From: Bacteroidaceae bacterium
GTDB lineage: Bacteria > Bacteroidota > Bacteroidia > Bacteroidales > Bacteroidaceae
Assembly: GCA_017960985.1 (NCBI GenBank)
Contig: JAGCYD010000007.1
Coordinates: forward strand, 1-42,700
Length of the DNA: 42,700 nt
Direction: 5' to 3'
Shown here: in pieces, positions 1-42,700 of the stretch
How the letters are laid out: every line of letters starts with the position of its first letter
Numbering within the stretch: the first letter of the stretch is position 1
Position numbers and translations under genes: made by a program
Notes under the pieces: model-generated
Databases searched by the model: none
The model's input: the letters and a program-made list of their open reading frames with translations, nothing else
What the model was told of the DNA's origin: nothing

Positions 1-1132
1 GCGAGAGCTGTTTACATACCTCGCTCATGGGACGGTTGAGGTCAACCTTCACCACTTCGCCCTCACCGGCCTGGCGCAGTTCTTCGGGAATCAGTTCGTA
101 GGGTTTGACGTCCATCTTCTCAATCCAGATACCATCCTTGTTAATCTTGGCCTTGATGTTGCGGTCGGCAGAGCAACTCACACCCAGACCGATGGGACAC
201 GAGGCACCATGACGCGGCAGGCGCACCACGCGAACATCGTGAGCCATATATTTGCCGCCGAACTGAGCACCGAGTCCAATCTTATAAGCCTCCTGTAGCA
301 GCTCCTTCTCCAGTTCCACATCGCGGAAGGCGCGACCCGTCTCATCGCCCGTAGTGGGCAGCGAGTCGTAATAGTGCGTAGAAGCCAGTTTCACCGTCAG
401 CAGGTTCTTCTCTGCCGATGTGCCACCGATGACGAAAGCAATGTGATAGGGTGGGCAGGCTGCCGTACCGAGACTCTTCATCTTTTCTACGAGGAAGGGA
501 ATGAGTGTGCCACGGTTCTGGATGCGAGCCTTTGTTTCTTGATACAAATAGGTTTTGTTGGCCGAACCGCCCCCCTTGGTTACCATCAGGAAACGGTATT
601 CCATACCTTCGGTAGCCTCGATGTCAATCTGTGCGGGCAGGTTACACTTGGTGTTCACCTCATCAAACATCGTCAAAGGTGCATTCTGCGAGTAGCGCAG
701 GTTGTCCTCGGTGTAGGTCTGATAAACGCCCTTGGACAATGCTTCCTCGTCGCAGAATCCCGTCCATACCTGCTGACCCTTCTCGCCGTGGATGATGGCG
801 GTACCCGTGTCCTGACACAGCGGCAACTGTCCCTTGCATGCCACTTCGGCATTGCGTAGGAAGGTCAGTGCCACATACTTGTCGTTCTCCGATGCTTCGG
901 GGTCGCGCAGAATCTTTGCCACCTGCTCGTTGTGACTGCGACGGAGCAGGAAACTCACATCATGGAATGCCTGTTTAGACATTTGTGTCAGTGCCTCGGG
1001 CGTAACCTTCAGGATGGGATGTCCCTCAAATTCGCTGACACTGACTCCCTCTTTCGACAGGAGATAATACTCGGTATCATCCTTGCCCATTTGGAACATG
1101 GGCGCATACTTAAACTCTGGTGCTTTAGCCAT
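1..1132 (-). CDS. Class I (iron-sulfur) fumarate hydratase, 3'-truncated by the window edge
   Basis: This enzyme interconverts fumarate and malate in the cytoplasm, a step of the reductive succinate pathway of Bacteroidales. The visible 377 residues begin [13 protein letters not shown] and carry the class I hallmarks: LCQDTGTA (Cys106), [18 protein letters not shown] and GVSCSADRN, which supply the three cysteines expected to bind the 4Fe-4S cluster, plus the TKGGGSANK substrate loop. Class I family members are about 500-550 residues, so the C-terminal swivel domain lies beyond position 1. The ATG at 1130-1132 sits only 6 nt after the stop of the upstream secreted-protein gene. I see no promoter in that gap, so it is either read through or transcribed from within the upstream gene. 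Family assignment is secure; the choice among fumA/fumB-type names is not. Confidence 0.93.
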
Positions 1133-1138
1133 AATAGA

Positions 1139-3712
1139 TTATTTAACAACTTTTTTGCCGTTGATGATATAGATTCCCTTTGTGGTTTTGCTTATGCGAC
1201 GACCACTGAGGTCGTAGATAGCATCATCGGTCTTGCTCTGTTCAGCCTCAATGCTGTTGATGGCATCGGGTGTGTCAATGATGAAGGCACTTCCATTGTT
1301 TACCTTATAGGTGTTCCATGCCTGATACAGCGCATCGGTCTCAACATATACATGGAAGGGAACATCGTTGGGTACGATGTTGTCGCCCAATGTCATGTTG
1401 CCTGTAGAATAGATATAGAGGTTATCCAGATGACCGTCGAGTTCGGCGAGGCATCCATCGGGAATGGTGTAGTCGGAGGTCAGGTTGAACTGAATCAACT
1501 TCAGGTTAGCATAGTCCTTGAACTGATCTTTCAGCAGAGCGACATCGTTAACATACAGACGCTTGATGTTGTTCTGTGCTGTCATCTCCTCGCCGGCCAG
1601 CATTTTGGTGTAGTATTTGAACATCGGTTCCCAATAGTTGTCGTCGTTCAGGTCAGCGGCAGAGAACTGAGCTGGCTGTGAAGCATCGAGCGGTTCGAGG
1701 GTCAGACGGAACTGTGGATCGGTAGGAGCGCCTGCATAAGTATCAAGTGTGAACTTGTAGTTGCCCTTTACATTGGTTCCTACCCATGTGAAGTTGGAAA
1801 CATCCACATCCAGTTCGATGAGACTTTCCTTCATTGATACGATAGCCAGTTCCGGACCATCGTTGAAGGGAACTACAATACCTGTTACGACGATGGTTGT
1901 ACCTGCTTCAACCTCAGGCACGGTTTTGCCAAATTTGTTATAAATAAGCAGTGTTCCAGCATACTTGTTGTCCCCATCTACGGAATATTCGTCTTTTACC
2001 TTGATAAGTTTGCCAACATAGTCGGCAAGTGTTACATCATCGGCTTCAACCACTATAGGTGTTATCGTTCCTTCGGTAGCAGTTAGGCGATTGTCGTAAA
2101 TGGCCGTAATCTCGGGCATGCTCTTGTAAACCGTATATTTGACAACAATGGAGCCATTGAGTATGGTGCCGGCATTATGAGGCAGGCTACTAATCTTGTA
2201 GAACTCCAGTGCACCGCTTTCGTCGGCTACATACAGGTCGGTAGTGCTATTGCGATACTGAACCTGTGCGTTAGTGAGATTCAAGATAACAAAGTCCGTG
2301 GGGGCAGCTGTCTTTAGGGCAGCAATGGAATTAAACACCGCCGTGGGAATGGTGACGGTCAGGGTCATGACATCAGATGAAACTCCACCCTTCACGGCGA
2401 TGGCCTTGACGACAGTAGTGCTCGATACATTGATGGCACCCGTATAGGTCGTACTTGCATTGGTTGGCGTGCTTCCGTCTGTGGTGTAGTAAATGGTGGC
2501 TCCTTCAGTTTCTGTACTTAACTCAAAACTTACGGAACCGCTGTAATAACCCGATGCTATGCTGGCTACAGGGGTTGCCACGCTGGAAGCCACACCACAA
2601 GTGACGGTAATACTATTGATAGCAGAGGTACCTGTTGCCGTGAAGGTAACGGTGTTGGCTGAACCTGTCCATGTAGCAGATAGGTTATCGCCAGCGACCT
2701 CGTAGTTTCCCTTGTCGGCAGCGATATTGCCAATGTTCGTGTTGAACGAATTAAAGAGAATAGAGGAGATTACCTTTCCTGTGGGAGCATTGAAGGTCAT
2801 TGTACCTACAGGAACTTCACCACTGGCAGCATACAAACGGAAGTTCTGCCCTTGGTACCAACAGTTGCGTCCTGCGGTGACCATTGTTACATCGCCAGCA
2901 GTCCATGTGCCACTATTGTTTGCGGCGCTACCTGCCACATAACCTGAACCATAGTCGTAACCAAGCGTGAAATCAAAGACCCCTTCTTCGACTTCCAATA
3001 CTCTGATGCCAAATTCCATAGAACCACCAGAGTAGGAAACGCCTCCGATTGAACCAGCCGACCATGTGGCCGTAATTGTGGCATTACCATCGGCGGCACC
3101 CGTAATGGTTGTACCAGAAATGGAAGCAATACCCGGATCGCTTGAGGATAGGGTGAGTGCAGGACCATTAGTAGTGATGGTCGTGGTTTCTCCGACGAGA
3201 ATCAGACTCTTTTCCAAGTTTAGGACGGGAGCCTGCGCACTGGCGTTGGATAGGGTGATTTCCATCTTTTGCAGACGGCAGGTGGCAGCAGAGGTGATGG
3301 TGAATTCGGATGCCTTACCTGTCCATGTGGCAACGGCTCCGTTGGTAGAGTAGCTTCCTCCGCTGACTGTAGCATCGCCCATCGTGTAACCACTACCAGA
3401 ATAGGTAAAGGTGATGCTAACAATGCTGTAGCCCTCGGCAGTAGAGGTCACGGTCATGGTGTTGCCACCGTACAAACGCAAGCCCTCACCTGTGTTGTAG
3501 TACTTGGGACCATTGTTTGTGTTTGAACCCTTGTCGAGTGTTAGGGTAACATTGGTTCCTGTGACAGATTCTACACTCTGGCTATTGGTATAGCCCAAAT
3601 CCTTGAATGTGATGGTCTCGTTGAGTTCTGCTGCCCATGTGTTGATGCTTAACATCATACAGAGCATAAGCAGCAAAGATCTGAATTGGAGTAAAGTTTG
3701 TTTCATAGACAT
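1139..3712 (-). CDS. Secreted multidomain protein with Ig-like and chitobiase-like domains and a C-terminal sorting tail
   Basis: The 857-residue product starts with a signal peptide (about residues 1-28, hydrophobic LLLMLCMML core, cut near WAAE). Two Ser/Thr/Gly-rich beta domains follow. Around residues 160-240 there is a Big_2-like stretch (SSSDPGIASISGTTITG). Around 380-460 there is a CHB_HEX_C-like domain (ATIYYTTDGSTPTNAS), and around 470-630 an OB-fold-like segment. The end, IYDLSGRRIS then KGIYIINGKKVVK, matches the C-terminal tail common in Prevotella secreted proteins and similar to type IX secretion sorting domains. It is probably cell-surface or extracellular; no catalytic residues are recognisable, so adhesion or glycan binding is only a guess. 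A good promoter lies upstream at 3755-3786. Confidence 0.85.
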   Translation of the reverse strand: MSMKQTLLQFRSLLLMLCMMLSINTWAAELNETITFKDLGYTNSQSVESVTGTNVTLTLDKGSNTNNGPKYYNTGEGLRLYGGNTMTVTSTAEGYSIVSITFTYSGSGYTMGDATVSGGSYSTNGAVATWTGKASEFTITSAATCRLQKMEITLSNASAQAPVLNLEKSLILVGETTTITTNGPALTLSSSDPGIASISGTTITGAADGNATITATWSAGSIGGVSYSGGSMEFGIRVLEVEEGVFDFTLGYDYGSGYVAGSAANNSGTWTAGDVTMVTAGRNCWYQGQNFRLYAASGEVPVGTMTFNAPTGKVISSILFNSFNTNIGNIAADKGNYEVAGDNLSATWTGSANTVTFTATGTSAINSITVTCGVASSVATPVASIASGYYSGSVSFELSTETEGATIYYTTDGSTPTNASTTYTGAINVSSTTVVKAIAVKGGVSSDVMTLTVTIPTAVFNSIAALKTAAPTDFVILNLTNAQVQYRNSTTDLYVADESGALEFYKISSLPHNAGTILNGSIVVKYTVYKSMPEITAIYDNRLTATEGTITPIVVEADDVTLADYVGKLIKVKDEYSVDGDNKYAGTLLIYNKFGKTVPEVEAGTTIVVTGIVVPFNDGPELAIVSMKESLIELDVDVSNFTWVGTNVKGNYKFTLDTYAGAPTDPQFRLTLEPLDASQPAQFSAADLNDDNYWEPMFKYYTKMLAGEEMTAQNNIKRLYVNDVALLKDQFKDYANLKLIQFNLTSDYTIPDGCLAELDGHLDNLYIYSTGNMTLGDNIVPNDVPFHVYVETDALYQAWNTYKVNNGSAFIIDTPDAINSIEAEQSKTDDAIYDLSGRRISKTTKGIYIINGKKVVK

Positions 3713-3754
3713 AATTTTTTGGAATTAGTTATAAGGTTTTAATCACTACATGGA

Positions 3755-3786
3755 CAAAAATACGAATAAATATATTCGTAAGCAAA
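3755..3786 (-). promoter_or_regulatory. Bacteroidetes-type promoter of the 857-residue secreted protein, with inverted repeat in the spacer
   Basis: Reading the minus strand, TTTG (3786-3783) is followed after 20 nt by TATTTTTG (3762-3755), matching the TTTG/TAnnTTTG promoter form. The ATG is at 3712, leaving roughly a 40-nt leader. The spacer holds a perfect 8-bp inverted repeat, TACGAATA/TATTCGTA (3761-3768 and 3773-3780), placed where an operator could act. Confidence 0.7.
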
Positions 3787-3871
3787 CAAAAAGGGCGGTA
3801 TTTTTTGAGGAAAATAATGGAATTTTCCAGAAGGGCAAATTAACCGTTTTCCGATGCAAAAAGCAACAATG

Positions 3872-4822
3872 CTAAGCGCTTGTTTCTGAGGAAGAAGCCC
3901 GTTTCAGCCATTCTTCGTGGCTTCGTTTCCATCGGTGGTGGGTCCAGAGCCACAGTTCGGGATGTTCCTTGATTTGCTGTTCGAGTAATGCCGCATAGCG
4001 GTCGGTAGCCTCAAACTCTGCCAGTTCTGCGGGATGCATGCTTATGAGTTCGAACTCGGCACGATAGTATCCGCGACGGGGGCGGGTGACATGGATGTAA
4101 TAGAGTGCGGCATCGACCTGGCGGGCAATCTTCTCTGTACCGATGAAGAAAGAAGTCTGGTGATTGAGGAACGAAGTCCAGTGGTGCATGGCCTCCCATT
4201 TGGGAGCTTGGTCGGCAATGAATCCGATAATCAGTTGTTTCTCTTCCTTACGAGCGGTAAGGATTTGGCGCAAGGTTTGCTTCATGGGAATGCAGATGCC
4301 GCCAAACTGCTGGCGCAGATTGATGAAGAAATCGTCCATCTGTTTGTTGTACAAAGGATGGTAGATTTGTGCTCCTTGCCATACGGGATTCAGCCACATG
4401 GGGAAAGAGGCAAGCCACTCCCAGTTGCAGTAATGTCCGAGGTAAAAGAAACCGAATTGCTTGCCCTCACGCTTCAGAACCTCTTGCATCTCTTCTATTC
4501 CGACAAACTCAACACGGCGTTGCATCTCCTCATGGGACATGGTGGCAAGTTTCAGGGTCTCCACAATGTAATCGCAGAAGAAGCGATAGAACCGTTTGGC
4601 GATTTGCTTTCGTTCACTCTCGCTTTTTTCGGGGAAACTGTCTGCCAACTGCCGGGAAACGAGTTTGCGGCGATAGCGTACGATATAATATACCAGATAA
4701 TAGAACCCCGTGGAAATGGAGTAAAGCACTCGTAGAGGGAGGTGTGACAAGAGCCAGACAAGCCCCAGGAGAATATTTGTTCCTACTTTTGCCAAATAGG
4801 GATGTCGTTTGGCCTTACTCAT
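3872..4822 (-). CDS. Lysophospholipid/lipid A acyltransferase family protein (LpxL/HtrB-like)
   Basis: This is probably an inner-membrane acyltransferase that adds a secondary acyl chain to the lipid A precursor. The 316 residues include an N-terminal hydrophobic anchor (ILLGLVWLLSHLPLRVLYSI) and the catalytic H-x4-E motif in GHYCNWEW. Also present are the downstream FIADQAPKW segment and a C-terminal WLWTHHRWK motif typical of the LpxL/HtrB family; length is normal for the family. Its ATG overlaps the stop of the upstream sulfatase-fold gene by ATGA (4819-4822), so the two are translationally coupled at the end of the argS operon. Acyl donor and position cannot be read from sequence; an ornithine-lipid or phospholipid acyltransferase is the main alternative. 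Confidence 0.87.
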   Translation of the reverse strand: MSKAKRHPYLAKVGTNILLGLVWLLSHLPLRVLYSISTGFYYLVYYIVRYRRKLVSRQLADSFPEKSESERKQIAKRFYRFFCDYIVETLKLATMSHEEMQRRVEFVGIEEMQEVLKREGKQFGFFYLGHYCNWEWLASFPMWLNPVWQGAQIYHPLYNKQMDDFFINLRQQFGGICIPMKQTLRQILTARKEEKQLIIGFIADQAPKWEAMHHWTSFLNHQTSFFIGTEKIARQVDAALYYIHVTRPRRGYYRAEFELISMHPAELAEFEATDRYAALLEQQIKEHPELWLWTHHRWKRSHEEWLKRASSSETSA

Positions 4823-6561
4823 TTGCAGAGGTTTTTATAACTGTCCTGTAAAATAGCCTGTCCCTTGCCCAATCGTTCTGCGTCAGCAGGTTTGCCGACG
4901 GGTATTGCCATTCTGGCACTAAGGTCAAAAAGGGTCTCGCCCGTATCGTCCTTGAACAAGAATCCTGCTGGGTAGTTACAATAGACAAAGGGTTTATAGT
5001 CGGCACTGAGCACATTGCGGCTATAGGGATATTCTCCATGCGCCAGTCCCATTTGTGCGAGCAATGTCGCAGCAATATCACTTTGGTTGATGAGTGTATG
5101 AATGCACTTCGGCTCTTTAACGGCACCTCCTAACCACAACATAGGACTATGGAAGAATTCGGGGTCGTCGTAAGTCTGTTCATAGAGGAAACCATGATCG
5201 GGAATGATGATGACGAGCATGTTATCCCAGGCGGGTAGTGTACGAAGGCTATCGACCAACTGACCGATGCAGTAGTCTGTATAGGCAAAGGCATTGAGGC
5301 GTTCGTCTTCCAGCCGATGATAGGGTACCACCCAGGGCTCGTGGCTCGATAAGGTTTGATAGCCCATGAACCAATGTGATGCGGTATCGGCTTCGGCGAT
5401 TACATGGTAAACTTTCATCGCAGAGGTACTGTCGTTGGCTCCCCAACTGCTGTTGATTTCGTCTTCGGAGAAGAAAGTATCGTCCATCAACGAATCAAAG
5501 CCCATATCTTCGAGATACTGGCGTTTACCCATATTGGTCATGGCACCGCCATAGAGGTAGCCTGTCTGGTAACCAGCATTGCGGAAACTGCGGGCAAGTG
5601 AGGGCAACTGGTCGTGCATCTCTACTTTCTTCATCGGACTGATGGTGGGATAACTGATGGTACCAGAAAAAGCACATACCGTACCACGGTCGGTGCGGAA
5701 CGAGTTGCTATAATACTGATCCCAGAAGATGCCTTCAGCGATGAGGCGACTTAGTTCGGGGGCTACACCAGGGATTCCGCCTAACTCCTCGACAAACTTA
5801 CCTCCGAAACTTTCCACCATCACAATCAGTACATTGGGGCGGTCGGTATTGAGCAGGGTGTCGGTCATGTTCTCGTCCGAGAGTGTCGGGTAGAGTTGTT
5901 GGAGATAGTTGTCACAAATTTCCTCGTTGAGGAAATCGTAATGTTTTTCGTCAAAGAAGGATGTGGCGAAGCGATAAACAGAATTTGTCGCCGCATGACT
6001 TTGAAAAAGGCTTCCCTCATGGTAGCAACTGGATACATCGAAAGGCAGGCAAGCCAATACGATAGGTAGTATGATTCCAGTCTTTCCTTTCTTATTGAAG
6101 CGCTTGGGCGTTATCCAAATAGACGGTACGGCAATGAGGAGTATAAAGGCCACAACAGCCAGCAGACGCACCACGAGGAAACTCATGCTGACACTATTGG
6201 TTGTACCCTCGGGCGAAGCGGCATAACTTAATACAACCGCACTGAGTTTGAATTCCCAAAATTCATACATGATGGTGTCGGCCATAATAATAATGCCTAC
6301 GACGATGGCCAAAAGAATGAAATAGGGAATAAGGATGACGCGGGTATTGCGTGTGGAAAGACTGCATAGTGTCGGAATCAGCAAGGCTATAGCTGCGGTT
6401 CTTATGTCGAGTGGTAAACCATGAACCCAAACGGCCAACATTTTTCCGATAGTCAGGCTCTCGATGCTCTGGTTGTAGAGCATAAAGACAATCTTGCCAA
6501 TAAGGAACACACCGATTAGCAGCAAAAAGAGCGAGAGGAGATATTTATACCGATTTTTCAT
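4819..6561 (-). CDS. LTA synthase-like / sulfatase-fold membrane phosphotransferase
   Basis: The 580-residue protein has about five N-terminal transmembrane helices (to about residue 160) and then a periplasmic alkaline-phosphatase/sulfatase-fold domain. Motifs of that domain are NVLIVMVESFGGKF (metal-binding Glu), FRTDRGTVCAFSG (nucleophile Thr region), HWFMGYQTLSSHEPW and IIPDHGFL. This fits the LtaS/MdoB/phosphoethanolamine-transferase superfamily. In a Gram-negative Bacteroidales, lipoteichoic acid is not expected. Given the flanking MsbA-like transporter and LpxL-like acyltransferase, I infer transfer of a phospholipid head group to an envelope glycolipid or glycan. It starts 12 nt after the ABC transporter stop and ends in the ATGA overlap with the acyltransferase. 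Confidence 0.85.
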   Translation of the reverse strand: MKNRYKYLLSLFLLLIGVFLIGKIVFMLYNQSIESLTIGKMLAVWVHGLPLDIRTAAIALLIPTLCSLSTRNTRVILIPYFILLAIVVGIIIMADTIMYEFWEFKLSAVVLSYAASPEGTTNSVSMSFLVVRLLAVVAFILLIAVPSIWITPKRFNKKGKTGIILPIVLACLPFDVSSCYHEGSLFQSHAATNSVYRFATSFFDEKHYDFLNEEICDNYLQQLYPTLSDENMTDTLLNTDRPNVLIVMVESFGGKFVEELGGIPGVAPELSRLIAEGIFWDQYYSNSFRTDRGTVCAFSGTISYPTISPMKKVEMHDQLPSLARSFRNAGYQTGYLYGGAMTNMGKRQYLEDMGFDSLMDDTFFSEDEINSSWGANDSTSAMKVYHVIAEADTASHWFMGYQTLSSHEPWVVPYHRLEDERLNAFAYTDYCIGQLVDSLRTLPAWDNMLVIIIPDHGFLYEQTYDDPEFFHSPMLWLGGAVKEPKCIHTLINQSDIAATLLAQMGLAHGEYPYSRNVLSADYKPFVYCNYPAGFLFKDDTGETLFDLSARMAIPVGKPADAERLGKGQAILQDSYKNLCK

Positions 6562-6573
6562 GATTCAGAATGA

Positions 6574-8412
6574 TTACAATTGTTGCATATCGTGAAGGCG
6601 TTTGTAGTAGCCGCCCTTGCTGATGAGTTCTTCGTGAGTGCCACGCTCCACAATCTGTCCTTCATGCAACACGCAAATCTCGTCAGCATGCTTGATGGTG
6701 GAAAGGCGATGGGCTATGGCAATCGTAGTCCGGGTGGACATCAGTCGCTCGAGTGCATTCTGCACCAGTCTTTCGCTTTCGGTGTCGAGTGCGGAAGTAG
6801 CCTCGTCGAGGATGAGGATAGGCGGATTCTTCAGGATGGCCCGTGCAATACTGATGCGTTGTCGCTGTCCGCCCGAAAGACGACAACCACGGTCGCCGAC
6901 ATTCGTTTCGTAGCCCTCTTCCGTTGCCATGATGAAGTCGTGAGCATTGGCAATACGCGCTGCGGCCTCAATTTCATCCTGTGTGGCTCCGTCCTTGCCA
7001 AAGGCGATATTGTTGCGAATGGTATCGTTGAACAGGATGGCTTCTTGATTGACATTGCCAATAAGACCTCGCAGTGAACGAATGCTAAGATTGCGGATAT
7101 CTTTCCCGTCGATGGTTATGCTGCCTTCCGCGATGTCGTGGTAACGGGGAATGAGGTCTACAAGTGTGCTTTTGCCCGAACCCGATTGTCCAACGAGGGC
7201 GATAGTTTGTCCTTTCTTTATGGTCAGGTTGATGTCGTGTAGGATTTCTTTTCCTTCGTTATAACTGAAGGAGACTCCTTTTATCTCGATGCTGTCGTTG
7301 AGATTTTCGATGATTTGTGGATTGTCCACCTCCCGAATGGTATTCTCTGCGCTGAGGATGTTGTTGATGCGCTCCATCGAAGCCAGTCCCTTTTGTATGG
7401 CATATCCGGCTTTCGACAGGTCTTTCATCGGTTGCAGAATGGTATAGAGAATGACGAGGTAGTAGATGAACAGGTTGGCATCGATGGTGTTGCTCCCATT
7501 GAAGATGAGCCATCCGCCAAACCACAAGACAAGTACAATCATTACCGTACCCAAAAACTCACTGACAGGATGTGCTGCACTGTGTCGAATGGCAACACGG
7601 TTTGCAATGTCACGGTATTCTGCAGTAACCTTCTCGAAACGGTTAATCATCTTTTCCTCTGCGATGAAGGCTTTGATAATGCGCAATCCACCTAATGTTT
7701 CCTCTATCTGACTTACGCTGTCCGACAACTTGGCTTGCATGAAGAGGGACTTTGAACGTAGTTTTTTGCCAATGCGCCCGATACCGAATGCCAGCATGGG
7801 CACTACAAGCAGGGTGAACAAAGTCAGTTGCCAACTGATACAAAAGAGGGTCGTAAGATAGACTAAAATAAAGATGGGGTTTTTGATGACCATGTCCAGC
7901 GAAGAGGTGATAGAGGCATCCACCTCGTTTACATCGGCGGTGATTCGCGTCATGATATCACCCTTGCGCTCTTCGCTGAAGAAAGACAGTGGCAGACTGA
8001 CAATCTTGCGATAGATGTCGTTGCGAATATCGCGCACAATACCCGTTCGTAACGGAGCCAGTGTAGCCGAACCACCAAAATAGGTCAGTGTCTTTAGCAA
8101 GGTAAGTCCAGCCAGAATTAATCCCAACAAAAGTAGTGTCGTGGCAGGACCATAACTTTCAATCAACTGCTGGCTATAATAATAGCCGTTGTTCTTTGCC
8201 ACATCCAGAAAACTATTCCATCCGCCTGTTCCCCATGGTATGAACTCGTAGGTGTCGGTGTTAATCTTGAACAGGATTTGCAGAATGGGTAGCAGGACGG
8301 TAAAGGAGAACACATTGAACAATGCGGCTAATATGTTCATGCCCAGCGTGCCGAAAATATAGCGCTTGTATCGGACAAAATACTTGCCCATGATTTGATA
8401 GAAGGTTCTCAT
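6574..8412 (-). CDS. MsbA-like ABC exporter (fused membrane and ATPase domains)
   Basis: A 612-residue half-transporter that probably flips a lipid across the inner membrane. It has a six-helix exporter-type membrane domain (about residues 1-340) containing the ITADVNEVD coupling segment. The ATPase domain has Walker A GQSGSGKST (about 407), the Q-loop region NVNQEAILF, signature LSGGQRQR (about 512), Walker B ILILDEATSALD and switch histidine AIAHRLST. It lies between an RNase H gene (15-nt gap) and the LTA-synthase-like gene (12-nt gap). With an LpxL-like acyltransferase at the end of the operon, a lipid A/glycolipid flippase role is favoured; peptide or drug export remains possible. Confidence 0.9.
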   Translation of the reverse strand: MRTFYQIMGKYFVRYKRYIFGTLGMNILAALFNVFSFTVLLPILQILFKINTDTYEFIPWGTGGWNSFLDVAKNNGYYYSQQLIESYGPATTLLLLGLILAGLTLLKTLTYFGGSATLAPLRTGIVRDIRNDIYRKIVSLPLSFFSEERKGDIMTRITADVNEVDASITSSLDMVIKNPIFILVYLTTLFCISWQLTLFTLLVVPMLAFGIGRIGKKLRSKSLFMQAKLSDSVSQIEETLGGLRIIKAFIAEEKMINRFEKVTAEYRDIANRVAIRHSAAHPVSEFLGTVMIVLVLWFGGWLIFNGSNTIDANLFIYYLVILYTILQPMKDLSKAGYAIQKGLASMERINNILSAENTIREVDNPQIIENLNDSIEIKGVSFSYNEGKEILHDINLTIKKGQTIALVGQSGSGKSTLVDLIPRYHDIAEGSITIDGKDIRNLSIRSLRGLIGNVNQEAILFNDTIRNNIAFGKDGATQDEIEAAARIANAHDFIMATEEGYETNVGDRGCRLSGGQRQRISIARAILKNPPILILDEATSALDTESERLVQNALERLMSTRTTIAIAHRLSTIKHADEICVLHEGQIVERGTHEELISKGGYYKRLHDMQQL

Positions 8413-8427
8413 CTTTATCCTCGTGTC

Positions 8428-8844
8428 TTATTTCCGTCCAAAGTCCGCAGGTATCTCTCCCCAGATGGAGGTTTCCCATTTCAGAACAGGTGCATGGTCG
8501 GGATTCTCGCGGAGCCATTTTTCGGCTCGGGCGATGAGTTTGTATAGTTCCTCGGTTTTTGCGGAGCGTTCCAATTTAGTCTTACACTGCCTTTTGTTCA
8601 CCCAGAGTATGGCATTGTAACTATCGCTATAGACAGGAATCTTCTGCCCCTTCTGCTTCATTAGGGCCAGCGCATGCACGATGGCTAAAAATTCCCCGAT
8701 ATTATTGGTGCCGTGCATGGGACCGAAATGGAATACTTGCTTCCCAGAAGGTAGATGCACCCCACGATACTCCATCGGCCCAGGATTCCCCGAACATGCA
8801 GCATCAACGGCGAGAGCCGTTTCAGTTCTAAGTTTACAGTTCAT
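8428..8844 (-). CDS. rnhA: Ribonuclease H family protein
   Basis: It is predicted to cut RNA in RNA:DNA hybrids. The 138 residues contain the RNase H fold with all four acidic active-site residues: Asp14 (LAVDAACSGNPG), Glu51 (NNIGEF), Asp74 (VYSDS) and Asp134 (IPADFGRK). The N-terminal MNCKL is encoded by the 7-bp junction repeat, so the start was apparently supplied or remodelled by that repeat. Its ATG overlaps the stop of the upstream four-helix-bundle gene as ATGA (8841-8844). A later in-frame start is unlikely because the catalytic strand begins by residue 10. Whether it is the cell's main RNase HI cannot be told. Confidence 0.85.
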   Translation of the reverse strand: MNCKLRTETALAVDAACSGNPGPMEYRGVHLPSGKQVFHFGPMHGTNNIGEFLAIVHALALMKQKGQKIPVYSDSYNAILWVNKRQCKTKLERSAKTEELYKLIARAEKWLRENPDHAPVLKWETSIWGEIPADFGRK

Positions 8845-8855
8845 AGTTCACAGTT
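8836..8855. repeat. Left terminal inverted repeat (20 bp) of the argS-rnhA four-helix-bundle cassette
   Basis: This 20-bp sequence is the exact reverse complement of 9229-9248, on the other side of the four-helix-bundle gene. Both are built from a 7-bp unit, TGAACTR on the transcribed strand. It contains the ATGA that ends the four-helix-bundle gene and starts the RNase H gene. Confidence 0.9.
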
Positions 8856-9218
8856 GGGTTGTATGGGTGATGTTGATGTAGTCTTAACGATTGCAGTGAG
8901 GAGTTTTATTAACTCTTTGCATTCACTTTGTATTGACAGCGCTTCTTTTTCTTCGATATATCCACTTTCGTATAGCAGCTCAATCCAGTATTCAGACTCA
9001 CACGCTTCTTTCAAGGATATATTCATCTTTGAAACAAAGTCTGCCCGACTTTGTTCCCGGTGGGCTTCCCTAATGTTAGCTCCAATGCTTGTTCTAGAAC
9101 GAAGTAGTTGTTTAGATATTACATATTCGCGAACAGTACCTTCAGTCAGAGAACGATAAAGGCGAATTATCCGAAGGGCAAAAGCCTTACTTTTATCCGC
9201 GACGATACTTCTTTTCAT
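8841..9218 (-). CDS. Four-helix-bundle protein, S23/IVP family (copy A)
   Basis: The 125-residue basic, helical protein has the family core RSRTSIGANIREAHREQSRADFVSKM followed by LKEACESEYWIELL. These match the four-helix-bundle proteins encoded in 23S rRNA intervening sequences and related to the Avd accessory protein of diversity-generating retroelements. Function is unknown; family members are thought to bind nucleic acid through a positively charged surface. It interrupts an otherwise tight argS-rnhA-msbA operon. A perfect 20-bp inverted repeat (8836-8855, 9229-9248) flanks it, and its last codons (NCEL, stop) are written in the repeat. No reverse transcriptase is nearby, so a DGR role is not supported. 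Confidence 0.85.
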   Translation of the reverse strand: MKRSIVADKSKAFALRIIRLYRSLTEGTVREYVISKQLLRSRTSIGANIREAHREQSRADFVSKMNISLKEACESEYWIELLYESGYIEEKEALSIQSECKELIKLLTAIVKTTSTSPIQPNCEL

Positions 9219-9220
9219 AA

Positions 9221-9254
9221 TAACTATGAACTGTGAACTATGAACTGTGAACTC
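9221..9254. repeat. Heptad repeat and right terminal inverted repeat of the argS-rnhA cassette
   Basis: This is a run of about four 7-bp units (plus strand RTGAACT) between the argS stop and the four-helix-bundle start. Positions 9229-9248 pair perfectly with 8836-8855 on the other side of the gene, so the two ends could form a 20-bp stem in the mRNA. Confidence 0.88.
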
Positions 9255-9257
9255 TTT

Positions 9258-11057
9258 TTACATTCTTTCTGGCACTTCGATGCCGAGTAGTCCCAATCCA
9301 CTCTTTATAATCTTGCTGACGGCGGCAGAAAGAGCCAGTCGGACAATCTGTTTCTGCTTATTCTCCTCTTTCAGTACGCTGAAGTCGTGGTAGAATTGGT
9401 TGTACTCTTTCACCAGGTCATAGCAATAGTTGGCGATGCACGAAGGGTTGTAGTCGCTACCAGCCTGGCGTACAGCCTGAGCAAAGTCGTTCAAATGCTG
9501 AATGAGGCTGATTTCTTTGTCGCTCAATTCAGTAGTGGTGGGTAGTTCAGTGGGAATCTCAATGCCTTGTTCCTTGGCCTTGCGCAAGATGCTGCGAATA
9601 CGGGCATAGGTATATTGGATGAAGGGTCCTGTATTGCCGTTGAAGTCGATACTCTCTTCAGGATTGAACAGCATGTTCTTTCGGGCATCCACTTTCAGGA
9701 TAAAGTATTTCAGGGCTCCCATGCCTACGATACGGGCAATTTCCTGTGCTTCCTCTTCGCTGATATTCTCCAACTTATTTACCTTGTCGGCACTCATTTG
9801 CCGTGAATCCGTAATCATTGTGGCAATCAGGTCATCGGCATCCACTACCGTTCCTTCGCGGCTCTTCATCTTGCCATTGGGCAGTTCTACCATGCCATAA
9901 CTGAAATGCACGAGGTCCTTGCCCCACTTGAATCCCAGTTTGTCAAGCAATATGCTGAGTACTTGGAAGTGGTAGTTCTGCTCGTTGCCCACCACATATA
10001 TCATCTTGTCGATGGGATAGTCCTGGAAACGCAGTTTAGCGGTACCGATATCCTGTGTCATATAGACACTGGTGCCGTCGGAGCGCAGTAGCAGTTTCTC
10101 GTCCAGTCCCTCGGCGGTCAGGTCGGCCCAGACACTACCATCATCACGGCGATAGAAGAAACCTTTTGCCAGTCCTTCCTCCACTTTCTCCTTGCCTTCC
10201 AGATAGGTGTCGCTTTCGTAGTAAATCTTGTCGAAACTAACCCCCAGGGCTTTGTAAGTCTCGTCAAATCCGGCATAGACCCATTCGTTCATCCGTCGCC
10301 ATAAGGCGCGCACCTCGGGGTCGTTCTGTTCCCATTTTACCAGCATTTCGTGGGCTTCCTTGATGAGTGGCGCTTCTTGCTTGGCCTGCTCTTCGTCCAT
10401 GCCTTTTGCCATGAGTTCGCGCACTTCCTCGCGGTAGTGTTTGTCGAAGGCCACATAGTAGTCGCCAATCAGGTGGTCACCTTTCTTTCCACTGGTTTCG
10501 GGCGTTTCACCATTACCCCAGCGCAACCAGGCGAGCATCGACTTACAGATGTGAATACCGCGGTCGTTAACAATATTCGTCTTCACCACACGATTGCCGT
10601 TGGCTTCCATGACATTGGCCAGCGCCCAGCCTAAAAGGTTGTTGCGCACATGACCTAAGTGAAGGGGTTTGTTGGTGTTCGGACTGGAGTATTCTATCAT
10701 GACCAGCGGACTTGCTTCGGTAACGGGAATGAAACCAAAGTTCTCCTGCTGGTAAATCTCCTGTAGGAGCGAGATCCACTGTGCAGGTGCAATCGTCAGG
10801 TTCAAGAATCCCTTTACCACATTGAACTTGGCAATGACATGGGGCACCTCACTCAACAGATACTCCCCGATTTCCTGTGCCGTTTCTTCGGGACGCTTGC
10901 GGCTCATCTTCAGGTAGGGGAACACGACAAGTGTCAGGTTACCTTCGAACTCGGGGCGCGTCTCCTGCAACTGAACGCTGTCGGCAGTAATTTCTTGTCC
11001 ATACAGCGTCTTGATGCCACCTGCCACGGCTTGGGCTATTTGTATCGATATGCTCAT
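9258..11057 (-). CDS. argS: Arginyl-tRNA synthetase
   Basis: It charges tRNA-Arg with arginine using ATP. The 599-residue sequence is of normal length. It has the N-terminal Add-1 domain, the class I signature in SSPNTNKPLHLGHVRNN (HLGH, about residues 133-136), and a KMSKS-equivalent loop KMKSREGTVVDADD with the ArgRS-typical change. The C-terminal DALR-type anticodon domain ends LGLLGIEVPERM. It heads the minus-strand operon that runs through the four-helix-bundle, RNase H and envelope-lipid genes. A TACCTTTG -7 box lies about 33 nt upstream of the start. Confidence 0.97.
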   Translation of the reverse strand: MSISIQIAQAVAGGIKTLYGQEITADSVQLQETRPEFEGNLTLVVFPYLKMSRKRPEETAQEIGEYLLSEVPHVIAKFNVVKGFLNLTIAPAQWISLLQEIYQQENFGFIPVTEASPLVMIEYSSPNTNKPLHLGHVRNNLLGWALANVMEANGNRVVKTNIVNDRGIHICKSMLAWLRWGNGETPETSGKKGDHLIGDYYVAFDKHYREEVRELMAKGMDEEQAKQEAPLIKEAHEMLVKWEQNDPEVRALWRRMNEWVYAGFDETYKALGVSFDKIYYESDTYLEGKEKVEEGLAKGFFYRRDDGSVWADLTAEGLDEKLLLRSDGTSVYMTQDIGTAKLRFQDYPIDKMIYVVGNEQNYHFQVLSILLDKLGFKWGKDLVHFSYGMVELPNGKMKSREGTVVDADDLIATMITDSRQMSADKVNKLENISEEEAQEIARIVGMGALKYFILKVDARKNMLFNPEESIDFNGNTGPFIQYTYARIRSILRKAKEQGIEIPTELPTTTELSDKEISLIQHLNDFAQAVRQAGSDYNPSCIANYCYDLVKEYNQFYHDFSVLKEENKQKQIVRLALSAAVSKIIKSGLGLLGIEVPERM

Positions 11058-11089
11058 AATGATTTATATCTTGTTTTATAATGCGTGGG

Positions 11090-11097
11090 CAAAGGTA
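11090..11097 (-). promoter_or_regulatory. argS promoter -7 element (TACCTTTG)
   Basis: TACCTTTG on the minus strand matches TAnnTTTG and lies about 33 nt upstream of the argS ATG. I found no convincing -33 partner at the usual distance. Confidence 0.55.
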
Positions 11098-11134
11098 CGA
11101 AAAAAATACCATATACGATGTACGCGCGCACATG

Positions 11135-11171
11135 AAAAAACAAAAGAGGAAGCCACATTGTGACTCCCTCT
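11135..11171 (-). terminator. Rho-independent terminator after the HU gene
   Basis: On the minus strand a stem of about 12 bp (AGAGGGAGTCAC pairing with GTGGCTTCCTCT, with two wobble pairs) is followed by TTTTGTTTTTT. It starts about 23 nt beyond the HU stop codon. Confidence 0.8.
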
Positions 11172-11193
11172 GATTGTTCGATAATTCGCTAAG

Positions 11194-11466
11194 TTACTTA
11201 ACAACAGCAGCGAGTTCAGAACCAGCCTTAGCCTTAACAACCTTCTTTGCGGGGATGTTAATAGCCTTCTTCGTAGCGGGGTTGATACCCTTACGAGCGG
11301 CACGCTTTTCTACAGACAGTGTGATGATACCAGGAATCTGTACCTTGTCACCCTTCTTCAGAGCAGCCTTTGCTGCCTCAATAGCGGCGTCAACTGCCTT
11401 CTTGGCATCTACCTTGCTCAGGCCAGCGCCTTCAGCAACCTTTGCGATTAATTCAGTCTTGTTCAT
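11194..11466 (-). CDS. HU-family DNA-binding protein
   Basis: This small histone-like protein bends and packages DNA as a dimer. The 90 residues begin MNKTELIAKVAEGAGLSKVDAKKAV and include the IPGIITLSVEKRAARKGINPATKK segment, the HU beta-arm region with the conserved RxxRxGxNPxT motif. Length is exactly that of HU. It is monocistronic, with its own promoter (11521-11551) and terminator (11135-11171). HU versus IHF-type specificity cannot be settled by eye; the arm sequence favours HU. Confidence 0.95.
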   Translation of the reverse strand: MNKTELIAKVAEGAGLSKVDAKKAVDAAIEAAKAALKKGDKVQIPGIITLSVEKRAARKGINPATKKAINIPAKKVVKAKAGSELAAVVK

Positions 11467-11520
11467 AGTTAATGAATTAAAGAGTTAATAAAAAGATGTT
11501 TTTTGTTGTTTCGGTATGGG

Positions 11521-11551
11521 CAAATTTAGGCAAACTTCATATACCAACAAA
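11521..11551 (-). promoter_or_regulatory. HU gene promoter
   Basis: On the minus strand, TTTG (11551-11548), a 19-nt spacer and TAAATTTG (11528-11521) fit the Bacteroidetes promoter form. The leader to the ATG at 11466 is about 50 nt. Confidence 0.7.
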
Positions 11552-11611
11552 GAAAATGGGATAAAAAGTTCGATTTTTTTTGAAAATAATTATCATTCGT
11601 GCCCTTTTGTG

Positions 11612-11641
11612 TTTGATTTAGGGGGATTTTGCGTATTTTTG
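11612..11641 (+). promoter_or_regulatory. Promoter of the rhomboid-EEP gene pair
   Basis: TTTG (11612-11615) is followed after 18 nt by TATTTTTG (11634-11641), about 36 nt before the rhomboid ATG. It diverges from the HU promoter. Confidence 0.65.
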
Positions 11642-11677
11642 CGGTGAAAAGAACGATGCTAAAAGCAAATATTCATC

Positions 11678-12547
11678 ATGCCACCCGTAACTAAAAATCT
11701 ACTGATAATAAACATCCTCATGTATATGGCCAATTATGTGCTGATGGCGCGTTTTGGCATTAACTTGAGCGACCTGCTTGGCCTTCATTTCTTTTTGGCC
11801 TCCGACTTCCGTCTGCACCAGTTTTTCACCTATTTGTTCATGCATGGCAGTATTGAGCATCTTTTCTTCAATATGTTTGCCTTGTGGATGTTCGGTCGGA
11901 TTATAGAACAGGTGCTGGGGCAGAAGCGTTTCCTGATTTATTATATGGTATGTGGCATCGGAGCGGGTCTTTTGCAGGAACTTGTCCAGTATTTACATTA
12001 TATATATGAAGGGTTGGATGCCTACGAACAAGTGAATATCGGTGGCTCTATACTGGCCATGAGCGATTTTCTGAATGGTTGGAATACCGTTGGGGCATCT
12101 GGTGCCGTATATGGCATATTGTTGGCATTCGGCATGACATTCCCAGACGAAAGGATGTTCATCATCCCCATACCGTTCCCCATCAAAGCGAAGTATTTTG
12201 TTGTGGGATATGCTGTTGTAGAGTTGCTGTCGGCCATCATGCGCAGTTCTGACGGTGTGGCGCACATGGCACATTTGGGCGGAATGCTCTTTGGTTTGCT
12301 GCTGCTGTTGTATTGGCGCAACCCGGGAGGACTTTCCAAGTGGTATAACAACTGGAGGAGCAAACATTCGAAACCCCAGATGAAGAGTTACCGGGGAGGA
12401 AGGTTTGCCGATGAAATGGACTATAATGAGCGCCGTCGGGCAAATCAGGAAGAGATAGACCGTATCTTGGATAAAGTCAAGGCACATGGCTATGGTAGCC
12501 TGACTGAGAGTGAGAAACGCAAATTGTTTGATGCAAGCGGAAGATAA
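11678..12547 (+). CDS. Rhomboid-family intramembrane serine protease
   Basis: It is predicted to cleave transmembrane substrates within the inner membrane. The 289 residues contain about six helices, the HGSIEHLFFNMFALWMFG signature of loop 1/helix 2, the catalytic serine in GASG (Ser141) and the catalytic histidine in AHLGG (His199). Together these form the Ser-His dyad. A charged cytoplasmic tail of about 70 residues, ending with a short-SHOCT-like segment (ILDKVKAHGYGSLTESEKRKL), follows the last helix. It overlaps the next gene by 1 nt (TAATG), so the two are probably co-translated. Substrates are unknown. Confidence 0.93.
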   Translation: MPPVTKNLLIINILMYMANYVLMARFGINLSDLLGLHFFLASDFRLHQFFTYLFMHGSIEHLFFNMFALWMFGRIIEQVLGQKRFLIYYMVCGIGAGLLQELVQYLHYIYEGLDAYEQVNIGGSILAMSDFLNGWNTVGASGAVYGILLAFGMTFPDERMFIIPIPFPIKAKYFVVGYAVVELLSAIMRSSDGVAHMAHLGGMLFGLLLLLYWRNPGGLSKWYNNWRSKHSKPQMKSYRGGRFADEMDYNERRRANQEEIDRILDKVKAHGYGSLTESEKRKLFDASGR

Positions 12548-13638
12548 TGGCGAAGAAGAAAAAGGGCACTTCCATACAACGGGTGAAGACCTTGCTGACC
12601 AGCATCGTTCTGGGTGCTAATCTCGTTATGCTTTGTTCGCTTTGGCTGTGTTGTGCTTCGACCTGGGTTAATCCGGCGATGCACTCCCGGGTTGCCGTCA
12701 TAGGTTTGGGATTCCCTGTTGCCTTGTTGCTGAATCTGGTTTTTGTTCCCCTTTGGCTAATCTATAAGCCTCGTTTGGTGCTTGTGCCGATTGTGGGCAT
12801 GATGCTTTGCGGGAGTTTCATTTTGGATTATTTCCCCCTGCACAGAAAAGGTAATATGGCGGAGGGCGATTTGAAGGTACTTTCCTGGAATGCCTATAAT
12901 CCAGCGACTTATAGTCCCGATTCGTTAGTCGTGATGATGAAGTATATAGAGGATAGCGGTGCTGACATCATCTGTTTGCAGGAGGTCTCTTTCAATAGGG
13001 ATAGTTATGCTCCGCTACGCGAGGCGATGCAGGCAAAGGGCTATTACATGGAAGCAGAGAGTCAGCGAGCGTTGCTGTCGCGCTATCCCATTCTCGGATG
13101 GAGCAAGATAGAGGCGGAAAGTGCAAAAAGGAATAATACGATAGCGTTCGAGATACTTATGGACAGTGATACGGTGTCTATTTTGAATACTCATCTCGAA
13201 TGCTATCACTTTACCGATGCCGACAAGAATGATTATAAGGGAGTCTTGCAAACACCGGAAAAGGAAACGGTCGAAACCGAGGCACGCTATCTGCTGGGGA
13301 AATTGTCCACGGCGTCTCGCTATCGGGCTTATCAGGTACAGGCCTTGGTTGCGTACATGGATAGTCTGCCTGCAACACGGCCGATTTTGTTGTGTGGCGA
13401 CTTCAACGACACTCCCATTTCGTATGCTTACCAGACGATAAACAAGCATCTTTCCAGTGCCTTTCGTGAAAGTGGTCGTGGAGTGGGCGTTTCCTATACG
13501 GAAAAGATATTCCCGGTTCGTATTGACCACATTTTTCATTCTGAAGAATGGGAGGGGGTATATACGCAAATTGACTACTCGATAGGGGCTTCAGACCATT
13601 ATCCGATTGTCGCGACCCTCAGGAAACGGCAAAAATAA
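12547..13638 (+). CDS. Membrane-anchored endonuclease/exonuclease/phosphatase (EEP) family protein
   Basis: About three N-terminal transmembrane helices (to about residue 95) precede an EEP-fold domain. Its motifs are LKVLSWNAYN, DIICLQEV (metal-binding Glu), LNTHLE, ILLCGDFNDTP (GDFND) and the terminal SDHYPI, so the metal and catalytic residues are intact. The fold covers phosphodiesterases acting on DNA, phosphoinositides or sphingomyelin, and the substrate cannot be called. It is translationally coupled to the rhomboid gene upstream. The catalytic domain probably faces the periplasm, though topology is not certain. Confidence 0.88.
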   Translation: MAKKKKGTSIQRVKTLLTSIVLGANLVMLCSLWLCCASTWVNPAMHSRVAVIGLGFPVALLLNLVFVPLWLIYKPRLVLVPIVGMMLCGSFILDYFPLHRKGNMAEGDLKVLSWNAYNPATYSPDSLVVMMKYIEDSGADIICLQEVSFNRDSYAPLREAMQAKGYYMEAESQRALLSRYPILGWSKIEAESAKRNNTIAFEILMDSDTVSILNTHLECYHFTDADKNDYKGVLQTPEKETVETEARYLLGKLSTASRYRAYQVQALVAYMDSLPATRPILLCGDFNDTPISYAYQTINKHLSSAFRESGRGVGVSYTEKIFPVRIDHIFHSEEWEGVYTQIDYSIGASDHYPIVATLRKRQK

Positions 13639-13692
13639 CCCAGATTGCAGAATTTCTTTCTTTGGGATGGCGGTTGTATAACAAAAAATCGC

Positions 13693-13700
13693 TATCTTTG
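13693..13700 (+). promoter_or_regulatory. secDF promoter -7 element (TATCTTTG)
   Basis: A TATCTTTG box lies 57 nt upstream of the secDF ATG, followed at once by a short inverted repeat TGCGC/GCGCA. No -33 element at ideal spacing is evident. Confidence 0.6.
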
Positions 13701-13756
13701 TGCGCTAATTGCGCATGTGAAACAATAATAAAATAACTAAATAACAAACCAAAACA

Positions 13757-16700
13757 ATGCAGAACAAAGGATTTGTAAAACTGATTACGCTCCTGCTGAC
13801 TTTGATTTGCCTTTTCTACATGAGTTTCAGCTGGGTTGCCAGTTATCATGAAGGCAAGGCCGAGAAGATTGCCGCCGTTGAAGGCGAGCAGGCAGGACAG
13901 AACTATCTTGACTCTGTGCAGAACAAGAAGGTGTACATGAATGTATGGACACTGAAACAATGCCGTGAGATGGGTCTTGGACTTGGTCTGGACCTAAAAG
14001 GTGGTATGAATGTCATTTTGGAGGTTAGTGTCTCCGATGTGGTGAAGGCATTGTCCGACCATAAAGAGCAGACAAACCCCGACTTTGCCAAGGCAATGGA
14101 GGCGGCACAGAAGGCTGCTTCCAAGGGCCAGGGCGATTTTATCACTCTGTTTATCAAGGAGTACAAGCAAATTGCACCCGAAAGCCAGTTGGCAGAACTT
14201 TTCGCCACCCAGCAACTTCGCGACAAGGTGACGACCAAGAGCACTGACGCACAGGTAGAGAAAGTGTTGCGTACCGAGGTGAAGGCCGCCATCGACAACT
14301 CTTACAATGTGCTTCGTACCCGTATCGACCGCTTTGGTGTGGTTCAGCCCAACATTCAGGCACTCGAAGGTCAGGAAGGCCGCATTATGATAGAGATGCC
14401 TGGTGTGAAGGAGCCAGACCGTGTGCGTAAATTGTTGCAGGGTAGTGCAAACCTCGAATTCTGGGAGACCTACAATGCCGAGGAAATCTATCAGTCGCTG
14501 TACGACCTCGACACCCGTCTGGCAGCTGCCAATGTAGGCGGTGAGTCAACCGATAGCCTTGCTGAAAAGTCCGAGAATGCCGAAGCCGTAGCCGAGGCTG
14601 CTCCCGCTGATACGGCTAAGGCTAAGGGTGACCTTGCTGCAGCCATCTCGGGTAATGTTACCACCGAGGCTGCAAATACCGTTGATTACGAAAAGGCCCT
14701 GAAGGAGCATCCCCTGTTGGCGCGCCTGCAGGTACAGCCCACACAGGGTTGTGTGGTTGGTATTGCCCACAAGCGTAATCTGGAGGAAATCTCCGCTTTG
14801 TTTGAGACTCCCGAGGCAAAGGCTGTGTTGCCAAGCGACCTGCGCCTGAAGTGGGGTGTCAAGGGTATCAACGACGAGGATGGTTCCGACTACTATTATC
14901 TTTATGCCATCCGCGTGACCGAGCGCAGTGGCCGTGCTCCCCTGGAGGGTGATGTTATCACCGATGCCAGTGACGAGTTCGACCAGAACGGCCGTCCTTG
15001 CGTAAGTATGAAGATGAACATCGACGGTGCCCGTCGTTGGGCTCAGCTGACCAAGTTGAATGTAAACCGTTGCATCGCCATTGTCCTGGACGACAATGTT
15101 TATAGCGCCCCCAATGTTATGGGCGAAATCACGGGTGGCAACTCCCAGATTACGGGTAACTTCACCCCTGAGGACACCAAGGACCTGGCCAATGTGCTGA
15201 AGTCAGGTAAGATGCCCGCTCCTGCCCATATCGTCAGCGAGGAAATTGTTGGTCCTACACTGGGTGCCGAGTCTATCCGCATGGGTGTTTATAGTGCAAT
15301 TCTGGCATTCATTATCTTGATGTTCTACATGATAGCCATGTATGGCCTCATCCCAGGTATGGTAGCCAACTGCGCCCTGTTGTTCAACCTGTTCTTTACG
15401 GTTGGTGTGCTCACCAGTTTCCAGGCTGCCCTTACGATGAGCGGTATTGCCGGTATGGTGCTGACGCTGGGTATGGCAGTGGATGCCAATGTGCTTATCT
15501 ATGAGCGTACCAAGGAAGAGATGAAGGGTGGCAAGCGTTTGCGCGAGGCTTTGAATGCTGGTTACAGCAACGCCTTCAGTGCCATCTTCGACTCTAACCT
15601 GACCAGTATTATTACAGGTATCATCCTTTACTACTTCGGTACAGGACCTATCCGAGGCTTTGCCACTACTTTGATTATTGGTATCCTCGTCAGCTTCTTC
15701 ACGGCAGTATTCCTCACTCGTGTCGTTTATACCGAGATGATGAACCGCGACAAGTGGCTGGGACTGACTTTCAAGACGAAGTTGGGTAACTGGATGTCCT
15801 TCAAGGATCCTGTTTACAAGTTTATGAGTTCTTACAAGAGGAGTTTTGTGGTGTTTGGCGCTTTGGCCGTATTGTCGATAGCTTTCATCTCTGGTCGTGG
15901 ATTCAGCAAGAGTATTGATTTCACGGGTGGTCGCAACTTTGTGGTTACCTTCGACAAGACGGTGCAGCCCGAAGAGGTTCGTGCTCTGCTTACTGAGGCT
16001 TTCCCCGAGAGCAACACCAGTGCAATCGCCATCGGCACCGACGGTCAGACCATTCGTATCAGTACGAACTACCGTATCGATGAGGATGGCCTCGAGGTAG
16101 ATAGCGAGATTGAAGAAAAACTGTTCACTACTTTGAAGAGTGCCAAGTTGCTGTCTGCCGACCTCGAACTGGAAACCTTTATCAACCGCGATGTGCGCGA
16201 GGGTGGTTCTATTATCAGCAGCCAGAAGGTAGGTCCTTCGGTGGCCGAGGACATCACCAATGGTGCCATGATTGCCGTAGGTCTGGCCTTCATTGCCATC
16301 TTCCTCTACATTTTGTTGCGCTTCCGCAACTGGGCCTTCTCTGTAGGTGCTATTGTTGCACTGATTGTGGATATCATCGTCATCCTCGGTGCTTATGCCA
16401 TGCTTTGGGGATTGGTTCCCTTCTCACTCGAGATAGACCAGACCTTCATCGGTGCAATTCTGACGGCTATCGGTTACTCTATTAACGACAAGGTGGTGGT
16501 ATTCGACCGTATCCGCGAGAATATCAACCTCTATCCGAAGCGTGATCGTCAGCGTCTGTTCAACGATTCTTTGAACTCGACATTGAATCGTACCATCAAT
16601 ACCTCAGTCAGCACCTTTATCGTATTGGCTGTAATCTTTGGAATTGGTTTGGCATTCAAGGGTGCTGGTAGCATCATTAGCTTCTCGTTTGCCATGATTC

Positions 16701-16801
16701 TCGGTGTGGTTTGTGGTACATTCTCTTCAATGTTTGTCGCTGCTCCTGTTGCTTACTTGGTGATGGGTAGCCGAATCAAAGAAGAAACCGAGGCTGAATA
16801 A
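13757..16801 (+). CDS. secDF: Protein translocase SecDF, fused SecD-SecF
   Basis: This inner-membrane component uses the proton gradient to help pull exported proteins out of the SecYEG channel. The 1014-residue chain has SecD first: an N-terminal helix, LDLKGGMNVILEV, the large periplasmic domain, and AVDANVLIYERTKEEMK in helix 4. SecF follows from about residue 690: DFTGGRNFVVTFD and SINDKVVVFDRIRENI. An Ala/Glu-rich, low-complexity stretch at about 265-310 is an unstructured insertion in the P1 region. Fused SecDF is usual in Bacteroidetes. It is monocistronic, with its own promoter and a strong terminator. Confidence 0.97.
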   Translation: MQNKGFVKLITLLLTLICLFYMSFSWVASYHEGKAEKIAAVEGEQAGQNYLDSVQNKKVYMNVWTLKQCREMGLGLGLDLKGGMNVILEVSVSDVVKALSDHKEQTNPDFAKAMEAAQKAASKGQGDFITLFIKEYKQIAPESQLAELFATQQLRDKVTTKSTDAQVEKVLRTEVKAAIDNSYNVLRTRIDRFGVVQPNIQALEGQEGRIMIEMPGVKEPDRVRKLLQGSANLEFWETYNAEEIYQSLYDLDTRLAAANVGGESTDSLAEKSENAEAVAEAAPADTAKAKGDLAAAISGNVTTEAANTVDYEKALKEHPLLARLQVQPTQGCVVGIAHKRNLEEISALFETPEAKAVLPSDLRLKWGVKGINDEDGSDYYYLYAIRVTERSGRAPLEGDVITDASDEFDQNGRPCVSMKMNIDGARRWAQLTKLNVNRCIAIVLDDNVYSAPNVMGEITGGNSQITGNFTPEDTKDLANVLKSGKMPAPAHIVSEEIVGPTLGAESIRMGVYSAILAFIILMFYMIAMYGLIPGMVANCALLFNLFFTVGVLTSFQAALTMSGIAGMVLTLGMAVDANVLIYERTKEEMKGGKRLREALNAGYSNAFSAIFDSNLTSIITGIILYYFGTGPIRGFATTLIIGILVSFFTAVFLTRVVYTEMMNRDKWLGLTFKTKLGNWMSFKDPVYKFMSSYKRSFVVFGALAVLSIAFISGRGFSKSIDFTGGRNFVVTFDKTVQPEEVRALLTEAFPESNTSAIAIGTDGQTIRISTNYRIDEDGLEVDSEIEEKLFTTLKSAKLLSADLELETFINRDVREGGSIISSQKVGPSVAEDITNGAMIAVGLAFIAIFLYILLRFRNWAFSVGAIVALIVDIIVILGAYAMLWGLVPFSLEIDQTFIGAILTAIGYSINDKVVVFDRIRENINLYPKRDRQRLFNDSLNSTLNRTINTSVSTFIVLAVIFGIGLAFKGAGSIISFSFAMILGVVCGTFSSMFVAAPVAYLVMGSRIKEETEAE

Positions 16802-16832
16802 TTAGGAAATAGTCAATCATCAATGTTTCTGT

Positions 16833-16866
16833 GGGGCATCCTTCGTTGTGGAGGATGTCCCTTTTT
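16833..16866 (+). terminator. Rho-independent terminator after secDF
   Basis: A 10-bp stem (16833-16842 with 16852-16861, one G-U pair) with a 9-nt loop is followed by TTTTTG, about 32 nt after the secDF stop. Confidence 0.85.
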
Positions 16867-16958
16867 GTTTTTCAGGCTGGCACTGGCAATAAAATAATGG
16901 ACGCGCGCGCGTACGCGAGAGCCGTGCCACCCTTATATTAGACTGGAGCCGAACTCAC

Positions 16959-17090
16959 TCCCGTCTGGCGCCAGTCTAACCTTTGTTTGGCGCCAAACCA
17001 ACCTCTGTCTGGCGCCAGCCTGACCTCCGACTCGCGCCAGCCTGACCCCCGACCCGCGCCAGCCTGACCTTTGACCCGCACCAGACGAAC
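16959..17090. repeat. Six tandem 22-bp units with a TGGCGCCA-type core
   Basis: Six contiguous, diverged 22-bp units start at 16959, 16981, 17003, 17025, 17047 and 17069. Each centres on a GGCGCCA-like or CGCGCCA-like core and ends in (C/T)TGAC or an AAC variant. There are no spacers, so it is not CRISPR. The array fills most of the 417-nt gap between the secDF stop and the outer-membrane gene. Besides it, the gap holds the secDF terminator, an alternating CG stretch at 16901-16917 and the downstream promoter. Confidence 0.85.
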
Positions 17091-17121
17091 TTCCGCTTCG
17101 CGTTGATTCGTGCAGAATCCA

Positions 17122-17152
17122 TTGGCTGAATGAAAAATATGTTGTATCTTCG
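17122..17152 (+). promoter_or_regulatory. Probable promoter of the outer-membrane barrel gene
   Basis: TTG (17122-17124), a 20-nt spacer and TATCTTCG (17145-17152), one mismatch from TAnnTTTG, lie 67 nt before the ATG at 17219. Confidence 0.5.
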
Positions 17153-17218
17153 CGTCCGGAATTAAACCCCAGATGCATTTGTGCGTCTTATTTATTGTAT
17201 AACTACTTGACTTTTTAG

Positions 17219-20200
17219 ATGAAAAAAGGAATACTCAGTTTGCTGTTGCTCATGTTTTGTTCAGTTTATGCAGTGGCACAGAAGGCAACAGTAAGCGGAA
17301 CAATTATGGACGAGGCTTTGAACGAACCCTTACCTGGGGCAGCTGTCGTCTTGTTAGACCCAAAGGATAGTACCCAGGTAACGGGCGTTGCCACAGACAT
17401 CAATGGACGGGTAAATATGCCCGTGTCTAAATTCGGTACCTATCTGTTGCGTATAACCTATATCGGTTATGTAACGCATTTCCAGACCATTACTCTCGAC
17501 AAGAAGAACAAGGCCTATGACCTCGGCACCATCTCGCTTCGAGAGGATGCTCGCGTGATGAAGGAGGCACAGGTTACTGCACAGTTGGCGCAGGTGGAGA
17601 TGAAGGAGGACACCTTTGTTTACAATGCCGATGCCTATCGACTACCAGAGGGTTCACCGTTGGAAGAACTGGTAAAGAAATTACCGGGTGCCGAGGTGGA
17701 TGAGGACGGTACGATAAAGATTAACGGCAAGACGGTGAACAAAATCATGGTGGGTGGTAAGGAGTTCTTCAACAACGACACCAAGATGGCAATGAAGAAC
17801 ATCCCCACAAAGATGGTCGAGAAGATTAAGTCGTATGACAAGAAGAGCGACTATAGCCGTATCACGGGAATCGACGACGGTGAGGAGGAGACGGTGCTGG
17901 ACTTGACCGTCAAGAAGGGCATGAAAGAGGGTTGGCTCATCAATGCAGACCTAGGCTATGGCACAGAGGAGCGTTATACGGCCAAGTTAAATATCAGCCG
18001 ATTCACCGATAATATGCAGTTCACGCTTATTGGCAGTCGCAACAATGTAAACGACAATAGTTTCCCTGGCGGAGGCCGAGGCTGGGGCGGTGGTGGCGGT
18101 AATGGCATCACGACCAGTGATATGTACGGTGTGAATTTTGCCTGGGACAACGGCAAGAAGGATTCGGAAGCCGGTTTGTTGAAGTTCGGCGGAAATGTAC
18201 GCTACAGCCATCGGAAGAATGATGTGCAGACCCGTACGAACAGCCAGATGTTCCTGGATGGTACATCTTCTACCTTTTCCAACTCTCTGAGTCAGTCTAT
18301 CAGCAGTAGCCAGAATATCAATGCAAACTTCCGTGTTGAGTGGCAACCCGACTCCATGACGAATATCATGTTCCGTCCCAATCTTAATCATTCGTGGTCG
18401 GACAATCACGGTGACCGTCTAAGTGTTACCTTCAACGAAGACCCCTATGAGTATTTTGCCAATCCGCTCAAGGAGTACAACATGGAGGAGAACCAGACCA
18501 TCCGCGAACAGATAACCGTCAACGACAATGAGCGTGGCAGCATGGGCGAGAGCCATTCTACCAGCGTTGATGGCGACTTGCAGTTGAACCGCAGACTGGG
18601 CAAGGCGGGTCGCAACCTTACGGCAAACCTGGGAGGTCGCTATCAGAATTCCGACAATACATCGTGGAGCCGTTCGGACATTAACTACTACCAGACCTCC
18701 AAGAACACCTTTACCTATCAGTATAACCTTTCGCCTTCCACTTCGTACAATGTACAGGGGCGTCTCAGTTATACCGAACCCCTGTCGAAGTACCTCAACC
18801 TGCAGGCCAGTTACCAGATGCAGTACCGCTATTCGGACAACGATCGTTCGATGTACAGCATCGACTCACTGCTTACAAAGGATGAATTTGCAGGCTATTA
18901 TACGAAGGAACAACTATATCTGGGTTATATCCCCGGTCTCGACCTGCTGAACTACTGCTACAATGTGGAGAACTCACAGTATGCCACCTATAAGGAATTT
19001 AACCACGATGCAAACCTGATGGTGCGCTACAACCGCAAGTTCGACAATGGATACGAGTTGCGCCTGAATTCAGGTGTCAGTTTCCAGCCTCAGACGACGC
19101 ACATGGACTACCAGAAACATCATCTGGATACCACCGTCGTACGACATACCTTTAACTGGGCACCGCGTATCGATTTGCGTTGGAAGATATCAAATACCAG
19201 TCAGTTGCGCTTGCGTTACAACGCCCGTATGTCGCAACCTTCGATGACAAACCTGCTTGAAGTGACAGATTCCAGCGACCCGCTGAATATCTCTACGGGT
19301 AATGCAGGCTTGCGCTCGTCGTGGAACAACCGCTTCTTTGCTTTCTACAACGGTTACAATGTGGATAAGCAACGCGGTTGGATGCTCAATGCCAATTACA
19401 ACAACACCAAAAACAGCATCAGTTCGGCTACAATCTACGACACAAATACAGGTACGCGCTATACACGGCCGATGAATATCAATGGCAACTGGAGTACGGG
19501 CGGTGCCGTCATGTTCAATACCGCATTGGATGCCGAAAAGCATTTCAATCTGATGAACTTTGCCAACATCAATTACGCTCACAATGTCGGCTACTTGAGC
19601 AGTAATTCCGACGGCTCTACATGGGGCAATATCTATCGCGACGACAACCCTCAGGTGGTGGATATGGACAAAGTGTTCCGACAGGTGCCTTTGCGCAAGA
19701 CGATAACGAGGAATACCACGGTGAGTGACAATCTCCGTATGAATTACCGTCATGATTTCCTGACTGATGGAACTTTCGAGGTCGGCTTGAATAGTGGAGT
19801 CAACTACCAACATGCCCGCAATGCCCTACAGACCAATGCCAATATCGACAGTTGGTCCTTCCACTATGGCGGAAACTTCACGATAACCTTCCCATTCAAT
19901 CTCTCGTTCAGTACAGATATTAACCAGCAGAGTCGTCGTGGATATAGCGATGAGTCGATGAATACTGACGAACTGGTATGGAATGCCCAATTGAGCCAGA
20001 ACTTCAAGAAGTGGCTCAAGGGACACGAACTCACCCTTAGCGTACAATGGTACGATATCCTGCAGCAGCGTTCGAATGTGAGTCGTGCCATTTCGGCGAC
20101 GATGCGCAGTGATACCTGGACGAATGCCATCAATAGTTATGTCATGGTACATCTCATCTATACCCTGAACTTGGTGGGTAATAAGGATGCACGCGGTGCG

Positions 20201-20284
20201 ATGGGACATGGCGGTCCTGGTGGCCCGGGTGGTCCTCCTCCAGGTGGCGGTCCTCGTGGCGGTGGTGGCGGTAGGCCGTTCTAA
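17219..20284 (+). CDS. Outer-membrane beta-barrel receptor-like protein with carboxypeptidase-regulatory-like domain
   Basis: A 1021-residue outer-membrane protein of the TonB-dependent-receptor/OMP_b-brl type. A signal peptide (1-20, ending AVAQ) is followed by a carboxypeptidase-regulatory-like beta domain (about 21-110: VSGTIMDEALNEPLPGAAV). A plug-like segment comes next (LPGAEVDEDGTIKINGK, IKSYDKKSDYSRITG), then a long barrel of alternating aromatic strands. No clear TonB box is visible. The end is unusual: after the last predicted strand (VMVHLIYTLNL) there is a roughly 35-residue Gly/Pro-rich tail ending in Phe. The substrate is unknown; no SusD partner is adjacent. Confidence 0.88.
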   Translation: MKKGILSLLLLMFCSVYAVAQKATVSGTIMDEALNEPLPGAAVVLLDPKDSTQVTGVATDINGRVNMPVSKFGTYLLRITYIGYVTHFQTITLDKKNKAYDLGTISLREDARVMKEAQVTAQLAQVEMKEDTFVYNADAYRLPEGSPLEELVKKLPGAEVDEDGTIKINGKTVNKIMVGGKEFFNNDTKMAMKNIPTKMVEKIKSYDKKSDYSRITGIDDGEEETVLDLTVKKGMKEGWLINADLGYGTEERYTAKLNISRFTDNMQFTLIGSRNNVNDNSFPGGGRGWGGGGGNGITTSDMYGVNFAWDNGKKDSEAGLLKFGGNVRYSHRKNDVQTRTNSQMFLDGTSSTFSNSLSQSISSSQNINANFRVEWQPDSMTNIMFRPNLNHSWSDNHGDRLSVTFNEDPYEYFANPLKEYNMEENQTIREQITVNDNERGSMGESHSTSVDGDLQLNRRLGKAGRNLTANLGGRYQNSDNTSWSRSDINYYQTSKNTFTYQYNLSPSTSYNVQGRLSYTEPLSKYLNLQASYQMQYRYSDNDRSMYSIDSLLTKDEFAGYYTKEQLYLGYIPGLDLLNYCYNVENSQYATYKEFNHDANLMVRYNRKFDNGYELRLNSGVSFQPQTTHMDYQKHHLDTTVVRHTFNWAPRIDLRWKISNTSQLRLRYNARMSQPSMTNLLEVTDSSDPLNISTGNAGLRSSWNNRFFAFYNGYNVDKQRGWMLNANYNNTKNSISSATIYDTNTGTRYTRPMNINGNWSTGGAVMFNTALDAEKHFNLMNFANINYAHNVGYLSSNSDGSTWGNIYRDDNPQVVDMDKVFRQVPLRKTITRNTTVSDNLRMNYRHDFLTDGTFEVGLNSGVNYQHARNALQTNANIDSWSFHYGGNFTITFPFNLSFSTDINQQSRRGYSDESMNTDELVWNAQLSQNFKKWLKGHELTLSVQWYDILQQRSNVSRAISATMRSDTWTNAINSYVMVHLIYTLNLVGNKDARGAMGHGGPGGPGGPPPGGGPRGGGGGRPF

Positions 20285-20290
20285 GCGTTT

Positions 20291-20821
20291 TTACCTAAAA
20301 ATAGAGAAATTGACACTCCCGTAACTGCGGTGGTCAATGATGCGGGGATGGGCGGAAAAATCGTTTTTCTTCCCATGCTCAAGCACGAAGATACCATCGG
20401 GCAAGAGCAGGTCGTGGTCGAGCACGATATCCGGGATGTCGGCGATGTTAGGTAGCGTATAGGGAGGGTCGGCAAAGATAAAGTCGAATTGTTCGCGTAG
20501 GGACGACAGGAACTTGAACACATCTCCCCGTACCAGAAAAGCATTCTCGTCTCTTAGACGGTTGACAAATTCTTCTATCACACGGTAGTGAAACGGGTCT
20601 TTCTCGACCGATACCACACGGGAGCAGCCTCTAGAAAGCAATTCAAGCGTGATGCTACCAGTGCCCGAAAACAGGTCAAGGGCACAGATTCCTTCAAAGT
20701 CAATATAGCCGTTCAGGACATTGAACAGGCCCTCTTTCGCAAAATCCGTGGTGGGTCGTGCTTTGAAAGTGTGGGGAATCTCAAAATGTCTCCCCTTGTA
20801 TTTGCCAGTAATTATACGCAT
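20291..20821 (-). CDS. rsmD: 16S rRNA (guanine966-N2)-methyltransferase RsmD
   Basis: It methylates G966 of 16S rRNA using S-adenosylmethionine. I chose the ATG at 20819-20821 (MRIITGKYKG), giving 176 residues. That is the conserved RsmD N-terminus, and the upstream 34 codons of the open frame have no family resemblance. SAM-binding motif LDLFSGTGS (49-57) and catalytic DPPY (118-121) are intact, as is the RPTTDFAKEGLFN region. It overlaps the 3' end of the DUF3822 gene by 10 nt and converges on the outer-membrane gene with a 6-nt gap. Confidence 0.95.
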   Translation of the reverse strand: MRIITGKYKGRHFEIPHTFKARPTTDFAKEGLFNVLNGYIDFEGICALDLFSGTGSITLELLSRGCSRVVSVEKDPFHYRVIEEFVNRLRDENAFLVRGDVFKFLSSLREQFDFIFADPPYTLPNIADIPDIVLDHDLLLPDGIFVLEHGKKNDFSAHPRIIDHRSYGSVNFSIFR

Positions 20822-21522
20822 TCGATATGGCTGATGTACTTCTTCAATGCATTTTCCAGCACTTTGTCCTTGCCGAGAAGTATGCAGGTGTCCTTTTCCT
20901 GATCCATTTCGAGTTGTTTCCACACATAGAGCAGGAAATAGAGTTGGTTACTCAGGTTGTCGGCTTCGAAGGAGTTGGCAAACTTCAATTTCCCCTTCTC
21001 GTAGGTAAAAAGGAAAAGTTGTCGGCCATTGCAATGTACATAGAGACGCTTTTCCTCACCCCTTTTGCGCTTGTCGCGGACAAGCATTTTGTTCAGCAAC
21101 TGCCCGAAGTAACTGTGAATCGTAGCGTGGGGGTAATGTTGCATGATGAGACTCTCGATGTTGGCATCGATAACAAACACCTCGATAATCTCTAATGCGG
21201 GCAGCATCTCATAGTGCATATTCATGCCCTGCAGACTGTCTTGTCCGAAAGTCAGCCGATACAGAGCCTGTGCCTCCTCGCTGCGGAATTCATCGAGGGG
21301 TATGCGGGTAGAGGGGTAATCAGCATAGATGTTCACCTCATCGTAGTCGGGGCGCAGTAGGGCGTTATTGTTAAAGGCGGTTTCTAAAGCCTGCTCCAAC
21401 GATTCACCCTTTTGGGCTGTCACCTCCTTCTGACTATGGGGTGTGGAAAAAGAAAATCCATCCGAAAAAATCCGGATGGATAGATTCTGTTCTGTGAACT
21501 TTTTATTCCCAGTTGCCTGCAT
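20812..21522 (-). CDS. DUF3822 family protein
   Basis: A 236-residue cytoplasmic protein with the family look: an N-terminal LSIRIFSDGFSFS strand pair, central ALEIIEVFVIDANIESLIMQHYP, and C-terminal LYFLLYVWKQLEMDQEKDTCILLG. The two halves look like an actin/FtsA-like duplicated fold, but this is an impression only. Function is unknown. It is regularly found just before rsmD in Bacteroidetes and here overlaps it by 10 nt, and overlaps the upstream hypothetical gene by 20 nt. That suggests a co-expressed unit with a possible ribosome-related role. Confidence 0.85.
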   Translation of the reverse strand: MQATGNKKFTEQNLSIRIFSDGFSFSTPHSQKEVTAQKGESLEQALETAFNNNALLRPDYDEVNIYADYPSTRIPLDEFRSEEAQALYRLTFGQDSLQGMNMHYEMLPALEIIEVFVIDANIESLIMQHYPHATIHSYFGQLLNKMLVRDKRKRGEEKRLYVHCNGRQLFLFTYEKGKLKFANSFEADNLSNQLYFLLYVWKQLEMDQEKDTCILLGKDKVLENALKKYISHIECV

Positions 21523-22207
21523 TGTTGTTCCAGTTCAGGCCTGCCTCGCCAATCTTCAGACCGGCATAGCTACCTTGACTTTCAGCATATTCAGTACGGT
21601 TGGCAACCTCACGCTTCCACCATACTTTGTTGTCTTCGCCTTTCAGGAATTTATCGAAAGTTGCACCACACTCCATAACGGGAATGATGGCATCGGACTT
21701 GGTCTTAATCCATACGGCAATCAGTTCAAACTCCTGCTTTTCGCCGCCATCGGCATCAGAATTGGGGATATAGCGAATATCATCAACATTGTAGCCTGCG
21801 GGATAGAGGGAGTCAACCAGTGATACCCAAGTTGTATCACGACGGAAACCAATAAGTCCTGCAGCGGCGATTTCAGCCTGGTTGCCACGAGCAACGATGG
21901 CTGCAGCCTTACTGTCGGTAAGACCCTTTTCCATCTGAGCCTCGGTAAGCATACCTTGCTTGATGACGATAGGCAGTTTGCCATTCTTGATGAAGGCAAT
22001 CAGACTATCCCAACTGCTACAATACTCATTGTGCTGTTCCTTGTAGGCTTCCTGAGCCTTACGAATCTCAATCAGGCGTGCCTTTACATCTACCTCGCGC
22101 TGCTTGATTTCAGCATTAAAATCTTGCTGGTCAGCAATACTGCGATAACAGATAAACAACATTGCCAATGCACAAACGGCCAAAACTGCATTAATTAGTT
22201 TTTTCAT
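21503..22207 (-). CDS. Hypothetical single-pass membrane protein with pilin-like N-terminus
   Basis: I do not recognise a named family. The 234 residues start with one hydrophobic helix (about 5-24). A long charged helix follows (about 28-60: IKQREVDVKARLIEIRKAQEAYKEQHNEYCSSWDSL). The helix-then-'AQEAYKEQHNEY' pattern resembles type IV pilin/pseudopilin N-domains, where an extended helix leads to a short aromatic turn. No prepilin peptidase site (G|FxxxE) is visible, so true pilin status is doubtful. The rest is a beta-rich domain ending LNWNNNAGNWE. It is the first gene of the trio with DUF3822 and rsmD and has a TATCTTTG box upstream. Confidence 0.75.
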   Translation of the reverse strand: MKKLINAVLAVCALAMLFICYRSIADQQDFNAEIKQREVDVKARLIEIRKAQEAYKEQHNEYCSSWDSLIAFIKNGKLPIVIKQGMLTEAQMEKGLTDSKAAAIVARGNQAEIAAAGLIGFRRDTTWVSLVDSLYPAGYNVDDIRYIPNSDADGGEKQEFELIAVWIKTKSDAIIPVMECGATFDKFLKGEDNKVWWKREVANRTEYAESQGSYAGLKIGEAGLNWNNNAGNWE

Positions 22208-22244
22208 GATGTTATTTTAGAATTTTATTTGTACTTTCGTGTTG

Positions 22245-22252
22245 CAAAGATA
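22245..22252 (-). promoter_or_regulatory. -7 element for the pilin-like/DUF3822/rsmD operon (TATCTTTG)
   Basis: A perfect TAnnTTTG box on the minus strand lies 37 nt before the ATG at 22207. The nearest TTTG upstream is 23 nt away, longer than ideal. Confidence 0.55.
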
Positions 22253-22301
22253 AAATAAATAAATTGAATTACACACAAATTGCCTCGTTTTTATATTCAA
22301 G

Positions 22302-23747
22302 ATGTCAATAAAAACAGATTTGTCCACTCTCATACTTGAAAATTTTGCCCATCAGCCTACCGATGAACAAAGGGAAGTTGTGGAACAATGGTGCGATTTT
22401 CTTTTGTCGGGCGACCGCGAAGAAGTTTTCTTGCTCTATGGCTATGCCGGAACGGGAAAGACCTCTCTTGTCGGGGCATTGGTTCGGGCTTTGGTTCAGT
22501 TGCGGAGATCCGTTGTTCTGCTGGCTCCCACAGGGCGTGCGGCAAAGGTTTTCTCCCTGCATTCATCGCATGCGGCATACACCATTCACAAGAAAATATA
22601 TCGTCAGAAAACTTTCTCTGCAGAGATGGTAAACTTCCAGCCGAACATCAACAACCATCGTAACACGCTTTTTATTGTGGACGAGGCTTCGATGATTGCC
22701 AACGAAGGACTTACGGGGCAGATGTTCGGTTCTGGACGACTGCTTGATGACCTTGTCCATTTCGTGTATGCGGGTGAGGGTTGTCGGTTGATGCTTGTGG
22801 GCGATTCGGCACAGTTGCCGCCTGTGGGCGAGGAACTTAGTCCCGCATTGAGTTCCGCGGCATTGGCAGGCTATGGATTGAAGGTGCGGCAGTCTGTATT
22901 GACGCAGGTCGTGCGACAAATCGAGGATTCGGGCATTCTTTGGAATGCGACAATACTCCGTCGTTGTATTTCATCTGGCGAGATGATGGCATTCCCCCGA
23001 TTCCGCATACAGGGATTTCCCGATATCCATATTGTACCAGGCGATGAACTGATAGAGAAACTGGAGGATAGTTATAGCCGTTGTGGCATAGAACAGACGA
23101 TAGTCGTAACGCGCAGCAACAAACGCGCCAATATCTTCAACAACGGAATTCGTGGCAGAATCCTCCAGTATGAGGAGGAACTGACTTCGGGTGACCAACT
23201 CATTATTGTCAAGAACAACTATTATTGGATTAAGAGTGAGGAAGATTCGGGACTGGACACTGATTTTATTGCCAATGGCGATGTAGCGGTTGTGCGGCGC
23301 TTCCGCAATGAGCGTACCCTTTACGGTTTCCGTTTTGCAGATGTAATACTGCGTTTCCCCGATTTTGACGACATGGAGATTGAGGCCACCATTCTGCTCG
23401 ATACCTTGCAGAGCGATGCCCCGGCTCTAACACAGGAACAGCAGACAAATCTGTTTAATGCCGTGTGCGAGGACTATCCCGAGATTCGGAACCGCCGAAA
23501 ACTCATGGAGAAAGTACGGGAAGATGCTTATTTCAATGCGTTGCAGGTGAAATATTCCTATGCCGTGACCTGCCACAAGGCACAGGGTGGTCAGTGGCAA
23601 CGCGTATTCATTGACCAAGGTTATGTTACGGCCGACATGCTGACCCCAGATTATTTCCGGTGGCTTTATACGGCCGTCACCCGTGCCACGGAAACCGTCT
23701 ATCTGATAAACTGGCCACCACAGCAGGTACTTCCTACGGAAGAATAA
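22302..23747 (+). CDS. RecD-like ATP-dependent DNA helicase (superfamily 1)
   Basis: The 481-residue protein carries Walker A GYAGTGKT (47-54), Walker B TLFIVDEASM (about 122-131) and motif III-like VGDSAQLPPVGEE. It also has VLTQVVRQ and the C-terminal UvrD_C_2 motif YAVTCHKAQGGQW followed by LYTAVTRAT. This is the AAA_30/RecD2 layout without the N-terminal extension of RecD2, and matches the short RecD-like helicases of Bacteroidetes. A role in DNA repair or recombination is inferred. A strong terminator starts at its stop codon. Confidence 0.92.
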   Translation: MSIKTDLSTLILENFAHQPTDEQREVVEQWCDFLLSGDREEVFLLYGYAGTGKTSLVGALVRALVQLRRSVVLLAPTGRAAKVFSLHSSHAAYTIHKKIYRQKTFSAEMVNFQPNINNHRNTLFIVDEASMIANEGLTGQMFGSGRLLDDLVHFVYAGEGCRLMLVGDSAQLPPVGEELSPALSSAALAGYGLKVRQSVLTQVVRQIEDSGILWNATILRRCISSGEMMAFPRFRIQGFPDIHIVPGDELIEKLEDSYSRCGIEQTIVVTRSNKRANIFNNGIRGRILQYEEELTSGDQLIIVKNNYYWIKSEEDSGLDTDFIANGDVAVVRRFRNERTLYGFRFADVILRFPDFDDMEIEATILLDTLQSDAPALTQEQQTNLFNAVCEDYPEIRNRRKLMEKVREDAYFNALQVKYSYAVTCHKAQGGQWQRVFIDQGYVTADMLTPDYFRWLYTAVTRATETVYLINWPPQQVLPTEE

Positions 23748-23776
23748 AAAAGAGCCATATTGTATGGCTCTTTTTG
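23746..23776 (+). terminator. Rho-independent terminator after the helicase gene
   Basis: A perfect 9-bp stem AGAGCCATA/TATGGCTCT (23751-23759, 23763-23771) with a 3-nt loop, A-run before and T-run after. The symmetry suggests it may also stop transcription arriving from the tRNA side. Confidence 0.9.
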
Positions 23777-23780
23777 TTGT

Positions 23781-23845
23781 TTTTTGTACGCCTGATAAGA
23801 CTCGCGCTCGGCTCTGCCGCTTTGCTCGCAAAGAACTTACACGCC
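23781..23845. repeat. Partial duplicate of the tRNA-Leu 3' end interrupted by a 29-bp double-hairpin insert
   Basis: Positions 23781-23804 repeat 23853-23876 exactly (24 bp, covering the acceptor/T-arm 3' end of the tRNA), and 23834-23845 repeat 23877-23888 exactly (12 bp). Between the two pieces lies a 29-bp insert (23805-23833) made of two hairpins, CGGC-TCT-GCCG and CTTTGC-TC-GCAAAG, placed in what would be the T loop. Confidence 0.85.
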
Positions 23846-23858
23846 AATTGCCTTTTTG

Positions 23859-23940
23859 TACGCCTGATAAGACTCGAACTTACACGCCTTTCGGCACCAG
23901 ATCCTAAGTCTGGCGTGTCTACCAATTCCACCACAAGCGC
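23859..23940 (-). tRNA. tRNA-Leu, anticodon UAG
   Basis: Reading the minus strand, the acceptor strand GCGCTTG (23940-23934) pairs with CAGGCGT (23866-23860), with G-U wobbles. The anticodon stem CCAGA/TCTGG holds the loop CTTAGGA, giving anticodon UAG. A class II variable arm (TGCC-GAAA-GGCG) and a GTAAG/CTTAT T stem with TTCGAGT loop are present. CCA is not encoded after discriminator A at 23859. It reads CUN leucine codons. A TACCTTTG box lies 15 nt upstream. Confidence 0.95.
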
Positions 23941-23955
23941 AGATGTTAGGTGGTG

Positions 23956-23963
23956 CAAAGGTA
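23956..23963 (-). promoter_or_regulatory. tRNA-Leu promoter -7 element (TACCTTTG)
   Basis: TACCTTTG on the minus strand, 15 nt before the tRNA 5' end, is at the right distance for a short 5' leader. The -33 element is weak. Confidence 0.55.
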
Positions 23964-24031
23964 CGACAATAAATTAATAACAGAAAATTTATGGCTGAAA
24001 ATATCGCTTGTTGCCTTTCAGCCTTTTGCTT

Positions 24032-24838
24032 TTACTGCTCGGAGCGCTCCTGATCCATCTTCTGGAAGTCCTTTAGACGAAGGACAAAACTATTGGTGAG
24101 ATATTTGGCCCGCACTACCTCGTTGTTTGCCAGTTCGGGAGGTGTACCGTGGAATAGGATTTGTCCTTCAAAAAGCAGATAGGCACGGTCGGTAATACAA
24201 AGTGTTTCCTCAACATTGTGGTCTGTGATGAGCACGCCTATATTGCGTTGTTTCAGTTTCCATACAATGTATTGGATGTCCTCGACGGCAATCGGGTCCA
24301 CTCCCGCGAAAGGTTCGTCAAGCATGATGAATTTGGGGTTGATGGCCAGACATCGGGCAATCTCTGTGCGTCGGCGTTCGCCTCCGGAAAGTTGGTCGCC
24401 CAAGTTCTTACGCACTTTTTGCAGGCGGAATTCGTCCAACAGCGACTCTAGTTTCCACTTGCGGTATTCGGTATGTGAACCTTCGAAATCGTCGGGTTTG
24501 GGACACATCTCCAGCACACTGGCAATATTGTCTTCTACTGTCATCTTGCGGAATACAGATGCTTCTTGTGCAAGGTAGCCGATACCGCGACGGGCACGCT
24601 GATAGACGGGGAACTTCGTTATCTCCTCATTTCCTAAATAGATGTGTCCGGCATTGGGGATAACCAGTCCTGTGGTCATATAGAACGAGGTGGTTTTACC
24701 GGCTCCGTTAGGTCCCAGTAGTCCAACGATTTCCCCCTGCGACACATCGAAAGTGACATTGTTCACCACCGTGCGCTTGCCATAGACCTTTACCAGTCCC
24801 TCGCTTTTCAGGGTAAGTCTTTCTTCGTTCTGTTCCAT
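24032..24838 (-). CDS. lptB: LPS export ABC transporter ATP-binding protein LptB
   Basis: It powers extraction of lipopolysaccharide from the inner membrane as the ATPase of LptB2FG. I start it at the ATG of 24836-24838 ([10 protein letters not shown], 268 residues). An ATG 18 nt further up lies on the far side of the -7 box and would be outside the transcript. Walker [10 protein letters not shown] (42-50), Q-loop region YLAQEASVF, signature LSGGERRR, Walker [15 protein letters not shown] and switch-histidine [10 protein letters not shown] are all LptB-typical. No lptFG or lptC is adjacent. A C-terminal extension after [13 protein letters not shown] is slightly longer than in E. coli. Confidence 0.94.
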
Positions 24839-24845
24839 TTGTCTG

Positions 24846-24853
24846 CAAAGATA
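24846..24853 (-). promoter_or_regulatory. lptB promoter -7 element, unusually close to the start codon
   Basis: TATCTTTG on the minus strand ends only 7 nt before the lptB ATG, so the transcript should begin at or within a few nt of the start codon (leaderless or nearly so). Confidence 0.6.
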
Positions 24854-24860
24854 CAAAGAA

Positions 24861-24955
24861 ATGTCAAATGTAAAATGTAGAATGTAAAATTATTTGTATC
24901 TTTGCAACGATATTGCTTTTGTCATTTGACATTTGCCATTTGCCATCTTACATCG
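24861..24955. repeat. Inverted 7-bp repeat tracts around the mlaE promoter
   Basis: Left tract 24861-24890 is four units of ATGTAAA type. Right tract 24923-24955 is the inverted counterpart (CATTTGC type). The ends ATGTCAAATG (24861-24870) and CATTTGACAT (24923-24932) are perfect inverse complements. Between them lies the mlaE -7 box. Confidence 0.75.
24897..24904 (+). promoter_or_regulatory. mlaE operon promoter -7 element (TATCTTTG)
   Basis: A perfect TAnnTTTG box on the plus strand, 57 nt before the mlaE ATG and divergent from the lptB box. No clear -33 partner is seen because the upstream DNA is the ATGTAAA heptad tract. Confidence 0.6.
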
Positions 24956-24961
24956 TAAACC

Positions 24962-25705
24962 ATGTTTATATTAAAGTATATCGCAGCGTTTGGCAAGTAC
25001 CTTGATTTGATGGGCAGAACCTTCTCTGTCCCCGAGCGGGTGCGTATGTTTATCAAACAATATGTCAAGGAGATGGAACAGTTGGGTGTTGATTCTATCG
25101 GCATCGTCCTGCTTATCAGTTTCTTTATCGGTGCTGTTATCTGTATTCAGATAAAACTCAACATCCAGAGCCCTTGGATGCCCACTTTCACCACAGGTTA
25201 CACCACGCGTGAGATTATGGTGTTGGAGTTCTCCTCCAGTATCATGTGTTTGATTCTTGCGGGCAAGGTGGGTTCAAATATTGCCAGCGAGATAGGCACC
25301 ATGCGTGTTACGCAGCAGATAGATGCACTTGAGATTATGGGTGTAAACTCGGCTTCGTTCCTTATCCTGCCGAAGATTCTGGGACTGATGACGATGATCC
25401 CCTTCTTGGTTGTATTCAGCATCGTTTCGGGTTTTCTTGGTGCGTATGCTACGGCGTATGCGGGCATCATCACCCCCGATGATTTGACGGTTGGCTTGCT
25501 ACATGCCTTTGTTCCCTGGTTCATCTGGATGTCTATCATCAAGAGTGTGGCTTTCGCCTTTATCATCGCCAGTGTATCGTCGTACTATGGCTATAATGTG
25601 CAGGGTGGTTCTTTCGATGTGGGTAAGGCTTCGACTAACGCAGTTGTGTCGAGTAGCATGCTGATATTGTTCGCGGATATCTTCTTGACGCAACTGCTGT
25701 CATAA
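24962..25705 (+). CDS. mlaE: MlaE-family phospholipid ABC transporter permease
   Basis: The 247-residue inner-membrane permease belongs to the system that moves phospholipids between inner and outer membranes to keep outer-membrane asymmetry. Typical MlaE sequences are visible: FFIGAVICIQIKLNI, SIMCLILAGKVGSNIASEIGTMRVTQQIDALEIMGVNS (the family's coupling region) and a terminal helix SSMLILFADIFLTQLLS. About five hydrophobic helices are present and length is standard. Its ATPase partner mlaF lies downstream, but a four-helix-bundle gene with inverted repeats separates the two. No MlaD-like gene is in the window. Confidence 0.95.
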   Translation: MFILKYIAAFGKYLDLMGRTFSVPERVRMFIKQYVKEMEQLGVDSIGIVLLISFFIGAVICIQIKLNIQSPWMPTFTTGYTTREIMVLEFSSSIMCLILAGKVGSNIASEIGTMRVTQQIDALEIMGVNSASFLILPKILGLMTMIPFLVVFSIVSGFLGAYATAYAGIITPDDLTVGLLHAFVPWFIWMSIIKSVAFAFIIASVSSYYGYNVQGGSFDVGKASTNAVVSSSMLILFADIFLTQLLS

Positions 25706-25766
25706 AAGGGAGTTAAAAGGAAATATCGGCCTACGGCCTTAGAAGTTAAAGGGGAGTTAAAAGGAC
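25704..25766. repeat. Left end of the mlaE-mlaF cassette with 13-bp terminal inverted repeat
   Basis: AAAGGGAGTTAAA (25705-25717) is the exact inverse complement of 26198-26210. A second GGGAGTTAAAA copy is at 25752-25762, and a small palindrome GGCCTACGGCC (25728-25738) lies between. The segment begins 2 nt before the end of the mlaE stop codon. Confidence 0.88.
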
Positions 25767-25801
25767 AATACTTTTGGTGCTTAAATAATATATCGGTAAG
25801 A

Positions 25802-26173
25802 ATGACCTTTAAGGATATAATTGCATGGCAGAAAGCATACGACTTTGTATTGCTTACATATAAACTGACTCGTAATTTTCCCGATTCCGAGAAGTACGGA
25901 CTTACCTCACAATTTCGGCGTGCCGCGGTATCCATTGCTGCTAATATAGCCGAGGGATATAAAAAACTGAGCAAGGCAGACAAGCTTCGTCTAATGAATG
26001 TTGCCCAAGGTAGTCTGGAAGAGTGTCGTTTCTATGTGATGCTTTCCAAAGACTTAGAATATATAACCACGGAAGAATATGAACAATTAAGTTTTGTCAT
26101 TGAAGGTGCCAGTTTCTACCTAAATGCCTATTGTAAAGGAATAAAAGATAACAATGGTCTCTCAGATTTATAA
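25802..26173 (+). CDS. Four-helix-bundle protein, S23/IVP family (copy B)
   Basis: The 123-residue helical protein has the clearest family signature in the window: DIIAWQKAYDFVLLTYKLTRNFP, then FRRAAVSIAANIAEGYKKLSKADKLRLMNVAQGSLEECRFYVMLSKDL. These correspond to helices 1-3 of the 23S-intervening-sequence proteins. It splits the mlaE-mlaF pair, which normally lie side by side. Inverted repeats AAAGGGAGTTAAA/TTTAACTCCCTTT flank it. Function is unknown; nucleic-acid binding is inferred from the family. Nothing links it to phospholipid transport, so I read it as a passenger. Confidence 0.9.
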   Translation: MTFKDIIAWQKAYDFVLLTYKLTRNFPDSEKYGLTSQFRRAAVSIAANIAEGYKKLSKADKLRLMNVAQGSLEECRFYVMLSKDLEYITTEEYEQLSFVIEGASFYLNAYCKGIKDNNGLSDL

Positions 26174-26180
26174 AACATAC

Positions 26181-26222
26181 ATTCCCTTTAACTCCCCTTT
26201 AACTCCCTTTAAACTCCCCTTA
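26181..26222. repeat. Right end of the mlaE-mlaF cassette: TTTAACTCCC repeats
   Basis: Three or four copies of an 11-bp unit (TTAACTCCCCT) run up to 6 nt before the mlaF ATG. Positions 26198-26210 are the perfect inverse of 25705-25717. Confidence 0.88.
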
Positions 26223-26227
26223 AAACA

Positions 26228-26989
26228 ATGATTGAAATAAAGAAACTATATAAGACCTTTGAGGACGGAAAGACCGTACTTCAGGACATCAACTTCACTT
26301 TTGAGGATGGGAAGACCAACCTCATTATCGGCCAGAGTGGTAGCGGTAAGACTGTATTGATGAAGAATATTGTCGGTCTGTTTGAACCTACAAAGGGCGA
26401 AATCTTATATGACGGTCGCGACTTTGTTCGTATGAGCAAGCGCGAGCGTGTTCTGCTTCGTCGTGAGATGGGTATGATATTCCAGAGCGCAGCCCTGTTC
26501 GACTCGATGTCGGTATTGGAGAATGTCATGTTCCCTTTGGATATGTTCTCCGATATGAACGAAGCCGACCGTATCAAGCGCACCAAGTTCTGTATCGACC
26601 GTGTCAATCTACAGGGAGCCGAGGAGAAGATGCCTGGTGAGATTTCGGGCGGTATGCAGAAGCGCGTAGCCATTGCCCGCGCCATAGCCCTCAATCCTAA
26701 ATATTTGTTCTGCGATGAGCCCAACTCAGGTCTTGACCCCAAGACTTCGCTCGTTATCGACGAACTCATTCACAGCATTACCCACGAGTACAAGATGACC
26801 ACCATCATGAACACCCACGACATGAATTCTGTAATGGGTATTGGTGAGCAGATTCTCTACATTCACGAGGGTTCCGTGGGTTGGACGGGTACGAAAGATG
26901 AAATCATGACTTCTACAAACGAGAAGCTCAATTCCTTCATCTTCGCCAGCGATTTGTTCCGAAAGGTAAAAGAAGCCAATCAGGAATAA
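26228..26989 (+). CDS. mlaF: MlaF-family phospholipid ABC transporter ATP-binding protein
   Basis: The 253-residue cytoplasmic ATPase pairs with MlaE. Walker A GQSGSGKT (35-42), Q-loop IFQSAALFDSMSVLENV, signature ISGGMQKRVAIARAIA (the GGM form typical of MlaF), Walker B YLFCDEPNSGLDP and switch histidine MNTHDMNSV are intact. It ends 3 nt before the convergent lipoprotein gene. Transcription from the mlaE promoter must pass through the four-helix-bundle cassette to reach it unless the cassette supplies its own promoter. Confidence 0.95.
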   Translation: MIEIKKLYKTFEDGKTVLQDINFTFEDGKTNLIIGQSGSGKTVLMKNIVGLFEPTKGEILYDGRDFVRMSKRERVLLRREMGMIFQSAALFDSMSVLENVMFPLDMFSDMNEADRIKRTKFCIDRVNLQGAEEKMPGEISGGMQKRVAIARAIALNPKYLFCDEPNSGLDPKTSLVIDELIHSITHEYKMTTIMNTHDMNSVMGIGEQILYIHEGSVGWTGTKDEIMTSTNEKLNSFIFASDLFRKVKEANQE

Positions 26990-26992
26990 GGC

Positions 26993-27388
26993 TTATTTCA
27001 GTTTCCAGCCGTTATCAGTAAGGACAAGGGGAAGAAATACTTGTTCCTGAGTGCTATCGCCGAAAGTCACCTCCATAAGGATGTGGGCGTACATGTTATC
27101 GACGATTGTGTCGTGAAGGGCACGCGCCTGTATCAATCCTCCGCGCATTTTCTGTTCGTTGTCCAGATACTGGGCGAACATATCGCGCAACTGACTGCGA
27201 TACTCCTCTGGCAACTCGTCGTAGTCGTGTATAGCCTTCACATATCTCTCTACATCTCCGTCTATCAAGTAGCCATAGTATTGTTCTGCGGCCAGACAGG
27301 CAGCCTTGCGCGAATCCTTGTTACTACATGCGGCAAACAGGGAAATGGTAAATGTTAGAGATAGGATATATAATGTATTTTTTTTCAT
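26993..27388 (-). CDS. Small lipoprotein of unknown function (DUF4878-like)
   Basis: The 131 residues begin with a lipoprotein signal peptide and lipobox LFAAC (Cys21). The mature part has a helical start (RKAACLAAEQYYGYLIDGDVERYVKAI) and two or three C-terminal strands (AHILMEVTFGDSTQEQVFLPLVLTDNGWKLK). That order resembles the NTF2-like DUF4878 lipoproteins of Bacteroidales. No catalytic residues are evident. It follows der by 4 nt on the same strand, so it is probably the last gene of the rpmF-fabH-era-der transcript. Confidence 0.82.
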   Translation of the reverse strand: MKKNTLYILSLTFTISLFAACSNKDSRKAACLAAEQYYGYLIDGDVERYVKAIHDYDELPEEYRSQLRDMFAQYLDNEQKMRGGLIQARALHDTIVDNMYAHILMEVTFGDSTQEQVFLPLVLTDNGWKLK

Positions 27389-27392
27389 AAGG

Positions 27393-28706
27393 TCACTTCT
27401 GCCTTACAAAGATATTCATGGGCGTACCACTGAAATCCCAGCGTTCGCGTATCTTGTTTTCGAGAAAACGACGGTAGGGTTCCTTTACATATTGTGGCAG
27501 GTTGGCATAGAAGACAAAGGTGGGCACCCGTGTCTCGGGAACCTGCATACAATACTTTATCTTGATGTACTTACCCTTCATCGATGGGGGTGGATAGGCC
27601 TCAATCAAGGGTAGCATCTCTTCGTTCAGTTTTGCCGTAGATACCCTCCGTATGCGATTTTCATATACGGCCTTGGCACACTCCAGCACCTTGAAGATGC
27701 GCTGTTTCGTTAGGGCAGAGGCGAATACAATAGGGAAGTCGGTAAAAGGAGCCATGCGCTCGCGGATGGCATCGATAAAGGTGTCCATCACCTTCTGGTC
27801 CTTGTTGGGAACGAGGTCCCATTTGTTTACCACCACCACAAGGCTCTTCTGGTTGCGCTGTATCACTTGGAAGATGTTCATGTCCTGTCCCTCGATGCCT
27901 CGCGTGGCATCAATCATCAGGATACATACATCCGAGTTTTCAATGGCGCGTATGCTACGCATGACGCTGTAGAACTCCAGGTCCTCGCTCACCTTGTTCT
28001 TACGGCGGATTCCTGCGGTATCTACCAGGAAGAAGTCCAGCCCGAACTTGTTGAATCTCGTATAGATGCTGTCGCGCGTGGTGCCGGCAATGTCGGTCAC
28101 AATATTACGGTCTTCACCGATAAAGGCATTCACGATAGAACTCTTTCCCACATTCGGGCGTCCTACCACGGCAAAGCGTGGAATGTTGGCTTCGGGACTT
28201 TCGTCGCTGCTCTTGGGCAGGCTCTCTACAATATAGTCCAGCAAGTCACCCGTACCGCTGCCCGAAGTGGCAGAGATGCAGTAGGGGTCACCCAGACCGA
28301 GCCCATAAAACTCGGCAGCCAGATACTGCTGGTCGTTATTGTCGGTTTTGTTGGCAACGAGAATGACGGGTTTGGGGGTGCGCCGAAGAATTTCCGCCAC
28401 CTCTGCATCGAGGTCGGTGATGCCGTTGTTCACATCCACGAGGAACAGAATGACATCAGCCTCTTCTGTGGCTACGCTCACCTGTTTGCGAATCTCCTCC
28501 TCGAAGATGTCATCGCTGTTTACTACCCATCCGCCAGTATCTACCACGGAAAACTCATGGCCAGCCCACTCGCATTTGCCATACTGGCGGTCGCGCGTCG
28601 TTCCTGCCTCGTCACTAACGATGGCATGGCGGGTTTGTGTCAGTCGGTTGAAGAGTGTGGACTTGCCTACATTCGGGCGTCCCACGATAGCTACCAGGTT
28701 ACTCAT
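27393..28706 (-). CDS. der: Ribosome biogenesis GTPase Der (EngA)
   Basis: This tandem GTPase is needed to mature the 50S subunit. The 437 residues hold two G domains, GRPNVGKST (about 8-16)/DTGG/NKTD and GRPNVGKSS (about 182-190)/[12 protein letters not shown], then a C-terminal KH-like domain (about 350-437, [22 protein letters not shown]). All G motifs are intact and the length is typical. It lies 11 nt after era. Confidence 0.98.
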
Positions 28707-28717
28707 GTCTTTATTCT

Positions 28718-29638
28718 TTAGTCTCTCAAATCATACCCATACGCTCGTAGTGCACGGTCGTTGTTTCGCCAGTCCTTGTCCACTTTGACGAACACTTCCA
28801 GATAGATGCTCTTCCCGAAGAACTTCTCCAGACTTTTACGGGCTCCGGTCGATACGCGCTTCAGCGCCACGCCTTGGTGTCCGATGATGATGCCCTTCTG
28901 GCTTTCGCGTTCTACATAGATAACGGCGTTGATATGGATATTCTTGTCTGTTTCCTTGAATTGTTCTACGACCACCTCGCAGGCGTAGGGAATCTCCTTG
29001 TCGTAATACAGCAGAATCTTCTCGCGCATGATTTCCGTCACGAAGAAGCGTGCCGGTTTGTCCGTCCATTGGTCCTTGTCGAAATAGGCAGGACCGTCGG
29101 GCAGTAGTTCCTTGATGCGTTTCAGTACGGCATCGATATTGAACTTGTGCAGGGCACTGATAGGGATGATTTCAGCCTTGGGCAGCAACTTTTGCCACTT
29201 CTCCACAATTTCTTCGAGTTGTTGCTGGCTACTCCCCTCGCCCTTTGGAGAGGGGTTGGGGGTGAGGCTGTCTATTTTGTTAATGAGGACGAGCACGGGT
29301 ATTTCGAGTTTCCCCACCCGTTCCAGAAAGTCGGCATTCTTGTCGGGTGTTTCCACCATATCGGTCACATAGAGCAGGATGTCAGCATCTTGCAGGGCAC
29401 CGACACTGAACTGCAACATGTTTTCCTGCAGTTTGTAGTTCGGTTTCAGCACGCCTGGTGTGTCCGAAAAGCAGATTTGCATGTCGGGGGTATTCAGTAT
29501 GCCCATGATGCGGTGGCGCGTGGTCTGAGCCTTGAAGGTGGCAATCGATATGCGCTCACCCACCAACAGGTTCATCAGCGTGCTCTTACCCACATTGGGG
29601 TTCCCCACGATATTTACAAATCCCGACTTAAAACTCAT
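28718..29638 (-). CDS. era: GTPase Era, with a palindrome-encoded insertion
   Basis: Era binds the 3' end of 16S rRNA and helps assemble the 30S subunit. The 306 residues have G1 GNPNVGKST (12-20), G3 DTPG, G4 NKID (120-123) and a C-terminal KH domain with [11 protein letters not shown]. Just after the G4 motif, residues about 124-137 ([14 protein letters not shown]) are an insertion encoded by a GC-rich palindromic element (29229-29268). That element recurs in dusB of this window. The insertion is in frame and falls in the loop after NKxD, so the GTPase should still work. The start lies just after the 9-bp repeat tract that ends fabH. Confidence 0.96.
29229..29268 (-). repeat. GC-rich palindromic element inserted in frame in era
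   Basis: The hairpin arms CCCCTC (29234-29239) and GAGGGG (29250-29255) flank a partly paired middle. Read on the coding strand it matches 40319-40357 inside dusB over about 35 nt with one gap, in the same orientation and reading frame (PNPSP). Confidence 0.88.
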
Positions 29639-29648
29639 CTTGCTTCTC

Positions 29649-29681
29649 GAATACTCCGATTATTCAGATTACTCCGACTCC
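29649..29681 (-). repeat. 9-bp repeat tract at the fabH-era junction
   Basis: On the transcribed strand this reads as about three and a half units of GARTAATCN. The fabH stop codon TAA (29669-29671) is supplied by the first unit; the era ATG follows 11 nt after the tract. It is the same unit, in the same orientation relative to transcription, as the tracts at 38166-38231, 38661-38757 and 39405-39497. Confidence 0.85.
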
Positions 29682-30754
29682 CTGAGCCGATACCATTCGG
29701 CTCGGGAGATGTCCCCCTCCTTATAGAACTCCGCAGGGCTCTTGGCGGCCTCTTTTGCACCGTCGTAGCCCCATTTCAGGTAACTTGCACCCCAGGTGAA
29801 GCCTGCTCCGAAGGCCGTCAGGATAAGGTTGTCGCCCTTCTTCAGTTTGGGCTCGTATTCCCAGAGGCAGAGGGGTAATGTACCACCAGAGGTGTTTGCC
29901 ATGTGGTCGATGTTAATCATTACATGGTCCTCGTTCAGCCCGATGCGCTTGGCTACGGCACTTTCGATGCGAACATTGGCCTGGTGGGGTACCACCCATG
30001 CGATGTCGTCCTTCGTCAGGTTGTTACGCTTTACGATGGTCTCTACGGCATCCGACATCTTTGTTACAGCATGCTTGAATACAGCCCTGCCCTCCTGATA
30101 TACGAAGTGTTCGCGGGCATCCACGGTTTCGTGACTCGGCATGCGTGCCGAACCGCCTGCGGCCATGTGCAGATTCTCGAATCCCTGTCCATCCACGCGG
30201 TAGTATCCGTCCAGCAAACCCACTTCCTCCGTTGTGCCTTCCAGCATCACACAGGCAGCGCCATCGCCGAAGATGGGGCAGGTATTGCGGTCCTCATAGT
30301 TCGTCATCGACGACATGTGGTCACCACCGCAAATGATAATACGCTTGTAACGCCCCGAGCGGATATAACTGGCTCCTGCCTCCAAAGCATAGAGGAAGCC
30401 CGAACATGCAGCCTCCATATCAAAGCCAAACGCATTCTTCAGTCCGATATTGCCGATGACAAGTGAAGCTGTCGAGGGGAAATGGTAGTCGGGCGTGGTT
30501 GTTGCACAGATTACGGCCTCGATGCTGTCGGGGTCGGCCTGTGTCTTCTTTAACAATTGGCGAACCGCACGGGTCATCAGGTAACTGGTGCCACTTCCTT
30601 GTTCGGGTTTCAGGATGTGGCGTGTCTTCACGCCGATGCGCTCCATTATCCATTCGTCACTGGTCTCGACGATGTGCGACATCTCCTCGTTGTCTAGGAT
30701 ATAGTCGGGCACATAACCGCCGACACCAGTAATTACTGCATTAATTCTTTCCAT
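29669..30754 (-). CDS. fabH: Beta-ketoacyl-ACP synthase III FabH
   Basis: It starts fatty-acid synthesis by condensing an acyl-CoA with malonyl-ACP. The 361 residues have the catalytic Cys117 in [15 protein letters not shown], histidine in [11 protein letters not shown] and asparagine in [10 protein letters not shown]; the [16 protein letters not shown]-terminal motif is also present. It is about 30 residues longer than usual. The C-terminal YRLRESE runs into the 9-bp junction repeat, so the tail was probably extended by the repeat insertion. Upstream is rpmF, the normal neighbour, with an 87-nt gap holding a 13-bp inverted repeat. Confidence 0.95.
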
Positions 30755-30764
30755 AGATATTAAG

Positions 30765-30826
30765 AAAGGGAGTTAAAGAGAAGTATCGGCTTTTAACTCC
30801 CCTTTAACTCCCCTTTAACTCCCTTT
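30765..30826. repeat. Gene-less copy of the AAAGGGAGTTAAA inverted-repeat cassette between rpmF and fabH
   Basis: AAAGGGAGTTAAA (30765-30777) and its perfect inverse (30814-30826) enclose 36 nt, which includes AAGTATCGGC and three 11-bp TTAACTCCCCT units. The terminal 13-mers are identical to those of the mlaE-mlaF cassette, and AAGTATCGGC parallels AAATATCGGC at 25721-25730. Confidence 0.9.
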
Positions 30827-30841
30827 TAGTGCTTATTTAGA

Positions 30842-31021
30842 TTACGCTTCTTTCTCGATTGCAACCTTACCGCGGTAGTAGCCACAAGCGGGGCAAACGG
30901 TATGGTAGATATAGTACTCGCCGCAGTTAGGGCAAACTGCCAGCGTAGGAGCTACAGCTCCGTCGTGTGTTCTTCTTTTGAGGGTCCTGGTCTTGGACTG
31001 CCTTCTTTTAGGATGTGCCAT
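30842..31021 (-). CDS. rpmF: 50S ribosomal protein L32
   Basis: The 59-residue protein of the large ribosomal subunit begins MAHPKRRQSKTRTLKRRTHDG and has a zinc-ribbon, CPNCGEYYIYHTVCPACGYY (two CxxC pairs). The sequence runs to KVAIEKEA and stop. Position before fabH is the usual one. In many bacteria a DUF177 (YceD) gene precedes rpmF; here a sensor kinase gene ends 118 nt upstream instead. A clear promoter (31072-31103) with an overlapping palindrome lies in that gap, so rpmF heads the rpmF-fabH-era-der-lipoprotein unit. Confidence 0.97.
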   Translation of the reverse strand: MAHPKRRQSKTRTLKRRTHDGAVAPTLAVCPNCGEYYIYHTVCPACGYYRGKVAIEKEA

Positions 31022-31071
31022 TTTTCTTTATATTTTAGTTGTTTATTATCGTTTTTATTCTAATCGGCCTG

Positions 31072-31103
31072 CAAAGTTAGGAAAACTTCTCGTAATAACC
31101 AAA
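31072..31103 (-). promoter_or_regulatory. rpmF operon promoter overlapped by a 14-bp palindrome
   Basis: On the minus strand, TTTG (31103-31100), 20 nt, then TAACTTTG (31079-31072). The perfect palindrome CCAAAATATTTTGG (31099-31112) covers the -33 element and could be an operator. Confidence 0.72.
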
Positions 31104-31139
31104 ATATTTTGGGATTTTAGTGAAGAGTGGGTGGTGGTT

Positions 31140-32318
31140 TCATTTTTTCCTAAGTTCAATCCTAAAAATCGTACCCTTGCCCAGTTCCGAGCTCTTCACG
31201 AAGATGCGTCCCTTGTGATATTCCTCCACGATGCGCTTGGCCAGTGATAGTCCGAGTCCCCATCCGCGGCTCTTGGTGGTAAAACCAGGCGTGAATACGC
31301 TACGGAAATGGTTTTTGGGAATTCCCTTGCCCGTGTCTGCCACTTCTACGGAGAACACTTCTTCCTCGTCGCGTGCGGTCAGAGTGATGCTGCCGTGCCC
31401 GTCCATCGCATCGATGGCATTCTTGCACAGGTTCTCTACAACCCACTCGAACAAGGGCGCCGACATCTTCACAATAAGCGGGTGCTCAGGCATCTGTACG
31501 CTGATTTTCACCTTGTTGCTGGTGCGTCGGCTGATATATTGTACCACATTCTGAATGACATCGTTCAGGTTTTCGGGCTTGGGCTCGGGCAGGGAACCGA
31601 TTTTCGAGAAGCGCTCCGCAATGCGTTGTAGTCGCTTCACATCCTTGTCCATCTCAGGGATAAGTTCATCCTTCGGATAAGTTTCGCGTAACACTTCCAC
31701 CCACGCCATCAGGCTGCTGATGGGCGTTCCCAGTTGGTGTGCCGTTTCCTTCGATAGCCCCACCCATACTTTGTTCTGCTCAGCCCGTTTACTACTGAGC
31801 AGGGCGAAGATGGCGACAACCACAAAGATGAGTACCACGCCCAACTGCACATAAGGATAGTATGCCAGTCGTTGCAGCATCAGACTCTCGTCGAAGCACA
31901 CCTCCATATATTCCAGTCCTCCCATGGGCGCCTGTGTATCGAGGTAGATGCGCACGACATTGCCGTTCGACTTCATCTTTTGAGCCCTTCGGGCGATGTA
32001 CTGGAGTGAATCCGCCCCCGTGTTGCCCTTCACCTTCAGGTTGCGGTAGGCCTGAACCTCTCCTTCATCGTTGATGACGATGGTCGGGATGTTGTTATTC
32101 CCGTCCAACACCTTCAGAACCAGTGCTAGATCCGTGGCCTCGTCCGCATTGTTCAGCGAGCGCATAGCCTCCGCCCATATCTCCATGTTGGTATGTTCCT
32201 CTTTCACGAGGTCACGCACCAACATATGGGAAGCCACCAGCGATGCTACGGCAATTACGACTGCCGACAGCACCAGCGTAATTTTCACTTGTCTAATTCT
32301 GTCTGTCCAAATCATCAT
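31140..32318 (-). CDS. Membrane sensor histidine kinase (orphan)
   Basis: Two transmembrane helices (VKITLVLSAVVIAVASLVAS and VQLGVVLIFVVVAIFALLSS) enclose a periplasmic sensor domain of roughly 125 residues. The cytoplasmic part has the HisKA phosphoacceptor in KETAHQLGTPISSLMAW, N box NLCKNAIDAMDG, G1 VADTGKGI and G2 RGWGLGLSLAKR; it is a complete kinase. I start it at the ATG of 32316-32318 because AGAAGGAG lies just upstream; an in-frame ATG at 32375 is possible but would add a basic 19-residue tail. No response regulator is adjacent, so the partner is unknown. Confidence 0.92.
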   Translation of the reverse strand: MMIWTDRIRQVKITLVLSAVVIAVASLVASHMLVRDLVKEEHTNMEIWAEAMRSLNNADEATDLALVLKVLDGNNNIPTIVINDEGEVQAYRNLKVKGNTGADSLQYIARRAQKMKSNGNVVRIYLDTQAPMGGLEYMEVCFDESLMLQRLAYYPYVQLGVVLIFVVVAIFALLSSKRAEQNKVWVGLSKETAHQLGTPISSLMAWVEVLRETYPKDELIPEMDKDVKRLQRIAERFSKIGSLPEPKPENLNDVIQNVVQYISRRTSNKVKISVQMPEHPLIVKMSAPLFEWVVENLCKNAIDAMDGHGSITLTARDEEEVFSVEVADTGKGIPKNHFRSVFTPGFTTKSRGWGLGLSLAKRIVEEYHKGRIFVKSSELGKGTIFRIELRKK

Positions 32319-32490
32319 AATATATAACGCACTCCTTCTCTTTTTATTGTTTTCGCTCCTTCGCGCGCGTACCATTATATTATATAGTGGGGAGTGGATA
32401 GTGGAGGGTGGAGAGAGCCTTTCCTTTCATACAAATTCGGTACGAAAGGAAAAATTTTGGGTTAAAGTGAAAAAAAATAGTCGAAATATT

Positions 32491-32520
32491 TTTGTGGTAG
32501 CATATTTATGCCTACATTTG
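32491..32520 (+). promoter_or_regulatory. Promoter of the dockerin-protein gene
   Basis: TTTG (32491-32494), 18 nt, TACATTTG (32513-32520). Transcription would start near 32526, so the in-frame upstream start at 32508 is excluded and MKKLLLLAV at 32589 is the start, with a leader of about 60 nt. Confidence 0.68.
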
Positions 32521-32588
32521 CACTCGGAATATTGTGCGAAAATGTGCAAAACAGTGTGAATAAATGTTCAATTTTAAATATTAAAGCT

Positions 32589-33311
32589 ATGAAAAAACTA
32601 TTACTCTTAGCAGTAGCCCTCGTGGGTTCCGTAGTCGCTAAGGCTGACACTTACACCGTTAGTGATGTAAACATGATCAGTGGTTCTACGGGTGTGATTA
32701 CTGTTGGTTTGACCAATGCCGCAGATGTTCGCGACTTCCAGGTGAAGGTTGCTATTCCTGCAGGTTTTACTTATGTGTCATCTGCTCTTACGGGTCGTGC
32801 TGCCAGCAACTATACGCTGGACACCGATGCCGTAGCTAACACAACAACAAACGCTGCCGCAACTTTCATTGGTTACTCTACTGGTAACGGTGGTAACGCT
32901 TGCTATCTTACTGCAGGAAATGGTGATATTCTGACTATCACGGTTTCTACCGCAGCTAATGCATGGGCAGAGGGAAACAATGCCGCAAACACCACTGATG
33001 GTGCGGTTACTAACGATGCTGCTGCAGCATCTGTGGTTACTCTTCCTGCTTTCAACCTCCTTGCAGGTATCCTCGGTGATGTGGATAGATCTGCTGGTGT
33101 AGATATTGCAGACGCCTCTTCTATTATAGGTTATTATAATAATGGTAGCGTTTCTGGTACATTCTATCTTCAGGTTGCAGATGTTTTTGCTGATAGTGTT
33201 ATTGACATTGCAGACTTCTCTGGCGCTATTGGTATCTATAACTCAGCAGTAAAGGCTGAAGTTAATATCGAAGAGCCTGTTGCTGATGAAGATGTAATTT
33301 GGGCTGAATAA
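32589..33311 (+). CDS. Secreted protein with cohesin-like domain and C-terminal dockerin-like repeats
   Basis: The 240 residues begin with a signal peptide (MKKLLLLAVALVGSVVAKA). A beta-rich domain follows (about 22-155) with the cohesin-like look VNMISGSTGVITVGLTNAADVRDFQVKVAIPAGF. Two calcium-loop repeats come next, DVDRSAGVDIAD (DxDxxxGxDxxD) and DVFADSVIDIAD, the spacing of a type I dockerin. The tail is acidic and ends DEDVIWAE. No enzyme domain is present, so it may be a structural or adhesive surface protein. Codon use is more AT-rich (GCT, GTT, TCT) than in neighbouring housekeeping genes. The next gene follows after 55 nt. Confidence 0.82.
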   Translation: MKKLLLLAVALVGSVVAKADTYTVSDVNMISGSTGVITVGLTNAADVRDFQVKVAIPAGFTYVSSALTGRAASNYTLDTDAVANTTTNAAATFIGYSTGNGGNACYLTAGNGDILTITVSTAANAWAEGNNAANTTDGAVTNDAAAASVVTLPAFNLLAGILGDVDRSAGVDIADASSIIGYYNNGSVSGTFYLQVADVFADSVIDIADFSGAIGIYNSAVKAEVNIEEPVADEDVIWAE

Positions 33312-33366
33312 TAAGATTAAGAGTGATTGTAATATAAAGTATAGTTAAAAATTTAATATAAAAACA

Positions 33367-34536
33367 ATGAAAAAGATATATTTACTTATGCTTGCTTGCA
33401 TTTCTGTTATGTACAGTTATGCTGCTGGTTCTCTCGTAATCCCCAATGTGGAAATTCCTCAGGGCGGTATTGTTTATGTACCAATTAACATAAGCACAGA
33501 TGAGAGTTTCTCAGATGCAGGTGGAGATATTTACACTAATAATAGTGCTTTGTCTATCACAGCTGCTCAAGCTGGTGATTTGTGTACGGACCATTCTACT
33601 ACATGCACGGATAAGTCGGGCTTTTATAGGTTTACATGTGCAACAACATCGGGAACGATGTTTAAGGCTTTGACGGGAAACATCTTGTATTTGAAGTTTG
33701 AGGATAGCGGCGCTAATGCAGTTGGTACTGTATATAGTTGTAACACTGCTGATTGGAAGCTGGCAAGAAGCGGTTATGCCGTAGTTCCAGCTCAGGTTAA
33801 CTTCACTGTAACCGTAGTAGATCATTATACTGTAAGTGAGAATTCTACTTGGATTCCGTTTGCTAAATCAGGAGCCAAAGTATTGGTTGATCGCGCTTTT
33901 ACAGCTAATCAGTTTTCTACCGTATGTTTACCGTTTGGATTAACTGCTGCAAATCAAAAGTTGTTGTTTGGTGATGCTGTTGAGGTGTATAATTTCACAG
34001 GAGTTGATTATGATGATAGCAATGAGTCTTTAGCTTTGAATTTTACGGCTTTAACTGGTTCTATGGTGCCAGGAGCTCCTTACATTGTTAAGCCTTCGGC
34101 ATCTCAAAGCAGTTATACATTTAATACTATTGCTCTCAACGCAAATACTACTGAGGCAAAGCAGATTGGCATAGCTGAGGAAGCCGTGACTTTCACGGAT
34201 ATTATATTTAAAGGCAACTATGTTGCTGGTGCAGCCGTTCCAGCCAATGATTTGTACTTGATGAGCGATGGTAAATTTTATACTTCCTCTGGTGCAGTAA
34301 AGATGAAGGCTACGCGTGCTTATATTAGCATCTCTGACTTTTTAGCTGCAGCTGGAATCTCTTTTGTTAAGGAGAGTAATCTTTACCTTGATGGCATCTT
34401 AACTTCTATTGATGCTCTTGATGCTGATGGAATTACTGCTGATGGTTGGTACGACTTGAATGGCCGCAAGCTTGGTGCTAAGCCTGCTACGAAGGGCATT
34501 TACATCAACAATGGTAAGAAAGTTATTGTTAAGTAA
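33367..34536 (+). CDS. Secreted protein with cohesin-like N-domain and C-terminal sorting tail
   Basis: The 389 residues start with a signal peptide (MKKIYLLMLACISVMYSYA). The first domain (about 20-150) again has a cohesin-like strand pattern (LVIPNVEIPQGGIVYVPINI). The second (about 165-340) contains STVCLPFGLT and PGAPYIVKP, recurrent in Bacteroidales surface proteins of unknown role. The tail WYDLNGRKLG then KGIYINNGKKVIVK is the same type as in the 857-residue protein at 1139-3712, suggesting export by the same sorting route. No catalytic residues were identified. Codon use is AT-rich, as in the preceding gene. Confidence 0.83.
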   Translation: MKKIYLLMLACISVMYSYAAGSLVIPNVEIPQGGIVYVPINISTDESFSDAGGDIYTNNSALSITAAQAGDLCTDHSTTCTDKSGFYRFTCATTSGTMFKALTGNILYLKFEDSGANAVGTVYSCNTADWKLARSGYAVVPAQVNFTVTVVDHYTVSENSTWIPFAKSGAKVLVDRAFTANQFSTVCLPFGLTAANQKLLFGDAVEVYNFTGVDYDDSNESLALNFTALTGSMVPGAPYIVKPSASQSSYTFNTIALNANTTEAKQIGIAEEAVTFTDIIFKGNYVAGAAVPANDLYLMSDGKFYTSSGAVKMKATRAYISISDFLAAAGISFVKESNLYLDGILTSIDALDADGITADGWYDLNGRKLGAKPATKGIYINNGKKVIVK

Positions 34537-34581
34537 TATTTTCGTAACTTCGTAATTCGAAAATTGTAATTAAAACTAGAT

Positions 34582-34746
34582 ATGAAGAAGATGTATATTG
34601 CTCCAGAAGCTGAGCTTCTGATATTGAATGTGGAGATGCCACTTGCTGCTTCAGTTAGTACTAATATTGGTATTGGTTATGGTGGCACTGGTGATGATAG
34701 TGACGATCCTGCCGCAAAGGAGGATGATGTACAGTGGGATTGGTAG
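34582..34746 (+). CDS. 54-residue small protein, 'MKKxYIAPExELL' type
   Basis: This short ORF (ATG 34582, TAG 34744-34746) encodes MKKMYIAPEAELLILNVEMP, then LAASVSTNIGIGYGG, an acidic middle (GDDSDDP) and the end KEDDVQWDW. It has no signal peptide. The N-terminal pattern (MKK, aromatic, I/P, acidic, then hydrophobic heptad, then LAAS) recurs in many short Bacteroidales hypotheticals, as I recall. It lies 45 nt after the sorting-tail gene on the same strand, in the same AT-rich patch. Its C-terminal EDDVQW resembles DEDVIW at the end of the dockerin protein. Function unknown; coding status rests on composition, context and the recurring pattern. Confidence 0.7.
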   Translation: MKKMYIAPEAELLILNVEMPLAASVSTNIGIGYGGTGDDSDDPAAKEDDVQWDW

Positions 34747-34755
34747 TCCCAGGGG

Positions 34756-34776
34756 AAATTAAAAATTAAAAATTAA
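34756..34776. repeat. Three perfect AAATTAA heptads
   Basis: AAATTAA occurs three times in exact tandem starting 10 nt after the small ORF. It is another period-7 tract at a gene end. Confidence 0.8.
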
Positions 34777-34825
34777 GATTTTTGATACCCTAACTAAATC
34801 TTGTAAAAGAAGAAAGCAAATAGAT

Positions 34826-34862
34826 GCTCCGTGTAGCCGTGAGGTTGCACGGAGCTTTTTTT
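34826..34862 (+). terminator. Rho-independent terminator before the Lrp gene
   Basis: A perfect 8-bp stem GCTCCGTG/CACGGAGC (34826-34833, 34848-34855) is followed by seven T. It closes the dockerin/sorting-tail/small-ORF unit. Confidence 0.9.
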
Positions 34863-34870
34863 GTGTAGAA

Positions 34871-34902
34871 TTTGTATAATTGCAGTTGGTTTTGTAACTT
34901 TG
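34871..34902 (+). promoter_or_regulatory. Promoter of the Lrp-peptidase operon
   Basis: TTTG (34871-34874), 20 nt, TAACTTTG (34895-34902), 25 nt before the ATG at 34928. It is one of the best promoter matches in the window. Confidence 0.75.
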
Positions 34903-34927
34903 TGTCAAGCAAAACTATCCAATTGTT

Positions 34928-35419
34928 ATGGAAAAGATAGACAAACTTGACAAAATGATTCTCGAGATTATCTCGAGTAATGCCCGTACACCCTTTAAGG
35001 ATGTGGCAGCGGAGTGTGGTGTGAGCCGTGCGGCAATCCATCAGCGCGTGCAGCGACTGATAGACATGAAGGTGATCATCGGTTCGGGTTACCATGTAAA
35101 TCCCGGAAGCCTGGGTTATAATACCTGTACCTTCGTAGGACTCACACTGGAGCGTGGTGCGATGTACAAGTCCGTATCGGAAGAACTCGCTAAGATTCCC
35201 GAAATCGTGGAGTGCCACTTCACGACAGGTCCTTACACGATGCTCATCAAACTATATGCCCGTGACAACTCACATCTGATGGAACTGCTGAATGGACATA
35301 TTCAGGAGATTCCTGGTGTGATGGCTACGGAGACGCTGATTTCGCTGAACCAGAGCATCAAGAAGGAAGTGCCCATTGGCGCACAACGCGAAGAACAAGT
35401 ACCAACAATAGAGGGCTAA
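34928..35419 (+). CDS. Lrp/AsnC-family transcriptional regulator
   Basis: The 163-residue regulator has an N-terminal winged helix (about 5-65: LDKMILEIISSNARTPFKDVAAECGVSRAAIHQRVQRLIDMKVI) and a C-terminal RAM/AsnC ligand domain (VECHFTTGPYTMLIKLYARDNSHLMELLNGHIQEIPGV). Such proteins sense amino acids and form octamers. It overlaps the following peptidase fusion by 1 nt (TAATG), so it may control the peptide-degradation genes downstream. The ligand cannot be predicted. Confidence 0.95.
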   Translation: MEKIDKLDKMILEIISSNARTPFKDVAAECGVSRAAIHQRVQRLIDMKVIIGSGYHVNPGSLGYNTCTFVGLTLERGAMYKSVSEELAKIPEIVECHFTTGPYTMLIKLYARDNSHLMELLNGHIQEIPGVMATETLISLNQSIKKEVPIGAQREEQVPTIEG

Positions 35420-37155
35420 TGGTCTGGGAGGCTTCATACGATGAACTACATGCCCAATTCCCTAGCCACAAGCGCCAACCCGTAATTGGCATCACGGGAA
35501 ACTTTGGCGAGAAGGGCTGTGAACTGGCAGAGGGTTATTTCCGCTCCATTCTGGAAGCGGGAGGTACACCCGTCATCATTCCGCCGTATGAAGACCGCGA
35601 AGCTCTGCTGACAACCCTCGACCATATCGACGGATTGCTTTTGTCGGGCGGTGGCGACCTTGACCCGAAGTATCTGGGTGAGGAGCCAAGTCCCAATCTG
35701 CATACTATCAATCCCAAACGGGACCTGCCTGAATTGTTGCTTATCCGTCTGGCCTATGACCGTCAGATTCCGATGCTCGGCATTTGTCGGGGCATTCAGA
35801 TGCTGGCGGCAGCATTAGGTGGCGGTGTTCATCAAGATTTGGAGGAGGCTATGCCTGATAGGAAACTGTTGCACCATAGTCAGGACTTACCCCGCGAATA
35901 CCCATCGCACTCGGTAAACATCGAGAAAGATACGCTCTTGCACCGCATTATGGGCGTGGACGGATTGGAGGTGAACTCGTTCCATCATCAGGCCGTGAGC
36001 CGTGCTGGCGAACGCTTCCGTATCAGTGCTACAGCCCCCGACGGGGTGATAGAGGCTATCGAAAGCACAGAGCATAAGAGCATTCTTGGCGTACAATGGC
36101 ATCCCGAATGCTTTATTCTGCGGGACGACCGCACGATGATGCCGTTGTTTGAGTGGTTTGTGGGCGAGGCACGCTCGTATCGCAATGCCGTGGATATCCA
36201 CAACCGCATACTGACACTCGACAGTCATTGCGACACGCCGATGTTCTTCGACCAGAATATTCACTTTGAACAACGCGATCCGAAGATTCTGGTGGATTTG
36301 CACAAGATGACGGAGGGACATCTCGATGCCACCATCATGGTGGCTTATCTGCCGCAGGGAGAGCGTGACGAGGAAACGCTTCGCCAAGTGACGGCTCATA
36401 CCGAAGAACTCTTGGACGGTATCGACGCCTTGGCGGAAAAGACACCCCAGTATCTCGGCATTGCCCGTACACCCGACGAACTATATAAGTTGAAGCATGA
36501 GGGCAAGAAGGCCATCATGAAGGGTATAGAGAACGGATATGCCATCGGGCGCGACTTGTCGTTGGTGGAACATTTCCGTCAGCGTGGGGTGGTGTATATG
36601 ACATTGTGCCATAATGGGAACAACGATATTTGCGACTCTGCCCGCGGAAAGGGAGAACATGGTGGCGTGAGTGCATTCGGGCGGCAGGTCATCCGTGAGA
36701 TGAACCGTGTGGGCATGATGGTGGACTTGAGTCATGCTGCAGAAAGCAGTTTCTGGGATGCTCTGGAACTAAGTAGCGTGCCTATCGTATGCAGTCATTC
36801 CAACTGTCGTGCCTTGTGTGACCATCCGCGTAACCTGACTGACAAGCAGATGAAAGCCCTTGCCGAGAAAGGTGGGGTGATGCAGGTGACTTTGTACGAG
36901 GGTTTCCTGCGTACGGATGGAAAGGCAACCATCGAGGATGCTGTACGCCACATCAATCATGCTGTATCCATCATGGGCATCGAGCATGTCGGTATCGGAA
37001 CGGACTTCGACGGTGACGGTGGCGTACCAGGAGTTGCCAATGCCAGTGAACTGATAAATCTGACCCGGAAACTTGTCGAGGTAGGATATAGTGAGGCACA
37101 ACTCCGCTTGCTATGGGGAGAGAATTTTCTGAGAGTGATGAGAAAGTGCCTATGA
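35419..37155 (+). CDS. Fusion of class I glutamine-amidotransferase-like hydrolase (C26) and membrane dipeptidase (M19)
   Basis: The N-terminal half (about 18-250) is a gamma-glutamyl hydrolase/PuuD-like domain: GITGNFGE, LLLSGGGDLDP, nucleophile Cys123 in GICRGIQM, and HPE triad residues in GVQWHPE (His228, Glu230). The C-terminal half (about 262-578) is a peptidase M19 renal-dipeptidase-like domain with zinc site HxD (His270, Asp272), MTLCHNGNND, VDLSHAAESSFW, PIVCSHSNCRAL and GIGTDFDGDGG. Both active sites look intact. It could remove gamma-glutamyl groups and then cleave the dipeptide, for example in glutathione or peptidoglycan-peptide breakdown; this is inference. Neither half has a signal peptide. 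It overlaps the M28 gene by ATGA. Confidence 0.92.
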   Translation: MVWEASYDELHAQFPSHKRQPVIGITGNFGEKGCELAEGYFRSILEAGGTPVIIPPYEDREALLTTLDHIDGLLLSGGGDLDPKYLGEEPSPNLHTINPKRDLPELLLIRLAYDRQIPMLGICRGIQMLAAALGGGVHQDLEEAMPDRKLLHHSQDLPREYPSHSVNIEKDTLLHRIMGVDGLEVNSFHHQAVSRAGERFRISATAPDGVIEAIESTEHKSILGVQWHPECFILRDDRTMMPLFEWFVGEARSYRNAVDIHNRILTLDSHCDTPMFFDQNIHFEQRDPKILVDLHKMTEGHLDATIMVAYLPQGERDEETLRQVTAHTEELLDGIDALAEKTPQYLGIARTPDELYKLKHEGKKAIMKGIENGYAIGRDLSLVEHFRQRGVVYMTLCHNGNNDICDSARGKGEHGGVSAFGRQVIREMNRVGMMVDLSHAAESSFWDALELSSVPIVCSHSNCRALCDHPRNLTDKQMKALAEKGGVMQVTLYEGFLRTDGKATIEDAVRHINHAVSIMGIEHVGIGTDFDGDGGVPGVANASELINLTRKLVEVGYSEAQLRLLWGENFLRVMRKCL

Positions 37156-38153
37156 AGTACTATACATTTTTAATTCTTCATTTTACATTTTACATGGTAT
37201 TGGTTTGTTGTGGAAATAAGACACAGCGAGCCAATATGTCGGACACTATCCCGATGCAACCCTGTCCACGCTTCGAGGCGGAGCGTGCCATGCAAAGTAT
37301 TGTGGCACAATGTGACTTCGGCCCTCGTGTGCCAGGTACGAGAGCGTGGCAACAATGTGGGGACTATATCGTGTCGCAATTTGAGGGTATGGGACTTGCT
37401 GTGGAGCAGCAGACGACGACAGTTGTCGCCTACGACGGTTCAAAACTGCCCTGTCGGAATATCATTGCCAGCCTTCATCCCAACAACCCCGACCGCATCC
37501 TGCTTTGTGCCCATTGGGATTCGCGTCCCTGGGCAGATAACGACAGCGACGAGCGGAATCATCATACCCCTGTCTTGGCCGCCAACGATGGTGCGAGTGG
37601 CGTGGCTGTATTGCTGGAGTTGGCGCGCATCCTGAGCGGAGATGCGAACTTCAAGACGGGCATAGACTTCATTTGCTTCGATGCCGAGGATTGTGGTACG
37701 CCACAATGGGACGAAGGAAACTACGAGGCAGCGGAAAACACCTGGTGTCTGGGCTCGACCTATTGGAGCGAGAAGGCTGTGGAAAACGGCTATCAGGCGC
37801 GTTACGGTATCTTGTTCGATATGGTGGGCGGTCGAGGCGCAACCTTCTCGCAAGAGGGGTATTCGATGACCTATGCCCAACCCGTGGCGGATATGCTCTG
37901 GCACATTGCCCGACAAATAGGCTACGGGCACTATTTCCCCATAAGCAAGGGAGGCTATATTACCGACGACCATGTGAGCATCAACCAGACGGCAGGCATC
38001 CCCTGTATAGACATCGTACCCTATCACAAGGATGGTCCCAGCAGTTTCGGACCGACTTGGCATACGGTACACGATACGCCTGAGAATATCGATACGGAGG
38101 TGCTGGAGGCTGTGGGGCAGAGTGTGTTGCAGATGGTGTATAATGAGAGGTGA
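37152..38153 (+). CDS. M28-family peptidase / glutaminyl-peptide cyclotransferase-like lipoprotein
   Basis: I start at the ATG of 37152-37154, which overlaps the upstream stop (ATGA); this gives 333 residues. A 13-codon longer frame adds no signal sequence. The start leads into a lipoprotein-like signal (FLILHFTFYMVLVCCG), much of which is encoded by a 7-bp repeat tract (37163-37197). The zinc-peptidase fold shows LLCAHWDSRPWADND, PVLAANDGASGVAVLLELAR, DFICFDAEDCG and a C-terminal HTVHDTPENID. Family relatives cyclise N-terminal glutamine or remove amino acids. It probably acts in the periplasm on peptides related to those cut by the upstream fusion. Confidence 0.9.
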   Translation: MKYYTFLILHFTFYMVLVCCGNKTQRANMSDTIPMQPCPRFEAERAMQSIVAQCDFGPRVPGTRAWQQCGDYIVSQFEGMGLAVEQQTTTVVAYDGSKLPCRNIIASLHPNNPDRILLCAHWDSRPWADNDSDERNHHTPVLAANDGASGVAVLLELARILSGDANFKTGIDFICFDAEDCGTPQWDEGNYEAAENTWCLGSTYWSEKAVENGYQARYGILFDMVGGRGATFSQEGYSMTYAQPVADMLWHIARQIGYGHYFPISKGGYITDDHVSINQTAGIPCIDIVPYHKDGPSSFGPTWHTVHDTPENIDTEVLEAVGQSVLQMVYNER

Positions 38154-38165
38154 GAAGTGAGAAGG

Positions 38166-38231
38166 GTAATCGGAGTACTCGGAGTAATCAGAATAATCCG
38201 AGTAATCAGAATAGTCAGAATAATCAGAGAA
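38166..38231 (+). repeat. 9-bp repeat tract at the M28-sufE junction
   Basis: About seven degenerate units of GARTAATCN run from 12 nt after the M28 stop to 1 nt before the sufE ATG. One reading frame has TAA in every unit; the other two are open. Confidence 0.88.
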
Positions 38232-38232
38232 T

Positions 38233-38655
38233 ATGACCATCAACGAAATACAAGACGAGATTATAGAAGAGTTCACCGAACTCGACGATTGGATGGATCG
38301 TTACCAACTGCTTATCGATATGGGTAGCGAACAGCCGCCCCTGCCCGAGCAGTATAAGACGGAGCAGAATCTGATTGACGGCTGTCAGAGTCGTGTGTGG
38401 CTACAGGCCGACTTGGTGGACGGCAAGATTCACTTTCAGGCAGAGAGTGATGCCCTGATTGTAAAGGGTATCGTCACCTTGCTGCTCCGTGTGCTGAACG
38501 ACCAGACGCCCAAGGACATCCTTGATGCCGACCTGTACTTTATCGAGAAGATAGGTTTGCGCGAGCATCTGTCCCCCACACGCTCCAATGGTCTGCTGGC
38601 CATGATGAAGCAGATAAAGATGTATGCCTTGGCATTTAGCCAAAAGAAGAGTTGA
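38233..38655 (+). CDS. sufE: SufE-family sulfur acceptor protein
   Basis: It accepts persulfide sulfur from the cysteine desulfurase SufS for iron-sulfur cluster assembly. The 140 residues contain the acceptor cysteine in LIDGCQSRVW (Cys51) and the SufE-typical ends (MTINEIQDEIIEEFTELDDWMDRYQLLIDMG; LSPTRSNGLLAMMKQIKMYA). Length is standard. No other suf gene is adjacent. It is bracketed on both sides by the 9-bp repeat, so its own regulatory sequences may have been replaced by repeats. Confidence 0.95.
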   Translation: MTINEIQDEIIEEFTELDDWMDRYQLLIDMGSEQPPLPEQYKTEQNLIDGCQSRVWLQADLVDGKIHFQAESDALIVKGIVTLLLRVLNDQTPKDILDADLYFIEKIGLREHLSPTRSNGLLAMMKQIKMYALAFSQKKS

Positions 38656-38657
38656 GG

Positions 38658-39500
38658 ATGAGGGATTATCAGAATAATCAGAATAATCTGAGTAGTCAGA
38701 ATACTCGGAATACTCAGAATACTCAGAATATTCCGAGTACTCCGAGTGATTCGAGAGACAGCCATTTATTTCTGCCTCAGCACGGCCATTACCGCCAACT
38801 GCGGGTGTACAAGGTGGCGGAAGCTCTTTACGACCTCACATTTCTGTTCTGTCAGCGTTTCCTTCCAGCTCATGGTGACAGAACGGTGGACCAAATGGTG
38901 CAAGCGGCGCGCTCGGGCAAGCAGAACATCGCCGAGGGCAATCAGGCAGCGGCTACTTCGTCTGAAACGGAAATTAAACTGACCAATGTAGCGCGTGCCA
39001 GCATAGAAGAGTTATTAGACGATTACGAGGATTATTTGCGCACTCGTTCCTTGTCACAATGGGGAACCAGTCATCCACGCCTTGCTCCTTTACGCAACTG
39101 GACTCGCAACGACCTTTTCTTCCAGCAATACAAGAGCAAGGCTGCCTGTATGACTGACGAAGAAATGGCCAATCTTGGTATCACACTTTGTCATCAGGTC
39201 ATCTACATGTTGGGGCAACTGCTGAAGACACAACAAAAACGCTTTGTGGAGCAGGGGGGGATTAAGGAGCGCATGCATGCTGCCCGCACAGGCTATCGCC
39301 AACAGCAGGATGCTCAGTTTACTGCTCTTCAGCGAGAAAATGCCGCACTGCGCCAGCGTATCGCTCAGTTAGAAGAGGAGGTGAGGATGCTGAAGGGGCA
39401 GAGTAGTCAGAATGATCCGAGTAATCAGAGTAATCTGAGTAATCCGAATAATCCGATTACTCTGAATAATCAGAGTATTCCGAGTAATCTGAAAGATTAG
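38658..39500 (+). CDS. Four-helix-bundle suffix-domain protein (copy C), both ends encoded by 9-bp repeats
   Basis: I start at the ATG of 38658-38660, 2 nt after the sufE stop, giving 280 residues; a TTG at 38652 is possible. Residues about 1-38 (runs of Asn, Gln, Ser, Pro, Thr) and about 247-280 are translations of the GARTAATCN tracts. The core (about 48-200) is the four-helix family: LRVYKVAEALYDLTFLFCQRFLP, QAARSGKQNIAEGNQAAATS, ARASIEELLDDYEDYLRTR. The C-terminal suffix is a coiled coil (about 215-245, QRENAALRQRIAQLEEEVRML). It appears to be the larger 'four helix bundle suffix' variant. Translation of the low-complexity ends is likely but unproven. Function unknown. Confidence 0.85.
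   Translation: MRDYQNNQNNLSSQNTRNTQNTQNIPSTPSDSRDSHLFLPQHGHYRQLRVYKVAEALYDLTFLFCQRFLPAHGDRTVDQMVQAARSGKQNIAEGNQAAATSSETEIKLTNVARASIEELLDDYEDYLRTRSLSQWGTSHPRLAPLRNWTRNDLFFQQYKSKAACMTDEEMANLGITLCHQVIYMLGQLLKTQQKRFVEQGGIKERMHAARTGYRQQQDAQFTALQRENAALRQRIAQLEEEVRMLKGQSSQNDPSNQSNLSNPNNPITLNNQSIPSNLKD
38661..38757 (+). repeat. 9-bp repeat tract at the sufE-copy C junction (coding)
   Basis: About ten degenerate GARTAATCN units begin at the sufE stop and form the first codons of the four-helix gene, in the frame that reads as Asn/Gln/Ser/Pro-rich peptide. Confidence 0.88.
39405..39497 (+). repeat. 9-bp repeat tract at the copy C-dusB junction (coding)
   Basis: About ten GARTAATCN units encode the C-terminus of the four-helix gene up to 12 nt before the dusB ATG. 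An internal inverted repeat TACTCTG/CAGAGTA lies near 39459-39478. Confidence 0.88.
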
Positions 39501-39508
39501 TCGCTGCT

Positions 39509-40597
39509 ATGACTATCGGCAACATATCCTTCCCCCAATACCCAGTTTTCCTCGCACCGATGGAGGATGTGACGGATATAGGCTTTCGTCTGCTGTGTAG
39601 GCAGATGGGAGCCGACTTGGTATATAGTGAGTTTGTGTCGAGCGATGCGCTGGTGCGGGGTGTGAACCGCACGGTGGAGAAGTTGGAGGTTTGCGACGAC
39701 GAACGCCCCGTTGCCATACAGATATATGGAAAGTTTGTGGAGGCGATGCGCGATGCCGCACAGATTGTCGTCGAACAGGCTCACCCCGATATTCTTGACA
39801 TCAACTTCGGCTGTCCCGTGAAGCGTGTGGCAGGTAAGGGAGCAGGGGCAGGCATGCTGCAGAACATCCCCCTGATGCTGGAGATTACCCGAGCTGTAGT
39901 AGATGCTGTGCCCGATACGCCTGTGACCGTGAAGACACGATTGGGTTGGGACCAAGATCATCGCATTATCGTGGAACTTGCCGAACAGTTACAGGATTGT
40001 GGCATACAAGCATTAACCATACATGGCCGTACCCGTAGTCAGATGTACACAGGCGAGGCCGACTGGACCTTGATAGGCGAAGTAAAACGCAATCCCCGAA
40101 TGCACATCCCTATCATCGGCAATGGCGACATCACCACACCCGAGCGTGCTAAGGAGTGCTTCGAGCGCTATGGTGTGGATGCCATTATGGTGGGGCGTGC
40201 CACCTTTGGCCGTCCATGGATATTTAAGGAGATAAAAGACAGCCTGTCCTCCGTCGCGAGTGGGAACTCGCTCCCCTTTGTGGGGCCGCAGCCACATTCA
40301 GTGGCTTCTCTAAAGACCCCAGTCGCCCCCAACCCCTCCCCCATAGGGAGGGGAGTAGATACACTTACTCCTGATTGGAAACTGAATGTACTCAAGCAGC
40401 AGGTGCTGACCAGTGTGGAACGATTGGGCGAGTATCGTGGAATTCTCCATAGCCGTCGGCATCTGGCAGCATCGCCATTATTCAAGGGCATTCCCAACTT
40501 CCGTGAGACTCGTATCCGTATGCTCCGTGCCGAAACTACAAAAGAACTGTTCGATATCATGGAGACCGTTAAGCCTATTGTGAATTGTGAATTATGA
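39509..40597 (+). CDS. dusB: tRNA-dihydrouridine synthase DusB-like, with palindrome-encoded insertion
   Basis: This flavoprotein reduces uridines in the tRNA D loop. The 362 residues have FLAPMEDVTDIGFR, the catalytic Cys102 in DINFGCPVKRVAGKGAGAGML, TVKTRLGW, IHGRTRSQMYTGEADW and GNGDI...MVGRATFGRPWIF. After that conserved FMN-barrel end, residues about 246-286 are foreign-looking and encoded by a string of hairpins (40250-40360). These include the same PNPSP-coding palindrome as in era. The frame stays open and the C-terminal helical domain follows (LNVLKQQVLTSVERLGEYRG), so activity is plausible. Its stop overlaps the U32 gene start as ATGA within a 7-bp repeat. Confidence 0.95.
   Translation: MTIGNISFPQYPVFLAPMEDVTDIGFRLLCRQMGADLVYSEFVSSDALVRGVNRTVEKLEVCDDERPVAIQIYGKFVEAMRDAAQIVVEQAHPDILDINFGCPVKRVAGKGAGAGMLQNIPLMLEITRAVVDAVPDTPVTVKTRLGWDQDHRIIVELAEQLQDCGIQALTIHGRTRSQMYTGEADWTLIGEVKRNPRMHIPIIGNGDITTPERAKECFERYGVDAIMVGRATFGRPWIFKEIKDSLSSVASGNSLPFVGPQPHSVASLKTPVAPNPSPIGRGVDTLTPDWKLNVLKQQVLTSVERLGEYRGILHSRRHLAASPLFKGIPNFRETRIRMLRAETTKELFDIMETVKPIVNCEL
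40250..40360 (+). repeat. Cluster of three hairpins inserted in frame in dusB
   Basis: Perfect stems: GCGAGT/ACTCGC (40256-40261, 40266-40271), AGCCAC/GTGGCT (40290-40295, 40301-40306) and CCCCTCCC/GGGAGGGG (40333-40340, 40346-40353). The last belongs to the element shared with era. Confidence 0.88.
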
Positions 40598-40611
40598 ATT
40601 ATGAATTTGAG
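40577..40611 (+). repeat. Five 7-bp units (ATTRTGA) at the dusB-U32 junction
   Basis: Units start at 40577, 40584, 40591, 40598 and 40605 (the last degenerate). The third, ATTATGA, contains the ATGA (40594-40597) that is both dusB stop and U32 start. The unit differs by one base from the TGAACTR heptad around copy A. Confidence 0.9.
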
Positions 40612-41829
40612 ATAATGGCCCCCGTAGGCTCGCCGGAATGTCTGGCGGCAGCCTTGCGTGCAGGTGCCGATAGCATCTACTTCGGTATTGAACACCTGAA
40701 CATGCGTGCCCATTCGGCTTCGGCATTTACCATCAACGATTTGAAGCGTATTGCGCGTGAGTGTCGTGCCTGTGGGGTAAAGAGTTACTTGACGGTAAAT
40801 ACCATCATCTACGACAACGACCTTACCCTGATGCGACAGATACTGGATGCTGCCCGGCAGGCGGAGATTAGTGCCGTGATTGCCTCGGATGTGGCGGTGA
40901 TGACCTATTGCCGACAAATCGGACTGGAAGTTCACCTAAGCACCCAACTGAATATTTCCAATATCGAGGCACTGCGTTTCTATGCCCAGTTTGCCGATGT
41001 CGTGGTGTTGGCTCGTGAACTGAATATGGAGCAGGTGGCAGAGATATACCGACAGATACAGGAGGAACATATCTGTGGCCCCAGTGGTGAGTTGGTACGC
41101 ATCGAGATGTTCTGTCACGGAGCCTTGTGTATGGCGGTCAGCGGGAAGTGCTACCTCAGTCTGAACAACCTCGGTCGCTCTGCCAACCGTGGTGAGTGTA
41201 TGCAGTTGTGCCGTCGTTCCTATACCGTTCGCGACATAGAGACGGGAACAGAACTGACTGTGGATAACAAATACATCATGAGTCCCAAAGACCTGAAGAC
41301 CATCGCCTTTATCGACAAGATGATGGAGGCTGGTGTTCGGGTGTTCAAGATAGAGGGCCGTGCGCGTGGTGCGGAGTATGTCGATACCGTAGTGCGCTGT
41401 TACCGGGAAGCGATACAGAGTGTTGTGGAAGGTACTTTTACCGAGGAGAAGGTGAAGGGCTGGGACGAACGCCTTGGGCGTGTGTTCAATCGTGGTTTCT
41501 GGGACGGCTACTATCAGGGACAGTTCCTCGGAGAGTGGACGGATAGACATGGCTCGGCTGCCACGGAGAAGAAGACCTATTGTGGCAAGGGCGTGCGCTA
41601 CTACTCAAAGTTGGGTGTAGCAGAATTCAAGATAGAGGCCTGCGAGTTGCATCGCGGTGACCGCATACTTGTTACAGGGCCTACTACGGGAGCCGTATAT
41701 GCTTCGGTTGAAGAGATCCGCTACGACCTTCATCCCGTGGAAGTGGCAAAGAAAAGCTGGCACATTAGCATCCCTATTGGGACAAAGATACGCCGTAATG
41801 ACAAACTATTTATCATATCAGAATCATGA
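40594..41829 (+). CDS. U32-family peptidase-like protein (TrhP/YegQ-type)
   Basis: The 411 residues match the U32 family: FEIMAPVGSPECLAAALRAGADSIYFG at the start, VHLSTQLNISN, ELNMEQVAEIYRQI, the cysteine-rich FCHGALCMAVSGKCYLS...GECMQLCRRSY and FKIEGRARGAEYV. Many U32 proteins act in RNA modification (for example hydroxylation of tRNA uridine 34 or of 23S rRNA) rather than as proteases, and the pairing with dusB favours tRNA modification; this is inference. The first codons (MNYEF) come from the 7-bp repeat; an in-frame ATG at 40615 (MAPVGS) is an alternative start. It overlaps the next gene by ATGA. Confidence 0.93.
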   Translation: MNYEFEIMAPVGSPECLAAALRAGADSIYFGIEHLNMRAHSASAFTINDLKRIARECRACGVKSYLTVNTIIYDNDLTLMRQILDAARQAEISAVIASDVAVMTYCRQIGLEVHLSTQLNISNIEALRFYAQFADVVVLARELNMEQVAEIYRQIQEEHICGPSGELVRIEMFCHGALCMAVSGKCYLSLNNLGRSANRGECMQLCRRSYTVRDIETGTELTVDNKYIMSPKDLKTIAFIDKMMEAGVRVFKIEGRARGAEYVDTVVRCYREAIQSVVEGTFTEEKVKGWDERLGRVFNRGFWDGYYQGQFLGEWTDRHGSAATEKKTYCGKGVRYYSKLGVAEFKIEACELHRGDRILVTGPTTGAVYASVEEIRYDLHPVEVAKKSWHISIPIGTKIRRNDKLFIISES

Positions 41830-42700
41830 AAAAGCAATTTTCAACCCATCGTGTGATGGTGCGTAAGTATATGGCCCTCTGCCTTTCCCTTCTTGTTGGA
41901 GGAACGGCTGTGGCTCAACAAGATAGTGTCCGTTTGGACGAAATCGTAGTGACGGGTGCCCGTGACTCCGTGGATGTGCGGCATCTGCCCTTTACGGTGA
42001 CGGTTATCGATCGTGAGCAACTGACAAAGAACCAACAGCCCAACATCCTTTATACCGTCAGTCAGCAAGTACCGGGATTGTTCGTTACATCCCGTTCGAT
42101 GATGGGCTACGGTGTTTCCACAGGTGCGGCAGGCGGTATCAATCTGCGTGGCGTATCGGGTGGTGCAGGCCAGTTGCTTGTACTCATCGACGGTCATCCC
42201 CAATATCAGGGTATCTATGGACATCCCATCGCCGATAGTTACCAGACTTTGATGGCAGAGCGCGTAGAGATACTTCGCGGTCCTGCTTCGATGCTTTATG
42301 GAAGCAATGCAATGGGCGGTGTGATAAACATTGTCACACGAGGGATGCACGAAGACGGCGTGCGTACGCAGTTGAATCTCGGTGCAGGTAGTTATGCGAC
42401 GATACAGAGCGAAGCATCTAACCAAGTGCGCAAGGGCAAGTTCTTCTCTACCGTGGCTGCCCAGTACAATCGTTCGGACAACCATCGTCCGCGTATGGGC
42501 TTTGAACAATATGGCGGCTATGCCAAGGTGGGCTACGACCTGTCGCAACACTGGACAACCTATGCCGATGTGGATATCACCCACTTTAACTCGTCTTATC
42601 CTGGCCCTACAACCGAACCACGCTACGATGCCGACCAATGGATAACACGCGGTGTAGCTTCGGCTGCTGTGGAGAATCATTATGCCAAGACCAGCGGCGC
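41826..42700 (+). CDS. TonB-dependent receptor, truncated at the window edge
   Basis: The first 291 residues of an outer-membrane receptor are visible. There is a signal peptide (to about residue 31, ending AVAQQ) and a TonB box-like VRLDEIVVTGARDS. The plug domain is typical: LPFTVTVIDREQL, GINLRGVSGGAGQLLVLIDGHPQYQGIYG and VEILRGPASMLYGSNAMGGVINIVTR. The first barrel strands follow. The short N-terminus without a carboxypeptidase-like domain resembles siderophore, heme or cobalamin receptors rather than SusC. The ATG overlaps the U32 stop (41826-41829), an odd operon partner. The 3' part lies beyond the window. Confidence 0.93.
   Translation, partial: MKKQFSTHRVMVRKYMALCLSLLVGGTAVAQQDSVRLDEIVVTGARDSVDVRHLPFTVTVIDREQLTKNQQPNILYTVSQQVPGLFVTSRSMMGYGVSTGAAGGINLRGVSGGAGQLLVLIDGHPQYQGIYGHPIADSYQTLMAERVEILRGPASMLYGSNAMGGVINIVTRGMHEDGVRTQLNLGAGSYATIQSEASNQVRKGKFFSTVAAQYNRSDNHRPRMGFEQYGGYAKVGYDLSQHWTTYADVDITHFNSSYPGPTTEPRYDADQWITRGVASAAVENHYAKTSG

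Follow-up and report, generated by a model that had tools for sequence, protein, structure and literature searches.

Genes of the S23 family, the protein family of the 23S rRNA intervening sequences (IVS), lie between inverted arrays of short tandem repeats far more often than other genes do, and the repeat unit is tied to the lineage of the protein. These brackets point to a kind of mobile element so far undescribed rather than to an oddity of a single site. We consider that they probably constitute a dispersed family of mobile-type DNA repeats with an S23 gene as the core and non-autonomous gene-less copies, without a known transposase. Arguing for this reading are the flank enrichment, units shared within protein lineages, the change of units at the same site, a match at grpE-dnaJ, genome-specific amplification, arrays within IleRS, empty sites and a low dN/dS; arguing against it are a same-genome test, two relatives (G021 and G026), the small number of strict hairpins, the S23 loci that score below the flank threshold and the lack of a clear target-site duplication.

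A cassette between mlaE and mlaF and a gene-less twin between rpmF and fabH

The window, by which we mean the whole 42,700-nucleotide stretch of a Bacteroidaceae genome that was analyzed, carries a cassette of this type (copy B) at the mlaE-mlaF junction and a gene-less copy further downstream:

24962-25705, plus strand: mlaE, the upstream host gene (PF02405, E 1e-62)
25703-25765, unstranded: left arm, in which a small inner palindrome, CGGCCTACGGCC, separates two copies of the 11-bp-unit repeat; begins at the mlaE stop codon
25802-26173, plus strand: S23 four-helix bundle gene, copy B, 123 aa (PF05635, TIGR02436, structure model)
26182-26224, unstranded: right arm, three inverted unit copies, ending directly before mlaF
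26228-26989, plus strand: mlaF-like ABC ATPase gene, the downstream host gene (PF00005)
30765-30826, unstranded: gene-less 11-bp-unit hairpin between rpmF and fabH (sequence, repeat search)

The first-pass annotation had described 13-bp ends, AAAGGGAGTTAAA at 25705-25717 on the plus strand with its inverse at 26198-26210, and identical ends spaced 36 nt apart at 30765-30777 and 30814-30826, with agreement also in the adjacent inner bases (AAATATCGGC and AAGTATCGGC); all of this was confirmed at these positions, and the outer spans are 506 bp for the cassette and 62 bp for the rpmF-fabH copy. With up to two mismatches allowed, the 13-mer has nine matches in the whole window against 0.78 expected, and none of 100 shuffles reached nine, so the ends are not due to chance. 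The exact 13-mer occurs six times in the genome of origin (an assembly of 1.999 Mb, 83.8% complete) and its reversed control not at all. A repeat search showed that the ends are parts of tandem arrays of an 11-bp unit, approximately AGTTAAAGGGG, and not single 13-mers. The rpmF-fabH hairpin shares 27 identical nucleotides with the right arm of copy B, and on the minus strand its RNA fold has a z-score of -4.9. The two sites had been presented as the occupied and the empty form of one element; a gene-less copy with the same unit is indeed there, but rpmF-fabH is another site and "empty form" is therefore loose, whereas true empty sites are seen in relatives.

The S23 protein

Copy B belongs to the S23 (23S_rRNA_IVP) family, since it lies above the curated cut-offs of both models: PF05635 at 118.1 bits (cut-off 33.8, E 2.5e-34) and TIGR02436 at 110.5 bits (cut-off 24, E 4.5e-32). 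This match bears out the kinship with the IVS protein proposed in the first-pass annotation. In Pfam the gene matches PF05635 and bAvd only. We know of no catalytic domain in S23 proteins. The predicted structure of copy B is a four-helix bundle (mean pLDDT 95.2), nearest in Foldseek to 2gsc and 2rld and then to Avd, the protein of diversity-generating retroelements. The model shares the Avd fold (TMq 0.77 to 4dwl and 0.76 to 8ub7), although sequence identity is 11% and the DivGenRetAVD score, 44.4 bits, is below its cut-off of 80. The accessible text of PMC4990558 describes the 2gsc protein as a homopentamer and the function of the S23/IVS protein as not known. All 182 S23 proteins compared have Q37 and E51, E74 is present in 181, S44 and N48 in 180 and R40 in 177, and the median dN/dS is 0.044 (nine usable of 11 related pairs), which indicates purifying selection. 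A role in defence was also considered and was not supported, as neither of the two S23 proteins scanned is hit by a PADLOC model.

Further copies and arrays in the window and genome

Beside copy B, the window holds two further S23-type genes, in 7-bp and 9-bp arrays, and a further gene-less array pair:

8823-9253, minus strand: S23 copy A element (gene 8841-9218), inverted arrays of the 7-bp unit AACTRTG at both ends
24859-24934, unstranded: gene-less inverted arrays of the 7-bp type, between a minus-strand gene and mlaE (repeat scan)
38163-39500, plus strand: S23 copy C (gene 38652-39500) with a suffix domain at its C-terminus; three arrays of a 9-bp unit that lie in part within the ORF

The arrays at 24859-24934 match the arms of an S23 locus of another species (L346) with a score of 23. 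The 9-bp arrays of copy C (38652-38760 and 39399-39500) read through in the ORF as three-codon repeats, and from its sequence this suffix-domain S23 protein may carry translated arms.

PF05635 matches the genome at seven places, that of copy C being below the curated cut-off. By reading, all seven adjoin short tandem repeats whose units vary by place, and wherever both sides are present the repeats are inverted across the S23 gene (one place is cut by a contig end). Pairs of inverted tandem arrays numbered 13 in 1.24 of the 2.0 Mb, compared with none in one Markov control; a short-loop scan gave nine against 0, 0 and 0 in controls, a few of the nine being plain coding palindromes.

Gene-less copies of the 11-bp unit lie at rpmF-fabH, acpP-fabF and grpE-dnaJ, the last two named by sequence reading. 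The grpE-dnaJ copy aligns over 56 columns, among them the inner palindrome, with the arm of an S23 element from a different species in the genus (score 34 against a median of 8), a pattern such as an internally deleted derivative would be expected to leave. The inference in the first-pass annotation of an IVS-like element family thus stands in so far as gene-bearing and gene-less copies are dispersed at junctions of housekeeping genes; the level at which they spread is considered below.

Two other sequences in this genome bear mention. A DJ-1/PfpI gene, which is not S23, sits in inverted short arrays with weak arms (L276:10593-11185, score 14). Within the Era-like GTPase gene of the window (28718-29638, minus strand), positions 29226-29266 hold a palindrome, CTCCCCTCGCCCTTTGGAGAGGGG, that resembles the repeats of DUF559 genes and is, by reading, apparently in frame.

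Inverted flanks of S23 genes across bacteria

Among the Bacteroidota genomes searched, 90 of 118 have an S23 match, often several. We sampled seven S23 loci from the genome of origin, 29 from the genus, 30 from the phylum and 80 named loci, all of them best matches and none random; the named loci are the best 80 of at least 570 and were found with patterns over part of the conserved protein stretch, the others by HMM. The named set spans Acidobacteria, Geobacter and other Desulfuromonadales, a planctomycete, Poribacteria and Clostridia. For 142 of the 146 loci (four had flanks that were too short) the upstream flank was scored against the inverted downstream flank, with 567 other genes of the named loci as the control. 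An earlier control with shuffled flanks, in which 23 of 64 exceeded the shuffled 99% level, was too lax because shuffled repeats remain repeats, and was replaced by these other genes.

Scores of at least 13 were found at 90 of 142 S23 loci versus 23 of 567 other genes, and scores of at least 10 at 121 versus 136 (Mann-Whitney p 1e-27 for 78 named, 6e-15 for 28 genus and 3e-11 for 30 phylum loci). The repeats therefore accompany S23 genes well beyond expectation, which the first-pass annotation had made a test of the element idea. Of the 23 high-scoring controls, Pfam assigns seven to S23 itself, two to DUF559 and one to PDDEXK_3. The remaining 52 S23 loci score below 13; copy C (L013) is below the threshold because its arrays lie partly inside the ORF. 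Flanks in direct orientation are not enriched (p 0.94 for the genome of origin, 0.96 for the genus and 0.6 for the named set), the phylum set being borderline (p 0.046). The best array period, determined for 116 loci, is 7 nt in 62, 8 nt in 23, 14 nt in 17 and another length in 14. A single conserved terminal motif was ruled out, as units vary with lineage.

Small genes of the DUF559 and PDDEXK_3 families (L107:702-1079, L109:9663-10106, L123:2664-3062; L377-L395, L404-L431) also have inverted flank repeats, in a style of their own. The measurements cover 14 of 30 DUF559 loci (22 were listed, long open frames being excluded) and 28 of 30 PDDEXK_3 loci: inverted flanks score at least 13 at 12 of these 14 and 17 of these 28, and direct ones at 11 and 8. 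A wider class of small genes with cognate palindromes may exist. One gene found among the controls (L088:13179-13754) lies in a strong inverted repeat and has no Pfam match; by its motifs we take it to be RAYT-like.

The repeat unit is tied to the protein lineage

Arms were compared among the 133 loci whose own arm score was at least 12. Arm similarity grows with protein identity in the sense orientation, while in the opposite orientation 0 of 46 pairs with at least 70% identity are similar. For pairs at different sites, whose outer flanks do not match, units are shared by 15 of 23 pairs at 70% identity or more, 23 of 139 at 60-70%, 43 of 1174 at 50-60% and 30 of 2278 at 40-50%, and the observed mean was reached in none of 1000 permutations, which ignore relatedness. 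Since units are shared without matching outer flanks, gene and arms travel together.

Within one site, species may have different units: they differ in 47 of 98 same-site pairs, and the mean left-right score is 19.2 for an element's own arms compared with 8.2 crosswise, the former being high partly by selection because loci were chosen for an own score of at least 12. Either both arms are rewritten together when the unit changes at one site, or the junction is resettled by different elements.

Empty, gene-less and filled sites in relatives

We examined the two junctions in the best 29 of 60 genus relatives searched, with one genome per species. None of the 29 has an S23 gene at mlaE-mlaF; presence of the gene at this place in all relatives, which the first-pass annotation had named as fatal to the element idea, was thus not seen. 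In 22 relatives the two genes overlap or are separated by at most 10 nt (12 of these have a 4-nt ATGA overlap), six have arrays without a gene (clear hairpins in G027, G034 and G052), and one has another spacer. Apart from the insertion itself, the filled site and the ATGA overlap differ by no more than a 2-bp duplication; this comparison gave no clear target-site duplication. At rpmF-fabH, by reading, 11 relatives have inverted arrays of other units, eight have gaps of at most 8 nt, and the remaining ten have another hairpin, often terminator-like, or a spacer. G021 has inverted arrays at rpmF-fabH, and a profile search of its genome gave no PF05635 match.

A comparable situation is found within ileS. 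The IleRS spacer is 17 residues long in 26 of 30 listed proteins; in the genome of origin and two relatives (3 of 30) in-frame inserts derived from inverted arrays add 13-31 residues, with a different unit in each, and in a fourth species the insert is of a different type. The unit of the insert in the genome of origin is that of S23 copy A. By these sequences the IleRS loop (L304-L307) is apparently a repeated landing place in an essential protein, with extra residues in 4 of the 30 listed species.

Genome-specific amplification of a unit

In G045 an S23 gene (L347) is flanked by the unit GAGAATGA. This unit has 233 matches in G026, 86 in G057, 58 in G045, 52 in G001 and 15 in G017, and none in three other species of the genus (G000, G012 and G050); these counts include each overlapping match within an array, so that the places are fewer. 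The reversed pattern has one match across all eight genomes. Thirty stretches were fetched and represent 21 distinct places, of which five pass a strict hairpin test (one of these with S23) and two more are rpmF-fabH hairpins that the strict test missed, the rest being one-sided or weak-looking. G026 has one S23 match, with a different unit, and the parent of its GAGAATGA copies may therefore be lost, unassembled or acting from elsewhere.

More generally, S23 loci of the same genome match gene-less copies no better than those of other genomes (Mann-Whitney p 0.31). This test used 21 gene-less array sequences, leaving out junctions without arrays; for four of them the top match among 77 S23 loci came from the same genome, the genomes being incomplete and many S23 loci lying outside the comparison.

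The arrays could instead be a mutational by-product, in which slippage and template switching would generate inverted short tandem arrays where spacers are loose, S23 being a mere passenger. Units do vary freely, many arrays are one-sided, and arrays are present in a genome with no PF05635 match. We nevertheless regard this as very unlikely, as unlinked sites share units that track the S23 lineage, such flanks are rare at other genes of the same loci, and copy number is genome-specific.

The hairpins might also be regulatory, S23 being an RNA- or DNA-binding regulator and the arrays of its unit a regulon, with no mobility involved. The 11-bp unit is common to the mla, fabH, acpP-fabF and grpE-dnaJ junctions, three of which concern lipids, and the strong purifying selection and nearly invariant polar residues of S23 are consistent with such a role. 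However, relatives have other units or none at these junctions, and copies within ileS and match counts in the hundreds are unlike a regulon, making this explanation quite unlikely.

Spread at the RNA or the DNA level

A further explanation, in line with the RNA-level excision or processing suggested in the first-pass annotation, is that the cassette is an IVS-like RNA element, whose arms would pair in the polycistronic mRNA so that cleavage of the stem by RNase III releases the S23 message; it would spread via RNA and a reverse transcriptase acting in trans, with S23 in an Avd-like role. The protein family is shared with the 23S rRNA IVS, whose ends, according to the accessible text of PMC4990558, form a stem that is cut by RNase III, and Avd follows directly after the S23 structures in Foldseek. 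Both neighbours also share the direction of the gene at 57 of 67 named S23 loci versus 268 of 439 controls (p 5e-5), and the rpmF-fabH hairpins fold better in the sense orientation in 10 of 12 species (mlaE-mlaF, 1 of 6; ileS, 1 of 3).

Against this, arm mismatches show no G-U asymmetry in favour of the sense strand (134 sense, 180 antisense), and among 133 elements the more stable stem is the antisense one in 78 and the sense one in 47, with eight ties (p 0.012). In the genus set, where flanks were short and there was no control, both neighbours run in the direction of the S23 gene at 21 of 58 loci, compared with 20 of 27 in the phylum set, and the array pair at 24859-24934 lies between divergent genes. 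Co-direction is compatible with an RNA route and also with elements simply being tolerated in operons, and selection on a sense RNA stem finds no consistent support in the G-U mismatches or stem energies. We therefore favour, with modest confidence, spread at the DNA level, and consider the RNA element rather unlikely.

Discussion

In the mobile DNA repeat family that we favour, a full copy in this genome would span approximately 400-550 bp and consist of an array of a 7-11 bp unit, the S23 gene and an inverted array, while gene-less copies, which keep the arms and at times the inner sequence too, would be non-autonomous derivatives. The S23 protein, which has a pentameric solved relative and resembles the reverse-transcriptase cofactor Avd, would recognise the arms that belong to its lineage, probably in the form of single-stranded DNA hairpins. 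A host or trans-acting enzyme would copy the hairpin, with or without the gene, into tolerated sites such as operon junctions and in-frame protein loops, and gene-less copies would move with the help of S23. The unit would change through slippage, and the two arms would stay complementary because one is copied from the other.

REP/REPIN sequences and their RAYT (TnpA-REP) genes offer a precedent, in which a small gene lies in inverted repeats and gene-less copies occur elsewhere in the genome. The dispersed gene-less copies of the cassette repeat (rpmF-fabH, acpP-fabF and grpE-dnaJ) resemble this arrangement, whereas the unit of the cassette drifts by lineage and repeats in tandem. Pfam detects no Y1/HUH transposase gene in the element, whose gene is PF05635/bAvd with MlaE and the ABC ATPase as neighbours; the cassette thus works like REP/RAYT without being a member. 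Other possible look-alikes are the heptanucleotide repeats of the Nostoc tRNA-Leu intron and the STRR arrays of cyanobacteria.

The 23S rRNA IVS with an S23 ORF has the same protein family and complementary ends around the ORF (accessible text of PMC4990558), but the cassette sits between protein genes, its arms are tandem arrays of a private unit, and its gene-less copies are dispersed. It is distinct from a 23S rRNA IVS despite sharing the protein family, since it is placed outside rRNA, between mlaE and mlaF, and a tRNA is the sole Rfam hit of the window. Rickettsia palindromic elements are palindromes inserted in frame in protein genes, and the accessible text of PMC10969869 names no S23 partner for them; S23 brackets, in contrast, have private tandem units. 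The BrickBuilt MITE of Porphyromonas gingivalis is a Bacteroidota repeat element with a minisatellite, and differs in having 23-nt direct repeats within IS-like terminal repeats (PMC4596501, whose accessible text does not contain the term "four helix"). No description of S23 genes between short tandem arrays was found in the accessible literature, including the available portions of PMC4990558, PMC8700078, PMC4596501, PMC10969869 and PMC10053308; preprints and most subscription papers were outside its scope.

A broader proposal, which is possible and which we put forward tentatively, is that S23 proteins determine the specificity, and perhaps provide the catalysis, of a widespread class of bacterial mobile elements with self-renewing inverted-array ends. 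Each lineage would drift to a unit of its own, with the protein following, and the genome would fill with gene-less copies; the 23S rRNA IVS would be the branch that dwells in rRNA, and activity or binding would reside in the near-invariant Q-R-S-N-E face of helix 2 together with E74.

The rule that each protein lineage has its own repeat would allow a direct binding test and offers a handle on the spread of such sequences. If true, it would explain recurrent hairpins in operon junctions and in-frame inserts in essential genes such as ileS, and would provide a natural example of the joint drift of a protein and its target.
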